Shown one piece after another: positions 1-41,223 of a stretch of DNA of 41,223 nt (the stretch's first letter is position 1; every line of letters starts with the position of its first letter). The position numbers and the translations under genes are program-made. This DNA is from a virus. Location: IMG/VR virus record IMGVR_UViG_3300036770_001425, positions 1 through 41,223 of that record; one strand, given 5' to 3'. Below the pieces are notes generated by a model. The model made no database searches and was not told the origin of the DNA. It was given only the letters and a program-made list of their open reading frames with translations.

Positions 1-466
1 CGGTGTTTAGGAGCCCGTGCAGGTTGTAGTTGGCAACTTGCAAGTGCTCTCGGATGTCGTCGTCTGCCGTGGCGTTTGCGCTGCGCTGGCAATCTCCCGC
101 CTCCTCCAACCGCTTCACCCGCTCCACAAGCCTCGGCACCTCCCGCGCAATGACGGCTCGCGTTGACTCGCCAACCTTGCCGCCAAGCATGACGGCGACC
201 GAGTGAGCGTCCCACTCAGATTCAATTTTCAGCCATGAATCCTTCCAAGCTTGGAGACGCTCAACTTTATCCACAAGCGCGGCGTTGGCGGTGCGGAGAA
301 CGGTGAGTTCGCGCCAGAGCGGTTCGCGGTGGATGCAATAGGACGTTCTTTGACCCCAAGCGTTGGAGCCGCACATCCACCCCTCTACGTGCTTGGGCCC
401 TTTGTTGGATCGCTCTCCGCAATGTGGACACACCATTTTCCCGGCGTCGGCAATATGGTCGCTCAT
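1..466 (-). CDS. Zinc-ribbon/coiled-coil phage protein, C-terminus cut off by window edge
   Basis: Reads open from the ATG at 466 to the left edge, giving at least 155 residues. The N-terminal third carries CPHCGE followed by MCGS and a further Cys, the spacing of a small treble-clef or zinc-ribbon. The rest is rich in Leu, Glu, Arg and Lys and probably helical. The start overlaps the stop of the upstream 75-residue gene as ATGA. A protein of similar layout (CPHC, then a CGS motif, then a Leu/Glu helix) lies at the other end of the window (40829-41146), so the two may be paralogues. I do not know the function; such proteins are common in phage early regions. Confidence 0.75.
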   Translation of the reverse strand, partial: MSDHIADAGKMVCPHCGERSNKGPKHVEGWMCGSNAWGQRTSYCIHREPLWRELTVLRTANAALVDKVERLQAWKDSWLKIESEWDAHSVAVMLGGKVGESTRAVIAREVPRLVERVKRLEEAGDCQRSANATADDDIREHLQVANYNLHGLLNT

Positions 467-690
467 TTCACTTCCTCCCCACCTCTGAACTGCGCGATCA
501 AACTCAACCTATGCCTCATGTCGCCAACCTGCCCGCCCGGCATTTGGAACGGCTCCCTAATATAGACATGGATGAATGCGAGTGGGCAGAGCGACGACAG
601 CATCGCCGCCGCACCCATGGAATCCTGCTCGCACTGATGCAACTCGACGTGTGCACCTTCTTCGCTGACTGCCTGTATTGAGTATCTCAT
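463..690 (-). CDS. Hypothetical small phage protein (75 aa)
   Basis: Unrecognised. The ATG overlaps the stop of the upstream 66-residue gene (ATGA), and its own stop overlaps the next start, so translation is probably coupled along the operon. There is a modestly hydrophobic middle (LCPLAFIHVYI) but no convincing membrane helix and no signal peptide. Its place just after the recombination exonuclease is the only functional clue. Confidence 0.7.
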   Translation of the reverse strand: MRYSIQAVSEEGAHVELHQCEQDSMGAAAMLSSLCPLAFIHVYIREPFQMPGGQVGDMRHRLSLIAQFRGGEEVK

Positions 691-887
691 GAAATCTTCA
701 TCCCTTGCTGCCAGCTTGAGACCAATTCCCTCGGCGATCCGTCCACCTGCGTCCAGACCTCAATCACCACGTCAACCCATTCGCTAACGGTCTCCGCGCC
801 AAGCTCAACCACGTCCTTTCTGTAGTCATCTGACGACAGGATCATTTCGCTTTTGTCGTCGCCTCTCGCCTTCATCATGTATCTCAC
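687..887 (-). CDS. Hypothetical small acidic phage protein (66 aa)
   Basis: Start chosen as the GTG at 885-887, which overlaps the exonuclease stop as GTGA, the junction style used throughout this phage. An ATG nine bases further in (878) is the alternative. The sequence is Val-, Asp- and Glu-rich with a probable beta/alpha arrangement and no motif I recognise. It ends in an ATGA overlap with the next gene. Confidence 0.65.
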   Translation of the reverse strand: MRYMMKARGDDKSEMILSSDDYRKDVVELGAETVSEWVDVVIEVWTQVDGSPRELVSSWQQGMKIS

Positions 888-1741
888 AACACCCCTTTCA
901 CCCATCGCGGCACGTCAAACTCGCACGCGTTTCCATAGCCTTCCCACACTCCTGATTGTTCGCAACGCACATAGCGCTCCAGCGCGGCCTTGTAGCACGC
1001 CCGCCCGTATTCAAGCAGCGCAGGTGTGGCGTGGTGAACCTTTACAAGTCCTGACTCCCGCTCATATGCGACGAACGAAAACGACGTGTACTCGGTGTCC
1101 GTCAACAGCGTGGCAGCATCGCAGTACCACGCGGCTTGCAAATGGTATCCCATCTTGATCGCGTGACGCTGAAAGCCATCTTCCGATGCGTCGTCCGTGG
1201 TTTTGAGGTCTGGAATCTTCGCGTCTCCGAGAGCGTCCAGCCGCGCCTTGCATCGCGTTCCGCCAGCCAACGACCAGAACAACGAAACCTCGCGCTTTGT
1301 GTTTGAGAGCAACTCAGCGGCTTCCGGATTCGCAGCGATGCCTTCGACCGCTCGCTGAATCTCGTCGGCTTCTTCGTCGGTTAGAAGCGTCACGCCTTCG
1401 CGCTCCACCTCGTCGCGCCAATCCTGACAGAACGAAAACCGAAGATTCCACGGCACAACGTCTCCAGGCTTCGGACCGTCTTTCTTGGACGGCTTATAGC
1501 TCGCAGGGACGATGATTTCCTTGGGCGTCCTAATCCACGTCTTGGGCTTCTCAGGCTCCAAGACGGCATCGTGAATCAGCGTGCCCAGAATCATCTCCCG
1601 CGTCTGTTTCTTGGGCTTCTTGCGCTCCATCGCCAAGTGATGTGGCGTGCGGTTGTGGATCACGCGCAGGGCGGAGGCGGAGCATGCCGGGTCGGCGTGG
1701 TAGTCGGAGGCGGGAAGGCCGTAGATTATGCCGGAGTTCAT
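884..1741 (-). CDS. PD-(D/E)XK exonuclease of the RecE/Cas4-like phage recombination type
   Basis: This 285-residue protein probably resects double-stranded ends to give single strands for the neighbouring annealing protein. Visible motifs in order are an N-terminal phage-exonuclease signature ([13 protein letters not shown]), [11 protein letters not shown] near residue 53 with the conserved His, a Glu near 151, Asp169 (ARLDAL), DLK at 178-180 (the D-x-K core), and HLQAAWY from 200 (the QxxxY helix). Together these make a complete PD-(D/E)XK active site. Its partner, a RecT-like protein, lies two genes upstream in the same operon. ATGA overlap with the preceding Ala-rich gene. Family assignment is strong; exonuclease polarity is inferred. 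Confidence 0.88.
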
Positions 1742-2415
1742 GCCGCACCTCCAAAGTTCGGCTTGGTGTTTGCTCTAAGCCACTCAGCTTGGGCAGCCCT
1801 CGCGGCAGCCCTCGCGGCAGCCCTCGCGGCATCCCTCGCAGCATCCCTCGCGGCATCCCACGCGGCATCCCACGCGGCAGCCATCGCGGCATCCCTCGCG
1901 GCAGCCCTCGCGGCAGCCCTCGCGGCAGCCCTCGCGGCAGCCCTCGCGGCAGCCCTCGCGGCAGCCCACGCGGCAGCCCACGCGGCATCCCTCGCGGCAG
2001 CCCACGCGGCAGCCCACGCGGCATCCCTCGCGGCATCCCTCGCGGCATCCCACGCGGCATCCCACGCGGCAGCCCTCGCGGCAGCCCACGCGGCAGCCCA
2101 CGCGGCATCCCTCGCGGCATCCCACGCGGCATATAACTCCTCATCCGTCGCCTCCCCATTCGCGTGCCGCTCAGCCACGTCCAGCGCGGCAAAGCTGCGC
2201 GGGTCGGTCAATAGGTGCTGGACCTGACGAGCGGACCAAACGGCGAAAAGTCGAAGCTCTCGCTCGGTCAGCACACCCTCGCGCGTCGCGGCCCAAAATA
2301 AATATTCCGGCGGCAGCTTCCCCCACGCGTCCTCCACAGACGCGCAGTTGGCGAGTGCCCATGCGCGACCTTCGCTGCATGCGCCGTGCAGGTCGCAAAA
2401 TTCGGTGATTGTCAC
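1738..2415 (-). CDS. Ala-rich tetrapeptide-repeat phage protein with conserved N-terminal domain
   Basis: 225 residues starting at a GTG that overlaps the recombinase stop (GTGA). Residues 1-95 form a globular domain ([51 protein letters not shown]) that I associate from memory with phage proteins sometimes annotated as putative immunity proteins. Residues about 95-209 are a run of four-residue repeats [D/A]-A-A-[W/R/M], which should make one long helix with Trp and Arg spiralling on its surface. The repeat comes from a 12-bp minisatellite. A short [11 protein letters not shown] tail follows. Function unknown. The array length is likely to vary between relatives. Confidence 0.8.
1793..2132. 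repeat. 12-bp tandem minisatellite inside the Ala-rich gene
   Basis: About 28 copies of a 12-base unit built on GCAGCCCTCGCG (plus strand), with substitutions at only a few positions: CAG or CAT, CCT or CCA, and one CCATCG. Because the unit is a multiple of three and lacks stops in any frame, most frames read open across it. Only the minus-strand frame that continues into the conserved N-terminal domain is taken as coding. Confidence 0.95.
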
Positions 2416-3296
2416 TTCGCACCCCCCATCTGCGGAAGCAGTTGAAGAACGACGGTAGCATGTTCATCGGACAACGCGCTCAACTTGTCACCCTGCTTGA
2501 TATAGCCGCGACCGACCAAGATCGGCTCAAGCTCGGACCATTTAACGCCGCGTCCTTTCACGGCGTCGCGGACCTGCTCCTGCAATGTGGGAGGCTTCTG
2601 GAACTGTGTAGCTGGATTCGGAGGTGCGACCGGCAAAGCCTTCGGGTCGGCTTCAACCTCACCTTCCGGCATGACTGTCCCGGTCATCTGCTCATAGCAG
2701 CGCTGAAGGAACTTCCGCTTGGCCTTGCCAAGGCTCTGGTCGGCGGTGCTGTAGTCGTCACGCTTGACCGGAATCGAAGCCTTCAAGCTCTGCGCGACTC
2801 CTTGGTTCAACCACTCCGCCTCACAGTCGATGATTGAATGCGCGCCTTTGTCCTGCGGGATGCCAATAGACAGCTTGAAGTTGCTAATCTCCTTTAGCCC
2901 GCGAATCAGGAACTCGAAGCCCTCCTTCGTGCAATACATCCGACCGGACAAGATGTTCCACTGGTTACCCACCAACTGGAGCCCGCGCAATCCAGCCTCG
3001 ATGGCGCAGTCCTTCACCACCTCGTAGCCGTATGGTTCGTTAGGTTGCCCAGTCTTGCGATTCTTAACCTTCGGATCGCGGTCCGTCCTGAATCCGATTG
3101 GCGTGTCTTGCAACGCCTCCACGCGGCTCTGAATGCCGGGATCGTCGAACATCCGGCGAAGGTCCTGGACGGCTTCCGCGACCTCAAGGGCCGCGGTGAT
3201 GTTTCCGGCGTTGGCCTTGCCAAACGCTTCGATTGCGCGGGTATTCGCGACGGCCAGAGCGGCTGACGTTGACTGATTGATTGGTGCGAGTTGCAT
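2412..3296 (-). CDS. RecT-like single-strand annealing recombinase (putative)
   Basis: 294 residues. The region from about 90 to 215 has the pattern seen in phage RecT-type proteins: VVKDCAIEAGLRGLQ, GNQWNILSGRMYCTKEGFEFLI and a late KAKRKFLQRCYEQMTG helix. The C-terminal third is Pro-rich followed by a small helical domain. It sits with the PD-(D/E)XK exonuclease, so the pair plausibly forms a Red-like double-strand-end recombination system. Followed by a GTGA overlap. Preceded by a two-base gap after a 47-residue membrane protein. Assignment rests on motif memory and context, not on a database match. Confidence 0.68.
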   Translation of the reverse strand: MQLAPINQSTSAALAVANTRAIEAFGKANAGNITAALEVAEAVQDLRRMFDDPGIQSRVEALQDTPIGFRTDRDPKVKNRKTGQPNEPYGYEVVKDCAIEAGLRGLQLVGNQWNILSGRMYCTKEGFEFLIRGLKEISNFKLSIGIPQDKGAHSIIDCEAEWLNQGVAQSLKASIPVKRDDYSTADQSLGKAKRKFLQRCYEQMTGTVMPEGEVEADPKALPVAPPNPATQFQKPPTLQEQVRDAVKGRGVKWSELEPILVGRGYIKQGDKLSALSDEHATVVLQLLPQMGGAK

Positions 3297-3297
3297 A

Positions 3298-3441
3298 TTA
3301 TTTGACCCTTCTAAACGCGCCCCCGATGGGCAGAAAATGCTTGAACGAATTGCGCCTGACGTTCTCCGACCGACGCGTTGCGACGTAGATCACCAGCGCG
3401 TTTGCACCGATGAAGAGGAGCCACTGGCAGAGTTCAATCAT
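3298..3441 (-). CDS. Small single-pass membrane protein (47 aa)
   Basis: The ATG at 3439-3441 overlaps the stop of the upstream gene by eight bases, and the TAA at 3298-3300 precedes the recombinase ATG by one base. Residues 4-21 form one hydrophobic helix (QWLLFIGANALVIYV) followed by a basic stretch (ATRRSENVRRNSFKH), predicting N-out, C-in topology. Function unknown. It is too long and well placed to be chance, but short enough to be missed by automatic callers. Confidence 0.65.
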   Translation of the reverse strand: MIELCQWLLFIGANALVIYVATRRSENVRRNSFKHFLPIGGAFRRVK

Positions 3442-3880
3442 GACAGCCCTCCAGCGTCTTTACTGAAGATCTGCGGCTGATTAGAGCAAGACGAGTTGCC
3501 ATCTTCTCCGTTAGTGACTCGTGAATCCTTCGCTCTTCTTCGGTGAGCATATCAAGCGGCGTGGACGTTCCAAGGACAACACCCTCACGCATCGCGCTAG
3601 CAGCCACATTTGCCATCCGACGCATCTCCGCGTGATTGGTTCCAGGCTGCGCGATGACGTAGCCCGCGCCGTACTGACCGCGAGCTGTGAAGTTCATGCC
3701 TTTCCTGCGAAGAGCCTTCCGGATGTGGTGAATAGACATCGCGAACTGAAGGTCTTCCTCGGTCATTCCAAGGTACTCAGTTAGTTCCTTCGACGTGAAC
3801 TGAGCGCCATAGGCCAGCCGGCTTTCGTTTGCCTCCAGCCAGCTTTTCCAGAGTGGAAGTTTGCGAGCGTCGCCAGTCAC
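3434..3880 (-). CDS. Hypothetical phage protein with probable winged-helix fold (148 aa)
   Basis: Start taken as the GTG at 3878-3880, which forms a GTGA overlap with the preceding gene; the longer open frame upstream is out of keeping with the neighbours. The segment LPLWKSWLEANESRLAYGAQFTSKELTEYLGM followed by IRKALRRKGMNFTARGQYGAGYVIAQP resembles a helix-turn-helix with a beta wing ending in GYVI, as in phage proteins near recombination genes. The second half is helical. No enzymatic motif seen. Confidence 0.7.
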   Translation of the reverse strand: MTGDARKLPLWKSWLEANESRLAYGAQFTSKELTEYLGMTEEDLQFAMSIHHIRKALRRKGMNFTARGQYGAGYVIAQPGTNHAEMRRMANVAASAMREGVVLGTSTPLDMLTEEERRIHESLTEKMATRLALISRRSSVKTLEGCHD

Positions 3881-4461
3881 AGAACCTCCACGGTGAAGCG
3901 GCCGAATTTGGGACGCCAATCGCCAAGCCCGATGATGCTTCCGGCCTCGGTTGCGGCGTCGATTACCGCCTGGCGGTTCACGATCGACTCGTCGAACTCC
4001 ACGGTGCAGGTGAGGCTCCACCCTGTAGGGATCATCGGCCGAATGCGGATGATGCGGGAAAGCTGGACCTTGACCCCCTTTCGGAGCGTGTAAGCAGGGT
4101 TGGCGAAAATCTCCTCCTTCGACTTCCCGGCCATGCGGTGCCCCAAGGCGACCTCTGGCTCGGAGACGAACACGGCGGCGGCAAAGTCCTTTCCGAGCCT
4201 CGACTTCTTCGCGCCCTCCTGAAGGCAGCGCTCGATGTTGTCAGACGGAATGACGATTCCGCCCGCCTCGCTGGACCAGTATAGGCCCGCCTCCCACTCC
4301 AGCCGGTCGCGCTCCGCGTAGTCGCTGGTCGTCATCTTCTTCGACCCCTTCGACGTGATGCGCTTGATGGCAATCGTGAACGGGTTGGTTGGGTCCGCCA
4401 TAAGTCCGTTGTGTAGGACGAGTGGTCGGATTCCGGTCATCTTCAGTTTCAGTGTCTTCAT
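3877..4461 (-). CDS. Conserved phage recombination-region protein of unknown function (194 aa)
   Basis: I recognise the overall pattern from many phage recombination modules: a start like LKMTGIRPLVLHNGLMADP, a middle LYWSSEAGGIVIPSDNIERCL, and a terminal Gly-rich GLGDWRPKFGRF. It recurs beside RecT/exonuclease genes, but I know of no established activity. The beta-rich N-terminus and C-terminal Gly-rich loop recall ferredoxin-like RAMP proteins; that is only a resemblance. The start is the first ATG after the repeat array, with GGAAAC upstream. It is the first gene transcribed out of the structured array at 4480-4959. Confidence 0.8.
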   Translation of the reverse strand: MKTLKLKMTGIRPLVLHNGLMADPTNPFTIAIKRITSKGSKKMTTSDYAERDRLEWEAGLYWSSEAGGIVIPSDNIERCLQEGAKKSRLGKDFAAAVFVSEPEVALGHRMAGKSKEEIFANPAYTLRKGVKVQLSRIIRIRPMIPTGWSLTCTVEFDESIVNRQAVIDAATEAGSIIGLGDWRPKFGRFTVEVL

Positions 4462-4479
4462 GTTTCCTATGTCATCCCG

Positions 4480-4959
4480 TGGACCGTTGCCCCGCGTGTA
4501 GCGGGTGCTTCTTGGTGCTTGGGAAAGTGTCCGGGATTACCGCCCCCGGCAGCGTAATGCCTTGCCACGCCGTGGCTGGCCTCGCAAATCCCCGCCGTGT
4601 AAATTGCCCTAGATGCCGCTCTAGGGTGCGTATAGGAAGGCCCAGCCTGAGCTGGCCATGGCGTGCCGCGCCGATCCTTGGAAATTATCCCGCGTTCCGT
4701 GCGGGTGACGTTTTGCCCCGCCGCGCCACGGCATGCCGCGCAACGCGTCGCCCAGCCGCACCTAGAAATTGCCACCCGTGCCGTGGGTGAATCGCTGCGC
4801 CGTTCCGAGCCAGACCCAGACACGTCGTGCCGTGACAGGCCGTGGAAAATGTTCCCCGTTTCGTGGGGATTACGTATAGCCGCGCCAAACCGCGCCTTGC
4901 CGCACAGCGCCGAGGCTTGCACTGCCATGCCCCGCCAATCCGCGTGAAAAGTGAACGCC
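4480..4959. repeat. Tandem array of about 80-bp units, each with a covarying hairpin
   Basis: Five full units begin at about 4522, 4598, 4680, 4764 and 4844 (spacings 76, 82, 84, 80), with a shortened unit at about 4480 and a degenerate one at about 4944. On the plus strand each has a box near GGAAATTGT, a hairpin, a box near TNACGTATNGCC, then about 40 GC-rich variable bases. Stems are CCCGC/GCGGG (4491-4505), CCGGG/CCCGG (4531-4549), CCCTAGA/TCTAGGG (4607-4626), CCCGC/GCGGG (4689-4705), CACCC/GGGTG (4773-4789) and TCCCC/GGGGA (4853-4869). Three units share 7-base loops GTTCCGT, GTGCCGT and GTTTCGT. Pairing is kept while the bases change, which points to selection on structure. No gene is seen here. 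On the minus strand it would be transcribed as leader to the gene at 4461. Confidence 0.8.
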
Positions 4960-5127
4960 TTAACGACCATGCCGCCTCCTTGCTTCCTCCCGCCAGTATT
5001 CGGCGGATTTTCGGTAAGCCTCCGCCTGGCGGAGTGCGATGCTGACCGCGGTGCACGCAAGGAACGTGGTGACAATCACCAGCCCTCCCATGCCTACGAT
5101 CCATTGTTGTGCTGTTTGGATGTCCAT
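4960..5127 (-). CDS. Small single-pass membrane protein (55 aa)
   Basis: ATG at 5125-5127, TAA at 4960-4962. Residues about 9-32 are one hydrophobic helix (WIVGMGGLVIVTTFLACTAV), followed by a charged amphipathic helix ending RREEARRRHGR-like in Arg and Glu. No recognised family. It could be a small holin-like or membrane-anchored accessory protein. It immediately precedes the structured repeat array in the direction of transcription. No clear ribosome-binding site is visible. Confidence 0.6.
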   Translation of the reverse strand: MDIQTAQQWIVGMGGLVIVTTFLACTAVSIALRQAEAYRKSAEYWREEARRRHGR

Positions 5128-5204
5128 GTTCGTGAAATTGAATCCGCAACCCCTACTCAGCTCTCAACCCCCCCCACTGCCTTTCGGGATTGCGGAAATT
5201 GAAT

Positions 5205-5281
5205 CACCGGCACCCGCCCCATGAGCGCCCAACAACAGGTTGGACTCAGTCAACCACCTACGTCGTTTGCGGGTGCCGGTG
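5205..5281. other. Long inverted repeat with nested hairpin in intergenic region
   Basis: Perfect 13-bp arms CACCGGCACCCGC (5205-5217) and GCGGGTGCCGGTG (5269-5281) enclose a 51-base loop that itself holds GGTTGG...AGTCAACC-type pairing. Just outside are two copies of GAAATTGAATC (5134-5144 and 5195-5205), related to the box that opens the units of the 4480-4959 array. The region 5128-5286 has no convincing gene (the longest open frame is 21 codons). It may be a structured leader, terminator or part of the same repeat family. Confidence 0.6.
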
Positions 5282-5286
5282 AAAAG

Positions 5287-5553
5287 TCATTCTCCCTTTG
5301 CTTTACGGATTGCCGCGCGAGCCGCGTCGAAAACCCTGCCACGTTCGGCTCCGGATTGCCAACTGACGCAGAGTTCCAACGCCTCCAGCATGTCAGGCGC
5401 GGCGGCGATTAAGCAGGCGTTAGCCTCAGTGCACTCGCCGCAATCCGACGGCGTGGCAATGTGCCCGGCTGATGCGTCACGCGTTACAACGCCGAGCGGA
5501 TACGCGACTTTAGGCCAGTATGTCCACGGTCCCGGCGTATGCTTCGCGCTCAT
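5287..5553 (-). CDS. Small phage protein of the HTPGPW...LIAAAPDMLEAL type (88 aa)
   Basis: The opening AKHTPGPWTYWP and the later ANACLIAAAPDMLEALELC are the hallmark of a very widespread but uncharacterised family of short phage early-region proteins. A central Gly/Thr/Asp-rich beta portion precedes a C-terminal Arg/Ala helix. The start ATG overlaps the upstream stop as ATGA. Length is typical for the family. Confidence 0.85.
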   Translation of the reverse strand: MSAKHTPGPWTYWPKVAYPLGVVTRDASAGHIATPSDCGECTEANACLIAAAPDMLEALELCVSWQSGAERGRVFDAARAAIRKAKGE

Positions 5554-5717
5554 ACACCACCCTCCCAGATTGACCGCGCCAGCCGGAACAGGTTGGCGGC
5601 CTCGGCGTGGTCAGCGGACACGCGGTGGAGAATGACAGCGCGCAGGGCGCACCGACGCCACCCGAGGGCGAGGCGTGCGGCCCGTGCGGCTTGGCCAGTG
5701 TAGAGGGGAATGGTCAT
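5550..5717 (-). CDS. Short basic hypothetical protein (55 aa)
   Basis: ATG at 5715-5717 and a TGA overlapping the next gene's ATG (ATGA) fit the operon's coupling style. The product is Ala-, Arg- and Leu-rich and mostly helical (TGQAARAARLALGWRR, EAANLFRLARSIWEGG), with no membrane helix or metal motif. Function unknown. Confidence 0.6.
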   Translation of the reverse strand: MTIPLYTGQAARAARLALGWRRCALRAVILHRVSADHAEAANLFRLARSIWEGGV

Positions 5718-5782
5718 GGGGTGATGATGTCAAAGTGTTGACGATTGGCAACGGTAATTTGGTGCCGTCTGGCACCGCTCAT
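5714..5782 (-). CDS. Possible 22-aa leader-like open frame
   Basis: A 22-codon frame runs from the ATG at 5780-5782 and ends in an ATGA overlap with the 55-residue gene. It contains a hairpin GGTGCC/GGCACC (5761-5776) and a TTGGCAAC box (5745-5752). The overlap matches the local style, but the length is within chance. It may be a leader peptide, or the region may simply be regulatory. Confidence 0.25.
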   Translation of the reverse strand: MSGARRHQITVANRQHFDIITP

Positions 5783-5816
5783 TCCCCCGCCTGTCACGCA
5801 GGGGGGGAGGGCGGGG

Positions 5817-6038
5817 TCAGTCGCAATCCAATCCGCACGCTTCCAAGATCTCACCAGCCCGACGGCGGTTGAACGGATCGCCCATGTTGTCGATAGTGAA
5901 CCAACCCTTTGCACGGTTGCCTGGAATGCTCACCGGCCCAACGAAACTGCCGCCGTGCTCTCTGGCAATCCTGTCTCGCCGCTGGCCCTCAGCCTTGGTC
6001 AGCTTGCCGTTGGTGACTCCAAAAATGTATTCGCTCAT
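5817..6038 (-). CDS. Hypothetical small phage protein (73 aa)
   Basis: Start taken at the ATG at 6036-6038 (MSEYIFGVTNGKLTKAEG), which follows an AGAGAA stretch. A start 13 codons further upstream is possible but lacks family-like sequence. The basic KLTKAEGQRRDRIAREHGG helix and GWFTIDNMGDPFNRRRAGEI segment show no known motif. It is the first gene downstream of the repressor and may be a regulator or accessory protein. Confidence 0.65.
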   Translation of the reverse strand: MSEYIFGVTNGKLTKAEGQRRDRIAREHGGSFVGPVSIPGNRAKGWFTIDNMGDPFNRRRAGEILEACGLDCD

Positions 6039-6113
6039 GGTGTTCTCTTTCGTTATGCGTTTCGTTGACGTGCTCACTTTGCGTTAACTGTTCCCACTTG
6101 GCAACACCTATTT

Positions 6114-6314
6114 TTACGCAATCACCTCAAGCGCTTTAAGCGCAACTGATTCCAGCGCAAAAAGAATTTTGGCACTCGGCGAACGCTCGCCTTTCAAGAT
6201 CCTGGAAACCGTGGATTTCGCCACGCCTGCACGCCTCGCCAACTCGTTGTTGCCAACCTTCGTCCGCTTCATCGCCCGCTTGATCGCGGCAATCCTCTTT
6301 TCCGTTTCAGCCAT
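6114..6314 (-). CDS. XRE/Cro-type helix-turn-helix repressor (66 aa)
   Basis: The core NELARRAGVAKSTVSRILKGERSPSAKILFALESVALKAL is a classical HTH_3 fold. It lacks a C-terminal autocleavage domain, so it is Cro-sized rather than LexA/CI-sized. Start chosen at MAETEKRIAAIKRAM (6312-6314); a longer frame upstream has no family character. It points away from the plus-strand island, with a candidate plus-strand promoter beginning 29 bases from its start codon. It therefore probably sits at a divergent genetic switch and may repress both directions. Confidence 0.85.
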   Translation of the reverse strand: MAETEKRIAAIKRAMKRTKVGNNELARRAGVAKSTVSRILKGERSPSAKILFALESVALKALEVIA

Positions 6315-6342
6315 CCGCGGACGTTGCCACGCGGAAACGCTG

Positions 6343-6371
6343 TTGACAAGCGGGAACAGGGCGGGCATTGT
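6343..6371 (+). promoter_or_regulatory. Candidate sigma70-type promoter for the plus-strand island
   Basis: A perfect -35 box TTGACA (6343-6348) is followed after 17 bases by a weak -10 CATTGT (6366-6371). It lies between the divergent repressor and the tRNA-like segment, pointing toward the HNH operon. A GTTGCCAC box at 6323-6330 next to it could be a repressor site. Confidence 0.4.
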
Positions 6372-6437
6372 TTGCGGCGTTCTTTTCCATTTCGGGCGCG
6401 TACTGGTATCGACTCCCGCCGCGTCCACCAATTTACA

Positions 6438-6550
6438 CCCCTCGCCCGGCACGGTCGCCGGCCAGGAACAGGGCTCTCCCATGCGGTTCGACTCCGCAAC
6501 GCGTCAGGTGTGTGCAGGGAGTCCACGCGGGTTCAATTCCCGCCGAGGGG
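6438..6550 (+). other. tRNA-like segment: perfect acceptor pairing and T-arm, odd middle
   Basis: GCGGG-TTCAATT-CCCGC (6527-6543) is a textbook T-arm, directly followed by CGAGGGG (6544-6550). That strand pairs perfectly with CCCCTCG at 6438-6444. A second T-arm-like hairpin TGCGG-TTCGACT-CCGCA lies at 6482-6498, and ATCGACTCCCGCCGCGTCC at about 6407-6425 resembles a third decayed copy. The total of 113 bases is too long for a normal tRNA, and I could not fit a proper D-arm plus anticodon arm. It may be a decayed tRNA pair, an attachment site carrying tRNA or tmRNA 3' ends, or a novel structured RNA. Confidence 0.35.
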
Positions 6551-6578
6551 TTTCAATTTCCGGGATAGACAGACGCTC

Positions 6579-6913
6579 ATGCCGGGTCGCACCCGATGGA
6601 TGCTGGAACGACAACGTGAAATCCCCGAGCACTTTTGCTGCCGGTGCGCCGGAACCACTGAGCTTCGTCCGGACGCGGATGACATCAGCCGGGACGGCAG
6701 CATTCAATTTCCCACCGCGCAGAAAGCCAAAGCCCAGCCATCGTTACAGACCGCCGTAGTGAATCGGCGCCGGGTTGGCTCCTCAATAACGGCGAGGACT
6801 CACGGCGCGGTGGGGAAACTACAGACGCCCAGCAATGGGAGACAGCCTCCGGCTCCATGCCGGACCCCGGCTGGATGTGGGTAGTGGTGAGCCCCACGCT
6901 AGTTTCCATTTGA
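6579..6913 (+). pseudogene. Possible frameshifted small gene upstream of the HNH gene
   Basis: From the ATG at 6579 one frame reads a plausible start (LERQREIPEHFCCRCAG, then ELRPDADDISRDGSI, faintly like a degenerate HNH zinc knuckle). After about 6720 that frame turns low-complexity, while the -1 frame becomes protein-like (APGWLLNNGEDS, SGSMPDPGWMWVVV) and stops at 6913, just before the HNH start. The -1 frame has no start of its own. I see no slippery heptamer, so decay or a sequence error is more likely than programmed shifting. The stretch 6551-6927 otherwise holds nothing I can name. Confidence 0.25.
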
Positions 6914-6927
6914 CCTCCACCCCAATC

Positions 6928-7488
6928 ATGACCCCAACCAGAAAAGACTTCGCGCTCGCAGCTACAAGCCCGTCGGGCTGCGGCTTCACGAATGAGCAAA
7001 TTAAGATCCTCGGCATGGATCCGCGCAAACAGTGGCTTAAGATGCTGATTGGAACAGAGATTCCAGATGAAATCTGGGAAGCGTTTGTTAGGGCTGGAGA
7101 CTTCAAGAGGAACTTGAAATACAGGAAGCAAAACCGACGCGTTGAAGATGGGCCAACGCAATTTATGGATGAAGGTTCGATCTCGCAATCTCTAAACAGC
7201 ATTCACCGTCACCCGTCGGAAAGCGGTAAGCCTCTACCGGCAACCAGCTTCATTCCAGAGCCAGCCAGAAACGAACTATTCCAATCCGAATACTGGAAAT
7301 TCGCTAGGGCGTTTGTCCTGCGGCGTGACAAGTACACATGCCAGCATTGCCGCGCCAAATACGTCAGGCTCCACGTTGACCACAAGATCCCGATAACCGT
7401 GGACTGGAGTCGAAGGTTGGACTTGTTGAATCTGCAAACCCTGTGCGAGGACTGCAACGTGGGCAAAAGCAATTACTTCATCGGGTAA
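6928..7488 (+). CDS. HNH endonuclease (186 aa)
   Basis: The C-terminal 55 residues form a complete HNH module: KYTCQHCR (first zinc pair), LHVDHKIPI (catalytic His-x-x-His type motif), LDLLNLQTLCEDCNVGKSN (second zinc pair and the NxxxL helix). The N-terminal part is unassigned and helical. Start chosen at MTPTRKDF; an in-frame ATG 93 bases upstream would add a poorly conserved-looking leader. It is on the opposite strand from the structural genes and heads a four-gene plus-strand operon, so it is not the usual packaging-associated HNH next to terminase. It may be a mobile, homing-type or defence gene. Confidence 0.85.
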   Translation: MTPTRKDFALAATSPSGCGFTNEQIKILGMDPRKQWLKMLIGTEIPDEIWEAFVRAGDFKRNLKYRKQNRRVEDGPTQFMDEGSISQSLNSIHRHPSESGKPLPATSFIPEPARNELFQSEYWKFARAFVLRRDKYTCQHCRAKYVRLHVDHKIPITVDWSRRLDLLNLQTLCEDCNVGKSNYFIG

Positions 7489-7520
7489 GCTGAAGCCCAA
7501 GGAACAAAGGAAGAGCCAAT

Positions 7521-7724
7521 ATGAAACCAATACCAATCGGGGAACTAACGGAGGCGGTGAGGACAGGGAGAGCCCGAGTCGAGTACAGGGTTTCAACCAA
7601 GCGCCTAGAGCTATTCACGTACGGAGCAATAGACTATGTTTGGGTGCAAGCAGGGGATGAAGAAAAGCAGTGCATCCACAACCCAGCCTTGGCCGAATCG
7701 ATTCGGGAAAGGTGTGAGGGGTGA
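7521..7724 (+). CDS. Hypothetical small protein of the plus-strand island (67 aa)
   Basis: Starts 33 bases after the HNH stop with GGAAGAG upstream of the ATG, and ends in a GTGA overlap with the next gene. Contents look like a small alpha/beta protein (MKPIPIGELTEAVRTGRARVEYRV start). No motif recognised. Confidence 0.7.
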   Translation: MKPIPIGELTEAVRTGRARVEYRVSTKRLELFTYGAIDYVWVQAGDEEKQCIHNPALAESIRERCEG

Positions 7725-8035
7725 AAAAGGCAACCAAACCAAAGGGAAGAATCCCCAACCACGTCAAAGGATGGCTTGAGGCCAACGGCGAAGAGTGCTG
7801 GCCGCTCCTCGTGTGCGATACGTGCGGCGGCTGGGTTTCCCACATTGACCGATTGGCCCCGTATCACACGGAGGCTAACAGTTGCGAGCGGTGCGAGAAG
7901 GAGGGCGTGAAAATCAAAGCCAGCGTCAGCGACGGAAAACGGACGTGGGAGGCAACCGGCAAAAGTTGGCGTGAGGCAATGAGAAATCTTGGGATTGCGA
8001 CCAATGGCGAAGTGCCAGGATTGGAGGCGGAATGA
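7721..8035 (+). CDS. Two-CxxC putative zinc-binding protein (104 aa)
   Basis: Begins at the GTG overlapping the previous stop (GTGA). Cys pairs CDTC and CERC near residues 32-35 and 55-58, with His between them, suggest a single zinc ribbon. The C-terminal RTWEATGKSWREAMRNLGI resembles the short phage-protein segment often seen at the end of accessory proteins. ATGA overlap to the next gene. Confidence 0.75.
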   Translation: MKKATKPKGRIPNHVKGWLEANGEECWPLLVCDTCGGWVSHIDRLAPYHTEANSCERCEKEGVKIKASVSDGKRTWEATGKSWREAMRNLGIATNGEVPGLEAE

Positions 8036-8289
8036 CCTGCGAACACACCCCAACCCACCTGATGGCGCCGACAACACGATGCCGTAAATGCTGGGCTATC
8101 ATTCGGCGCGCTCAATGCCCCATGTGCGGAGGATCCAGAGAGCGAGAGAATGAGGAATGCGCCGAGTGCCGCGGAACCGGAAAAGGCGCGTGGGTTTTGG
8201 TCAAGACACCGGACACGGCATCCCCCAAACCCACGGCTCCACCCTCGCCGGATTGCAAGGGCGCCCATTCCGCGGGTGGACGCATTTAG
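8032..8289 (+). CDS. Cys-rich zinc-finger protein, DnaJ-like CxxCxGxG pattern (85 aa)
   Basis: Contains CRKC, CPMCGGS and CAECRGTGKG, the spacing of a DnaJ-type or treble-clef zinc finger, followed by a Pro-rich tail. The ATG overlaps the preceding stop (ATGA). The last 89 bases overlap, tail to tail, the 3' end of the minus-strand gene at 8201-8410. Role unknown; it may be a nucleic-acid-binding partner of the HNH protein. Confidence 0.7.
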   Translation: MTCEHTPTHLMAPTTRCRKCWAIIRRAQCPMCGGSRERENEECAECRGTGKGAWVLVKTPDTASPKPTAPPSPDCKGAHSAGGRI

Positions 8290-8410
8290 AGCGCGCAGCG
8301 TGGAACCACTCGCACGCCTCGCATTGCGAGCGTGTAGGGGCAAGCCTGCGCGTTGGCGGGGTCGCCTTTGCGCCGGTGACCTTGCCGCGGAAGGTGACGG
8401 GGCGTTTCAC
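8201..8410 (-). CDS. Cys-containing hypothetical protein (69 aa)
   Basis: Start set at the GTG at 8408-8410, which forms a GTGA overlap with the ribbon-helix-helix gene. It has a basic N-terminus (KRPVTFRGKVTG) and a C-terminal Cys cluster CEAC, then KCVHP, PCNP and MPCP, likely a small metal site. Its 3' end overlaps the convergent plus-strand gene. It is the last gene of the long minus-strand late operon. Confidence 0.6.
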   Translation of the reverse strand: MKRPVTFRGKVTGAKATPPTRRLAPTRSQCEACEWFHAARSKCVHPRNGRPCNPARVEPWVWGMPCPVS

Positions 8411-8574
8411 GAGTTGAGCTTCTGCGCAACCCACGCTGAAAGCGGCATCTTCCGCGCCTTCGCCTTGCGTTTCCACGACGCAAGAAACTCTCCAGGTACG
8501 CGCATGTTGAGCGCGGAGTTTGCGCGCTTTCCGTGGTTGTGCGCGGCTTTGCGGCCTCGGGTTTCGGGTTTCAT
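8407..8574 (-). CDS. Ribbon-helix-helix (Arc/CopG-like) small DNA-binding protein (55 aa)
   Basis: The C-terminal part NMRVPGEFLASWKRKAKARKMPLSAWVAQKLN fits the strand-helix-helix pattern of RHH regulators (hydrophobic MRVP strand, then amphipathic helices with SAWV). A basic N-terminus precedes it. ATG begins one base after the upstream stop. It may autoregulate or act on the convergent operon; that is inference. Confidence 0.6.
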   Translation of the reverse strand: MKPETRGRKAAHNHGKRANSALNMRVPGEFLASWKRKAKARKMPLSAWVAQKLNS

Positions 8575-8575
8575 G

Positions 8576-8821
8576 TCAGGCTGCGGACAGCGATTCACAC
8601 CGCGCAATCTCGTCGGCTCCAACCCCGTCGGACAACTCGATCAGGTACGCGATTGATTCCAGTTCGCTCTGGCGCTCCGCAATGCGCCGAAGGTTCTGGA
8701 GGGCGGGGATGCCGCGAAGGTTCAGCTGCGCGGCTCGCAGCATCGAGATTTCCCGAGCGAGCACCTTGGAACGGGCAAGGTCCTGATTGATTCCGTCGAG
8801 GGCGTTCATTGCGTTCGTCAT
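8576..8821 (-). CDS. Helical hypothetical protein (81 aa)
   Basis: Mostly helical, with Leu, Ala and Glu spacing that suggests a coiled coil (SKVLAREISMLRAAQLN, IAERQSELESIAYLIEL). The start lies 41 bases after the tail-tip gene stop. No family recognised. Confidence 0.65.
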   Translation of the reverse strand: MTNAMNALDGINQDLARSKVLAREISMLRAAQLNLRGIPALQNLRRIAERQSELESIAYLIELSDGVGADEIARCESLSAA

Positions 8822-8862
8822 GCCGACAACCTACCGCATGCCGCGCATTTGTCTACACAATT

Positions 8863-11800
8863 CTACTCCTCCACCTCATCCTCAAACGGTACGCGCAGGA
8901 TAATCGCGTCAGACACCACGGGTTCGTAAACAACGGATGCGATGATCGGCGTTGCGCACACCACGCCAGCTTGCTGGGCGCCGTACAGCACCGCCGTATT
9001 GACCGGAGGGAACGATAGCCGCCCAGTCATCGGAAGGAGTTCGCAGGAGTTCTCGCCAAGGCCCTCAACGGGCTCCACAAGCCACCCCTCTGTTGCGCTA
9101 ACCTCCCACCCAATCAGTCCACCGCAAAGCGTCGCGTCGGCATGCAATACCGTCGCGTGATCCTCAATTTGAAGGCTGTACGTACGCGTCCACACCATTT
9201 CCCCGTTGGTGTTGAGCATGTCCCGCCACGTCTCCGGGATTGCTTCAATGGCGTCTGGATCGACAAGCTCAAACCTATACTCGTGCTCCTGCGTCAGGTT
9301 GAACACCTGATATAGCGGACCGGCGCCAGAGGTTGAACAGGTGTAACCTGTACCAATGGCGTACTGGATCGTGTTGCTCGCGCTCATGGTGGCAGATGCA
9401 AACCATGACGCCGTCAGGGTTGCAGGCGTTGATCCTCCGCCAGCGAATTGCGAACGCCAACCGCGTCCACCCGCCGCGCAATCCGCCGCCGTGCCATCAG
9501 CACGCACGCCAGCGACGTACCTAGTATCGGTTTGCTCCTCGTAGTTCTGGACCTGGAACTCAAATGGCAATGCAACCCGCACGCGAATCAGCTTGTTGAC
9601 GGCCTTCGCGTATTGGTTCCACTGCTCAGCGGCGAGGCGAACCGTCGGGAGTGGCCCGTAACCTATAGGCGAGTCCTCGCGCACGTCGTCAGGTCCAAGC
9701 GCCTCGGTCTCCACCGTCGGCATCGTCGTGATGCTGGTGCCGCCGAACGCGTCGAAGCAGAGGTTGGCGAACGTGTAATCAAAGACGGCGGTAACGCCAA
9801 CGGTGCACCCGTAGTCGATGCTCGTCTGTCCGTCCACGTAGCCCTCGCACATCGCCCTGATGTACGTCTCCGCTTGAAGCATCACGTCGTGGCGGATCGG
9901 CGTGTCAGACCTGTTCGCCGTGTCGTTGCCGTCGTCGTAAGGCTTCGGTAGTAGCTGGACTAGCCAGATGTGCGGAAAGCAACTGCCATACGGATTGTCC
10001 GGCAGGAGTTGAACCGTCGAACCGCTAGCCGCGTTCCCTGGACCTGTGCGCTCGCAATTCAAAGACGTGTCATCCTGCCAAGCCAGATACTCGCGAATGG
10101 CGTTTTCATCGGTCCTGTAGTTCTGCGCCTCGGTCAGCAACGCGGCAAGGTCCCACGTCGATATGTCACGGTCTATCGAACTGGGCGCGGTCTCGTGATG
10201 ATGGAAGCGTGTGGCGAACGTGATCTTGACCTGAGTTTCGCCGTCCACGGTAACGGTCTCCGCGGATTCGATTTCAAGGGGCGGCTCGTATAGGCGGCAA
10301 CTCTTGTAGAACTCATCGACGGGAGTGGCGTTTAGGTTCTTGGCGTAGCGGTATCCGGTCGCACCCTCTGGCGCGAGGGAGTCGTCAATGGCGTCCGGGA
10401 AGTTGGCGTTGAAGTGCCGACGAATCTCCACGCTTGTAGACGGCGAGGCGTAGAACGCGCAGCGGTCGGACGTGCTCCAGTATTCGGCGTAGCCATCCTG
10501 TGACCAGTCGGAGGTTGGCGACGGGTGATACGCGGCAAAGCGGGCGAAGGCGCACCATTCGTTGGTGTAACCCTGCTTTGGCGCTTCGTGCTCGATCTCA
10601 TCGCGGATTCCTTTCAGAACGTCGCACTCGGGCAGGCCGACGATGCTCTGGTAGAACGGGTTTACCCACAGGACCGACTTGCCATCGACGACGGCGTAGC
10701 CTTTGACCTGTGACGGGTGAAGGCATCGGACGACGCGGGAGAGCCTGCGGAACTTTTCGAAGACCGCATTGGTGTCTATCTGCCGATCTTCCATCGGCGG
10801 GAGTTCGTTGTCTCCGCCGAGTTTCGGGATCACGCCTAGGGTGCTGTACGCCTCCCAGATTTCGTTCGCGTTGGCGATGCTGCTACCGCTGCCGTCAATG
10901 TCGGAAACGCTGTTGGCGCCCGCGAGGCGTAAGAGCGTCCACAGGTCATGCACGCCTGGGCGATAAGCGAACGTCTCCGCAAGCTCGTATGACACCGTGA
11001 CATTGGCGCCAGAGACGGACGAGACGGACACCTCGATGTCCTCGGCGCCTTGGGCGAACAGTGCCAGCGCGCTGCCCGCTTGGCTTCCGACGGTCGCCTT
11101 GCCGACGACGACGCTCGCGCTCGTGAACGTGACCGTTGCCGCCTGAATGGTGCCAGTAACACGCACGATGGCGCACGAGAACCAGCATCCGGACTGCGCA
11201 AAATGCGAGCCGATGATTCCGGACAACGTAGCGCCGGAGCGTGAACCCTGCGTGTACTGCGGGACCACCTCGTCGTTGATGGTGTAACCGCGGGCTGGCG
11301 CGAGGTAATAGGGACGCGTGAGGAAGCTGGCGATGTCGAACGCTTTGCCAAGCCACCGTGGGCCGCCTTTGTTCTCACCTTCTACTCGCGCCTGATCGCC
11401 ACGGAACTCGCCAGCGAACGCGTTCAGAACTCGCGGCAAATGCTCGCTGTAGGTCTTCCGCAACGCCGCGCCTGATTCATACGGCCCCTCGATCCACTTG
11501 GCGCGGTCGAAATAGAACATGGTGCCGTCGTTCAGCGTCACCCAGAAGGCGAGCGGGGTTTGCCATATACCGGCAATGTGGGTTGGCTCATCGGGGCACG
11601 TACCGTCGAAGACCTTCCGCTCACCCGTCTCTACGTTGGTAAAGTAAATCTCGAAGTTCGGCGATGCGTCAGGGTCTAGGCAGTCTCCATCATACCTAGG
11701 CGCCGGTTGGAATCCGCCGTAAGCATTGCCGTAGATCGACGTACCAGCGTAGACGATGCGGAACGCGTGGCGCGCCGCGTCGAACGTTGGCGAACTCCAT

Positions 11801-12216
11801 TCTTCCGTCGACGGGTTGAACGCTCCCCGCTGCTGCTTGGCCAACTCCCACGCTTGCTCTGCGTCCGTAACCGTCGCCATTGGCACGTCGTAGGCGTCAG
11901 CCTCTGACGGAAACGAGCCTTGCCCGTGGACGTACAGTCCGAGCGGATTAGACGTGGAAACGCCGCCAATGCTGCCGACGAGTGGCAAATTCAACGACTC
12001 GTCGATCATCTGGATGGAGTGGAAAAACTCGGCGTCAGTCTGACCCATGACGCGGAATTGCCGCGCCATGCATAGGTAGTAATACGCGACACGCCAAGCC
12101 CCGTCCCCAAGACCGGAGACAAGGCGTGCATTGATACCGTCAGCGAGTCCGGCGAGTTGGGTTGAGGTTACCGGATCGCCAGACTCAACCTCCGGAACTC
12201 GCGGGAATGAGATCAC
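8863..12216 (-). CDS. Large tail-tip/host-contact protein (1117 aa)
   Basis: The largest gene of the tail module, lying after the tape measure where siphophages keep central tail-fibre or tip proteins. It is acidic, rich in aromatic and Gly residues and mainly beta in character, with no helix-rich coiled coil. I recognise no catalytic motif. The N-terminal portion (SGDPVTSTQLAGLADGIN) resembles the start of phage tail-associated proteins. Position and size suggest the distal tail or baseplate assembly that contacts the cell. ATGA overlap with the upstream gene. Confidence 0.7.
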   Translation of the reverse strand: MISFPRVPEVESGDPVTSTQLAGLADGINARLVSGLGDGAWRVAYYYLCMARQFRVMGQTDAEFFHSIQMIDESLNLPLVGSIGGVSTSNPLGLYVHGQGSFPSEADAYDVPMATVTDAEQAWELAKQQRGAFNPSTEEWSSPTFDAARHAFRIVYAGTSIYGNAYGGFQPAPRYDGDCLDPDASPNFEIYFTNVETGERKVFDGTCPDEPTHIAGIWQTPLAFWVTLNDGTMFYFDRAKWIEGPYESGAALRKTYSEHLPRVLNAFAGEFRGDQARVEGENKGGPRWLGKAFDIASFLTRPYYLAPARGYTINDEVVPQYTQGSRSGATLSGIIGSHFAQSGCWFSCAIVRVTGTIQAATVTFTSASVVVGKATVGSQAGSALALFAQGAEDIEVSVSSVSGANVTVSYELAETFAYRPGVHDLWTLLRLAGANSVSDIDGSGSSIANANEIWEAYSTLGVIPKLGGDNELPPMEDRQIDTNAVFEKFRRLSRVVRCLHPSQVKGYAVVDGKSVLWVNPFYQSIVGLPECDVLKGIRDEIEHEAPKQGYTNEWCAFARFAAYHPSPTSDWSQDGYAEYWSTSDRCAFYASPSTSVEIRRHFNANFPDAIDDSLAPEGATGYRYAKNLNATPVDEFYKSCRLYEPPLEIESAETVTVDGETQVKITFATRFHHHETAPSSIDRDISTWDLAALLTEAQNYRTDENAIREYLAWQDDTSLNCERTGPGNAASGSTVQLLPDNPYGSCFPHIWLVQLLPKPYDDGNDTANRSDTPIRHDVMLQAETYIRAMCEGYVDGQTSIDYGCTVGVTAVFDYTFANLCFDAFGGTSITTMPTVETEALGPDDVREDSPIGYGPLPTVRLAAEQWNQYAKAVNKLIRVRVALPFEFQVQNYEEQTDTRYVAGVRADGTAADCAAGGRGWRSQFAGGGSTPATLTASWFASATMSASNTIQYAIGTGYTCSTSGAGPLYQVFNLTQEHEYRFELVDPDAIEAIPETWRDMLNTNGEMVWTRTYSLQIEDHATVLHADATLCGGLIGWEVSATEGWLVEPVEGLGENSCELLPMTGRLSFPPVNTAVLYGAQQAGVVCATPIIASVVYEPVVSDAIILRVPFEDEVEE

Positions 12217-12599
12217 GCCTCAGTAATCCAGAACTGAATAGGGGTGTCTACAACGCTTGATGCCACATAAAGCGTAGACGCTGGAACGCGAGACAGGAAG
12301 CACGACTCTCCAGCACTCAACTTGGAAAGCACGTGGGAAGCTGGAGGTCCTCCGTTGTCCTTGGAAATCGTGACCGTTCCGCTTGATCCGTTGTGCTTCA
12401 CAACAAGAAACACGTCTCCGGAAACATCGGCCGGCACATCAAGAGCTTCAATGGCGTCGGCTGTACCGGAAACCGATTGTGTCACCGTCGCCATATCCGC
12501 TCCACTCATGTCCACTGAATCGGACAGGGTTCCGGTGGCGATGGCCGCCCCGCCCTTTGACACCTGCAAACTCAAGCTGAACCGAATTTCATCTGCCAT
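12213..12599 (-). CDS. Probable small tail protein (128 aa)
   Basis: Thr-, Ser-, Val-rich beta protein (SGADMATVTQSVSG, DVFLVVKHNGSSGTVTIS) with the look of an immunoglobulin-like or jelly-roll decoration domain. It is coupled to the large tail-tip gene by an ATGA overlap, implying a shared structure. No specific family recognised. Confidence 0.7.
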   Translation of the reverse strand: MADEIRFSLSLQVSKGGAAIATGTLSDSVDMSGADMATVTQSVSGTADAIEALDVPADVSGDVFLVVKHNGSSGTVTISKDNGGPPASHVLSKLSAGESCFLSRVPASTLYVASSVVDTPIQFWITEA

Positions 12600-12617
12600 A
12601 TATTTTCCTTGTTTTGA

Positions 12618-12764
12618 TCATCCCCAACGCGGGGTTGAATCCGACTGCTTCGCGGTCACCCGCGGCTTTTGGAAAGTGCCACGCGTCGTCCGTTGCGTGA
12701 GTGTGCCCGGTGTGCGATTGGCTAGAAGCCGTCGCATGCGCGTGTTATCAACTCGCGGTTTCAT
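12618..12764 (-). CDS. Possible small basic protein (48 aa)
   Basis: The only reasonable frame in the 148-base space between two tail genes. It starts at an ATG overlapping the upstream gene by 17 bases, encodes a product rich in Arg and Thr, and has no ribosome-binding site that I can see. It could be real or chance; the DNA might instead carry control signals. Confidence 0.3.
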   Translation of the reverse strand: MKPRVDNTRMRRLLANRTPGTLTQRTTRGTFQKPRVTAKQSDSTPRWG

Positions 12765-13536
12765 ATAGCATCGTGCTGTATTCCTCGGCCCACCAATACT
12801 CCACGCGATACACCCACCGCCCGTCAGGTTGCTGGCTCGCTGATGGGGTTTTTTTCTGCCAGTAACCATCCGGCAGAGTTGCGCGCAGGTTTATCGGTAT
12901 CGTGGTTTCAACGGACACCAACTGAGCGGAGGTGAAGATCTTGTTAGCGTTTGCGAACGATGGCGCAATCGTCGTTCCAGCGGGGACCGTAATGGAGCGT
13001 CGCAGGACGTAGGCGGACACGGCGAAGCTCTGAGTCCCGGCGGCAAGGTCGCTGACGATCAGGTCGAGGATGGCTTTGTCTGACGGATTCAGCCCGGTTC
13101 CGGCGCCTCCAGCTAATGCTCCCGCAACCTCGTTCTCAAAGTCGCTTTGGTCGCCGCCGTCGCGAACGTATCGTTCAACGATTGCGCGCACGTTCGCCCG
13201 CTGCGTCAGGTCCAAAGCTGAAAGCCACGCCTCAACCGCTGGCGCGCTCCAATAGTCTTTTTCTAGGTCGTTTCCATCAAGCTCCCACAGGTCATTCAGG
13301 ATCGTGTCCGCCGTCGCGTCAGGCTCAACCGCGATCGTCGTGACGATGGAATAAGGCGACTCGCCAAGCGGCTCCACCTCATAGGCGTAGCCATTCGCAC
13401 GCAATGACGCCGTGAAGGCCGCGACGGACGCGTTTAGGAGTTTGGTGCGCGGGTTGGTGACGAAGCCACCACGGGGCGTCCAGCGTTGCGCAGGCTGTAG
13501 GCTGATGCTGTCGTATGTGCCCTGATGCTGTGCCAT
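12748..13536 (-). CDS. Probable tail protein downstream of tape measure (262 aa)
   Basis: Begins in a TAATG junction with the tape measure stop. The middle contains SDFENEVAGALAGGAGTGL and LDLIVSDLAAGTQSFAVSAYVLRR, and the end is beta-rich (SAQLVSVETTIPINLRATLPDGYW). In long-tailed phages this slot carries a distal tail or tail-associated protein, so a role in tail-tip assembly is inferred. Not recognised by sequence. Confidence 0.65.
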   Translation of the reverse strand: MAQHQGTYDSISLQPAQRWTPRGGFVTNPRTKLLNASVAAFTASLRANGYAYEVEPLGESPYSIVTTIAVEPDATADTILNDLWELDGNDLEKDYWSAPAVEAWLSALDLTQRANVRAIVERYVRDGGDQSDFENEVAGALAGGAGTGLNPSDKAILDLIVSDLAAGTQSFAVSAYVLRRSITVPAGTTIAPSFANANKIFTSAQLVSVETTIPINLRATLPDGYWQKKTPSASQQPDGRWVYRVEYWWAEEYSTMLYETAS

Positions 13537-14624
13537 TACTCGTTATGATATTGGATGGCGTCGCGGGTTTCGCGCATGGCTGTCAAAAGCTGGCGCATGC
13601 CCTGAGCGGTCTCTCGGGTGTTAGCCTCGATGTTCCGAAGCGCGCCAAACTCTGGGCGCCCGCCGACGAATAGACCAATGCGGGAAAGCGCGTCGCCTTG
13701 CGTGCCAAGGGAGATTGCGGAAGTTGCGGGGACGGTTGCGGCTGCGGCTGCTGCTGGCGCGGTCGTGACGCCTTTGCGCTTGCGGAGTGCTTCTTGCAGG
13801 TCCAAAGCGTCGTACTTTTTGCCCTCCTCATCATCCATTCCAAGCAAAGCCACAGCCTCAAGCTCGATGGCTTTTCCAAGGCTAATTTCCCCGCGACCCT
13901 GCTGCGCCTCAAGATCGTTTATGCGCTTTCGGACCTCCGGGTTGAACATGTTCAACGCGCCGGTTACACCCCTGAAGAATGTCGTGAGAGGCCCAGCCCC
14001 GGCGGCGCGCATCAACCTTTGGGTCTCCTCAAGTTGCGCCTGAACTTGGTCGATTTTCTTTATCTGGTCGCCATCAATGAGCTTGATAGGGCCCTGATTC
14101 TTCAACTCGGCGACGACGTTCTTTAGGACGACAGCCTTCTTGCCGAGAAGCTCAAACGCCGCCGCGTTCTTCTCCATGCTCTTCGATGACTCCTCCGTTG
14201 CGCGTTGGAGAATGGAAAGCGCGGAGTCTCCAGGGTTTGCACCAAGCGCGGCAAACAGGCCCGCGGCTTTTGAATCACCCGAAAGCGCCTCCGCCTTTTT
14301 CGCCTCGATCTTTTGCAGCGCCGTCGTGATGACGCCGAACTTTACGCCGGTATCATTCGCGGCCTTCTGCAAGCGTTGAACGTCATCGGTGCTGATTTCG
14401 AGTTGGTCCGATAGGTCCTTGATCTCGTCCACGGACTGGCGAACGGAGGAAATGAAATTGCCAACCGCAGACACAACGGCGCCCGCGGCAAACGCGCCTG
14501 CGATGCGTTTCGTTAGCTCGTTGCCGATGCCGGAAAATTGCTTCTCGGTCTGCTTGGCTAGACCGGCAACCGCACGTTGAACGCCAGACGCGTCCGCCGT
14601 GAACTTGATTCCCATTCCTAGCAT
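13536..14624 (-). CDS. Tape measure protein, short (362 aa)
   Basis: The opening GIKFTADASGVQRAVAGLAKQTEKQFSGIG, then a Gly/Ala-rich hydrophobic segment (RIAGAFAAGAVVSAVGNFISSV) and a long helical, Gln/Glu/Lys-rich body are typical of tape measures. An Ala-rich linker (APAAAAAATVPAT) precedes the C-terminal helix. With about 1.5 angstroms per residue the tail would be near 50 nm, which is short. The start follows AAGGAGAG. It overlaps the upstream chaperone-position gene by seven bases. Confidence 0.75.
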   Translation of the reverse strand: MLGMGIKFTADASGVQRAVAGLAKQTEKQFSGIGNELTKRIAGAFAAGAVVSAVGNFISSVRQSVDEIKDLSDQLEISTDDVQRLQKAANDTGVKFGVITTALQKIEAKKAEALSGDSKAAGLFAALGANPGDSALSILQRATEESSKSMEKNAAAFELLGKKAVVLKNVVAELKNQGPIKLIDGDQIKKIDQVQAQLEETQRLMRAAGAGPLTTFFRGVTGALNMFNPEVRKRINDLEAQQGRGEISLGKAIELEAVALLGMDDEEGKKYDALDLQEALRKRKGVTTAPAAAAAATVPATSAISLGTQGDALSRIGLFVGGRPEFGALRNIEANTRETAQGMRQLLTAMRETRDAIQYHNE

Positions 14625-15226
14625 GAGAACTCTCCTTTCCGCGCACGCTCCAGAAGCTCCTTGCCGTGCTCTTCCATGCGCTTCAGCTCCTCATCCGTCA
14701 CGCCCTCGCTGATTGAGATATGCCCCTCGGCTTCCATATAGGACAAGTAGTCCCACATGGCTTGCAGGAATGGCGTGTCATCCACGGACTGCGGAGAATA
14801 CCCCAGCTTGGAAATGAGGATGGTGCGAAGGTGCTGCGAGAATGGGGATCCAACCGTCTCGCCGTCGCCGCCCTTGTGCTTGCTGTAGTACGCTGGAACC
14901 TGCGTTGACGCGTCTAGGTAATCGCGGATCGCCTCCACGGCCGCGGTAACCTCGATGGGGTTTGCCAGAAGCCTCCGCTTGCGGTTGGTCCAGAGCACCA
15001 AAGACCACGAGAGGAAGCGTGAGCAAAGCCACTTGTCCGCTTCCGCTGCCGTCCTGAATCGGCACAACAGCGCAAAGAGGAGCGCTTGCGAGCCGTCGCC
15101 AATCTCTGCCAATTCCAACCGATCCAACAGTCGTGCATGACCCACGGTAAACGTAGCCATGCGGATGCCGAAGACGCGGTAAACGTCCGGCAACGTGAGA
15201 CGGCGATGGAGTTCGGCGGCGGTCAC
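14618..15226 (-). CDS. Tail-assembly-chaperone-position protein (202 aa)
   Basis: Lies between the tube and the tape measure, the usual slot for tail assembly chaperones. Start at the GTG overlapping the upstream stop (GTGA), reading TAAELHRRLTLPDVYRVFG. Helical, with a C-terminal DEELKRMEEHGKELLERARKGE helix. Longer than lambda gpG, and I saw no obvious slippery sequence for a G/GT-type shift. Function assigned by position only. Confidence 0.65.
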   Translation of the reverse strand: MTAAELHRRLTLPDVYRVFGIRMATFTVGHARLLDRLELAEIGDGSQALLFALLCRFRTAAEADKWLCSRFLSWSLVLWTNRKRRLLANPIEVTAAVEAIRDYLDASTQVPAYYSKHKGGDGETVGSPFSQHLRTILISKLGYSPQSVDDTPFLQAMWDYLSYMEAEGHISISEGVTDEELKRMEEHGKELLERARKGEFSC

Positions 15227-15636
15227 GTCGTGATTCCGGCCCCAGGCGTGAACCCTGCGTACTGCTTGAGCGAAAGGCGAAAACTCACCTTGTCCGACGT
15301 GCTTTTGTTCTTGGCCGCGCTCATGACAGTATATGCGCCGGCAATGTCGGTATCTCCAGAGTCGGTAAGGGTCACGGTTGCGCCGACGTTTGGCATTGCC
15401 TCGCAAGCTTCTTTAGCGTGGGCCAGCGTTGCGCCTGCCGGGTACACGTCAAGCTCGATGGTCTTGGTCTGGTTGAAATGAGTCAACCCAACGACTTCTC
15501 CGTTGGTGTCGCGGTGCTCAATCATCTCCGCATCCTCAGTGTAGGTCTGCGAGGTCTGGCGAAGCACGCCAGCGCCCGCGCTTGGATTGGTCGTTGTGAT
15601 TCCCCAGACCACGCCGATGTTTTGATATGTTGGCAT
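15223..15636 (-). CDS. Probable major tail tube protein (137 aa)
   Basis: A beta-rich Thr/Ser/Val protein starting in a TAATG junction. The ordering (neck proteins, this gene, chaperone, tape measure) matches the tail-tube slot. The segments TKTIELDVYPAGATLAHAKEA and GATVTLTDSGDTDIAGAYTVM are compatible with a tube-protein sandwich. Length is at the small end for this family. Sequence identity to a known tube protein is not claimed. Confidence 0.6.
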   Translation of the reverse strand: MPTYQNIGVVWGITTTNPSAGAGVLRQTSQTYTEDAEMIEHRDTNGEVVGLTHFNQTKTIELDVYPAGATLAHAKEACEAMPNVGATVTLTDSGDTDIAGAYTVMSAAKNKSTSDKVSFRLSLKQYAGFTPGAGITT

Positions 15637-16127
15637 TACCTGTTCTCCATCCCACCGCAGTACAAGCGGAGGCTAAGTTTGTTTACCCTCGCCCGATCAT
15701 CGAATGAGGACTCAACGGTCCTGTCCGTTGTGCCCATGATCAGACATTCAAAAGTCCCCGACGTTGCCGCATTGATTGCATCTTGCAATTCGCTTGGCCG
15801 GTCGAACCAAAGCAACTCTTTCACCGTGTCCGTCTGGTCTTTTAGCAGCGTGTACGCACCGGCGTCTTCCGACGCGACAACCACCGAAACGGAGAGTGTG
15901 ATGAACTCGTTTCCGGTTTCGTAATCCTCTTGGCCGTCTTCCGCTTCAACCATAATCAGCGGGAGCGTCTTCTCTTCGGTCGTCTCGCCACGCGTGAGCC
16001 TGAGTTGCGTGCCGTCCTTGCTCACGTTATAGCCGCCATCGGTCAACGGATCCACGTCCCACCCGCTCGCCGTGTATGAGGCGATCAGATAGGCCAGAAC
16101 CATTTTCTGGAGTTGTTCGGCAATCAC
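15636..16127 (-). CDS. Probable tail terminator / minor tail protein (163 aa)
   Basis: GTG start overlapping the preceding stop (GTGA), with the frame reading IAEQLQKMVLAYLIASYTASGWD. Alpha then beta, with LSVSVVVASEDAGAYTLLKDQTD in the middle, a common pattern for gpU-like or terminator proteins located just before the tube. Assigned by position and fold impression. Confidence 0.6.
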   Translation of the reverse strand: MIAEQLQKMVLAYLIASYTASGWDVDPLTDGGYNVSKDGTQLRLTRGETTEEKTLPLIMVEAEDGQEDYETGNEFITLSVSVVVASEDAGAYTLLKDQTDTVKELLWFDRPSELQDAINAATSGTFECLIMGTTDRTVESSFDDRARVNKLSLRLYCGGMENR

Positions 16128-16948
16128 GCGTTCTCCTTCTTTTTCGCTGCCTTGAATGCGGATTCGATCTGCTTCTGGATGTTCCGCTGCCGGTTCTTCC
16201 ATGCGCGCTCGACAATCCGCAACTCTCGCCCTGACGCCTGGATAAACGGCACGTTGTTGCGGACTTCTACTCCAAAACGATCTTGCGAGCCAGTTTCATG
16301 ATACGTGCCGGACGCGGCTCCTTTGGCTTTCTTGATCCATCTAGGCAGCGGAAGCTTGAGAGCGGATGCGGCTTTAACCCATCCGGATTTTGCGGCGCCA
16401 ACTCGCTCCAGCTTTTCAACCAGCAGCCGGCGCAGTTCCGGATCTTCCGGCATTGCGCGCAGGTCGTTCAATCCGGGGTTGTAGCTTGGCAGGATGCCAT
16501 CGTGAAGAATGAACGGGTAAACCCCGCGAACTCTGCCTCGGCGATCTCTAGCCTTTTTCCATGTAGGCCCAAGAACCGACAACTGAAGCCCCGAATTGCG
16601 AACATCCAGCTCTTTCATCAAGAGCGTGTTCGCCTCTGCTGTTTTGCCTGTCGAAACTAGCTTTGTGATGTTTTCCCCGAACCGACCTTGGCAAAGCGCC
16701 CTGATGCTAGACGCTTCCTTGAACACGTATTTCCGATCTCTGTAAACCGCTTCCTTTCCAATCTCCAACTGCCTCGCAAACGGCTCCGTGATTGGCGCGT
16801 CACCGAATGGCGGAGTGAAGCGGATTGCGTCGCGGGTGAATAGCTTCGCCTGACCACGCAACGTCTCTTCCATGGTCTGCTTCATGATGCGCCCCAGCTT
16901 CCGCACCTGACCCGACCAGTGCCCATGATCGACGTATGCCTTTATCAT
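16124..16948 (-). CDS. Probable neck / tail completion protein (274 aa)
   Basis: Basic and helical, in the position of HK97 gp10-like neck proteins. It has an N-terminal helix-rich part (GRIMKQTMEETLRGQAKLFTRDAIRFTP) and a C-terminal NVPFIQASGRELRIVERAWKNRQ segment that recalls the end of phage minor tail/neck proteins. ATGA overlap with the previous gene. Specific family not confirmed. Confidence 0.6.
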   Translation of the reverse strand: MIKAYVDHGHWSGQVRKLGRIMKQTMEETLRGQAKLFTRDAIRFTPPFGDAPITEPFARQLEIGKEAVYRDRKYVFKEASSIRALCQGRFGENITKLVSTGKTAEANTLLMKELDVRNSGLQLSVLGPTWKKARDRRGRVRGVYPFILHDGILPSYNPGLNDLRAMPEDPELRRLLVEKLERVGAAKSGWVKAASALKLPLPRWIKKAKGAASGTYHETGSQDRFGVEVRNNVPFIQASGRELRIVERAWKNRQRNIQKQIESAFKAAKKKENA

Positions 16949-17340
16949 CGGTCAACGGATTGGAGGATAAACGTGACGCCGGTGGAATCCATGCTGCGCT
17001 CGGTCACCCGATATAGGTTTCCGTCGCATGTGATCCGCTGGCCGATGGCTGGCATGCGGTAGCCGGTTTCGGTGTCTAGGCTTCCGCCTTGCTCAAGGTC
17101 CAACTCTTCGCCGGACTCAGTAAGCAATGCGGTTCCGTCAAATTGAGCGCGAGGCGCAAAGATGACGCCATCAAAGTCAGGCATGAGCCCGCCAACTTCC
17201 GGCTTGGTCGCGTCCTTGTGGCGGTCTAGTACGCCAGCCAACTCTTCGGCGGGATCCAAGCCGACAATGCGGAAGGTAGTCCCAAACTCGTCAAGAGCTT
17301 GGTCCTGGCCTTCCGCAATGATGTCGTCGAATGCGCTCAC
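16945..17340 (-). CDS. Hypothetical neck-region protein (131 aa)
   Basis: GTG start overlapping the preceding stop (GTGA). Acidic, with a final beta portion (GQRITCDGNLYRVTERSM) typical of head-tail connector or stopper proteins of the gpFII kind. It lies immediately upstream of the tail completion gene. Role inferred by order. Confidence 0.55.
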   Translation of the reverse strand: MSAFDDIIAEGQDQALDEFGTTFRIVGLDPAEELAGVLDRHKDATKPEVGGLMPDFDGVIFAPRAQFDGTALLTESGEELDLEQGGSLDTETGYRMPAIGQRITCDGNLYRVTERSMDSTGVTFILQSVDR

Positions 17341-17528
17341 GGTTTCCGATCCAACTCAGCCTCTGCCTCGCGCCGGTATTCGTCGGCGGTCTTGCGCGTT
17401 GTCGCAAACAACTTAGCCCAGTCTTCCGGCTTCGGTTGCGCGCCTCCAGTCATCCACTTTTGAAACGTCTCAGCAACGTCCGGGCCGTAGCGCAAAAGCA
17501 ACTCGGCAACGATGATGACAGTGCTCAT
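17337..17528 (-). CDS. Hypothetical small protein after lipoprotein (63 aa)
   Basis: Short hydrophobic start (MSTVIIVAELLLRYG) followed by a basic-acidic helix (ATTRKTADEYRREAEAELDRK). ATGA overlap with the upstream lipoprotein. It might be a small membrane-associated partner of that protein; not otherwise recognised. Confidence 0.65.
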   Translation of the reverse strand: MSTVIIVAELLLRYGPDVAETFQKWMTGGAQPKPEDWAKLFATTRKTADEYRREAEAELDRKP

Positions 17529-17905
17529 TTCTGGAGTTCCTTTGTAATCTTCAGGAGTGCGGTTGCGGCTTGCTGCACATCAACCGGAATCTCGCCCGCG
17601 CTCATGGCGGCAACCTCTACGCCAGCCATTGCGGCTTGGTATTTGCCGTAAGCCTCACGCACTCGCCCGTCCTTTCGGATTAGGTCTGCGCGTTGGCTTC
17701 CTTGGTCAATCGCAGGCAATGCGGCAACGCGTCGCTCCTCCTCAACAAGCCAGCGGTACCATTCGCGCATGGCGATGTCCACGGACTTGACCACGCCTTC
17801 GGTAGTGTTGAACGCGATCTGGACTGGCGTCGACTTACACCCTGTCATGACGACGGGTGCAGCGCATAGGCCCGCGAGCAGGAGTAGCAGTTGGAGGATT
17901 TTCAT
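17525..17905 (-). CDS. Putative lipoprotein, candidate outer spanin-like (126 aa)
   Basis: Residues 1-24 read as a signal peptide (KILQLLLLLAGLCAAPVVMTGC) ending in an imperfect lipobox MTGC, with a Cys for lipidation followed by KST. The mature part is a helical, charged domain. In Gram-negative phages a small lipoprotein in the lysis region can act as an outer spanin, but it could equally be a superinfection or surface protein. The ATG overlaps the preceding stop (ATGA). The usual paired inner spanin is not obvious. Confidence 0.6.
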   Translation of the reverse strand: MKILQLLLLLAGLCAAPVVMTGCKSTPVQIAFNTTEGVVKSVDIAMREWYRWLVEEERRVAALPAIDQGSQRADLIRKDGRVREAYGKYQAAMAGVEVAAMSAGEIPVDVQQAATALLKITKELQK

Positions 17906-18135
17906 TTGGTATTTGATTCAACAAACAGTTCGTCAACGTATTCAGAGGACCAGCCTAGAATGGCCTGCATCGCCACGATCAAGCTAGACGCTCTGGAGAT
18001 GGTTGGCTTATGGTTCCAGCGGTTGTTGGCGATCGTGCGTTGCGGTTCGGATAGGTTGGCTAGCGCGGCTTCGATTGCTGCGGTGTGGCCTCTGGTCATA
18101 CAGACCTCGCGGAGTGCCCATGTGTGTGCCTTCAT
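17902..18135 (-). CDS. Hypothetical small protein (77 aa)
   Basis: Helical, including HTAAIEAALANLSEPQRTIANNRWNHKPT and LIVAMQAILGWSSEYVDELF. ATGA overlaps both before and after it. No family recognised. Confidence 0.65.
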   Translation of the reverse strand: MKAHTWALREVCMTRGHTAAIEAALANLSEPQRTIANNRWNHKPTISRASSLIVAMQAILGWSSEYVDELFVESNTK

Positions 18136-18428
18136 AAGCCCTGCTCGATCGCACGCTGATAAGCAAGCTCTTGAATAGCCTGAATCACAGACGGCGCGTT
18201 AGGAATAGCCAAAAGCTCGGCATGCGTGAGCGTTGCCGATCCTGACACTGGATAGGCTACAACCGAACCCGATCCAGTCGTGAAAATATCCGTGAATTGC
18301 ACGGATGCGGTAAGCGTTGGAAGAGGTGACGGCGTCGATTTTGTGTCGAGTTCGACGCCGATGTTCACGGCTGTAATCTGGCGACGAAGCGCTGTCTCGT
18401 GCTGTGCTGCTGGTACATCTGTAGGCAT
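18132..18428 (-). CDS. Hypothetical fibre-associated protein (98 aa)
   Basis: Start chosen at MPTDVPAAQ, two bases after the fibre stop, rather than an earlier in-frame start inside the fibre gene. It is a Thr/Ser/Ala-rich protein (PTLTASVQFTDIFTTGSGS) ending in a helix (PSVIQAIQELAYQRAIEQG). It may be a fibre assembly or accessory factor, judging only from its place after the fibre. Confidence 0.6.
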   Translation of the reverse strand: MPTDVPAAQHETALRRQITAVNIGVELDTKSTPSPLPTLTASVQFTDIFTTGSGSVVAYPVSGSATLTHAELLAIPNAPSVIQAIQELAYQRAIEQGL

Positions 18429-18429
18429 A

Positions 18430-20097
18430 TCAAGCGAAGGTTGTTTCCACCCACTCAATCGACGCAACCCAGCGGATATTGGTAGCCGCTGCGCCGGTCA
18501 CTGAAATATCAATCGCCCCGTTTGCGGTGTCCGCCGTGATGGCGATTGACCACGCTGGCCCAGCGCCCCACGCGCCGCCTGTGTAGCCTCTGTCAGTGCC
18601 GATTGTTTGAACGTCCACCGTGACGGTTGAAGCTGCGACTCCGCGCTGCCATGCAACCTCACGCGTCCAAGTCATCGTCTCAGCGCCAGAGGTTGCGCGC
18701 CTTGCGGTGATCGTGATTCGAGCCCTTCCGGATGAATTTGCAGGCACAACCACTCTGGCGGATGAACCATCCGAGAACAGGTTCGACGGCGTTGCGTCCG
18801 TGGTGGACCGGCGAGCCAGCAGTCTTGAGCGCTGAGCGTCACCAGTCGCTCCAAACATTCCTGAACCCTCTGATACCTGACCGTAGACAGTTGCTAAAGC
18901 TCTCTCTCCATGAGCCGTTGTGAATGATCCAGAGGCTATTGAAAACAGCCCGAATGAACTGGCGTATGAGCCAGAAGATATCGTGCCGTACCCAAAGGTC
19001 CACGAGTTTGTTCCGGAAGCTGTCGCGTTGCTCTGACCGCCAGAGAATGAGTAACCTCCGCTCGCGATGGACGACCCGATTGCGAACGCATCGCCACCGG
19101 AAGCTCTGGACCTTTGGAATGCGACAGCGCCAGCGCCGGACGCTATATTTGCGGCTAGCGCACGGTAATAGGTAAAGTCTACTGCATTGTTGCCCCTGTT
19201 GTCCCCACCAGCCACAGTGCCATCCGGCATGTGCCAAGTCAGAAATCCTGTACCAGTTATTCCAAGATGTACGGAAATATTTGAACCGACACCGCAGAAC
19301 TTAGCGAAAGACCTGCCACTGTAGGACGATGGTCCAACAGTCCATTGGGCAGCAGAAAGCGTGGTATCATCTTCAACCGAAACAGATGACGATTGAACCG
19401 TTGCGCCTCCGGTTCCGTCAGCGCGAAGAAGTGCATTGTCGGTGGATCCAGTTGATCCGCCAATGCCACCTGAAAAGGTTACTGGAACCCACGCCGTGCC
19501 GTCCCACTGCGCCACCTGACCCGTCGTTGCACCGCTCTGCGTGAGGTTGGAAAGCGTGTGGGTGTGCGACGCTGCGGCAAAGTCTCCGGTCGCAGATGTG
19601 GCCGCCGTGCCTAGGCCAAGCGTGGTGCGCTGCGCCGCTGCGTCTACGTCGTCCAGCAGGGCCTTTCCTGCGGTTGTGACGTCGCCGCCCATCTTGGCAG
19701 TGGACACAACGCCGCTGGCAATCGTCGTGACGCCGTCGCCAGCGCTGGCCGTCACGTCACCCGTCAACGCTGACCGCCGAATCTGCCCTCCGTTAAACTC
19801 CAGCCCGCCGTCAACGCTGATCTCTTGTGCGTCGCCAGCGGTTCCGGCGTGACGCCCGAGAAGTTTCGTTGCGCCAACCTCGAATAGTTTTGCGGCCGTG
19901 ATTGCGCGTGCGTCAACGGTCCAAGTGGTACCGCTTCCGCTTACCGTGATGTCGCCTTTGTCGCCGTCCGACACGCCGCCCGCTGTTGCCGCCTGCGTCC
20001 CGATGATCCGCTCAACCTGCAACTCTATAGCCGCACCCACGGCGTGCGTTTCCGCGATGCCGTCGGCGATCACCAGTGTGCATTCGTAGACGTTCAT
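18430..20097 (-). CDS. Tail fibre / receptor-binding protein with YadA-head-like repeats (555 aa)
   Basis: Gly/Ser/Ala-rich. It starts with a phage attachment-type domain, then GDVTASAGDGVTTIASGVVS and TTLGLGTAATSATGDFAAASHTH pieces common in fibre shafts. From about residue 340 to 410 come repeats of the kind NATASGTNSWTFGYG, SGSYASSFGLFSIASGSFT, which match the G-x-x-S-x-A-x-G pattern of trimeric autotransporter (YadA/Hep_Hag) heads. A C-terminal GDAQRSRLLARRSTTDATP motif is frequent at phage fibre tips. Likely a trimer. ATGA overlap with the preceding gene. Confidence 0.8.
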   Translation of the reverse strand: MNVYECTLVIADGIAETHAVGAAIELQVERIIGTQAATAGGVSDGDKGDITVSGSGTTWTVDARAITAAKLFEVGATKLLGRHAGTAGDAQEISVDGGLEFNGGQIRRSALTGDVTASAGDGVTTIASGVVSTAKMGGDVTTAGKALLDDVDAAAQRTTLGLGTAATSATGDFAAASHTHTLSNLTQSGATTGQVAQWDGTAWVPVTFSGGIGGSTGSTDNALLRADGTGGATVQSSSVSVEDDTTLSAAQWTVGPSSYSGRSFAKFCGVGSNISVHLGITGTGFLTWHMPDGTVAGGDNRGNNAVDFTYYRALAANIASGAGAVAFQRSRASGGDAFAIGSSIASGGYSFSGGQSNATASGTNSWTFGYGTISSGSYASSFGLFSIASGSFTTAHGERALATVYGQVSEGSGMFGATGDAQRSRLLARRSTTDATPSNLFSDGSSARVVVPANSSGRARITITARRATSGAETMTWTREVAWQRGVAASTVTVDVQTIGTDRGYTGGAWGAGPAWSIAITADTANGAIDISVTGAAATNIRWVASIEWVETTFA

Positions 20098-20462
20098 GAC
20101 ATCGGGGAATTGAACACGGAAACTCGGAAGGTCTTCGTCTCGAACGGCAGGCTTCCGGACGTGGTAATGCGCCAGCTAGCGAAATGCTGAATGCCCGCCG
20201 CGAGCGTTGCGGTGTCTGTTCCGTCGGCGGTAAAAACCATGGTGGCGCTACCGTCGTCTTCAACCGTTAGGGTTCCAGCGTCGAACGTGAAAGCGACCGT
20301 CCCGTCCTCCTTTGTGATGCGCCCAGAGCCAGTGCTGGACGCCCATGAAATCAGGTCATCAGCGGGCAGCGAAATGCGCATCTGGAATCCGCTTCCACGG
20401 ATGATCTCCAGCGTTGGGCACGCGAAAAGCGTGCTGCTGTCAGGCGTCGTGATTGTCGGCAT
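20094..20462 (-). CDS. Hypothetical beta-rich protein near the fibre (122 aa)
   Basis: Predicted beta protein (SGRITKEDGTVAFTFDAGTLTVEDDGSATMV). It overlaps the holin-like gene by 23 bases and has AAGGA upstream of its ATG. The stop overlaps the fibre start (ATGA). It resembles the small beta-sandwich proteins that sit next to fibre genes. Function not known. Confidence 0.65.
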   Translation of the reverse strand: MPTITTPDSSTLFACPTLEIIRGSGFQMRISLPADDLISWASSTGSGRITKEDGTVAFTFDAGTLTVEDDGSATMVFTADGTDTATLAAGIQHFASWRITTSGSLPFETKTFRVSVFNSPMS

Positions 20463-20736
20463 TCGCGTCCTTCTTCAGGAAGATGGTTTCACCACCCGTC
20501 TTGCCTTGGCGAAACGCCTGATTCATCCAGACAGCATTCCCGCCAGCAAGGAATCCCTTGATGGCGACAGGGCCGCTGGGTGCCTCCAATAGGCACGCGG
20601 CTGCGGCTCCGACCAATGGCAACGCTAGCGGGATCGTCCAGTCTGGAATCTGCGGGATGCTCTTGAGCATTCGCCCGACCATGACGCAGACGCCAGCAAT
20701 GCCGACGCCCTCTAAGATGTCGTTGTATTCGTTCAT
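20440..20736 (-). CDS. Holin-like membrane protein, A118-type pattern (98 aa)
   Basis: Hydrophobic segments around residues 10-22 and 33-51 (TIPLALPLVGAAAACLL) and a Gly-Ala-rich stretch AIKGFLAGGNAVWMNQAFRQ recall the A118/Hol118-like holin family. The C-terminus is charged (KKDANADNHDA). No recognisable endolysin is adjacent, so the assignment stays moderate. ATGA overlap with the 78-residue gene. Confidence 0.55.
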   Translation of the reverse strand: MNEYNDILEGVGIAGVCVMVGRMLKSIPQIPDWTIPLALPLVGAAAACLLEAPSGPVAIKGFLAGGNAVWMNQAFRQGKTGGETIFLKKDANADNHDA

Positions 20737-20969
20737 GCTACGGGGCCTCCACCGCCGACAGCGACAATGTAGTCCTCTGTGTGCGTCTTTGGGATGATGA
20801 TTGTCGGAGGCAAAACCGGAGGTTGCGGAACCTTGATCTTTGCACGCCTCGCAAGCGTTTCATATTCCGCGCTCTCGGCCGTGGTTAGGTCTTGATAGAT
20901 GCGCGGCTTCTTCTGGAGTTCGATGAACCGCGCAAACTCCGCGTCCGACAGATTGGTTTCTTGGCTCAT
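20733..20969 (-). CDS. Hypothetical small protein with Pro-rich tail (78 aa)
   Basis: N-terminal helix (LSDAEFARFIELQKK, LTTAESAEYETLARRAK) then a Pro-rich segment (VPQPPVLPPTIIIPKT) and a GGGGPVA end. It lies between a membrane/coiled-coil protein and the holin-like protein. No known family. Confidence 0.65.
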   Translation of the reverse strand: MSQETNLSDAEFARFIELQKKPRIYQDLTTAESAEYETLARRAKIKVPQPPVLPPTIIIPKTHTEDYIVAVGGGGPVA

Positions 20970-20972
20970 AGG

Positions 20973-21245
20973 TTACCACTCCTTTCCAACCGCTCTACGC
21001 TGCAACTCGTGGATGATTGTTCGGTGCTCTCGAAGCTCGACGGAGTGGTCGTTGATGATTGTCCTGTCCGCCTTCATGTCCTGGCGCAACGCCTCAACCT
21101 GAAGCCCGATTGCGTCAAACTTTGAAAGCGCGGCGTCCGCTTTAGCGTCCAGTCGGACAATAAACACAAGACCGGAAACCAGCGCCAGCACGCTAACACC
21201 AGAGAGTGTCAGCCTGAACCCGTCGGATCGAATCATTGTTCCCAT
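20973..21245 (-). CDS. Single-TM coiled-coil protein (90 aa), lysis-region candidate
   Basis: Start at MGTMIRSDG (ATG 21243-21245), two bases after the beta-helix stop, with a CAGGTAG stretch upstream. One membrane helix (LTLSGVSVLALVSGLVFIV) is followed by a coiled-coil-like domain (DAIGLQVEALRQDMKADRT, HRTIIHELQRR). It could be an inner-spanin-like, holin-associated or hemolysin-XhlA-like protein. Function is only inferred from topology and from the nearby holin-like gene. Confidence 0.6.
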   Translation of the reverse strand: MGTMIRSDGFRLTLSGVSVLALVSGLVFIVRLDAKADAALSKFDAIGLQVEALRQDMKADRTIINDHSVELREHRTIIHELQRRAVGKEW

Positions 21246-21247
21246 GG

Positions 21248-24067
21248 CTACCTGTAGATTGCAGTTGGAACTACGGTGATTCTGTTGGTCCCGCCAACCT
21301 GATGCACCTCCCACATTGCGCGCACGTAGTTGGTGGACCCGGTCCCGCCGTCTACCGTGAATGTAGACCCGTTTGGCGAGTATGCGAGTGAAGGGAGCGT
21401 AACCGTTCGCGTTGACGTATCCGGGTAGATGTCCAGTGAACCGCGCTGGCCCGGACTCGGGTTTGTCCACGCGAGAACAGTGTCACCCGTCAATGCCACC
21501 CGATGGCGCGCCGGCATTTCAGACGAGTTCGGGATTGTGGTCGTTGCGCCATAAACCACCTCTCGCGCTCCGCCCGCGAACGCATCAATCAGGTGTGCCA
21601 TGCCGGAAGCTGGCGTGATGATGTTCTGTGCCGCTACGGTCGTTAGGGTGGCGCTTGAGCCGCCAGAGCCGTTGTTGTTATACGTCCTGATGAACGTGCT
21701 CGGATTGCTTCCCAGCTTGCTTGCGATGTGAGCGAGGTTGTTGGCGACGATGTAGGTTCCGCTCCCGCTCGATCCGCTGGTGAAATTCACGTACGCCATT
21801 TCGGCGCCAACCGTTGATGCGAGTTCATCGGAAACGAACTGATTCCCGATGATGTGCGCGGACCCGATGTTTTCCAGGTTGATCGCTCGCCCGGTATATT
21901 CGCCAATGGTGTTGCCGTTGATCCTGACGTGCGCTCCAACGGCCGATCCACTCAAACTGACGCGGATGTGCTCGGTGCCTCCAACGCTTGATCCCGGCGT
22001 CAGGATATTCATGGGCATCGTGTTGCCGGTGATCTCGTGACGACTGGACGTGGAGGATGTGCTGATGACAATGGTGGAGCCTTCGCCGTTCACGAATCGG
22101 TTGCCCTCAATTAGGTTGGTCAACCCACGACTGGCTAGGATGGCTGGATGACCTCGGCCTTGGCTTGCGTACAGCCCGCGAAGCCATCCCGAGATCACGT
22201 TGTTTCTGGCGCGTAGCACCTTTGTGCTATAGCTCGCGCCGTCCCCGTAGATTGCGCCCCCGTCCGTGCCGGTGATTGTGTTGCCCTCGATTGTCAGGTC
22301 GTCCACGTCGCCGTATTGGCCCCATTGGAGGTGAACGCCAACGCCTCTGGGCGCCGCTCCACCAACCGAATCCAGCACGTTCGTGAACATGTTCCCGCGC
22401 ACAACAACCGTTCCACAGTCGGCAATCCCAAGAGCCTTCGCCCTCGCGTTGGCGATTGTGTTGCCGTCGATAGCCACGTCGTTCGCGTGCTGCAATATAA
22501 TGCCGCCAGAAAACGTCGAGTTGTGCGTTACCGCTGTCCCTGTGTTTGGGCCAATCTCCACGACGCCGGACCTGTTCGCGCCGTCGATGATGTTTCCGGT
22601 GACGCGGACGCGTGTAAGTTCGCGACTGGTAGCGGAGTCCAGAACCCCTAGATACATTCCGTTTGCCCCAACCGGCTTGATGATGTTCCCGCTAATCAGC
22701 ACGTCCGAAATGGTTGTGTTCGTGATGCCACCCTCAGCGGACACGCGGATGGCGGATGGCGTGTTGCCAGCGTTTGGCGCGTATGGTCGCAGGGTGTTAT
22801 TTGCAACGATGAAGTTGGTGCTAACCTGGCTCGCTGCGTATTGAGTGAACGCAATGCAATCGTCGGTTGATTCAATGTCACAACCAATGATCGAGACGTT
22901 GCCGCTGTTGCCGACGTGGATGCCGTCAGCGTTCACGCCCCATCGATCTGGATATGTGTCATTGTTGCCGTGAGTCTGAGCGATGCGCAGGTCCCGAAGC
23001 ATAGCCCTGTCGCTGTTGCGCACGTAGATTCCGAATGAGCCGAAAGCTTCAACCTTGATCCCGCTAACGGTTAGGTTCGTGGCGTTGTCGAACCAGAAGC
23101 CCATCTGTTTGCCGTAATTGCTCCCGGATGATGTCGTCTGATTCGTGGCGTTTCCGTTGATGGTTGCGGTTCCTATGATCGCGAGGCTGTTGTACGTTCC
23201 GGCATCGGAGAAATGAAACAGGGACGGGTGCGTCGTATCCCATGTCGCGGTTGCCGGAACCTGTATCACGCCGTGCAATTCCAGCGTCAGGTTCGTCACC
23301 GCCGTATTAGGGCGAATGCTGTTCGGTCCAACGTAGACCGTGGAGCCGTTGTTTGGCAGCACGAGGTGACCTCCGGAAGCTGCCCATGTGATGGCGGTCT
23401 GAATCCGCGCAGCGTTGTTGCTAGCTTCGGATGTGCTGCCGGATCGAAGGCCGAACTGAAACAGTGAAACCGGCCTGTCCAAGAGAACCCACGCACCGGT
23501 ACCGTTGCTGATTCTTCCGCCGTACGCATTGGTTCCGGTCGTTGAGTTGACCCAGTAATAGACGCCGCCACCACCATCGCCAGCCGATGAATAGCCAAGC
23601 GTGCGCACCGACTTGGACGTCCTGCCCGACATCGCGAGCATGTCTGAAACGGTTGAAACAGATTCAACGGCATCCGCGAATTCAACGCCGCCTTCAGCCT
23701 CATCGGACAAGCGCATCACTTGGCCAGAGAGGGCGGTTCCAAGGCGCACGGCCGGCGTCACGAGTTGAAGGTTTGTAACCCCTCGAAGCGTGGTTATGCC
23801 GCCGTCCATGTAGAGTGATGCGGCGCCATACAGCCCGATGTCTGTGGCGTCTAGCGTCAGAGTCGCAATGTCTCGGAACTCGAAATCATTCGTCAAAGAT
23901 CCGCTGATGATTGGCTTTCCGGTCAACGTGTTGGTCGATGTGTCCAGTCTGATTCTGGCGTTGATTTGCTCCTGAACATTCCCGGTCGTGTTCGTCAGGT
24001 GCCACTGCTTGACCTGTGCAAAGCACGCAGCGGACAAAAGGAAGAGGATGGTGAGGAAACGAATCAT
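21248..24067 (-). CDS. Right-handed beta-helix tailspike/depolymerase-like protein with signal peptide (939 aa)
   Basis: Residues 1-18 are a classical export signal (IRFLTILFLLSAACFA, probable cleavage before QVKQW). Residues about 20-125 resemble a tailspike head domain. From SVRTLGYSSAGDGGGGVYYW onward there are many short coils (NVSIIGCDIESTDDCIAF, NVLISGNIIKPVGANGMYLG) of the pectate-lyase / NosD-type parallel beta-helix. A beta-rich C-terminal domain follows. Start chosen at the ATG that overlaps the preceding stop (ATGA). A signal peptide on a phage spike is unusual and suggests secretion or an altered assembly route. Substrate is probably a surface polysaccharide; that is inference. 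Confidence 0.8.
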   Translation of the reverse strand: MIRFLTILFLLSAACFAQVKQWHLTNTTGNVQEQINARIRLDTSTNTLTGKPIISGSLTNDFEFRDIATLTLDATDIGLYGAASLYMDGGITTLRGVTNLQLVTPAVRLGTALSGQVMRLSDEAEGGVEFADAVESVSTVSDMLAMSGRTSKSVRTLGYSSAGDGGGGVYYWVNSTTGTNAYGGRISNGTGAWVLLDRPVSLFQFGLRSGSTSEASNNAARIQTAITWAASGGHLVLPNNGSTVYVGPNSIRPNTAVTNLTLELHGVIQVPATATWDTTHPSLFHFSDAGTYNSLAIIGTATINGNATNQTTSSGSNYGKQMGFWFDNATNLTVSGIKVEAFGSFGIYVRNSDRAMLRDLRIAQTHGNNDTYPDRWGVNADGIHVGNSGNVSIIGCDIESTDDCIAFTQYAASQVSTNFIVANNTLRPYAPNAGNTPSAIRVSAEGGITNTTISDVLISGNIIKPVGANGMYLGVLDSATSRELTRVRVTGNIIDGANRSGVVEIGPNTGTAVTHNSTFSGGIILQHANDVAIDGNTIANARAKALGIADCGTVVVRGNMFTNVLDSVGGAAPRGVGVHLQWGQYGDVDDLTIEGNTITGTDGGAIYGDGASYSTKVLRARNNVISGWLRGLYASQGRGHPAILASRGLTNLIEGNRFVNGEGSTIVISTSSTSSRHEITGNTMPMNILTPGSSVGGTEHIRVSLSGSAVGAHVRINGNTIGEYTGRAINLENIGSAHIIGNQFVSDELASTVGAEMAYVNFTSGSSGSGTYIVANNLAHIASKLGSNPSTFIRTYNNNGSGGSSATLTTVAAQNIITPASGMAHLIDAFAGGAREVVYGATTTIPNSSEMPARHRVALTGDTVLAWTNPSPGQRGSLDIYPDTSTRTVTLPSLAYSPNGSTFTVDGGTGSTNYVRAMWEVHQVGGTNRITVVPTAIYR

Positions 24068-24342
24068 GCGCCCCATTCTGAGTTGGAGGTTCCGGACGTG
24101 TTCTTGTACCAGACGGTTGTTCCGCTTGCGGAAGACTGGAAATAGATAGCTGGACCTGTCGCCGTCACGTTGCCGTTGGGTTCTGCGGATCCGGAAGAAA
24201 TCGCACGCGACCCGACAATAAGGTCCGCGATCTTGATGCGTTTCGTTACGCCTGCCGATACGTCCACGATAGGGATGTAATCGTTTGCCGGGTCAACTTG
24301 ACCAGCGGTCATCAGCGTCAGCTTGCTTGTCTTTGTGCCCAT
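24064..24342 (-). CDS. Small tail-spike-associated protein (92 aa)
   Basis: N-terminal KLTLMTAGQVDPANDYIPIVDVSAG and C-terminal AIYFQSSASGTTVWYKN are typical of short fibre/spike attachment pieces. It directly precedes and overlaps (ATGA) the beta-helix gene. Possibly a connector or a split N-terminal domain of the spike. Not tied to a named family. Confidence 0.65.
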   Translation of the reverse strand: MGTKTSKLTLMTAGQVDPANDYIPIVDVSAGVTKRIKIADLIVGSRAISSGSAEPNGNVTATGPAIYFQSSASGTTVWYKNTSGTSNSEWGA

Positions 24343-24352
24343 GTTGAAAAGT

Positions 24353-24389
24353 GGGGCCGGTAGTGAAACCCATGAAACCTACCGGCCCC
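24353..24389 (-). terminator. Strong hairpin after the head genes, possible terminator
   Basis: Perfect 11-bp arms GGGGCCGGTAG (24353-24363) and CTACCGGCCCC (24379-24389) with a 15-base loop lie in the only sizeable gap between head and spike genes. On the minus strand the stem is followed by ACTTTTCAAC, a weak T-run. It may terminate or attenuate late transcription so that head proteins are made in excess. Confidence 0.6.
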
Positions 24390-24404
24390 GTGCGCGTGGA
24401 AGAA

Positions 24405-24797
24405 TCAGAACAGAAGGGCCAGCTCAGAAGTGAACTCCGTCTGGTCCCCGGTGGTGGAACTCATCGCAATATTCACGCGGATGTACCGCAAGCAGGTGCG
24501 AGGCAGCCTCCAGCGAAAATACTTTTCAGCGGTCGCATTGGACACGCCGGTCAGGACAAGCGTTTCGCACTCGTCGATCTGCGTGAAGGTGGAGTTGTCC
24601 GCCGAGTCCTGCAATGTGACCGTGATGGTCTGGCCAGTTGCGCAGGTCGTGGCTGGGATATAGAACTCAACCTCGGAGTATTCGCCGGCAAACTGCGGCG
24701 CAGCGAGTTCAAGGTCAATGGCGCTGGAATTTGCGTTGGTGTTCTGCGCGGGAAGGGCGCGCGTGACCAGGAAGTTAACGTCTTTTCGAGAGTGCAT
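24405..24797 (-). CDS. Bbp16-like capsid cement protein (putative, 130 aa)
   Basis: Follows the major capsid gene. The sequence is beta-rich, with QFAGEYSEVEFYIPATTCATGQTITVTLQDS and KYFRWRLPRTCLRYIRVNIAM, a pattern I associate with the BPP-1 Bbp16 cement-protein family. That protein forms a jelly-roll stabilising the capsid. Position and length agree; the assignment is from memory. Confidence 0.55.
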   Translation of the reverse strand: MHSRKDVNFLVTRALPAQNTNANSSAIDLELAAPQFAGEYSEVEFYIPATTCATGQTITVTLQDSADNSTFTQIDECETLVLTGVSNATAEKYFRWRLPRTCLRYIRVNIAMSSTTGDQTEFTSELALLF

Positions 24798-24824
24798 CTT
24801 TTTCCTTTGGATGAATGTTGCCGA

Positions 24825-25772
24825 TTAGGACTCGATGGCGTCGGTGTCCAGGATCGAATCCGATTCGATGATAGGGATGCCAAACGCAGAGGTCGGCCGG
24901 TCAGCGACAGACTCAATACTGGTCGCAACCTTGGCCGTTGGCCCGGTCTGGATGACAACCGTGCGAGAGGTCTGCAACTGGCTGTTGGATCGGCGTGAAA
25001 CAAGAATCACGTCAGGTCGATAGCCGACTGGGATCTTGGCAAGGTGAGTCGCAATAATCGCGTCAGTCAGACCCTTGCCGCTGTCAGCGGTGAGATTGCA
25101 GATTCGGCTGGTACAATTCACGTTTCCGATCTGAAGCCCAAGCCAAGCCGTGAGGTGCGACACGTATCCAGGCAGCTTCTTGCCGTCCGTGTCTTCAATG
25201 GACTCCTCCATGAAGTCGGACAGCATGAGGGCGGAGTTTCGGCCGGCGATCATCTGGACATCCTGCACGCCGAATTTTACGAAGTACGCGCTGGATGCGG
25301 TGTTGCCGGTGGTTCCGCCTGCGCTGGTAGTCAACGCTCCGCCGAACACGTTGGCGGCTTTGAGTCCAGCGAACCCGAACGCGCCCGCGGTGGTGCCGTA
25401 GTAGATCTGCGATGCGGTGGCTCGCATTGCGGCGAGGCCGGCACCTACAGACTCTACAGCCTGCCACCAAGCCGCACCCTCTTCGGAGGCGTCCACGATG
25501 GCCTTGGCCAACTCGATGCGGGACTGCATCAAGTAGCACTCCACACGAGACTTCTTGAACGTGCTCTTGGTCGGCGTGACTCCTCGGCCGCCCTCGGTGA
25601 ACGCGGCGGACGGGAGCGCGGTGCGGGTCAGCGTGTCGTAACTGGTGCCAGCGATTTCACGCACCCCGAAGATCTCGAACTCGGGAACGTACTTTACGTT
25701 TTCCTCAATGAGTCCGACCGCCCTGTCGTGGCCCTTGCTTCGGGCCAGATCCAACATTGTAAGACGTGCCAT
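24825..25772 (-). CDS. Major capsid protein, HK97-like (315 aa)
   Basis: Located between the protease and the cement gene. The start ARLTMLDLARSKGHD, FEIFGVREIAGTSYDTLTRT, the middle REIELAKAIVDASEEG-type segment and the end AFGIPIIESDSILDTDA match the general pattern of BPP-1/HK97-type capsid proteins that carry no N-terminal delta domain. Length is normal. It is preceded by 17 bases with TTTCCTTT-rich DNA (AAAGGAAAAA on the coding strand), a strong ribosome-binding site suited to an abundant protein. Confidence 0.85.
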   Translation of the reverse strand: MARLTMLDLARSKGHDRAVGLIEENVKYVPEFEIFGVREIAGTSYDTLTRTALPSAAFTEGGRGVTPTKSTFKKSRVECYLMQSRIELAKAIVDASEEGAAWWQAVESVGAGLAAMRATASQIYYGTTAGAFGFAGLKAANVFGGALTTSAGGTTGNTASSAYFVKFGVQDVQMIAGRNSALMLSDFMEESIEDTDGKKLPGYVSHLTAWLGLQIGNVNCTSRICNLTADSGKGLTDAIIATHLAKIPVGYRPDVILVSRRSNSQLQTSRTVVIQTGPTAKVATSIESVADRPTSAFGIPIIESDSILDTDAIES

Positions 25773-25789
25773 ATGTTTTTCCTTTCAGA

Positions 25790-26251
25790 TCAGTTTTTGG
25801 AAACGCGAAGCGCGCTGACGAGAAGTTCAAGGCCGGTCAGCTTTTCGTTTCGCTCGTGCTTCTCGGCTTCCTTGTGATTGTCCACCGGCTTGGTTTGACC
25901 CTGCGAGGCGAGGATCTCGGCAGCTTCCTTGGAAGCTGCGGTTTTGATGGCGGACGCGAAAAGCGTCTTGGCCTCGGCGACATCCTTGGGTGCGGTCTTC
26001 ACGCCCGCCGTATCCAGAAACGCCTTGGCGATGCCTTCCTGTTCGTTTGCTCGCGCCTCTGCGGCGGCAAGCTTATTGCTCAGGTCGGTGATTCGAGCCT
26101 CGACGTGGACGGAGAGGAAGCTCTGGTCTCCGGACGCCTGCGCTTTCTCGATTGCCTTGTCGTCCACGCCAAGCGCGGCAAAGGCACCCACGAGGAACGT
26201 CTCGCGGGCATTAGCTTCAACGCCCAGTAGGGCGAGAATCTTTTCCTTCAT
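25790..26251 (-). CDS. Possible nested scaffold protein from internal start (153 aa)
   Basis: The in-frame ATG at 26249-26251 (MKEKILALLGVEANAR) is preceded by GCAGGAGACAACAGCACC, an AGGAG box 11 bases upstream, a little far but otherwise good. The resulting product is purely helical and charged, as for lambda Nu3. It would be a second product of the protease gene. Not proven; the same sequence could act only as part of the long form. Confidence 0.45.
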   Translation of the reverse strand: MKEKILALLGVEANARETFLVGAFAALGVDDKAIEKAQASGDQSFLSVHVEARITDLSNKLAAAEARANEQEGIAKAFLDTAGVKTAPKDVAEAKTLFASAIKTAASKEAAEILASQGQTKPVDNHKEAEKHERNEKLTGLELLVSALRVSKN

Positions 26252-26878
26252 GGTGCTGTTGTCTCCTGCTTTTTCGGCTCCGTTCATCGGGGCCAAAAGT
26301 GATTTTGGGGTGCGGCTGTAGCGGTCAGAGCGGACGCTGGCCTTGGCAACTGGAGCGTCGAAGACCTCGGTGGCAAACCCGGCGGCAAGCGCGGCGTCGC
26401 CGTTCATCCAAGTCTCCTCGTCCATCATCTCGCGCAACTCCTCCTCGGACTTAGATGAGGAGCCCTTGTAGAGCTTCACGAGTGCGTTGGTGATGCCTTC
26501 GAGGATGTCAGCCTCCTTGCGCATGTCGTCCGCGCTTCCTTGGGTGTAGGACCAAGGATTGTGAATCATGACAAACGCAGCCTTGGCCATCTTGCGCGCT
26601 TTGCCTGCGGCGAAGATTACGGACGCAGCGGAAGCGGCAAGCCCATCGGTCACGGTCTCCACGTCCGGCAAACGCGACAGCATCGAATGAATCGCGATTG
26701 CATCGAAGACGTTGCCGCCGGGGCTATTGATGCGAACGACGATCTTGCCGCTCAACGCCTGAATCGCGTTGTGGAACGTCTGCGCCGTCGTGCCCCAGAA
26801 GCCGATTTCATCGTAGATGAAAACCTCGTTTGGAGCGCCTTCGGTGGCGGCTGCGCGGATGTTATAGAATTGGTTCAA
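25790..26878 (-). CDS. ClpP-type head maturation protease with scaffold-like C-terminus (362 aa)
   Basis: Residues 1-200 are a ClpP/SppA-like S49/S14 protease: VRINSPGGNVFDAIAI, then DGLAASAASVI with the nucleophile Ser83, and MIHNPW with His106. Residues 210-362 are helical and Ala/Glu/Lys-rich, as in scaffolds fused to phage proteases (lambda C-Nu3 style). An internal ATG at residue 210 with AGGAG upstream could start a separate scaffold. ATGA overlap with the portal gene. Confidence 0.88.
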   Translation of the reverse strand: MNQFYNIRAAATEGAPNEVFIYDEIGFWGTTAQTFHNAIQALSGKIVVRINSPGGNVFDAIAIHSMLSRLPDVETVTDGLAASAASVIFAAGKARKMAKAAFVMIHNPWSYTQGSADDMRKEADILEGITNALVKLYKGSSSKSEEELREMMDEETWMNGDAALAAGFATEVFDAPVAKASVRSDRYSRTPKSLLAPMNGAEKAGDNSTMKEKILALLGVEANARETFLVGAFAALGVDDKAIEKAQASGDQSFLSVHVEARITDLSNKLAAAEARANEQEGIAKAFLDTAGVKTAPKDVAEAKTLFASAIKTAASKEAAEILASQGQTKPVDNHKEAEKHERNEKLTGLELLVSALRVSKN

Positions 26879-28416
26879 GGTTGCTCCTCCTGTGTTTGCT
26901 GAATGGCGTATGCCACGGCCTGCGCTGGATCCGTTGGGACGCCTCCTGGATTGATGATTGCAGTCAATGGAACGCCTGTTTCATCTGCCACGCGTTGCGC
27001 CGTCAGGTAGTCACTAGCCCTTGCGCGGCAATGGCTTTCAACGTCTCCGCCGTCTTCTCCAACGATGTCGGAAAGCGTGCGAATGCCGACATTGAAGTCC
27101 TCGCGTCGGTTCTGGCTATCGCGCCCGATGTCCACGGAAAACTTTGGCGGCGTGCTGAAATCCCAGTTCCACCAATCGTCCGCAAACGGGATATAGCCGC
27201 GGTTCATGTAGACCGCGACAGCCCATTGCAGAAGCGCGGTTGCAGGCTTGTGCATGACGGCGATTCGGTTGTCAACGGCGCGTTGAACCTGGCCAACCAT
27301 GGAGCGCACGCTTGTGCCGTTGAGCTTGCTGGCATCCCACGCGAACTCATACGGGAGATCCATCCCGGCGAATGCTCCACGGGTGATGTACTCCATGAAG
27401 TTCTGCCACGCCTCGCCCGGCTTGTTGTTGTCCAAGCTAGTGATCTCGCCAGACGCTTTGATGTAGCGAATCAGGCCGCGTGCAATGGTCTGGCTCTGCG
27501 GCTCCGTGCTGGTGTTGCGGCTGCCTCCGCCGAGGGCGGAAGTGGGAGCGCGTCCGCTTTCGTTTTTCTCGATGTAGGCGATGGAAGAGCGCGCTTTGAT
27601 GCCGATCTTTTCGGCCTCGCGGGTCTCGCCTAGGTCGTACCAATCCAGTACGGCGCGAATCACAGATGGGATTCCACGGGCCTGCGAATGCCATTCTGGA
27701 TCAAAGAAGTGAACGACATCAGACGCTGGATATATGTTCCACTTGTGATTCGTGTAACGCTCTGCGGACGGCGGCAGAATGTTGTACCCGACCGGCTTCA
27801 TGTCGTCATTCATGATGACGCCAGCGGAGACAAAGCGACCCTCATAGCCTGCGGTTTCCGGAGCCTTCGGAACCGTCTGCATTCCCGAGTATCCAAGCGT
27901 TGGGCTGCCTACCCGATGCGCCTCTAACCACTGGATGCGCGGAGATCCTTCGGGCGTGATGCGCTTGATGGCAAACACGTCGCCGTCCCGATCCATGCAG
28001 AGCGACGCAAGACGCAGACCCATGCGCCAGTCGTACACTCCTCCACGCACGTCGCAGAGGTTGGCCCAGCGCGCCATAAGCGGCTTTGTGGAGGCGCGGA
28101 AGCGGTCGTCTGCGCCGATGTAGAGCGGTGCCCATGCGGCCCCAACCACGTAGTTGGCCAGCTTTCGGACAGCGCCAGAGACCATTCCGGAACCGCTGTA
28201 GATATAGCGGCCGTCTGAAATCATCGCGGCGTGCCGATGCTGCTTTAGGAACTCGGTCGCATCCTTGTTGAGCGTCGGACGCCAACCACGTTGCCCGCTC
28301 TCTTGCGGGTCTGGATACAGGCCAGTCGAAGCGCCAAATGATCCACCGGAAGGCGGCACAAGATCCGCGGCGGATGCCATCACAACCCGATTACGTTTGG
28401 CGGCTCGACGGCTCAT
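26875..28416 (-). CDS. Portal protein, lambda gpB-like family (513 aa)
   Basis: Start chosen at MSRRAAKRNR, which overlaps the gpW-like stop (ATGA). Characteristic pieces include HAAMISDGRYIYSG, QWLEAHRVGSPTLGYSG, HFFDPEWHSQARGIPSVIRAVLDWYDLGE and AGMDLPYEFAWDASKLNGTSVR, all typical of the lambda-type portal. It forms the dodecameric DNA gate at one capsid vertex and binds the terminase and the joiner. Placed between gpW and the protease exactly as in lambda. Confidence 0.9.
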   Translation of the reverse strand: MSRRAAKRNRVVMASAADLVPPSGGSFGASTGLYPDPQESGQRGWRPTLNKDATEFLKQHRHAAMISDGRYIYSGSGMVSGAVRKLANYVVGAAWAPLYIGADDRFRASTKPLMARWANLCDVRGGVYDWRMGLRLASLCMDRDGDVFAIKRITPEGSPRIQWLEAHRVGSPTLGYSGMQTVPKAPETAGYEGRFVSAGVIMNDDMKPVGYNILPPSAERYTNHKWNIYPASDVVHFFDPEWHSQARGIPSVIRAVLDWYDLGETREAEKIGIKARSSIAYIEKNESGRAPTSALGGGSRNTSTEPQSQTIARGLIRYIKASGEITSLDNNKPGEAWQNFMEYITRGAFAGMDLPYEFAWDASKLNGTSVRSMVGQVQRAVDNRIAVMHKPATALLQWAVAVYMNRGYIPFADDWWNWDFSTPPKFSVDIGRDSQNRREDFNVGIRTLSDIVGEDGGDVESHCRARASDYLTAQRVADETGVPLTAIINPGGVPTDPAQAVAYAIQQTQEEQP

Positions 28417-28682
28417 CGTGCAGCGTAAACGGTTGAGGTTGAGGTTGCTGTAACGCAGTTGTCTACCTGTGCTTGGGCGTCTTGGATCTCCGCCTGCCAC
28501 TCCTCCAAAGACCACCCGCGCCCGTTTCCGTATGAGAAAGAGCGGCCATTGATAGACGCAGACTGGATTCCGCCGGGGCCGTGCGTGGCCTTTTTCACGG
28601 CGGCTTTGTACCGCTCAAGCTCTGTATCAAGCTCGGCAGCGGTGAATCCGTAGTACGGTCCGTGTTGGACGGTTTGCGCCAT
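28413..28682 (-). CDS. gpW-like head-tail joining protein (89 aa)
   Basis: The order terL, this gene, portal equals lambda A-W-B. The sequence ELDTELERYKAAVKKATHG, then a short beta element (SASINGRSFSYG) and WSLEEWQAEIQDAQAQ matches the helix-hairpin-helix layout of gpW. Slightly longer than lambda gpW (68 residues). Confidence 0.7.
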   Translation of the reverse strand: MAQTVQHGPYYGFTAAELDTELERYKAAVKKATHGPGGIQSASINGRSFSYGNGRGWSLEEWQAEIQDAQAQVDNCVTATSTSTVYAAR

Positions 28683-28722
28683 CAGTTAGCGCCAACCATA
28701 ACCGGACCGTGTTGGATGCAAC

Positions 28723-30504
28723 TTATTTGTTGATGGCCTCAGCGTTGAGGAATCCAGCCATGGTTGCGGCTAGAATCTGCATCGTCTCGCAGTCGAAGTA
28801 ATGGTTGTCCGACTGTATGCGCTTCCATCGCCATTCGAAGCTCACGTTGTCCGCGCCGAAGACCTTGACCTTTGCCTCGGCTGCCATCTGCGCCTTGTAC
28901 TCGTCGCCGCAATCTTCGGAGGCTGTCCACATAGGAAGGTCGTCCGGTCCAGTTGTTGAGCGGAGGATTTCCATGCGGTCCTTCGCAGCATCAGCAACGA
29001 AGAACCACTGGCGTACCCGCTTTGGAATGCCGTCGTATTTCTTTCCCGAGAACGGGTCCAATAGCCTGCCCTCGTCGTGCATGTGCCACGTTCCATCCGC
29101 GTGCTTGAACGCATTCCGCTTGTACGAATTGACGCAGTGGAACCCGTATTGCGCGCAGATTTCGAGGACTTCGCTCGTGTGGTATTTCGAGTCGAGGAAC
29201 ACGCGGGAGTCTGCTGTCAGCACAAGCTCCCCGAACGAAAGCCGCTCCTCCATCCATTGGCCGTGCAACACGCCGTGATCTTGGCAGAACTGTTGGACCT
29301 CCTGACGCGTTAATAGCTTCGCACGCGCCAGCAACCTAGAGCGTCCGTCCGCAGACCATTGGCGAGCGATTCCCCAAAAGTGATTGCGTTGAACGTCAAT
29401 CGTCGCGAATCGCCACGGGTTGCCGTTTCCGTCGATTGCCTCATCGGACCACGGCGCGCCCAGGATGTACGGTCCAACCTCAATCGGCTTGTCCATCACA
29501 CGGGCCTGCCTAGAGCTATCGTAAGGTTGCATGGCGCGCTTGATGATGAACTCGCGAAGCAATTCAGAATCGCCGTTGCGAAGCGCGTTCTGCGCCTGTA
29601 GCCAAAGCGCACACACTTGGCGCCAGTCATCGGTTGCCAAGCTGTTGAACCGATAGCCAACAACGGACGGGTTGGGAGTTGGGTTGCGTTGGATGTAGCC
29701 CGCGCCTCTCGTGCGGTCGTTCATATTCCGCTGGATCTCAAGGCTCCAATGAATCGGCGTCTGACAGCACGGCGGGATCATCCGGCACGTCTGCGCGCTA
29801 GGCTCCACCTGATACCGTCCAGACTCGTCCGTAATGCGGTCCCACTCAAGGATCCGGTCGGACCAATCCGGCACGAAGACCGAGGAGCAATGCGGGCACA
29901 CCATTTGCCAGTCGTGGCGCGTGGACGTTTCCCAGAGCACGTCCAAGTCATGGCCTTTGTCTGGTGCCGTCGTTGGGATCACGGCTTGGCGCAGGAAGTC
30001 AAAGCTGTCGGCGCGCATCATGATCTCAGCGATGGCGCGCGGTTGGTATTGCCACGCCTCGTCCATGACGATCTCGCGGGCAGAACGGGAATTGCGGTGC
30101 GCCACAACATCCGCGGAAAGCATCTCAAGAGGCGCGTTGTGGAAACGGAACATCATGTTTCGCCCACGTTTGTCGGGATCGGTGTAACGCGTCCACTGGA
30201 CCGACGGCGTGGATTCAAGGAGCGGTTTCAACTTGGTGTCTGACACCGAACGCGCATCCGTCGCCGTCTTGCTGTACCAGAGTTGACGCCGCGGCTCGAT
30301 GGCTAGATTGCGGAGGACGCGAAGCTGGGCGAGTAGCGTCTTGCCGCGTTGTGGCGGCATCATCAAGATCGTCGTCTTGCCCATGCCGCTATCCAGCGCG
30401 GCGGCAGGCTCGATCATCATGGGCCAATCCTCGCGGCGGAACGGGCGCCCATCCAAGGCGATGAATCGCTCCGCGTGCGTCAGTGTGCCAGCCCAGCGTT
30501 TCAT
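28723..30504 (-). CDS. terL: Terminase large subunit, GpA family (593 aa)
   Basis: ATPase-nuclease motor for DNA packaging. Walker A MPPQRGKT (residues 49-56) and Walker B EIVMDEAW (144-151, DE at 148-149) form the ATPase. A zinc-like QMVCPHCSSVFVPD follows. A nuclease strand FATIDVQRNHFWGIARQW lies near residue 370, and later FLDSKYHTSEV and DNHYFDCETMQ carry candidate metal-binding acids. Length is normal for GpA. It overlaps the small subunit (ATGA). A 40-base gap precedes gpW. Confidence 0.93.
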   Translation of the reverse strand: MKRWAGTLTHAERFIALDGRPFRREDWPMMIEPAAALDSGMGKTTILMMPPQRGKTLLAQLRVLRNLAIEPRRQLWYSKTATDARSVSDTKLKPLLESTPSVQWTRYTDPDKRGRNMMFRFHNAPLEMLSADVVAHRNSRSAREIVMDEAWQYQPRAIAEIMMRADSFDFLRQAVIPTTAPDKGHDLDVLWETSTRHDWQMVCPHCSSVFVPDWSDRILEWDRITDESGRYQVEPSAQTCRMIPPCCQTPIHWSLEIQRNMNDRTRGAGYIQRNPTPNPSVVGYRFNSLATDDWRQVCALWLQAQNALRNGDSELLREFIIKRAMQPYDSSRQARVMDKPIEVGPYILGAPWSDEAIDGNGNPWRFATIDVQRNHFWGIARQWSADGRSRLLARAKLLTRQEVQQFCQDHGVLHGQWMEERLSFGELVLTADSRVFLDSKYHTSEVLEICAQYGFHCVNSYKRNAFKHADGTWHMHDEGRLLDPFSGKKYDGIPKRVRQWFFVADAAKDRMEILRSTTGPDDLPMWTASEDCGDEYKAQMAAEAKVKVFGADNVSFEWRWKRIQSDNHYFDCETMQILAATMAGFLNAEAINK

Positions 30505-31187
30505 TCAACCATGTTCTCCATTGAAGACCTCAAAGCGCGCACAGCCCAGTCTGGAAGCCCGTGCTCAACCTCGGTCGCCGCTGTTTGCTCAAACGCTGAC
30601 AAGTACGCACTTGTGACCATGGCGTCCGTCAGGATGGCGTGAATCTCCACCGGATCGGAAACACCCTTCAGCTTACGCGTCACGTCGTCCGTGATGCGTT
30701 GCAAACCGTGCGCGGCATTGATAGCGAGCCCGCGGCAAAGGCGTTCAAACTCGCTCCGTGGTATGCTGTCGTCCTCAGTACGCCCCTGACGACGGAGTTG
30801 CACCATGGCGTCGTTGCGTTGCTTGGCGAGGCTTCCGCGTTGCGCTGCTAGCTCTAGGCCGATTTGCACGCCGCCCGTGCGGAAGGCGTCCATGGCCAGC
30901 CGGTCAACCTGACGCAGCATTTCGTCCAGGTCGTCGATTTCCCCCTTAAGGTCTCGCTTGGGTTTGGGCGTGTCCCCAGCCACCTCTTCAGGCGCCTCCC
31001 ATATTTCCGTTGCCTGCGCATCCATCCATGCAGCAACGCGCCGAGGGTTCACGCGGCTATTCTCGAAGCCGTCGCCACCGCGCTCCTTCACTGCTTTTAG
31101 CCGCGCCTTCGGAATGCCCATGACGGCGGCAGCCTGAGCCATGGAGCTGCACCACTCGGGCCACCCTTCGCGTTCCGTGTGTCGCAT
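30501..31187 (-). CDS. terS: Terminase small subunit, Nu1-like (228 aa)
   Basis: N-terminal HTH resembling Nu1 (SSMAQAAAVMGIPKARLKAVKERGG, then RVNPRRVAAWMDAQ) is followed by a helical, charged oligomerisation region and a C-terminal SMENMVE end. Start chosen at MRHTEREGW; an in-frame GTG at 31325 would add a poorly structured 46-residue extension. It overlaps terL (ATGA). Recognises the packaging site and stimulates terL. Confidence 0.8.
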   Translation of the reverse strand: MRHTEREGWPEWCSSMAQAAAVMGIPKARLKAVKERGGDGFENSRVNPRRVAAWMDAQATEIWEAPEEVAGDTPKPKRDLKGEIDDLDEMLRQVDRLAMDAFRTGGVQIGLELAAQRGSLAKQRNDAMVQLRRQGRTEDDSIPRSEFERLCRGLAINAAHGLQRITDDVTRKLKGVSDPVEIHAILTDAMVTSAYLSAFEQTAATEVEHGLPDWAVRALRSSMENMVE

Positions 31188-31210
31188 GGGCGGATTTTCT
31201 GGGGTCGTGT

Positions 31211-31366
31211 TCAAAGGGGGTACGAGCTTCGCCTCATGCAGGCTTTTCCCGTGTAAAAAGATTCCTTCCCGCGGTTCAACCCATGGAAATGTTGCATCTG
31301 CAATGCAAACGCACGATTGCAGCACATTGCATCACCAGTCCACCACATTGCGCTTGACGTGTTCAC
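31211..31366 (-). CDS. Possible small gene before terS (51 aa)
   Basis: A GTG at 31364-31366 overlaps the upstream stop (GTGA), with AAAGGGGGG placed as a ribosome-binding site. The product is Trp/Cys-containing (MWWTGDAMCCN) and ends at 31211, 23 bases before terS. The same DNA carries TTGCAT/ATGCAA arms (31292-31297 and 31303-31308) and CACATTGC twice, 21 bases apart (31323 and 31344). It may be a gene, a packaging-site region or both. Confidence 0.35.
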   Translation of the reverse strand: MNTSSAMWWTGDAMCCNRAFALQMQHFHGLNRGKESFYTGKACMRRSSYPL

Positions 31367-31593
31367 GATTTCCCCCCTTTTGAATCCCCATCCCGAGTGT
31401 CAATGATGTCTCCACCCCATGCCAATCTCATGAGCTTCGCCCATCTCATGATCGCCCTGCATTCCTCAGGCGTGAGCTTGTGACTGAGTGCGTCAATCTC
31501 CTCTCGCGTGATTGGTTGCGGCTTCTGGATATGCCAACGGCTAGGCGTTGTGGTCCTGAGTGCCGTGTCTGTACGTGGTCTTGATTGTCTCAT
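31363..31593 (-). CDS. Hypothetical protein (76 aa)
   Basis: Basic start (RQSRPRTDTALRTTTPSR), then a helical part ITREEIDALSHKLTPEECRAIMRWAKLMR. ATGA overlap with the previous gene. Possibly a small DNA-binding or terminase-adjacent protein by position. Unrecognised. Confidence 0.7.
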   Translation of the reverse strand: MRQSRPRTDTALRTTTPSRWHIQKPQPITREEIDALSHKLTPEECRAIMRWAKLMRLAWGGDIIDTRDGDSKGGKS

Positions 31594-31877
31594 TCCAGTT
31601 CCCTCATTTTATCCCTGAGAATCTCCTGTTGCCGTTCGATGTCATCCAATGCTCTCTGCGCTTCGTCTAGCGCGCTCTTGAGCCCATCACGCGCTGCTGT
31701 TGCGGCATTAGACGCGGCCTTCAGGGTGCACATTGCACGCTCCATCTCCACGTAGGTGTTCACGCTTTCAGCATTGTGTAGCGGCCCTGCAAGCACCTCC
31801 CGCAACTGCTTCTCCCCATCGTCGTCAATATGCCAATTCAACTCCCGAAGCCTGTCCACGATCTGGTCAGCGTTCAC
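31590..31877 (-). CDS. Coiled-coil hypothetical protein (95 aa)
   Basis: GTG start overlapping the upstream stop (GTGA). Heptad-like ALDEAQRALDDIERQQEILRDKMRELE at the end, with an N-terminal RLRELNWHIDDDGEKQLREVLAG domain. Probably oligomeric. Unknown role in the accessory block. Confidence 0.7.
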   Translation of the reverse strand: MNADQIVDRLRELNWHIDDDGEKQLREVLAGPLHNAESVNTYVEMERAMCTLKAASNAATAARDGLKSALDEAQRALDDIERQQEILRDKMRELE

Positions 31878-32221
31878 GCGTTAGCCCCTCCCACGGCAAG
31901 ATACGCCTCGCAGAGTTGGCGAGGGGTGGCGGTGATGAGGTCGTGGCAACCTGACACGTGCAAAATCTCCCAATCGGTTCCGAAGTCTGGATAGATCAAG
32001 CTGTACAGCTTTTGAGCAAACCTGTTTTCGCGCCCCTTCTTCAACGTCTTCACGAGCGGCATGATGGCTTCGTATGAGTTGGCAAAGTCTGGAACCGCCA
32101 TCCCCGCCCCGTCGCCTCGCACGCCGACAAGAAGCCCTTGAAAAAATGAGTCTTCGCATTCACGGATTTGGGTCCACCCCACACTCTCCGCGACCGCCCT
32201 GTTGATTTCTTGGTCTGTCAT
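31874..32221 (-). CDS. Phage ABA-sandwich-type accessory protein (115 aa)
   Basis: The pattern MTDQEINRAVAESVGWT at the start, PDFANSYEAIMPLV in the middle, and ITATPRQLCEAYLAV at the end corresponds to the small phage ABA-sandwich family, which is common but of unknown function. ATG chosen at the ATGA overlap with the upstream gene. Confidence 0.75.
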   Translation of the reverse strand: MTDQEINRAVAESVGWTQIRECEDSFFQGLLVGVRGDGAGMAVPDFANSYEAIMPLVKTLKKGRENRFAQKLYSLIYPDFGTDWEILHVSGCHDLITATPRQLCEAYLAVGGANA

Positions 32222-32397
32222 TTCATCCTCCTTCCAGCCTTCCACGCCTCATACGCAATCTCCCGCAACCATCCCAAGTCAGCATTCCTTGGCGTTGCCC
32301 ATTCACGCCACCAAACGCCGAAGTCCTGGCGCTCTTTGACGGCGCGCTCCACGGCTTCGTTCGTTGCCTTCTCGTCGCTCCAGATTGCGGGTTTCAT
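32218..32397 (-). CDS. Hypothetical small protein (59 aa)
   Basis: The ATG overlaps the preceding stop (ATGA). Trp-rich and helical (QDFGVWWREWATPRNADLGWLREIAYEAW), reminiscent of short phage accessory proteins. No function assigned. Confidence 0.65.
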   Translation of the reverse strand: MKPAIWSDEKATNEAVERAVKERQDFGVWWREWATPRNADLGWLREIAYEAWKAGRRMK

Positions 32398-32570
32398 TTC
32401 ACAACCCTCCATCCTTGTTTCGCCATGATGTTCTTCAACGCCTTCAGCGCTTGGTTTTCAGTGCTTCCATACGCTTCAACGCCTAAGCACCTAGCAACCC
32501 AAACCTTGCCAGTTAGGGTTTCGGTAATGGCCTCAACTTTATGCCCTCCGTGCGGGCTTTTGAATCTCAT
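32394..32570 (-). CDS. Hypothetical small protein (58 aa)
   Basis: Start at MRFKSPHGG, overlapping the stop of the upstream 70-residue gene (ATGA). Small alpha/beta pattern (TETLTGKVWVARCLGVEAYG, then ENQALKALKNIMAKQGWR). Resembles short HicB-like halves but lacks enough length for a firm call. Confidence 0.65.
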   Translation of the reverse strand: MRFKSPHGGHKVEAITETLTGKVWVARCLGVEAYGSTENQALKALKNIMAKQGWRVVK

Positions 32571-32779
32571 TGCGGCCTCCTCTGCAAAGAAGCTCCCCAT
32601 TCACCTTCTGAAAGCGCGACGTGATCTTGACACCTGTCATCAAGGATGTTCGTGCTCCATTGTAGATGCTCCTTTCTGGGTAATTTCCTAAACCAACGCA
32701 GAGCGCCGGTAGGCTGATAGGCGGCGTAGTTGGCCCAGTCAGGGGCTTTCTCCCAAGGGATTCTCGGTAGTCGTCTCAT
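32567..32779 (-). CDS. WxxAPxWAxxAA-domain protein (70 aa), paralogue of the upstream gene's C-terminus
   Basis: The segment IPWEKAPDWANYAAYQPTG matches LPWHEAPEWAQWAAMDKDG in the upstream 172-residue gene, and both end in RRPQ. The shared RRPQ codes for CGGAGG, the ribosome-binding site of the following gene. Likely a recent tandem domain duplication. ATGA overlap on both sides. Function unknown. Confidence 0.75.
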   Translation of the reverse strand: MRRLPRIPWEKAPDWANYAAYQPTGALRWFRKLPRKEHLQWSTNILDDRCQDHVALSEGEWGASLQRRPQ

Positions 32780-33294
32780 TGCGGCCTCCGTTGTTTGGAT
32801 TGGGTCCAGTCGGGGTGTTTCGGGGCGTCAAAAATATCGCAAGTGCGACCAGCATAATGCCATTGGTCGCCTAAAACTGACGGCTCCATATCGTACCAGA
32901 ACCACGACCCATCCTTATCCATCGCCGCCCACTGCGCCCACTCAGGAGCCTCATGCCACGGCAGGCTTTGAACCGGCTTATTGCCTTGGCCAACCAATGC
33001 GAGGTTGAGTTTTCTGGCAACGCTCGCAATTCGATTTCTTTCTTCTCCGTCAGGAAGCCTTGCGATTTGGAAAGAAAATTCATTGAGCGCCAAACCGACG
33101 ACGACTTCCAATCGCTCGACCGTCTGCACGCACCTCGCGGCGTACTGGATGCCATCGGCCATTTCTTCCAACGCATGATTCGCCCACGCGGACGGTCGCA
33201 TGTCGTCGCGCTCGATGGTCTTCCCATACTTCCGTTCACCCTCCGCTTGGCGTTCACGGATGAACTTCATGATGTCGTCGTTAAAGGATTTCAT
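32776..33294 (-). CDS. Two-domain phage protein, MazG-like N-terminus plus WxxAPxWA C-terminus (172 aa)
   Basis: Residues 1-90 (RERQAEGERKYGKT, SAWANHALEEMADGIQYAARCV) look like the helical MazG-type nucleotide-pyrophosphohydrolase-like phage family. Residues 110-172 carry the W-x-x-AP-x-WA motif seen again in the next gene. Catalytic metal residues of MazG (EExxD) are only partly visible (LEEMAD). ATGA overlap with the 58-residue gene. Confidence 0.65.
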   Translation of the reverse strand: MKSFNDDIMKFIRERQAEGERKYGKTIERDDMRPSAWANHALEEMADGIQYAARCVQTVERLEVVVGLALNEFSFQIARLPDGEERNRIASVARKLNLALVGQGNKPVQSLPWHEAPEWAQWAAMDKDGSWFWYDMEPSVLGDQWHYAGRTCDIFDAPKHPDWTQSKQRRPQ

Positions 33295-33467
33295 TCAGGT
33301 CTCCTTTGCTTTGGATCCAGCAGTTCGCGCAACTCGGTGTCTTGGCTTGCCTCAATGGCTTGAAGCAGTCGCCTTGAAGCCTCCTTCTCGGTCTTGAAGT
33401 TTGCATCAAGTTGCCTTTGCAGAAGCCACATAGCCGCTTGCCTCAGTTCGATCTCAGTTTTGCTCAT
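33291..33467 (-). CDS. Short helical protein after the helicase (58 aa)
   Basis: ATG at 33465-33467 overlaps the helicase stop (ATGA), and the TGA overlaps the next ATG. Helical throughout (KTEIELRQAAMWLLQRQLDA, ASRRLLQAIEASQDTELREL). It might act as a helicase-associated factor; no family recognised. Confidence 0.6.
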   Translation of the reverse strand: MSKTEIELRQAAMWLLQRQLDANFKTEKEASRRLLQAIEASQDTELRELLDPKQRRPE

Positions 33468-34771
33468 TCCGGTCTCTCTCTTTCTCTTTCTTCAAACCTA
33501 CAAAATGCACCTTCATACGAAAGATTCACCACACCACATTCGCCATCCCGCTGCTTGCCCACGATAAGGCATGCGTCCCCAGACCTCTCGTGACGGTCCC
33601 TATGGAGGAGCGCGATTAGATCGGCGTCACGTTCAATCTGCCCGCAGTCTGCCAACTCAGAAATCTTCGGCATGCGCGGCTTTTCCTTCTCGCTGTCGCG
33701 GTTGACCTGAGCGAGTGCGACCAAGGTTATACCTGTGGACTCCGCTATACTTTTCAGCTTCCCGCTGACCTCCGCAACCTCATACGTCCGCTTGTCGTTG
33801 CTCTTGGACGCTGGGACCTTTTGGAGGTAGTCCACGAAGGCCACGCGGATTCCGTGACGTCTAACGGCCATCCGGATTTGCGCGCACACCACGTCCACGC
33901 TTTCGCCGCGGGTGAGTTGCAGCCATTGGATCGGCGCGGCCTGTGCCTTGGACATGGCTGAAAATATCCGGCGTTGCTGCGCCTCGTCCATTCTGCCCGC
34001 CTTGAGGTCTCCCATCTCCACCCGCGACAGGGAAGCCACCATGCGACGCATCAGCCCCTTGTTGTTGGTCTCGTGGCTGACGAACATGGATGGGATCTCG
34101 CCGTGCACCGCGCAAGCCTCCAGCATGTTCACAGCGATGGCCGTCTTGCCGATGCTTGGCCGCGCTCCAATCACCCACATTTCGCCGCGTTGCATCCCTT
34201 CCGTCATCCAGTCGAGTCGCTGAAAGCCAGTAGTCACTCCTGAAAGCCTGCCCCCGAGGTCAACGCGACGTTGCAAGTCGTCGATGAAATCGCGGGCAAC
34301 CTCTCGGGAGGTCTGTGGCTTGGCTCCAGTAGGCTCAGAAATGGCCAGCGCCGCCTCTATACGCCCCGCCAAGGCATCCAAACCCACGGAAGGGTCGGAT
34401 GCGCCAGCCGCCACGTCCTGGCCCATGGCGTGAATCTTTCGCCGTTGGAAGGCTTCTCGGACGCCTTGGGCGAAGTACGGAGCATTGGCGGCTGACGGGC
34501 AGGCGTCCCAAGCCTCGCCCCAGAACGCAAACGGGACAGGCGTGTGCGGGTAGATCGTCGGCCACTCACGCCCGAGGCTCACCATGTCGATCGGTTTGCC
34601 CTCCGTGAGCATGCCGGACAGGACGGCAATGGAATCTCGCACCCTGTCGTCAATAATCATGTCCAGCGTGACCACGGACAGGACCTCTGCCAGCACGTCG
34701 GAGCCGCCAGAGAAGCATGCGCCAAGGATGCCGATTTCGTCGGCAGGTGAAACGAGCGCGGACGCCTTCAC
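33464..34771 (-). CDS. DnaB-type replicative helicase (435 aa)
   Basis: N-terminal helical domain (DEIGILGACFSGG, LDMIIDDRVRDSIAVLSG) then a RecA-like ATPase: Walker A GARPSIGKTA near residue 202, Walker B AFVDYLQKV, sensor ALAQVNRD, and the HRDRHE arginine-finger region. Unwinds DNA at the fork and is loaded by the upstream initiator. Start probably the GTG at 34769-34771 (GTGA overlap, GGAGG eight bases upstream); an ATG six bases earlier is possible. Length matches DnaB-family helicases. Confidence 0.9.
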   Translation of the reverse strand: MKASALVSPADEIGILGACFSGGSDVLAEVLSVVTLDMIIDDRVRDSIAVLSGMLTEGKPIDMVSLGREWPTIYPHTPVPFAFWGEAWDACPSAANAPYFAQGVREAFQRRKIHAMGQDVAAGASDPSVGLDALAGRIEAALAISEPTGAKPQTSREVARDFIDDLQRRVDLGGRLSGVTTGFQRLDWMTEGMQRGEMWVIGARPSIGKTAIAVNMLEACAVHGEIPSMFVSHETNNKGLMRRMVASLSRVEMGDLKAGRMDEAQQRRIFSAMSKAQAAPIQWLQLTRGESVDVVCAQIRMAVRRHGIRVAFVDYLQKVPASKSNDKRTYEVAEVSGKLKSIAESTGITLVALAQVNRDSEKEKPRMPKISELADCGQIERDADLIALLHRDRHERSGDACLIVGKQRDGECGVVNLSYEGAFCRFEERERERPE

Positions 34772-35610
34772 AGGCATTTCCTCCAATCCTCGCCGTCAAA
34801 CAGGTCCTTTTTGCGCTCCACGAGGCTCCCCCAGTGCTTCGCAAGCGCCGAGGAGGTCAGGTCCCAATCGGGATGAAGGCGCCTGTAGGTTGAAGCCTTG
34901 GCCTTGATGTCTTCGGCAGTCACGTTGGGTTGAACCTCCTTGATGTCTCGCAATGCCGTTGCGGCTTGTGCCCATGCTGGCCTTGTAGTCGATGGAATAT
35001 CGCCACCGCATGCTTCAACGATTGCATCGATGAGTGGATTGCGTTGGGTTGGCTTCCTTTGCTTCTTGGTCTTCGCAGGCTTCTCGCCTTCTGACGGCTT
35101 GTCCGGCAGAGCCCCCTTTAGGGGGTTGGGGGGTGTAATATGTTTTTCTGAATCTGCCTCTGCATCTGAATCTGCCTCTGCATTGTCTCTACTCGACTCC
35201 ACCTTGTTCGACGGCGATCTACTCTGATCTACTTTTTCTACTTTCGTTTCCGATCTCTTCTTGGCCGCGTACTTCCTCTTTGCCTCCAACGCGCTCTCTT
35301 CATCCCTGATGGCGCGATACTTAGCATGATTAAGAAGCCTCCAGCCGCCGTCGATAGGCTCAACCCTTCGCCCTTCATGGTCGGGCGTGCGGCTGTACTT
35401 GTCCGGCTTCTGGAAGCGGTCCAGCGCATCCTCACAAGCTGCCAGAGACACCCTTGCGCGGTTGGCAAGTCCTGGAATTGACGCCCAGATGCGCCCATGC
35501 CTGTCTGCCATTGCAAGCATTGTGATCCAGACAATGCGAACGGAATCAGGCTCCGCCCAGATGGTGCTTTCGGTGATGGACGAGAAGAGCTTGGTGAAGG
35601 TTGTGCTCAT
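34768..35610 (-). CDS. Replication initiator / replisome organiser with winged-helix N-terminus (280 aa)
   Basis: Residues 1-100 (TESTIWAEPDSVRIVWITMLAMADRHGRI, IPGLANRARVSLAACEDALDRFQ) are typical of phage replication proteins (lambda O/DnaD-like winged helix). A disordered, Lys/Asp/Ser-rich linker (residues about 115-185) follows, then a C-terminal domain beginning IDAIVEACGGDIPST, with THETA-like helices (EDIKAKASTYRRLHPDW) that may load the DnaB helicase downstream. The linker's DNA carries 10-bp-phased GTAGA repeats, and more lie just upstream of the ATG. The origin is therefore plausibly inside and in front of the gene. Confidence 0.82.
   Translation of the reverse strand: MSTTFTKLFSSITESTIWAEPDSVRIVWITMLAMADRHGRIWASIPGLANRARVSLAACEDALDRFQKPDKYSRTPDHEGRRVEPIDGGWRLLNHAKYRAIRDEESALEAKRKYAAKKRSETKVEKVDQSRSPSNKVESSRDNAEADSDAEADSEKHITPPNPLKGALPDKPSEGEKPAKTKKQRKPTQRNPLIDAIVEACGGDIPSTTRPAWAQAATALRDIKEVQPNVTAEDIKAKASTYRRLHPDWDLTSSALAKHWGSLVERKKDLFDGEDWRKCL
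35187..35241. repeat. 10-bp-phased GTAGA repeat cluster inside the initiator gene
   Basis: On the plus strand CTCTAC (35187), CTCCAC (35197), TTCGAC (35207), ATCTAC (35217), ATCTAC (35227) and TTCTAC (35236) recur every 10 bases (last step 9). On the coding strand these read GTAGAX. Ten is not a multiple of three, so coding cannot generate the spacing. It lies in the flexible linker of the initiator, as lambda iterons lie within O. Confidence 0.65.
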
Positions 35611-35620
35611 TTCCTTGTGA

Positions 35621-35676
35621 CTCTACAGCTATCTACCGCGATCTACAAACATCTACAGTAGATATTTGGTATCTAC
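35621..35676. repeat. 10-bp-phased GTAGAT repeat cluster in front of the initiator gene
   Basis: CTCTAC at 35621 and ATCTAC at 35631, 35641, 35651 and 35671 (plus strand) keep exact 10-base phase. At the 35661 position the sequence instead holds the same box inverted (GTAGAT at 35658-35663). The run sits between the PP-loop gene and the initiator ATG and reaches within 10 bases of it. Likely an operator or origin bound by the initiator. Confidence 0.7.
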
Positions 35677-35685
35677 TTTTAATGT

Positions 35686-36447
35686 TTAATCTCCTCCATC
35701 ATAACACCCGCACGGAACCTCATGGTCCTCAAACAACCTAGACTGCGCAGCCTCGCCGCGCAGGAATGCCGCCCACGAGAACGAACGCCCAAGGCCTTGA
35801 ACGGTGGTCAGTTTTGCGCGGGCTTCCATTTCCAACGCTCGGCGTATGAGGCCGGGGTGCTCCTTGGCAAGTTGCGTGATCTCATGCCGCTTCATGGATG
35901 GGCAGAAGAAGCAGGAGGATTTTGCGGACGGAAGCCCCTCGGATTGGCAGATGGCAACGCAATCTTCGCGGTAGATGCCCCATTCGATGAGCGGGTAGCG
36001 GAAAGTGTACTTGGCGTCCTCTCGAATCTTGGCGCGGCGTTCCTCGCTCGCGTCGTAGCCGATCCATTTCTCGCATTTGCCTCCGGTTGCCCATTGGCTC
36101 AACGCAGGCTCCCAGTGGTTGGCAAATTTGTCCTGCGGTTCGACTTTGTGCTTTAAGGAGCAGGATTTGTAACCATAGGCAATGGACGGAAGCATTTCCA
36201 TGCGTCGGCAGTTGTCCTCCAGCGTCTCAGGCTTACCTTGGTAGGTCTTGCAGACAACCTGAATCCCGAGGTTGAACCGCTTCCGGCACCACGCGTCAAC
36301 CATGGAAACGGCGTCGTAGGTTTCGGGACGTTCGCCTCCGGTGTCGGCAAACATGATGAGGTCTGGACGGATTCCTCGGCGGTGCATCTCGACCAGCATC
36401 GCGGTGGAGTTTGCGCCTCCGCCGAAGGCGACGATGATTGGATTCAT
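35686..36447 (-). CDS. Phage PAPS-reductase-like PP-loop ATPase (253 aa)
   Basis: The N-terminal FGGGANSTAML (residues 8-18) is a variant PP-loop (usual SGGxDS), followed by a Rossmann-like core (LIMFADTGGERPETYDAV). Cys96 in YGYKSCSLKHKVEP, the CFFC pair (179-182) and a CGC end suggest metal or thiol chemistry. Homologues in phages are annotated as phosphoadenosine phosphosulfate reductase or DndC-like, but the reaction is not known. It lies between the initiator and the DNA methyltransferase, which raises the possibility of DNA or nucleotide modification. Confidence 0.8.
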   Translation of the reverse strand: MNPIIVAFGGGANSTAMLVEMHRRGIRPDLIMFADTGGERPETYDAVSMVDAWCRKRFNLGIQVVCKTYQGKPETLEDNCRRMEMLPSIAYGYKSCSLKHKVEPQDKFANHWEPALSQWATGGKCEKWIGYDASEERRAKIREDAKYTFRYPLIEWGIYREDCVAICQSEGLPSAKSSCFFCPSMKRHEITQLAKEHPGLIRRALEMEARAKLTTVQGLGRSFSWAAFLRGEAAQSRLFEDHEVPCGCYDGGD

Positions 36448-36557
36448 GAATTAAAAATCCCGCCGCCGTGACGCCTGAGAAATCGCGGCCAAAAAGGCAG
36501 CGGGTGCCCGAAAACAGCACGCGATGGTTTACGCCACGGGGCGGGGAAAGTGTTCAT
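36444..36557 (-). CDS. Possible 37-aa basic protein
   Basis: Occupies most of the gap between the methyltransferase and the PP-loop gene. It starts at the ATG at 36555-36557 and ends in an ATGA overlap with the PP-loop gene. The product is Pro/Arg/Phe-rich (HPLPFWPRFLRRHGGG). The junction style supports it; the length does not. The same gap (36448-36651) also carries an ATCTAC box (36619-36624) and a TTCTAC box (36557-36562). Confidence 0.35.
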   Translation of the reverse strand: MNTFPAPWRKPSRAVFGHPLPFWPRFLRRHGGGIFNS

Positions 36558-36651
36558 TCTACAGTTTTCGTTGGTCTTCGCTCGGCTTCTCAGGACCTTG
36601 CGCTGACGTCGCGTTTCTATCTACGCGGGTGGAAAGTGCAAACCGGAGTTT

Positions 36652-37341
36652 TCAAAACATCTCCTTCTGCGTAACCGTTGCTCTAGGTTCAAACGTGAAC
36701 ACAGGTTGCGCCAGTTCGCGCTTCACGCGCTCGACGGCGGTCCGGTAGTGCGTCGGGTCAATCTCGATGCCGATGGCCCTGCGGCCTGTCCTGATTGCGG
36801 CGATGATCGTTGTGCCGCTGCCCATGTAGGGGTCTAGGATGAGCGCTCCTTTCGGCACCTTGGCCATGTCCATGCACCAAGACATCAGTTCAACCGGCTT
36901 CTGGGTCGGATGCAGTCCTTTTTGATTCGGTCCCGGAAGCGCCCTTCTGCAGTAGATCCCGCGCCCGCCCTTCATCCATGCAACCTCAGCGTCGGAAAGG
37001 AACGACTGGAACGCGTCGTCATTGCGCTTGATCCACACCAGCGTTGTTCCGACTGGCAGGCGGCTTCCAAAGTGATTCGAACCGAACAGAACGCACTTCT
37101 TGAAATGCACCCATGGCGACGGGTCGAACGGCTCAGCGTCGTTGCGGATCGGAGCGTAATCACTGCGACCATCCCCGCGCTTCCTACCGCCACCCGAAAA
37201 CCTCGTCGTGTCCGTGTCCCAGTTCATCCCATACGGCGGGTCCGTAATCACCGCGTCCACGCCTTCCAGCGTCGGCGCGATCTTGAGGCAGTCGCCAAGG
37301 ATGAGGCGCACGGGTCCGAGGGTTATGTCTTCGTGGATCAT
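36652..37341 (-). CDS. Beta-class DNA methyltransferase (N4-cytosine / N6-adenine type) (229 aa)
   Basis: Motif IV DPPYG (residues 34-38) precedes motif I DPYMGSGTT (170-178), the order of beta-class amino-methyltransferases. HPTQKPVELMSW lies before motif I. It transfers a methyl group from S-adenosylmethionine to A-N6 or C-N4. Length is compact and there is no target-recognition domain beyond the core, as in solitary phage enzymes. Target sequence cannot be told. No restriction partner is adjacent, so it may serve self-protection or regulation. Confidence 0.9.
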   Translation of the reverse strand: MIHEDITLGPVRLILGDCLKIAPTLEGVDAVITDPPYGMNWDTDTTRFSGGGRKRGDGRSDYAPIRNDAEPFDPSPWVHFKKCVLFGSNHFGSRLPVGTTLVWIKRNDDAFQSFLSDAEVAWMKGGRGIYCRRALPGPNQKGLHPTQKPVELMSWCMDMAKVPKGALILDPYMGSGTTIIAAIRTGRRAIGIEIDPTHYRTAVERVKRELAQPVFTFEPRATVTQKEMF

Positions 37342-37343
37342 AC

Positions 37344-37571
37344 CTATCTCTTTCCATTCGCAATCATGCTCACATACGCCTGACTAACACCAAACTCCTT
37401 CGCCAGCTTCAGGCCTGATTCGCCGGCGTCGCGTCGTCTTCTTATTTCCTCGCGTTGCTCTGGCCATAGCTTTAGCGCGACGTGTCTGCCGAGGTTGTCG
37501 ATTCTCCTGTGTTTGACGACGGGCTTTGGCGTGCCTAGGAGTTCGCGGACTCGGTCTGGTGACAAGATCAC
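37344..37571 (-). CDS. Small HTH protein (75 aa)
   Basis: GTG start overlapping the upstream stop (GTGA). The end LKLAKEFGVSQAYVSMIANGKR is a helix-turn-helix of the kind found in sigma-like or HNH-associated (HTH_23-type) proteins. The N-terminus REIRRRRDAG-like stretch is basic. It probably binds DNA near the methyltransferase locus. Confidence 0.75.
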   Translation of the reverse strand: MILSPDRVRELLGTPKPVVKHRRIDNLGRHVALKLWPEQREEIRRRRDAGESGLKLAKEFGVSQAYVSMIANGKR

Positions 37572-37795
37572 AACCCCACCTCCTTCAGCGCCCTCTCAAC
37601 CTCCTCCGTCGTCTGCGTCTTGGCCCAGCGGATCACGCGGCGGTAGACTTGGCGCATGGGCTCGTTTGGTGGGAGGAACTCAGTCACGATTTCAACCTCC
37701 ATGCTTTGCAGTGCAATCGCCAACTCATGCGCCCATCTGGATTTTGATTCCTCCAAGTTCGCTGCCACGACTAGCTTCAGGTCCTCGCGTGTCAC
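37568..37795 (-). CDS. Hypothetical protein (75 aa)
   Basis: GTG start overlapping the preceding stop (GTGA). Helical (EDLKLVVAANLEESKSRWAHELAIALQSM, then RQVYRRVIRWAKTQTTEEVERAL). No motif known. Sandwiched between two HTH proteins. Confidence 0.65.
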   Translation of the reverse strand: MTREDLKLVVAANLEESKSRWAHELAIALQSMEVEIVTEFLPPNEPMRQVYRRVIRWAKTQTTEEVERALKEVGL

Positions 37796-38112
37796 GCCGC
37801 CCTCCTCTCGCCGCTATACCATATCCCCGCGCCTTTCTTGCGTAGCGAGCCGACTAGCCTTTCAGCCCCTCCGCTCAACATCTCCGCCTTGAATGCGGCT
37901 TCTTCCAGGTCCAGGCGCCTCACGGGTCCCGGCTTGCTGTTCTCGCCTGCGCGGCTTCGGTTGCGCTGACGGTTGCCAAGTTCCTGGCCGATGATGCGGG
38001 ACGTATGGTGAGGTTTGAGGTCCAGCTTCGCGGCGATGTCTTTCACGCGATGACCTTGCTTGGCGAGGCGTGCGGCTTGCTTGCGGATTTCGTCTGGTGT
38101 TCGGGGTCTCAT
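37792..38112 (-). CDS. HTH-domain protein (106 aa)
   Basis: N-terminal RPRTPDEIRKQAARLAKQGHRVKDIAAKLDLKPHHTSRIIG is a resolvase-type or HTH_23-like helix-turn-helix, followed by a basic linker and a short C-terminal segment. Probably a transcription regulator or terminase-like HTH. It follows the nuclease gene at a three-base gap. Confidence 0.7.
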   Translation of the reverse strand: MRPRTPDEIRKQAARLAKQGHRVKDIAAKLDLKPHHTSRIIGQELGNRQRNRSRAGENSKPGPVRRLDLEEAAFKAEMLSGGAERLVGSLRKKGAGIWYSGERRAA

Positions 38113-38115
38113 AGG

Positions 38116-38733
38116 TCACTTCATGTAATCAGCAAACTCTTCCAGCCTTGCGTTAACTGTTTTGTTCAAGATCCGCGCAGCCTCTCGATAGGCGGCCCAC
38201 TTTCCGCCGTCTTTCGAGATTGTGATGTTTGACCTTGGAACAATTACCCACGGGATCCAGTAAGTTTCCCCGGTGTCTAGTTGGTGAAGTGCAATGATGT
38301 CAGCCTGCGGAATCTTGCCGATTCGGTAAAACCACCCAGAACACGGGCCGTAGGTTGCGAACTTGGCCGCCTTAACGTCCACTCGCACAACCTCTGAAAC
38401 AAGCAGGTCAAATGGAGATTTTACATCCATAGACCTTGTGACCACATAGCCCATAGCTTTAATCTTTTCACACACCTCGCGCTCCCCGTCCCATCCTGTG
38501 TCTGAATCCGAATGCTCACGCGAAAGCCCAAGGCGTTCGGCCCATGCAATAAACCCTCCCGTTCTGGTGATCTGTACAGAAAGCCCATTCTGCCCTGTTT
38601 CCTTCAGGAATGTTACGGTTGGCATTTTTCCGGTTGTCCGGTAGTTCTGCATGATGTGATCGGCAATCACAGCATCGTTCCACTTGGTTCTTTTCACGGC
38701 TGTTTTTGTAGACTCTAAAACGAGTTGGCGCAA
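38116..38733 (-). CDS. PD-(D/E)XK endonuclease, intron-endonuclease/Hjc-like (205 aa)
   Basis: Core GWDGEREVCEKIKAMGYVV, then SPFDLLVSEVVRVDVKAAK: Glu84/86, Asp109 and D-x-K at 119-121 make a PD-(D/E)XK active site. The N-terminal part (NDAVIADHIMQNYRTTGKMP) is a helical DNA-binding module. Resembles proteins annotated as homing-type or Holliday-junction endonucleases. The only start available upstream of the core is a TTG at 38731-38733, inside the loop of an inverted repeat. Confidence 0.7.
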   Translation of the reverse strand: MRQLVLESTKTAVKRTKWNDAVIADHIMQNYRTTGKMPTVTFLKETGQNGLSVQITRTGGFIAWAERLGLSREHSDSDTGWDGEREVCEKIKAMGYVVTRSMDVKSPFDLLVSEVVRVDVKAAKFATYGPCSGWFYRIGKIPQADIIALHQLDTGETYWIPWVIVPRSNITISKDGGKWAAYREAARILNKTVNARLEEFADYMK

Positions 38734-38747
38734 TGTTTCGTTTTAGA
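38714..38747. promoter_or_regulatory. Inverted repeat covering ssb stop and nuclease start
   Basis: Ten-base arms TCTAAAACGA (38714-38723) and TCGTTTTAGA (38738-38747) flank a 14-base loop. The loop contains the TTG start codon of the nuclease, and one arm includes the ssb stop codon. It could gate translation or terminate part of the transcript. Confidence 0.5.
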
Positions 38748-39192
38748 AAGGAATGTCTGAATCTGGGTTTTCTGGAGGCGTCTGCTGCGCGAACTCCGCG
38801 GACGCGGGAGCCGCGGTTTCGGTGGCGCGTCGTGGCTCCGACAATCTTTCCGCGTCAGCCGGTCTCCCGCCGATAAATTGGAAGTGCTCCAGCATGACCT
38901 TTAGCGCGCTCCGCTTCTGCCCCGTGGTCTTGTCTTCCCACTGGTCCAGCTTCAACCGACCTTCCACAAACAGCGGGCGCCCCTTCTTGCAGTATTGGGC
39001 GATGGCCTCGGCCTGCTTTCCCCATGCATCAATGTCAACGAACGTGACCTCTTCACGGTTCTCACCGTCAACTTGGAACTTGCGATTGATGGCCATTGCC
39101 AGCTTGGCGGTCGCGTGGCCTTTCGGGGTGTACCTGAGTTCCGGATCGCGAGTCAGGTTCCCCATCAGGTAGACCTTGTTAAAGTTGCTCAC
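38743..39192 (-). CDS. ssb: Single-stranded DNA-binding protein (149 aa)
   Basis: OB-fold start SNFNKVYLMGNLTRDPELRYTPKG, middle REEVTFVDIDAWGKQAEAIAQY, basic strand DKTTGQKRSALKVMLEHFQFI, and the acidic tip ending DSDIPF, which binds partner replication proteins. GTG start with a GTGA overlap to the upstream gene and GGAGG just before. Normal length for a phage/bacterial SSB. Confidence 0.95.
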   Translation of the reverse strand: MSNFNKVYLMGNLTRDPELRYTPKGHATAKLAMAINRKFQVDGENREEVTFVDIDAWGKQAEAIAQYCKKGRPLFVEGRLKLDQWEDKTTGQKRSALKVMLEHFQFIGGRPADAERLSEPRRATETAAPASAEFAQQTPPENPDSDIPF

Positions 39193-39608
39193 GCCTCCAC
39201 CTCCACTCCGCATGGGAGCCATGTTTTCCCGCCGTCGGTTGAGTGTTCGCGAGCGTCCAGAAGCGCGCTCAGCGGATATTCCCCGTTGTCACCGGCCAAC
39301 AATGCGCCGTTTTCGCGCCTGCCGATAATCATCAGCACGTCGCCGCCAAACTTGGCGCGTGTGACGGCCCCAACCGGCACCTCCTCCGGCGTCCACGGGC
39401 GGTAACGCTTCGCTGGCGGTTCTGGGGCGAGGCGGAATTTGTGGTTGTCACCGTCACTCACGCCAAACACAGCAGGGCTCCAGCGTCCGCATGATTCACC
39501 GGGTTTGGAGATGCTGCAAAACTCCCCTCGCCCAGATCCGCCGGTTGCCTCCACCCTCTTCCCCTGCGCCCAAGCGAGCGCAGCCTCTTGCAATGTCAGT
39601 TCTTTCAT
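39189..39608 (-). CDS. Hypothetical phage protein with WTPEEVPVG motif (139 aa)
   Basis: ATG at 39606-39608 in an ATGA overlap. N-terminal LQEAALAWAQGKRVEATG, then RYRPWTPEEVPVGAVTR and a late TDGGKTWLPCGVEVE. The YRPWTPEEVP piece recurs in short phage proteins of unknown role. Located between SSB and the small basic gene. Confidence 0.75.
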   Translation of the reverse strand: MKELTLQEAALAWAQGKRVEATGGSGRGEFCSISKPGESCGRWSPAVFGVSDGDNHKFRLAPEPPAKRYRPWTPEEVPVGAVTRAKFGGDVLMIIGRRENGALLAGDNGEYPLSALLDAREHSTDGGKTWLPCGVEVEA

Positions 39609-39805
39609 ACGGTTTTCTTGAATCGTTTCTTTGTCCACTTAGACGGAGCGCAAACGCCTCCGCCTTTCACAATCTGAATCTTCCCACGCTTTTGAATCTT
39701 CGGCTTACGTCCGCCAAGGATGTCGTTCCCACGTTCGCGGATGTGTTGACGCTCGTATTTGTTTGGGATGTCGACGGCGAAATCGAGGGGTTGCTGCGGT
39801 TTCAC
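39605..39805 (-). CDS. Basic hypothetical protein (66 aa)
   Basis: GTG start overlapping the RuvC stop (GTGA) with GGAGGG as ribosome-binding site. Highly basic (KYERQHIRERGNDILGGRKPKIQKRGKIQIVK, then KWTKKRFKK), so probably nucleic-acid binding. No family known. Confidence 0.65.
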   Translation of the reverse strand: MKPQQPLDFAVDIPNKYERQHIRERGNDILGGRKPKIQKRGKIQIVKGGGVCAPSKWTKKRFKKTV

Positions 39806-40242
39806 AAGTTGGCCCTCCTCGCATGCTCCAGCAACAGGAGCGCGTCGGCGGTTTTTAGCGTCACATCTAGGTGCGGAAACAACTCGCACGCCAGCGCCTT
39901 CAATCGCCGCTTCCACGCGTCCGACTTCTGCTTGTCGCGGCTGATGCTGAAAGTCTTCTGCCACGCTTTCGGATGCACGCGGACGAGCGGGTAGCCGATG
40001 GCCGTGACCATGCCTTCAATACGGCCTAGATTCTGCGCCATGACAAATGTTGTGGCCTCCGGCCTGTTCTGTCCCGTGTACTTCGGAACCTCTTCCAATA
40101 TCACGGTGGCAACCCCGTATTCGCGAAGCCGCGCGCAGATGTCGGCAAGGCTGCTTGGCATATTGTGAAGGTGGATTCCTTCGTGATCTAGGACGGCGAT
40201 TCCACCGCCTTTGCCTGGGTCTACTGCGATTAGTGTTTTCAT
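39802..40242 (-). CDS. ruvC: RuvC-like Holliday-junction resolvase (146 aa)
   Basis: Start chosen at MKTLIAVDPGKGGG, with AGGGAGGAATGAG upstream. Catalytic residues visible are Asp8 (VDPG), Glu50/51 (VILEEVPKY) and Asp133 (TADALLLLEH), with a central GRIEGMVTAIGYPLVRVHPKAW. It cleaves branched DNA during recombination or packaging. Shorter than bacterial RuvC, as usual for phage versions. Confidence 0.85.
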   Translation of the reverse strand: MKTLIAVDPGKGGGIAVLDHEGIHLHNMPSSLADICARLREYGVATVILEEVPKYTGQNRPEATTFVMAQNLGRIEGMVTAIGYPLVRVHPKAWQKTFSISRDKQKSDAWKRRLKALACELFPHLDVTLKTADALLLLEHARRANL

Positions 40243-40243
40243 C

Positions 40244-40396
40244 TCATTCCTCCCTGTTCTGCATGCATGTTTCGGTAAACTCCCAGCCGTCAATCTCACA
40301 CCATGTTGATCCGCATTCATAGTCGCGGAACGTTGCGGTTTCTGTCACAACCCATGCGCCGCAACGGCAGTGTTTTTCGGGTTTGGCGCAGGTCAC
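40244..40396 (-). CDS. Cys-rich small protein (50 aa)
   Basis: GTG at 40394-40396 overlaps the upstream stop (GTGA) with AGGAG eight bases before. Cys-rich (KHCRCGAWVV, DYECGSTWCE), ends MQNREE. Probably a small metal-binding protein. Function unknown. Confidence 0.6.
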   Translation of the reverse strand: MTCAKPEKHCRCGAWVVTETATFRDYECGSTWCEIDGWEFTETCMQNREE

Positions 40397-40611
40397 GGCG
40401 TGTGCTCCTGTCCCATGTATGCGATCATTTCCCCATTCCTGTACGTCGCGACGTGCTTCCTGCCTTTGCTTACAACCACGTCGCACAGCTCAACGTCATG
40501 ACTGAATCTGCACGCCGCTTTCATGGCGTCGTTTTGTGAAACGTCCCTGTTCATCATGGCTACGCGGTGATACTCGCCGCCACGTTGCAGGACTGAGATT
40601 GTGTGTTTCAT
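40393..40611 (-). CDS. Hypothetical small protein (72 aa)
   Basis: The ATG overlaps the preceding stop (ATGA). Beta/alpha pattern (MKHTISVLQRGGEYHRV, KHVATYRNGEMIAY). An earlier start is possible but would overlap the upstream gene heavily. Unknown role. Confidence 0.7.
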   Translation of the reverse strand: MKHTISVLQRGGEYHRVAMMNRDVSQNDAMKAACRFSHDVELCDVVVSKGRKHVATYRNGEMIAYMGQEHTP

Positions 40612-40832
40612 GGCAATAACCTTCTCAATCTTGCCCACTCCTTGGCTCTTGCCGTTTCCTGTTCCGCAAATCTCGCAAGCGCGTCTCCAGCCTCGCCAAG
40701 GATCGCCAATCTGGATTGAGCCGCCTCCGCTCTGTTTCTCCACCAACACACGTCGCAGAGGTCTAGGCGCGTGTCGTCGCGTCCGTGAAGGTGTGGATTG
40801 ATGGCGCAGCTTTGGCATTGGGCGCATTTCAT
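40608..40832 (-). CDS. Zinc-ribbon small protein (74 aa)
   Basis: CAQCQSCAINPHLHGRDDTRLDLCDVCWWRNRAE carries C-x-x-C pairs and His, a small zinc knuckle. The rest is helical (AEAAQSRLAILGEAGDALARF). ATGA overlap with the upstream gene. Confidence 0.7.
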   Translation of the reverse strand: MKCAQCQSCAINPHLHGRDDTRLDLCDVCWWRNRAEAAQSRLAILGEAGDALARFAEQETARAKEWARLRRLLP

Positions 40833-41146
40833 AGCTTACCCTCCATCACGTCCGCCAGAAACCTAGCTGCCGAAATAGATATGCACCCGGACTTATACGT
40901 GTTGTCGGAGCGAAGCCACGCGATAACCTCGTCGCGGGTTTTGCAGTCACCAAGAAGTTTGGACGCGCCACCCGTATTCATCATGCCCATCTCCATCGTC
41001 TTGATCGTTGCGCGTAGCTGCTCGATCTCGTTGCCGAAGCATCTGATTGATCGGTAGAATTCACCGCCGATGTGAGTGATGCTTCCGCACCTGAACTCAC
41101 ACGGCCAGTCGTCGCGTGCTGGGCTGTTGCAATGTGGGCAGTTCAT
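40829..41146 (-). CDS. Zinc-ribbon/coiled-coil phage protein (105 aa)
   Basis: Starts at MNCPHCNS (ATGA overlap). It has CPHCNSPA, FRCGSI and RCFGNEIEQLRATI, a zinc ribbon followed by a helix. Similar in layout to the gene at 1-466. Ends with a helical ISAARFLADVMEGKL. Function unknown. Confidence 0.72.
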   Translation of the reverse strand: MNCPHCNSPARDDWPCEFRCGSITHIGGEFYRSIRCFGNEIEQLRATIKTMEMGMMNTGGASKLLGDCKTRDEVIAWLRSDNTYKSGCISISAARFLADVMEGKL

Positions 41147-41223
41147 TGGGTGGCCTTTGCTTTGTCCCACTCGTTGCGCGCAAAACGCAGCCGCTCCAGA
41201 ACTCGAACGGACGTATCTATCCC
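41143..41223 (-). CDS. C-terminal end of a gene running off the right edge
   Basis: The frame open to the right edge ends in a helical stretch (VLERLRFARNEWDKAKATQ) and a TGA that overlaps the next ATG. Twenty-six residues are visible, so the identity cannot be known. Confidence 0.5.
   Translation of the reverse strand, partial: GIDTSVRVLERLRFARNEWDKAKATQ

Follow-up and report, generated by a model that had tools for sequence, protein, structure and literature searches.

Phased short boxes within and ahead of a phage initiator gene co-vary with one another and with one face of an initiator helix

The window, by which we mean the whole stretch of DNA analysed, is a 41,223-bp IMG/VR virus record. 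An open reading frame on its minus strand (34768..35610) encodes an initiator of 280 residues, with a winged-helix domain (residues 1-94), a long helix (residues 95-129), a disordered linker, and C-terminal helices. In the AlphaFold model of this protein, pLDDT is about 90-99 over residues 11-120, the long helix directly follows the wing, and the linker is predicted to be disordered. The end of the gene is overlapped by the gene for a DnaB-type replicative helicase (33464..34786, minus strand), recognized by PF03796 (E=3e-64) and by phrog_19 (E=9e-64). A DnaB helicase adjoins the initiator gene in some relatives of this locus as well, and a DnaC/IstB-like loader in others; BLAST detected the downstream DnaB in only 12 of 62 relatives.

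In its winged-helix N-terminus the initiator may resemble the Phage_rep_org_N (PF09681) organisers and the DnaD-like helicase loaders, but the window protein differs from the organisers in matching no Pfam model. Among 49 relatives, thirteen matched HTH_36, four matched Phage_rep_org_N (weakly, best E 0.012), and three gave weak matches to a DnaD-like loader PHROG (best E 6e-4). Phage_rep_O (PF04492) matched neither the window protein nor any of the 49, which sets the family apart from lambda O by sequence, and a search for Rep_3-type matches found none. Fold searches with the initiator returned only generic winged-helix matches from PDB and uncultured phage proteins from BFVD; we found no solved structure related by sequence and no NCBIfam name.

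Two clusters of short boxes, one in the linker and one before the gene, accompany the initiator. The linker array (35187..35241, minus strand) reads GTAGAA (35236-35241), GTAGAT (35227-35232), GTAGAT (35217-35222), GTCGAA (35207-35212), GTGGAG (35197-35202), and GTAGAG (35187-35192), with spacings of 9, 10, 10, 10, and 10 bp. The upstream cluster (35621..35676, minus strand) has GTAGAT at 35671-35676, 35651-35656, 35641-35646, and 35631-35636 and GTAGAG at 35621-35626, all in a single 10-bp register, and its last box ends 10 nt before the initiator start codon. An inverted box, TCTAC (35658-35662), fills the vacant position of this register. Because it replaces the missing direct box, the cluster begins with a 19-nt palindrome, GTAGATACCAAATATCTAC (GTAGA-N9-TCTAC, 35658-35676), followed by four direct boxes at 10 bp. 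An earlier note on this DNA had described both clusters, with no mention of the palindrome, and had placed their boxes at exact 10-base intervals; both clusters are indeed there, and the exact interval describes the upstream register, while the linker array has one 9-bp step and variant words in two of its six boxes.

The window holds 61 copies of GTAGA where 26.9 would be expected, and none of 300 first-order Markov sequences of window length contained three or more GTAGA in one 10-bp-phased hexad. Chance or low complexity as the source of the boxes is ruled out by this control together with the synonymous-codon control described below. A search for a consensus sigma-70 promoter at the upstream cluster found none. 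The GC-skew analysis that the note had recommended showed no switch at the initiator locus, and it is uninformative in a window whose genes are almost all on the same strand. Two further GTAGA boxes, at 36557 and 36619, had been pointed out as well. Both are present in the window and kept in a sister phage (L002), but they add no evidence, since they are conserved there only along with the entire intergenic stretch, and we rejected them as part of the system. That stretch (36448-36651), which lies before a PAPS-reductase-like gene, is almost identical in the two phages. In 499 kb of relatives' flanks only one extra box cluster was found: the sister phage has its putative operator, palindrome and boxes together, a second time, located at -567 to -517 before the initiator and ahead of an inserted 131-residue open reading frame.

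We scanned viral contigs and, once, bacterial genomes, and obtained 128 loci encoding the same N-terminal domain, from which we took a non-redundant set of 99 loci, less than 85% identical. Relatives in cellular genomes come from Solimonas, Luteimonas, Verrucomicrobia, Novosphingobium, Planctomycetota, and others, and are presumably prophages. The family is rare in such genomes, with draws of 369, 388, and 385 genomes giving one match beyond the centre genome, and tblastn against an annotated phage collection found no relative at the sensitivity used. The phased GTAGAT word alone proved unsuitable as a search key: it found 23 unrelated IMG/VR stretches (L082-L104), most of which look like plain tandem repeats, with phased units up to nine in a row, none of which encodes the initiator. 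One 60-kb contig (JAOTVV010000018.1) carries two initiator loci, L117 and L118, near its two ends and with identical match scores; the pair may stem from a duplicated element or from assembly of a circular phage.

Comparison of these loci shows that the linker array is conserved as DNA. An exact pair of 5-mers at lag 10 occurs in the linker zone of 78 of the 99 loci, whereas redrawing the codons synonymously from the same gene gives a mean of 22.2 (maximum 32 in 200 redraws); lags of 9, 19, 20, and 29-31 are also raised. The relatives' linker boxes are direct repeats of 5-6 bp, spaced by 9 bp in 50 cases, 10 bp in 94, and 11 bp in 30, close to one helical turn. Loss of phasing with retention of the protein, which the note had named as a refutation, is not seen for most relatives. 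That the linker periodicity does not come from codons, as first suspected from the window alone, is borne out by the same comparison. One could suppose that the linker DNA is repetitive simply as a consequence of encoding a repetitive, disordered peptide, given that the linker is predicted to be disordered and that most loci encode an AEAEAE-like peptide. The synonymous redraws, however, give far less phasing, and in 61 of the 64 loci with at least three copies the boxes use two or three reading frames within one gene; a repeated peptide is therefore not the cause of the linker boxes, and we regard this explanation as almost certainly wrong.

Directly after the boxes lies a (CAGANN)n hexamer repeat (35147..35183, minus strand), which is likewise conserved as DNA: among relatives its reading frame varies, and so does its strand. 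CAG chains average 3.7 units in relatives and 1.6 in synonymous redraws, and the peptides encoded vary among AEAE, QKQK, SRSR, and, when the repeat is on the other strand, SASA or LPLP, a further point against a peptide origin of the linker repeats. The hexamer repeat is followed by a short AT-rich stretch, AAAAACATATTAC (35134..35147, minus strand), a candidate unwinding site. In relatives, the 30 nt after the CAGANN repeat have a GC content of 0.40-0.42, compared to 0.55 for the gene; in the window the AT-rich part is only about 14 nt long. Beyond it is a perfect hairpin, CCCCCTAAAGGGGG (35112..35125, minus strand). Short hairpins are often found at this place in relatives, where the region 25-55 nt after the CAGANN repeat has a mean stem score of 14.8 versus 12.2, and short perfect small-loop hairpins exceed the synonymous-codon null in 10 of 83 loci with 2 expected, which is weak evidence. 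Near the repeats, a search for DnaA boxes found few DnaA-box-like sites, none notable. The combination of linker array, CAGANN repeat, and AT-rich stretch is a probable origin.

The box word itself differs from phage to phage. We count about 13 distinct words of 5-6 bp across the relatives, the linker words including GTAGA, GTGGAC, GTAACG, GTCAAC, GTCAAT, GTCAGC, GTCCC, GTTAGC, GTTAAC, GTCGAC, GTGACG, and TCCGAC, and about 35 word changes by parsimony on a weakly resolved tree. We were able to assign a linker word to 85 of the 99 loci. We compared it with the 100-120 nt before the gene and found 58 loci with a word callable on both sides, in 46 of which the two words are the same; shuffling gives 9.8 agreements, with a maximum of 21 in 10,000. 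An unbiased test of shared 6-mers between upstream and linker regions was positive in 44 of 92 loci versus 10.2, while own-gene control stretches of equal length gave 3-5. In the remaining 12 of the 58 the two words disagree, perhaps because the linker segment was exchanged recently or because the upstream sites belong to other proteins. Three of these (L031, L036, and L045) have the upstream word GTAACG and the linker word GTCAATGAC, possibly through a recent exchange of the linker segment.

The upstream site in relatives has a fixed geometry of its own: a box, 8 bp, an inverted box, 1 bp, and another box, sometimes with direct boxes at 10 bp. Among the 46 matched loci, 26 inverted pairs had start-to-start distances of 13-14, and 18 divergent pairs a distance of 6. 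This layout of palindrome and half-sites suggests a probable autoregulatory operator. It also bears on the role of the two clusters, for which either a two-part origin or an origin plus an operator had been considered. With the initiator binding both clusters, it might be the upstream one that serves as the origin, or that contributes an equal share of a two-part one, leaving the linker array as an accessory or titration site; the window's cleaner 10-bp direct array is the upstream one, and F and other iteron plasmids retain a second set of iterons, which works by looping (PMC13028717). In relatives, however, the upstream site is mostly a compact palindrome with one half-site, whereas the linker holds the direct array together with the CAGANN repeat and the AT-rich stretch, and a linker word is callable in more loci than have a matching word upstream. 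We therefore consider an upstream or two-part origin unlikely, and favor an origin inside the initiator gene together with an autoregulatory operator of unusually short unit, the reading toward which the phasing, the position, and the co-variation of words in relatives all point.

The nearness of the last upstream box to the start codon, beside the ribosome-binding site, could also mean that the boxes act in mRNA as a site of translational autoregulation. Boxes occur on either strand among relatives (L007, L027, L029, and L123), however, the array keeps the helical pitch of DNA, and palindromic double-stranded words are frequent, so that we judge action in mRNA to be very improbable.

Mutual information with the box word is highest at initiator residues 111, 115, 114, and 118, which lie on one face of the long helix in the AlphaFold model. 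At equal overall identity, residue 111 is the column that differs most between loci with different words (0.51; next column 0.19). It is Lys in 23 of 23 GTAGA loci and 14 of 15 GTGGA loci, Glu in all five GTCCC loci, Asn in 5 of 5 GTCAGC and 5 of 5 GTCAAT loci, Leu in all five loci with the sense word GTCAAC, and Gln with GTCGAC and GTTGAC. In the window, codons 111-115 of this specificity helix (35266..35280, minus strand) encode K111 R112 K113 Y114 A115. The co-variation of residues 111-115 with the word is not an overlap effect, because their codons lie upstream of every box; that of residues 118 and beyond is partly trivial, since these can overlap the first box in a few loci. The recognition helix of the helix-turn-helix (residues 56-67) was considered as the specificity element and rejected, as it shows little association with the box word.

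Rules relating residues to words were fixed in writing ahead of fetching new loci, whose words were then read by the same analyst. Of the 12 new loci that could be evaluated, 11 agreed with the rules, including one soft call; the miss (L293) was predicted to have GTCA and has mainly GTAAGC. When words were assigned from the nearest neighbor, residues 111, 112, 114, and 115 gave 15 of 16 words correctly in the new loci and the winged-helix domain 9 of 16. With neighbors limited to less than 60% identity, the four residues still gave 14 of 16 and the winged-helix domain none of 16; leave-one-out on the first set gave 76 of 85 and 56 of 85, respectively. Shared ancestry inflates the naive statistics, and independent pairs on well supported branches number only 1-4 per rule, all differing ones in the expected direction and none significant alone, but the distant-neighbor test argues against ancestry as the cause. 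These results bear equally on the proposal that both clusters are sites for a repressor, some other protein of the phage, with the initiator gene merely under its control. The window has a CI-like HTH gene (6114-6482), and the upstream palindrome alone resembles any repressor operator. A repressor would nevertheless leave unexplained why four initiator residues predict the word, across distant relatives and new loci, and why an array in the coding linker changes with them; we regard it as improbable.

Phages of this family, then, carry two box arrays each, conserved at the DNA level, whose words shift together and in step with one face of one initiator helix. The likely interpretation of these sequence patterns is that the initiator itself binds the GTAGA boxes, with the linker array, CAGANN repeat, and AT-rich stretch as the origin and the upstream palindrome and half-sites as the autoregulatory operator. 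The long helix after the wing, through a contact face of residues 111, 114, 115, and 118, would read the 5-6-bp word, with one protomer per helical turn. About six protomers would then be aligned on one DNA face along the linker array, where they may unwind the neighboring CAGANN repeat and AT-rich stretch and bring in the replicative helicase, whose gene adjoins that of the initiator. Initiator bound to the palindrome and half-sites ahead of its own start codon would limit its own synthesis.

The arrangement recalls two well-studied systems. In lambda, origin iterons lie in the middle of initiator gene O, with an AT-rich tract on one side, and the product of the following gene recruits the helicase (PMC7466680, PMC5043065); there are four 18-bp iterons and a 38-bp AT-rich tract (PMC3349717), and the iterons bind O dimers (PMC5043065). 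Here too the repeats are inside the coding linker of the initiator, which presumably binds them, and adjoin an AT-rich stretch, but they are six boxes of 5-6 bp at one-turn pitch rather than 18-bp inverted-repeat iterons, and a separate putative operator carries the same word, whereas the lambda operon is controlled through pR. RepE of the F plasmid acts at direct repeats in replication and at an inverted repeat ahead of its own gene in autoregulation (PMC13028717), and the iterons of plasmids stay in register with the turns of the DNA helix (PMC5043065). An inverted repeat of the box word before the initiator gene, with putative autoregulation, is the likeness to RepE; in contrast to that system, the iterons here are inside the gene, the unit is much shorter, the Rep_3-type match is absent, and the specificity helix comes after the wing and is not the recognition helix of a helix-turn-helix. 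By analogy, the design would work like lambda O/ori-lambda combined with plasmid-F RepE, without their Pfam signatures and with a far shorter binding unit. Lactococcal TP901-1-type organisers also have the origin inside the gene. A short-period repeat directly beside initiator boxes is found as well in the DnaA-trio or DnaD recognition element of Bacillus subtilis oriC, a proposed single-strand binding region (PMC10797057, PMC10201434), although the repeat there consists of TAG/TAA trinucleotides and not of CAGANN with a period of 6, and the present locus has no DnaA boxes of note. Our search of the open-access literature found no earlier description of such an arrangement; one may exist elsewhere.

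We lean toward a broader view of this locus as a self-addressed origin cassette, in which a transferable helix code of a few residues and its cognate array lie no more than about 150 bp apart in one gene. Replication specificity would therefore be switchable in one recombination step, with the operator following, and many mutually orthogonal phage origins could result. To our knowledge, just a few model phages account for most of what is known about the origin specificity of phage initiators. A single family here offers about a hundred natural protein-DNA pairs, some 13 target words, and a compact code that predicts unseen pairs, with built-in controls in that the two arrays of each phage are expected to agree. 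This makes the co-evolution of initiator and origin directly testable, and likewise the code by which the amino acids of a helix read DNA. The box code should help to find the origins of metagenomic phages when only their sequence is available, and the family may provide orthogonal replicons for laboratory use.

Two further features were seen near the other end of the window. An open reading frame rich in Ala and Arg (1738-2415), which matches only PHROGs of unknown function, contains 28 copies of a 12-bp tandem repeat at 1792-2131. An Exonuclease VIII-like gene lies near an open reading frame of 294 residues without a family match (884-1741 and 2412-3296), the latter placed where a RecT-type partner would be expected.
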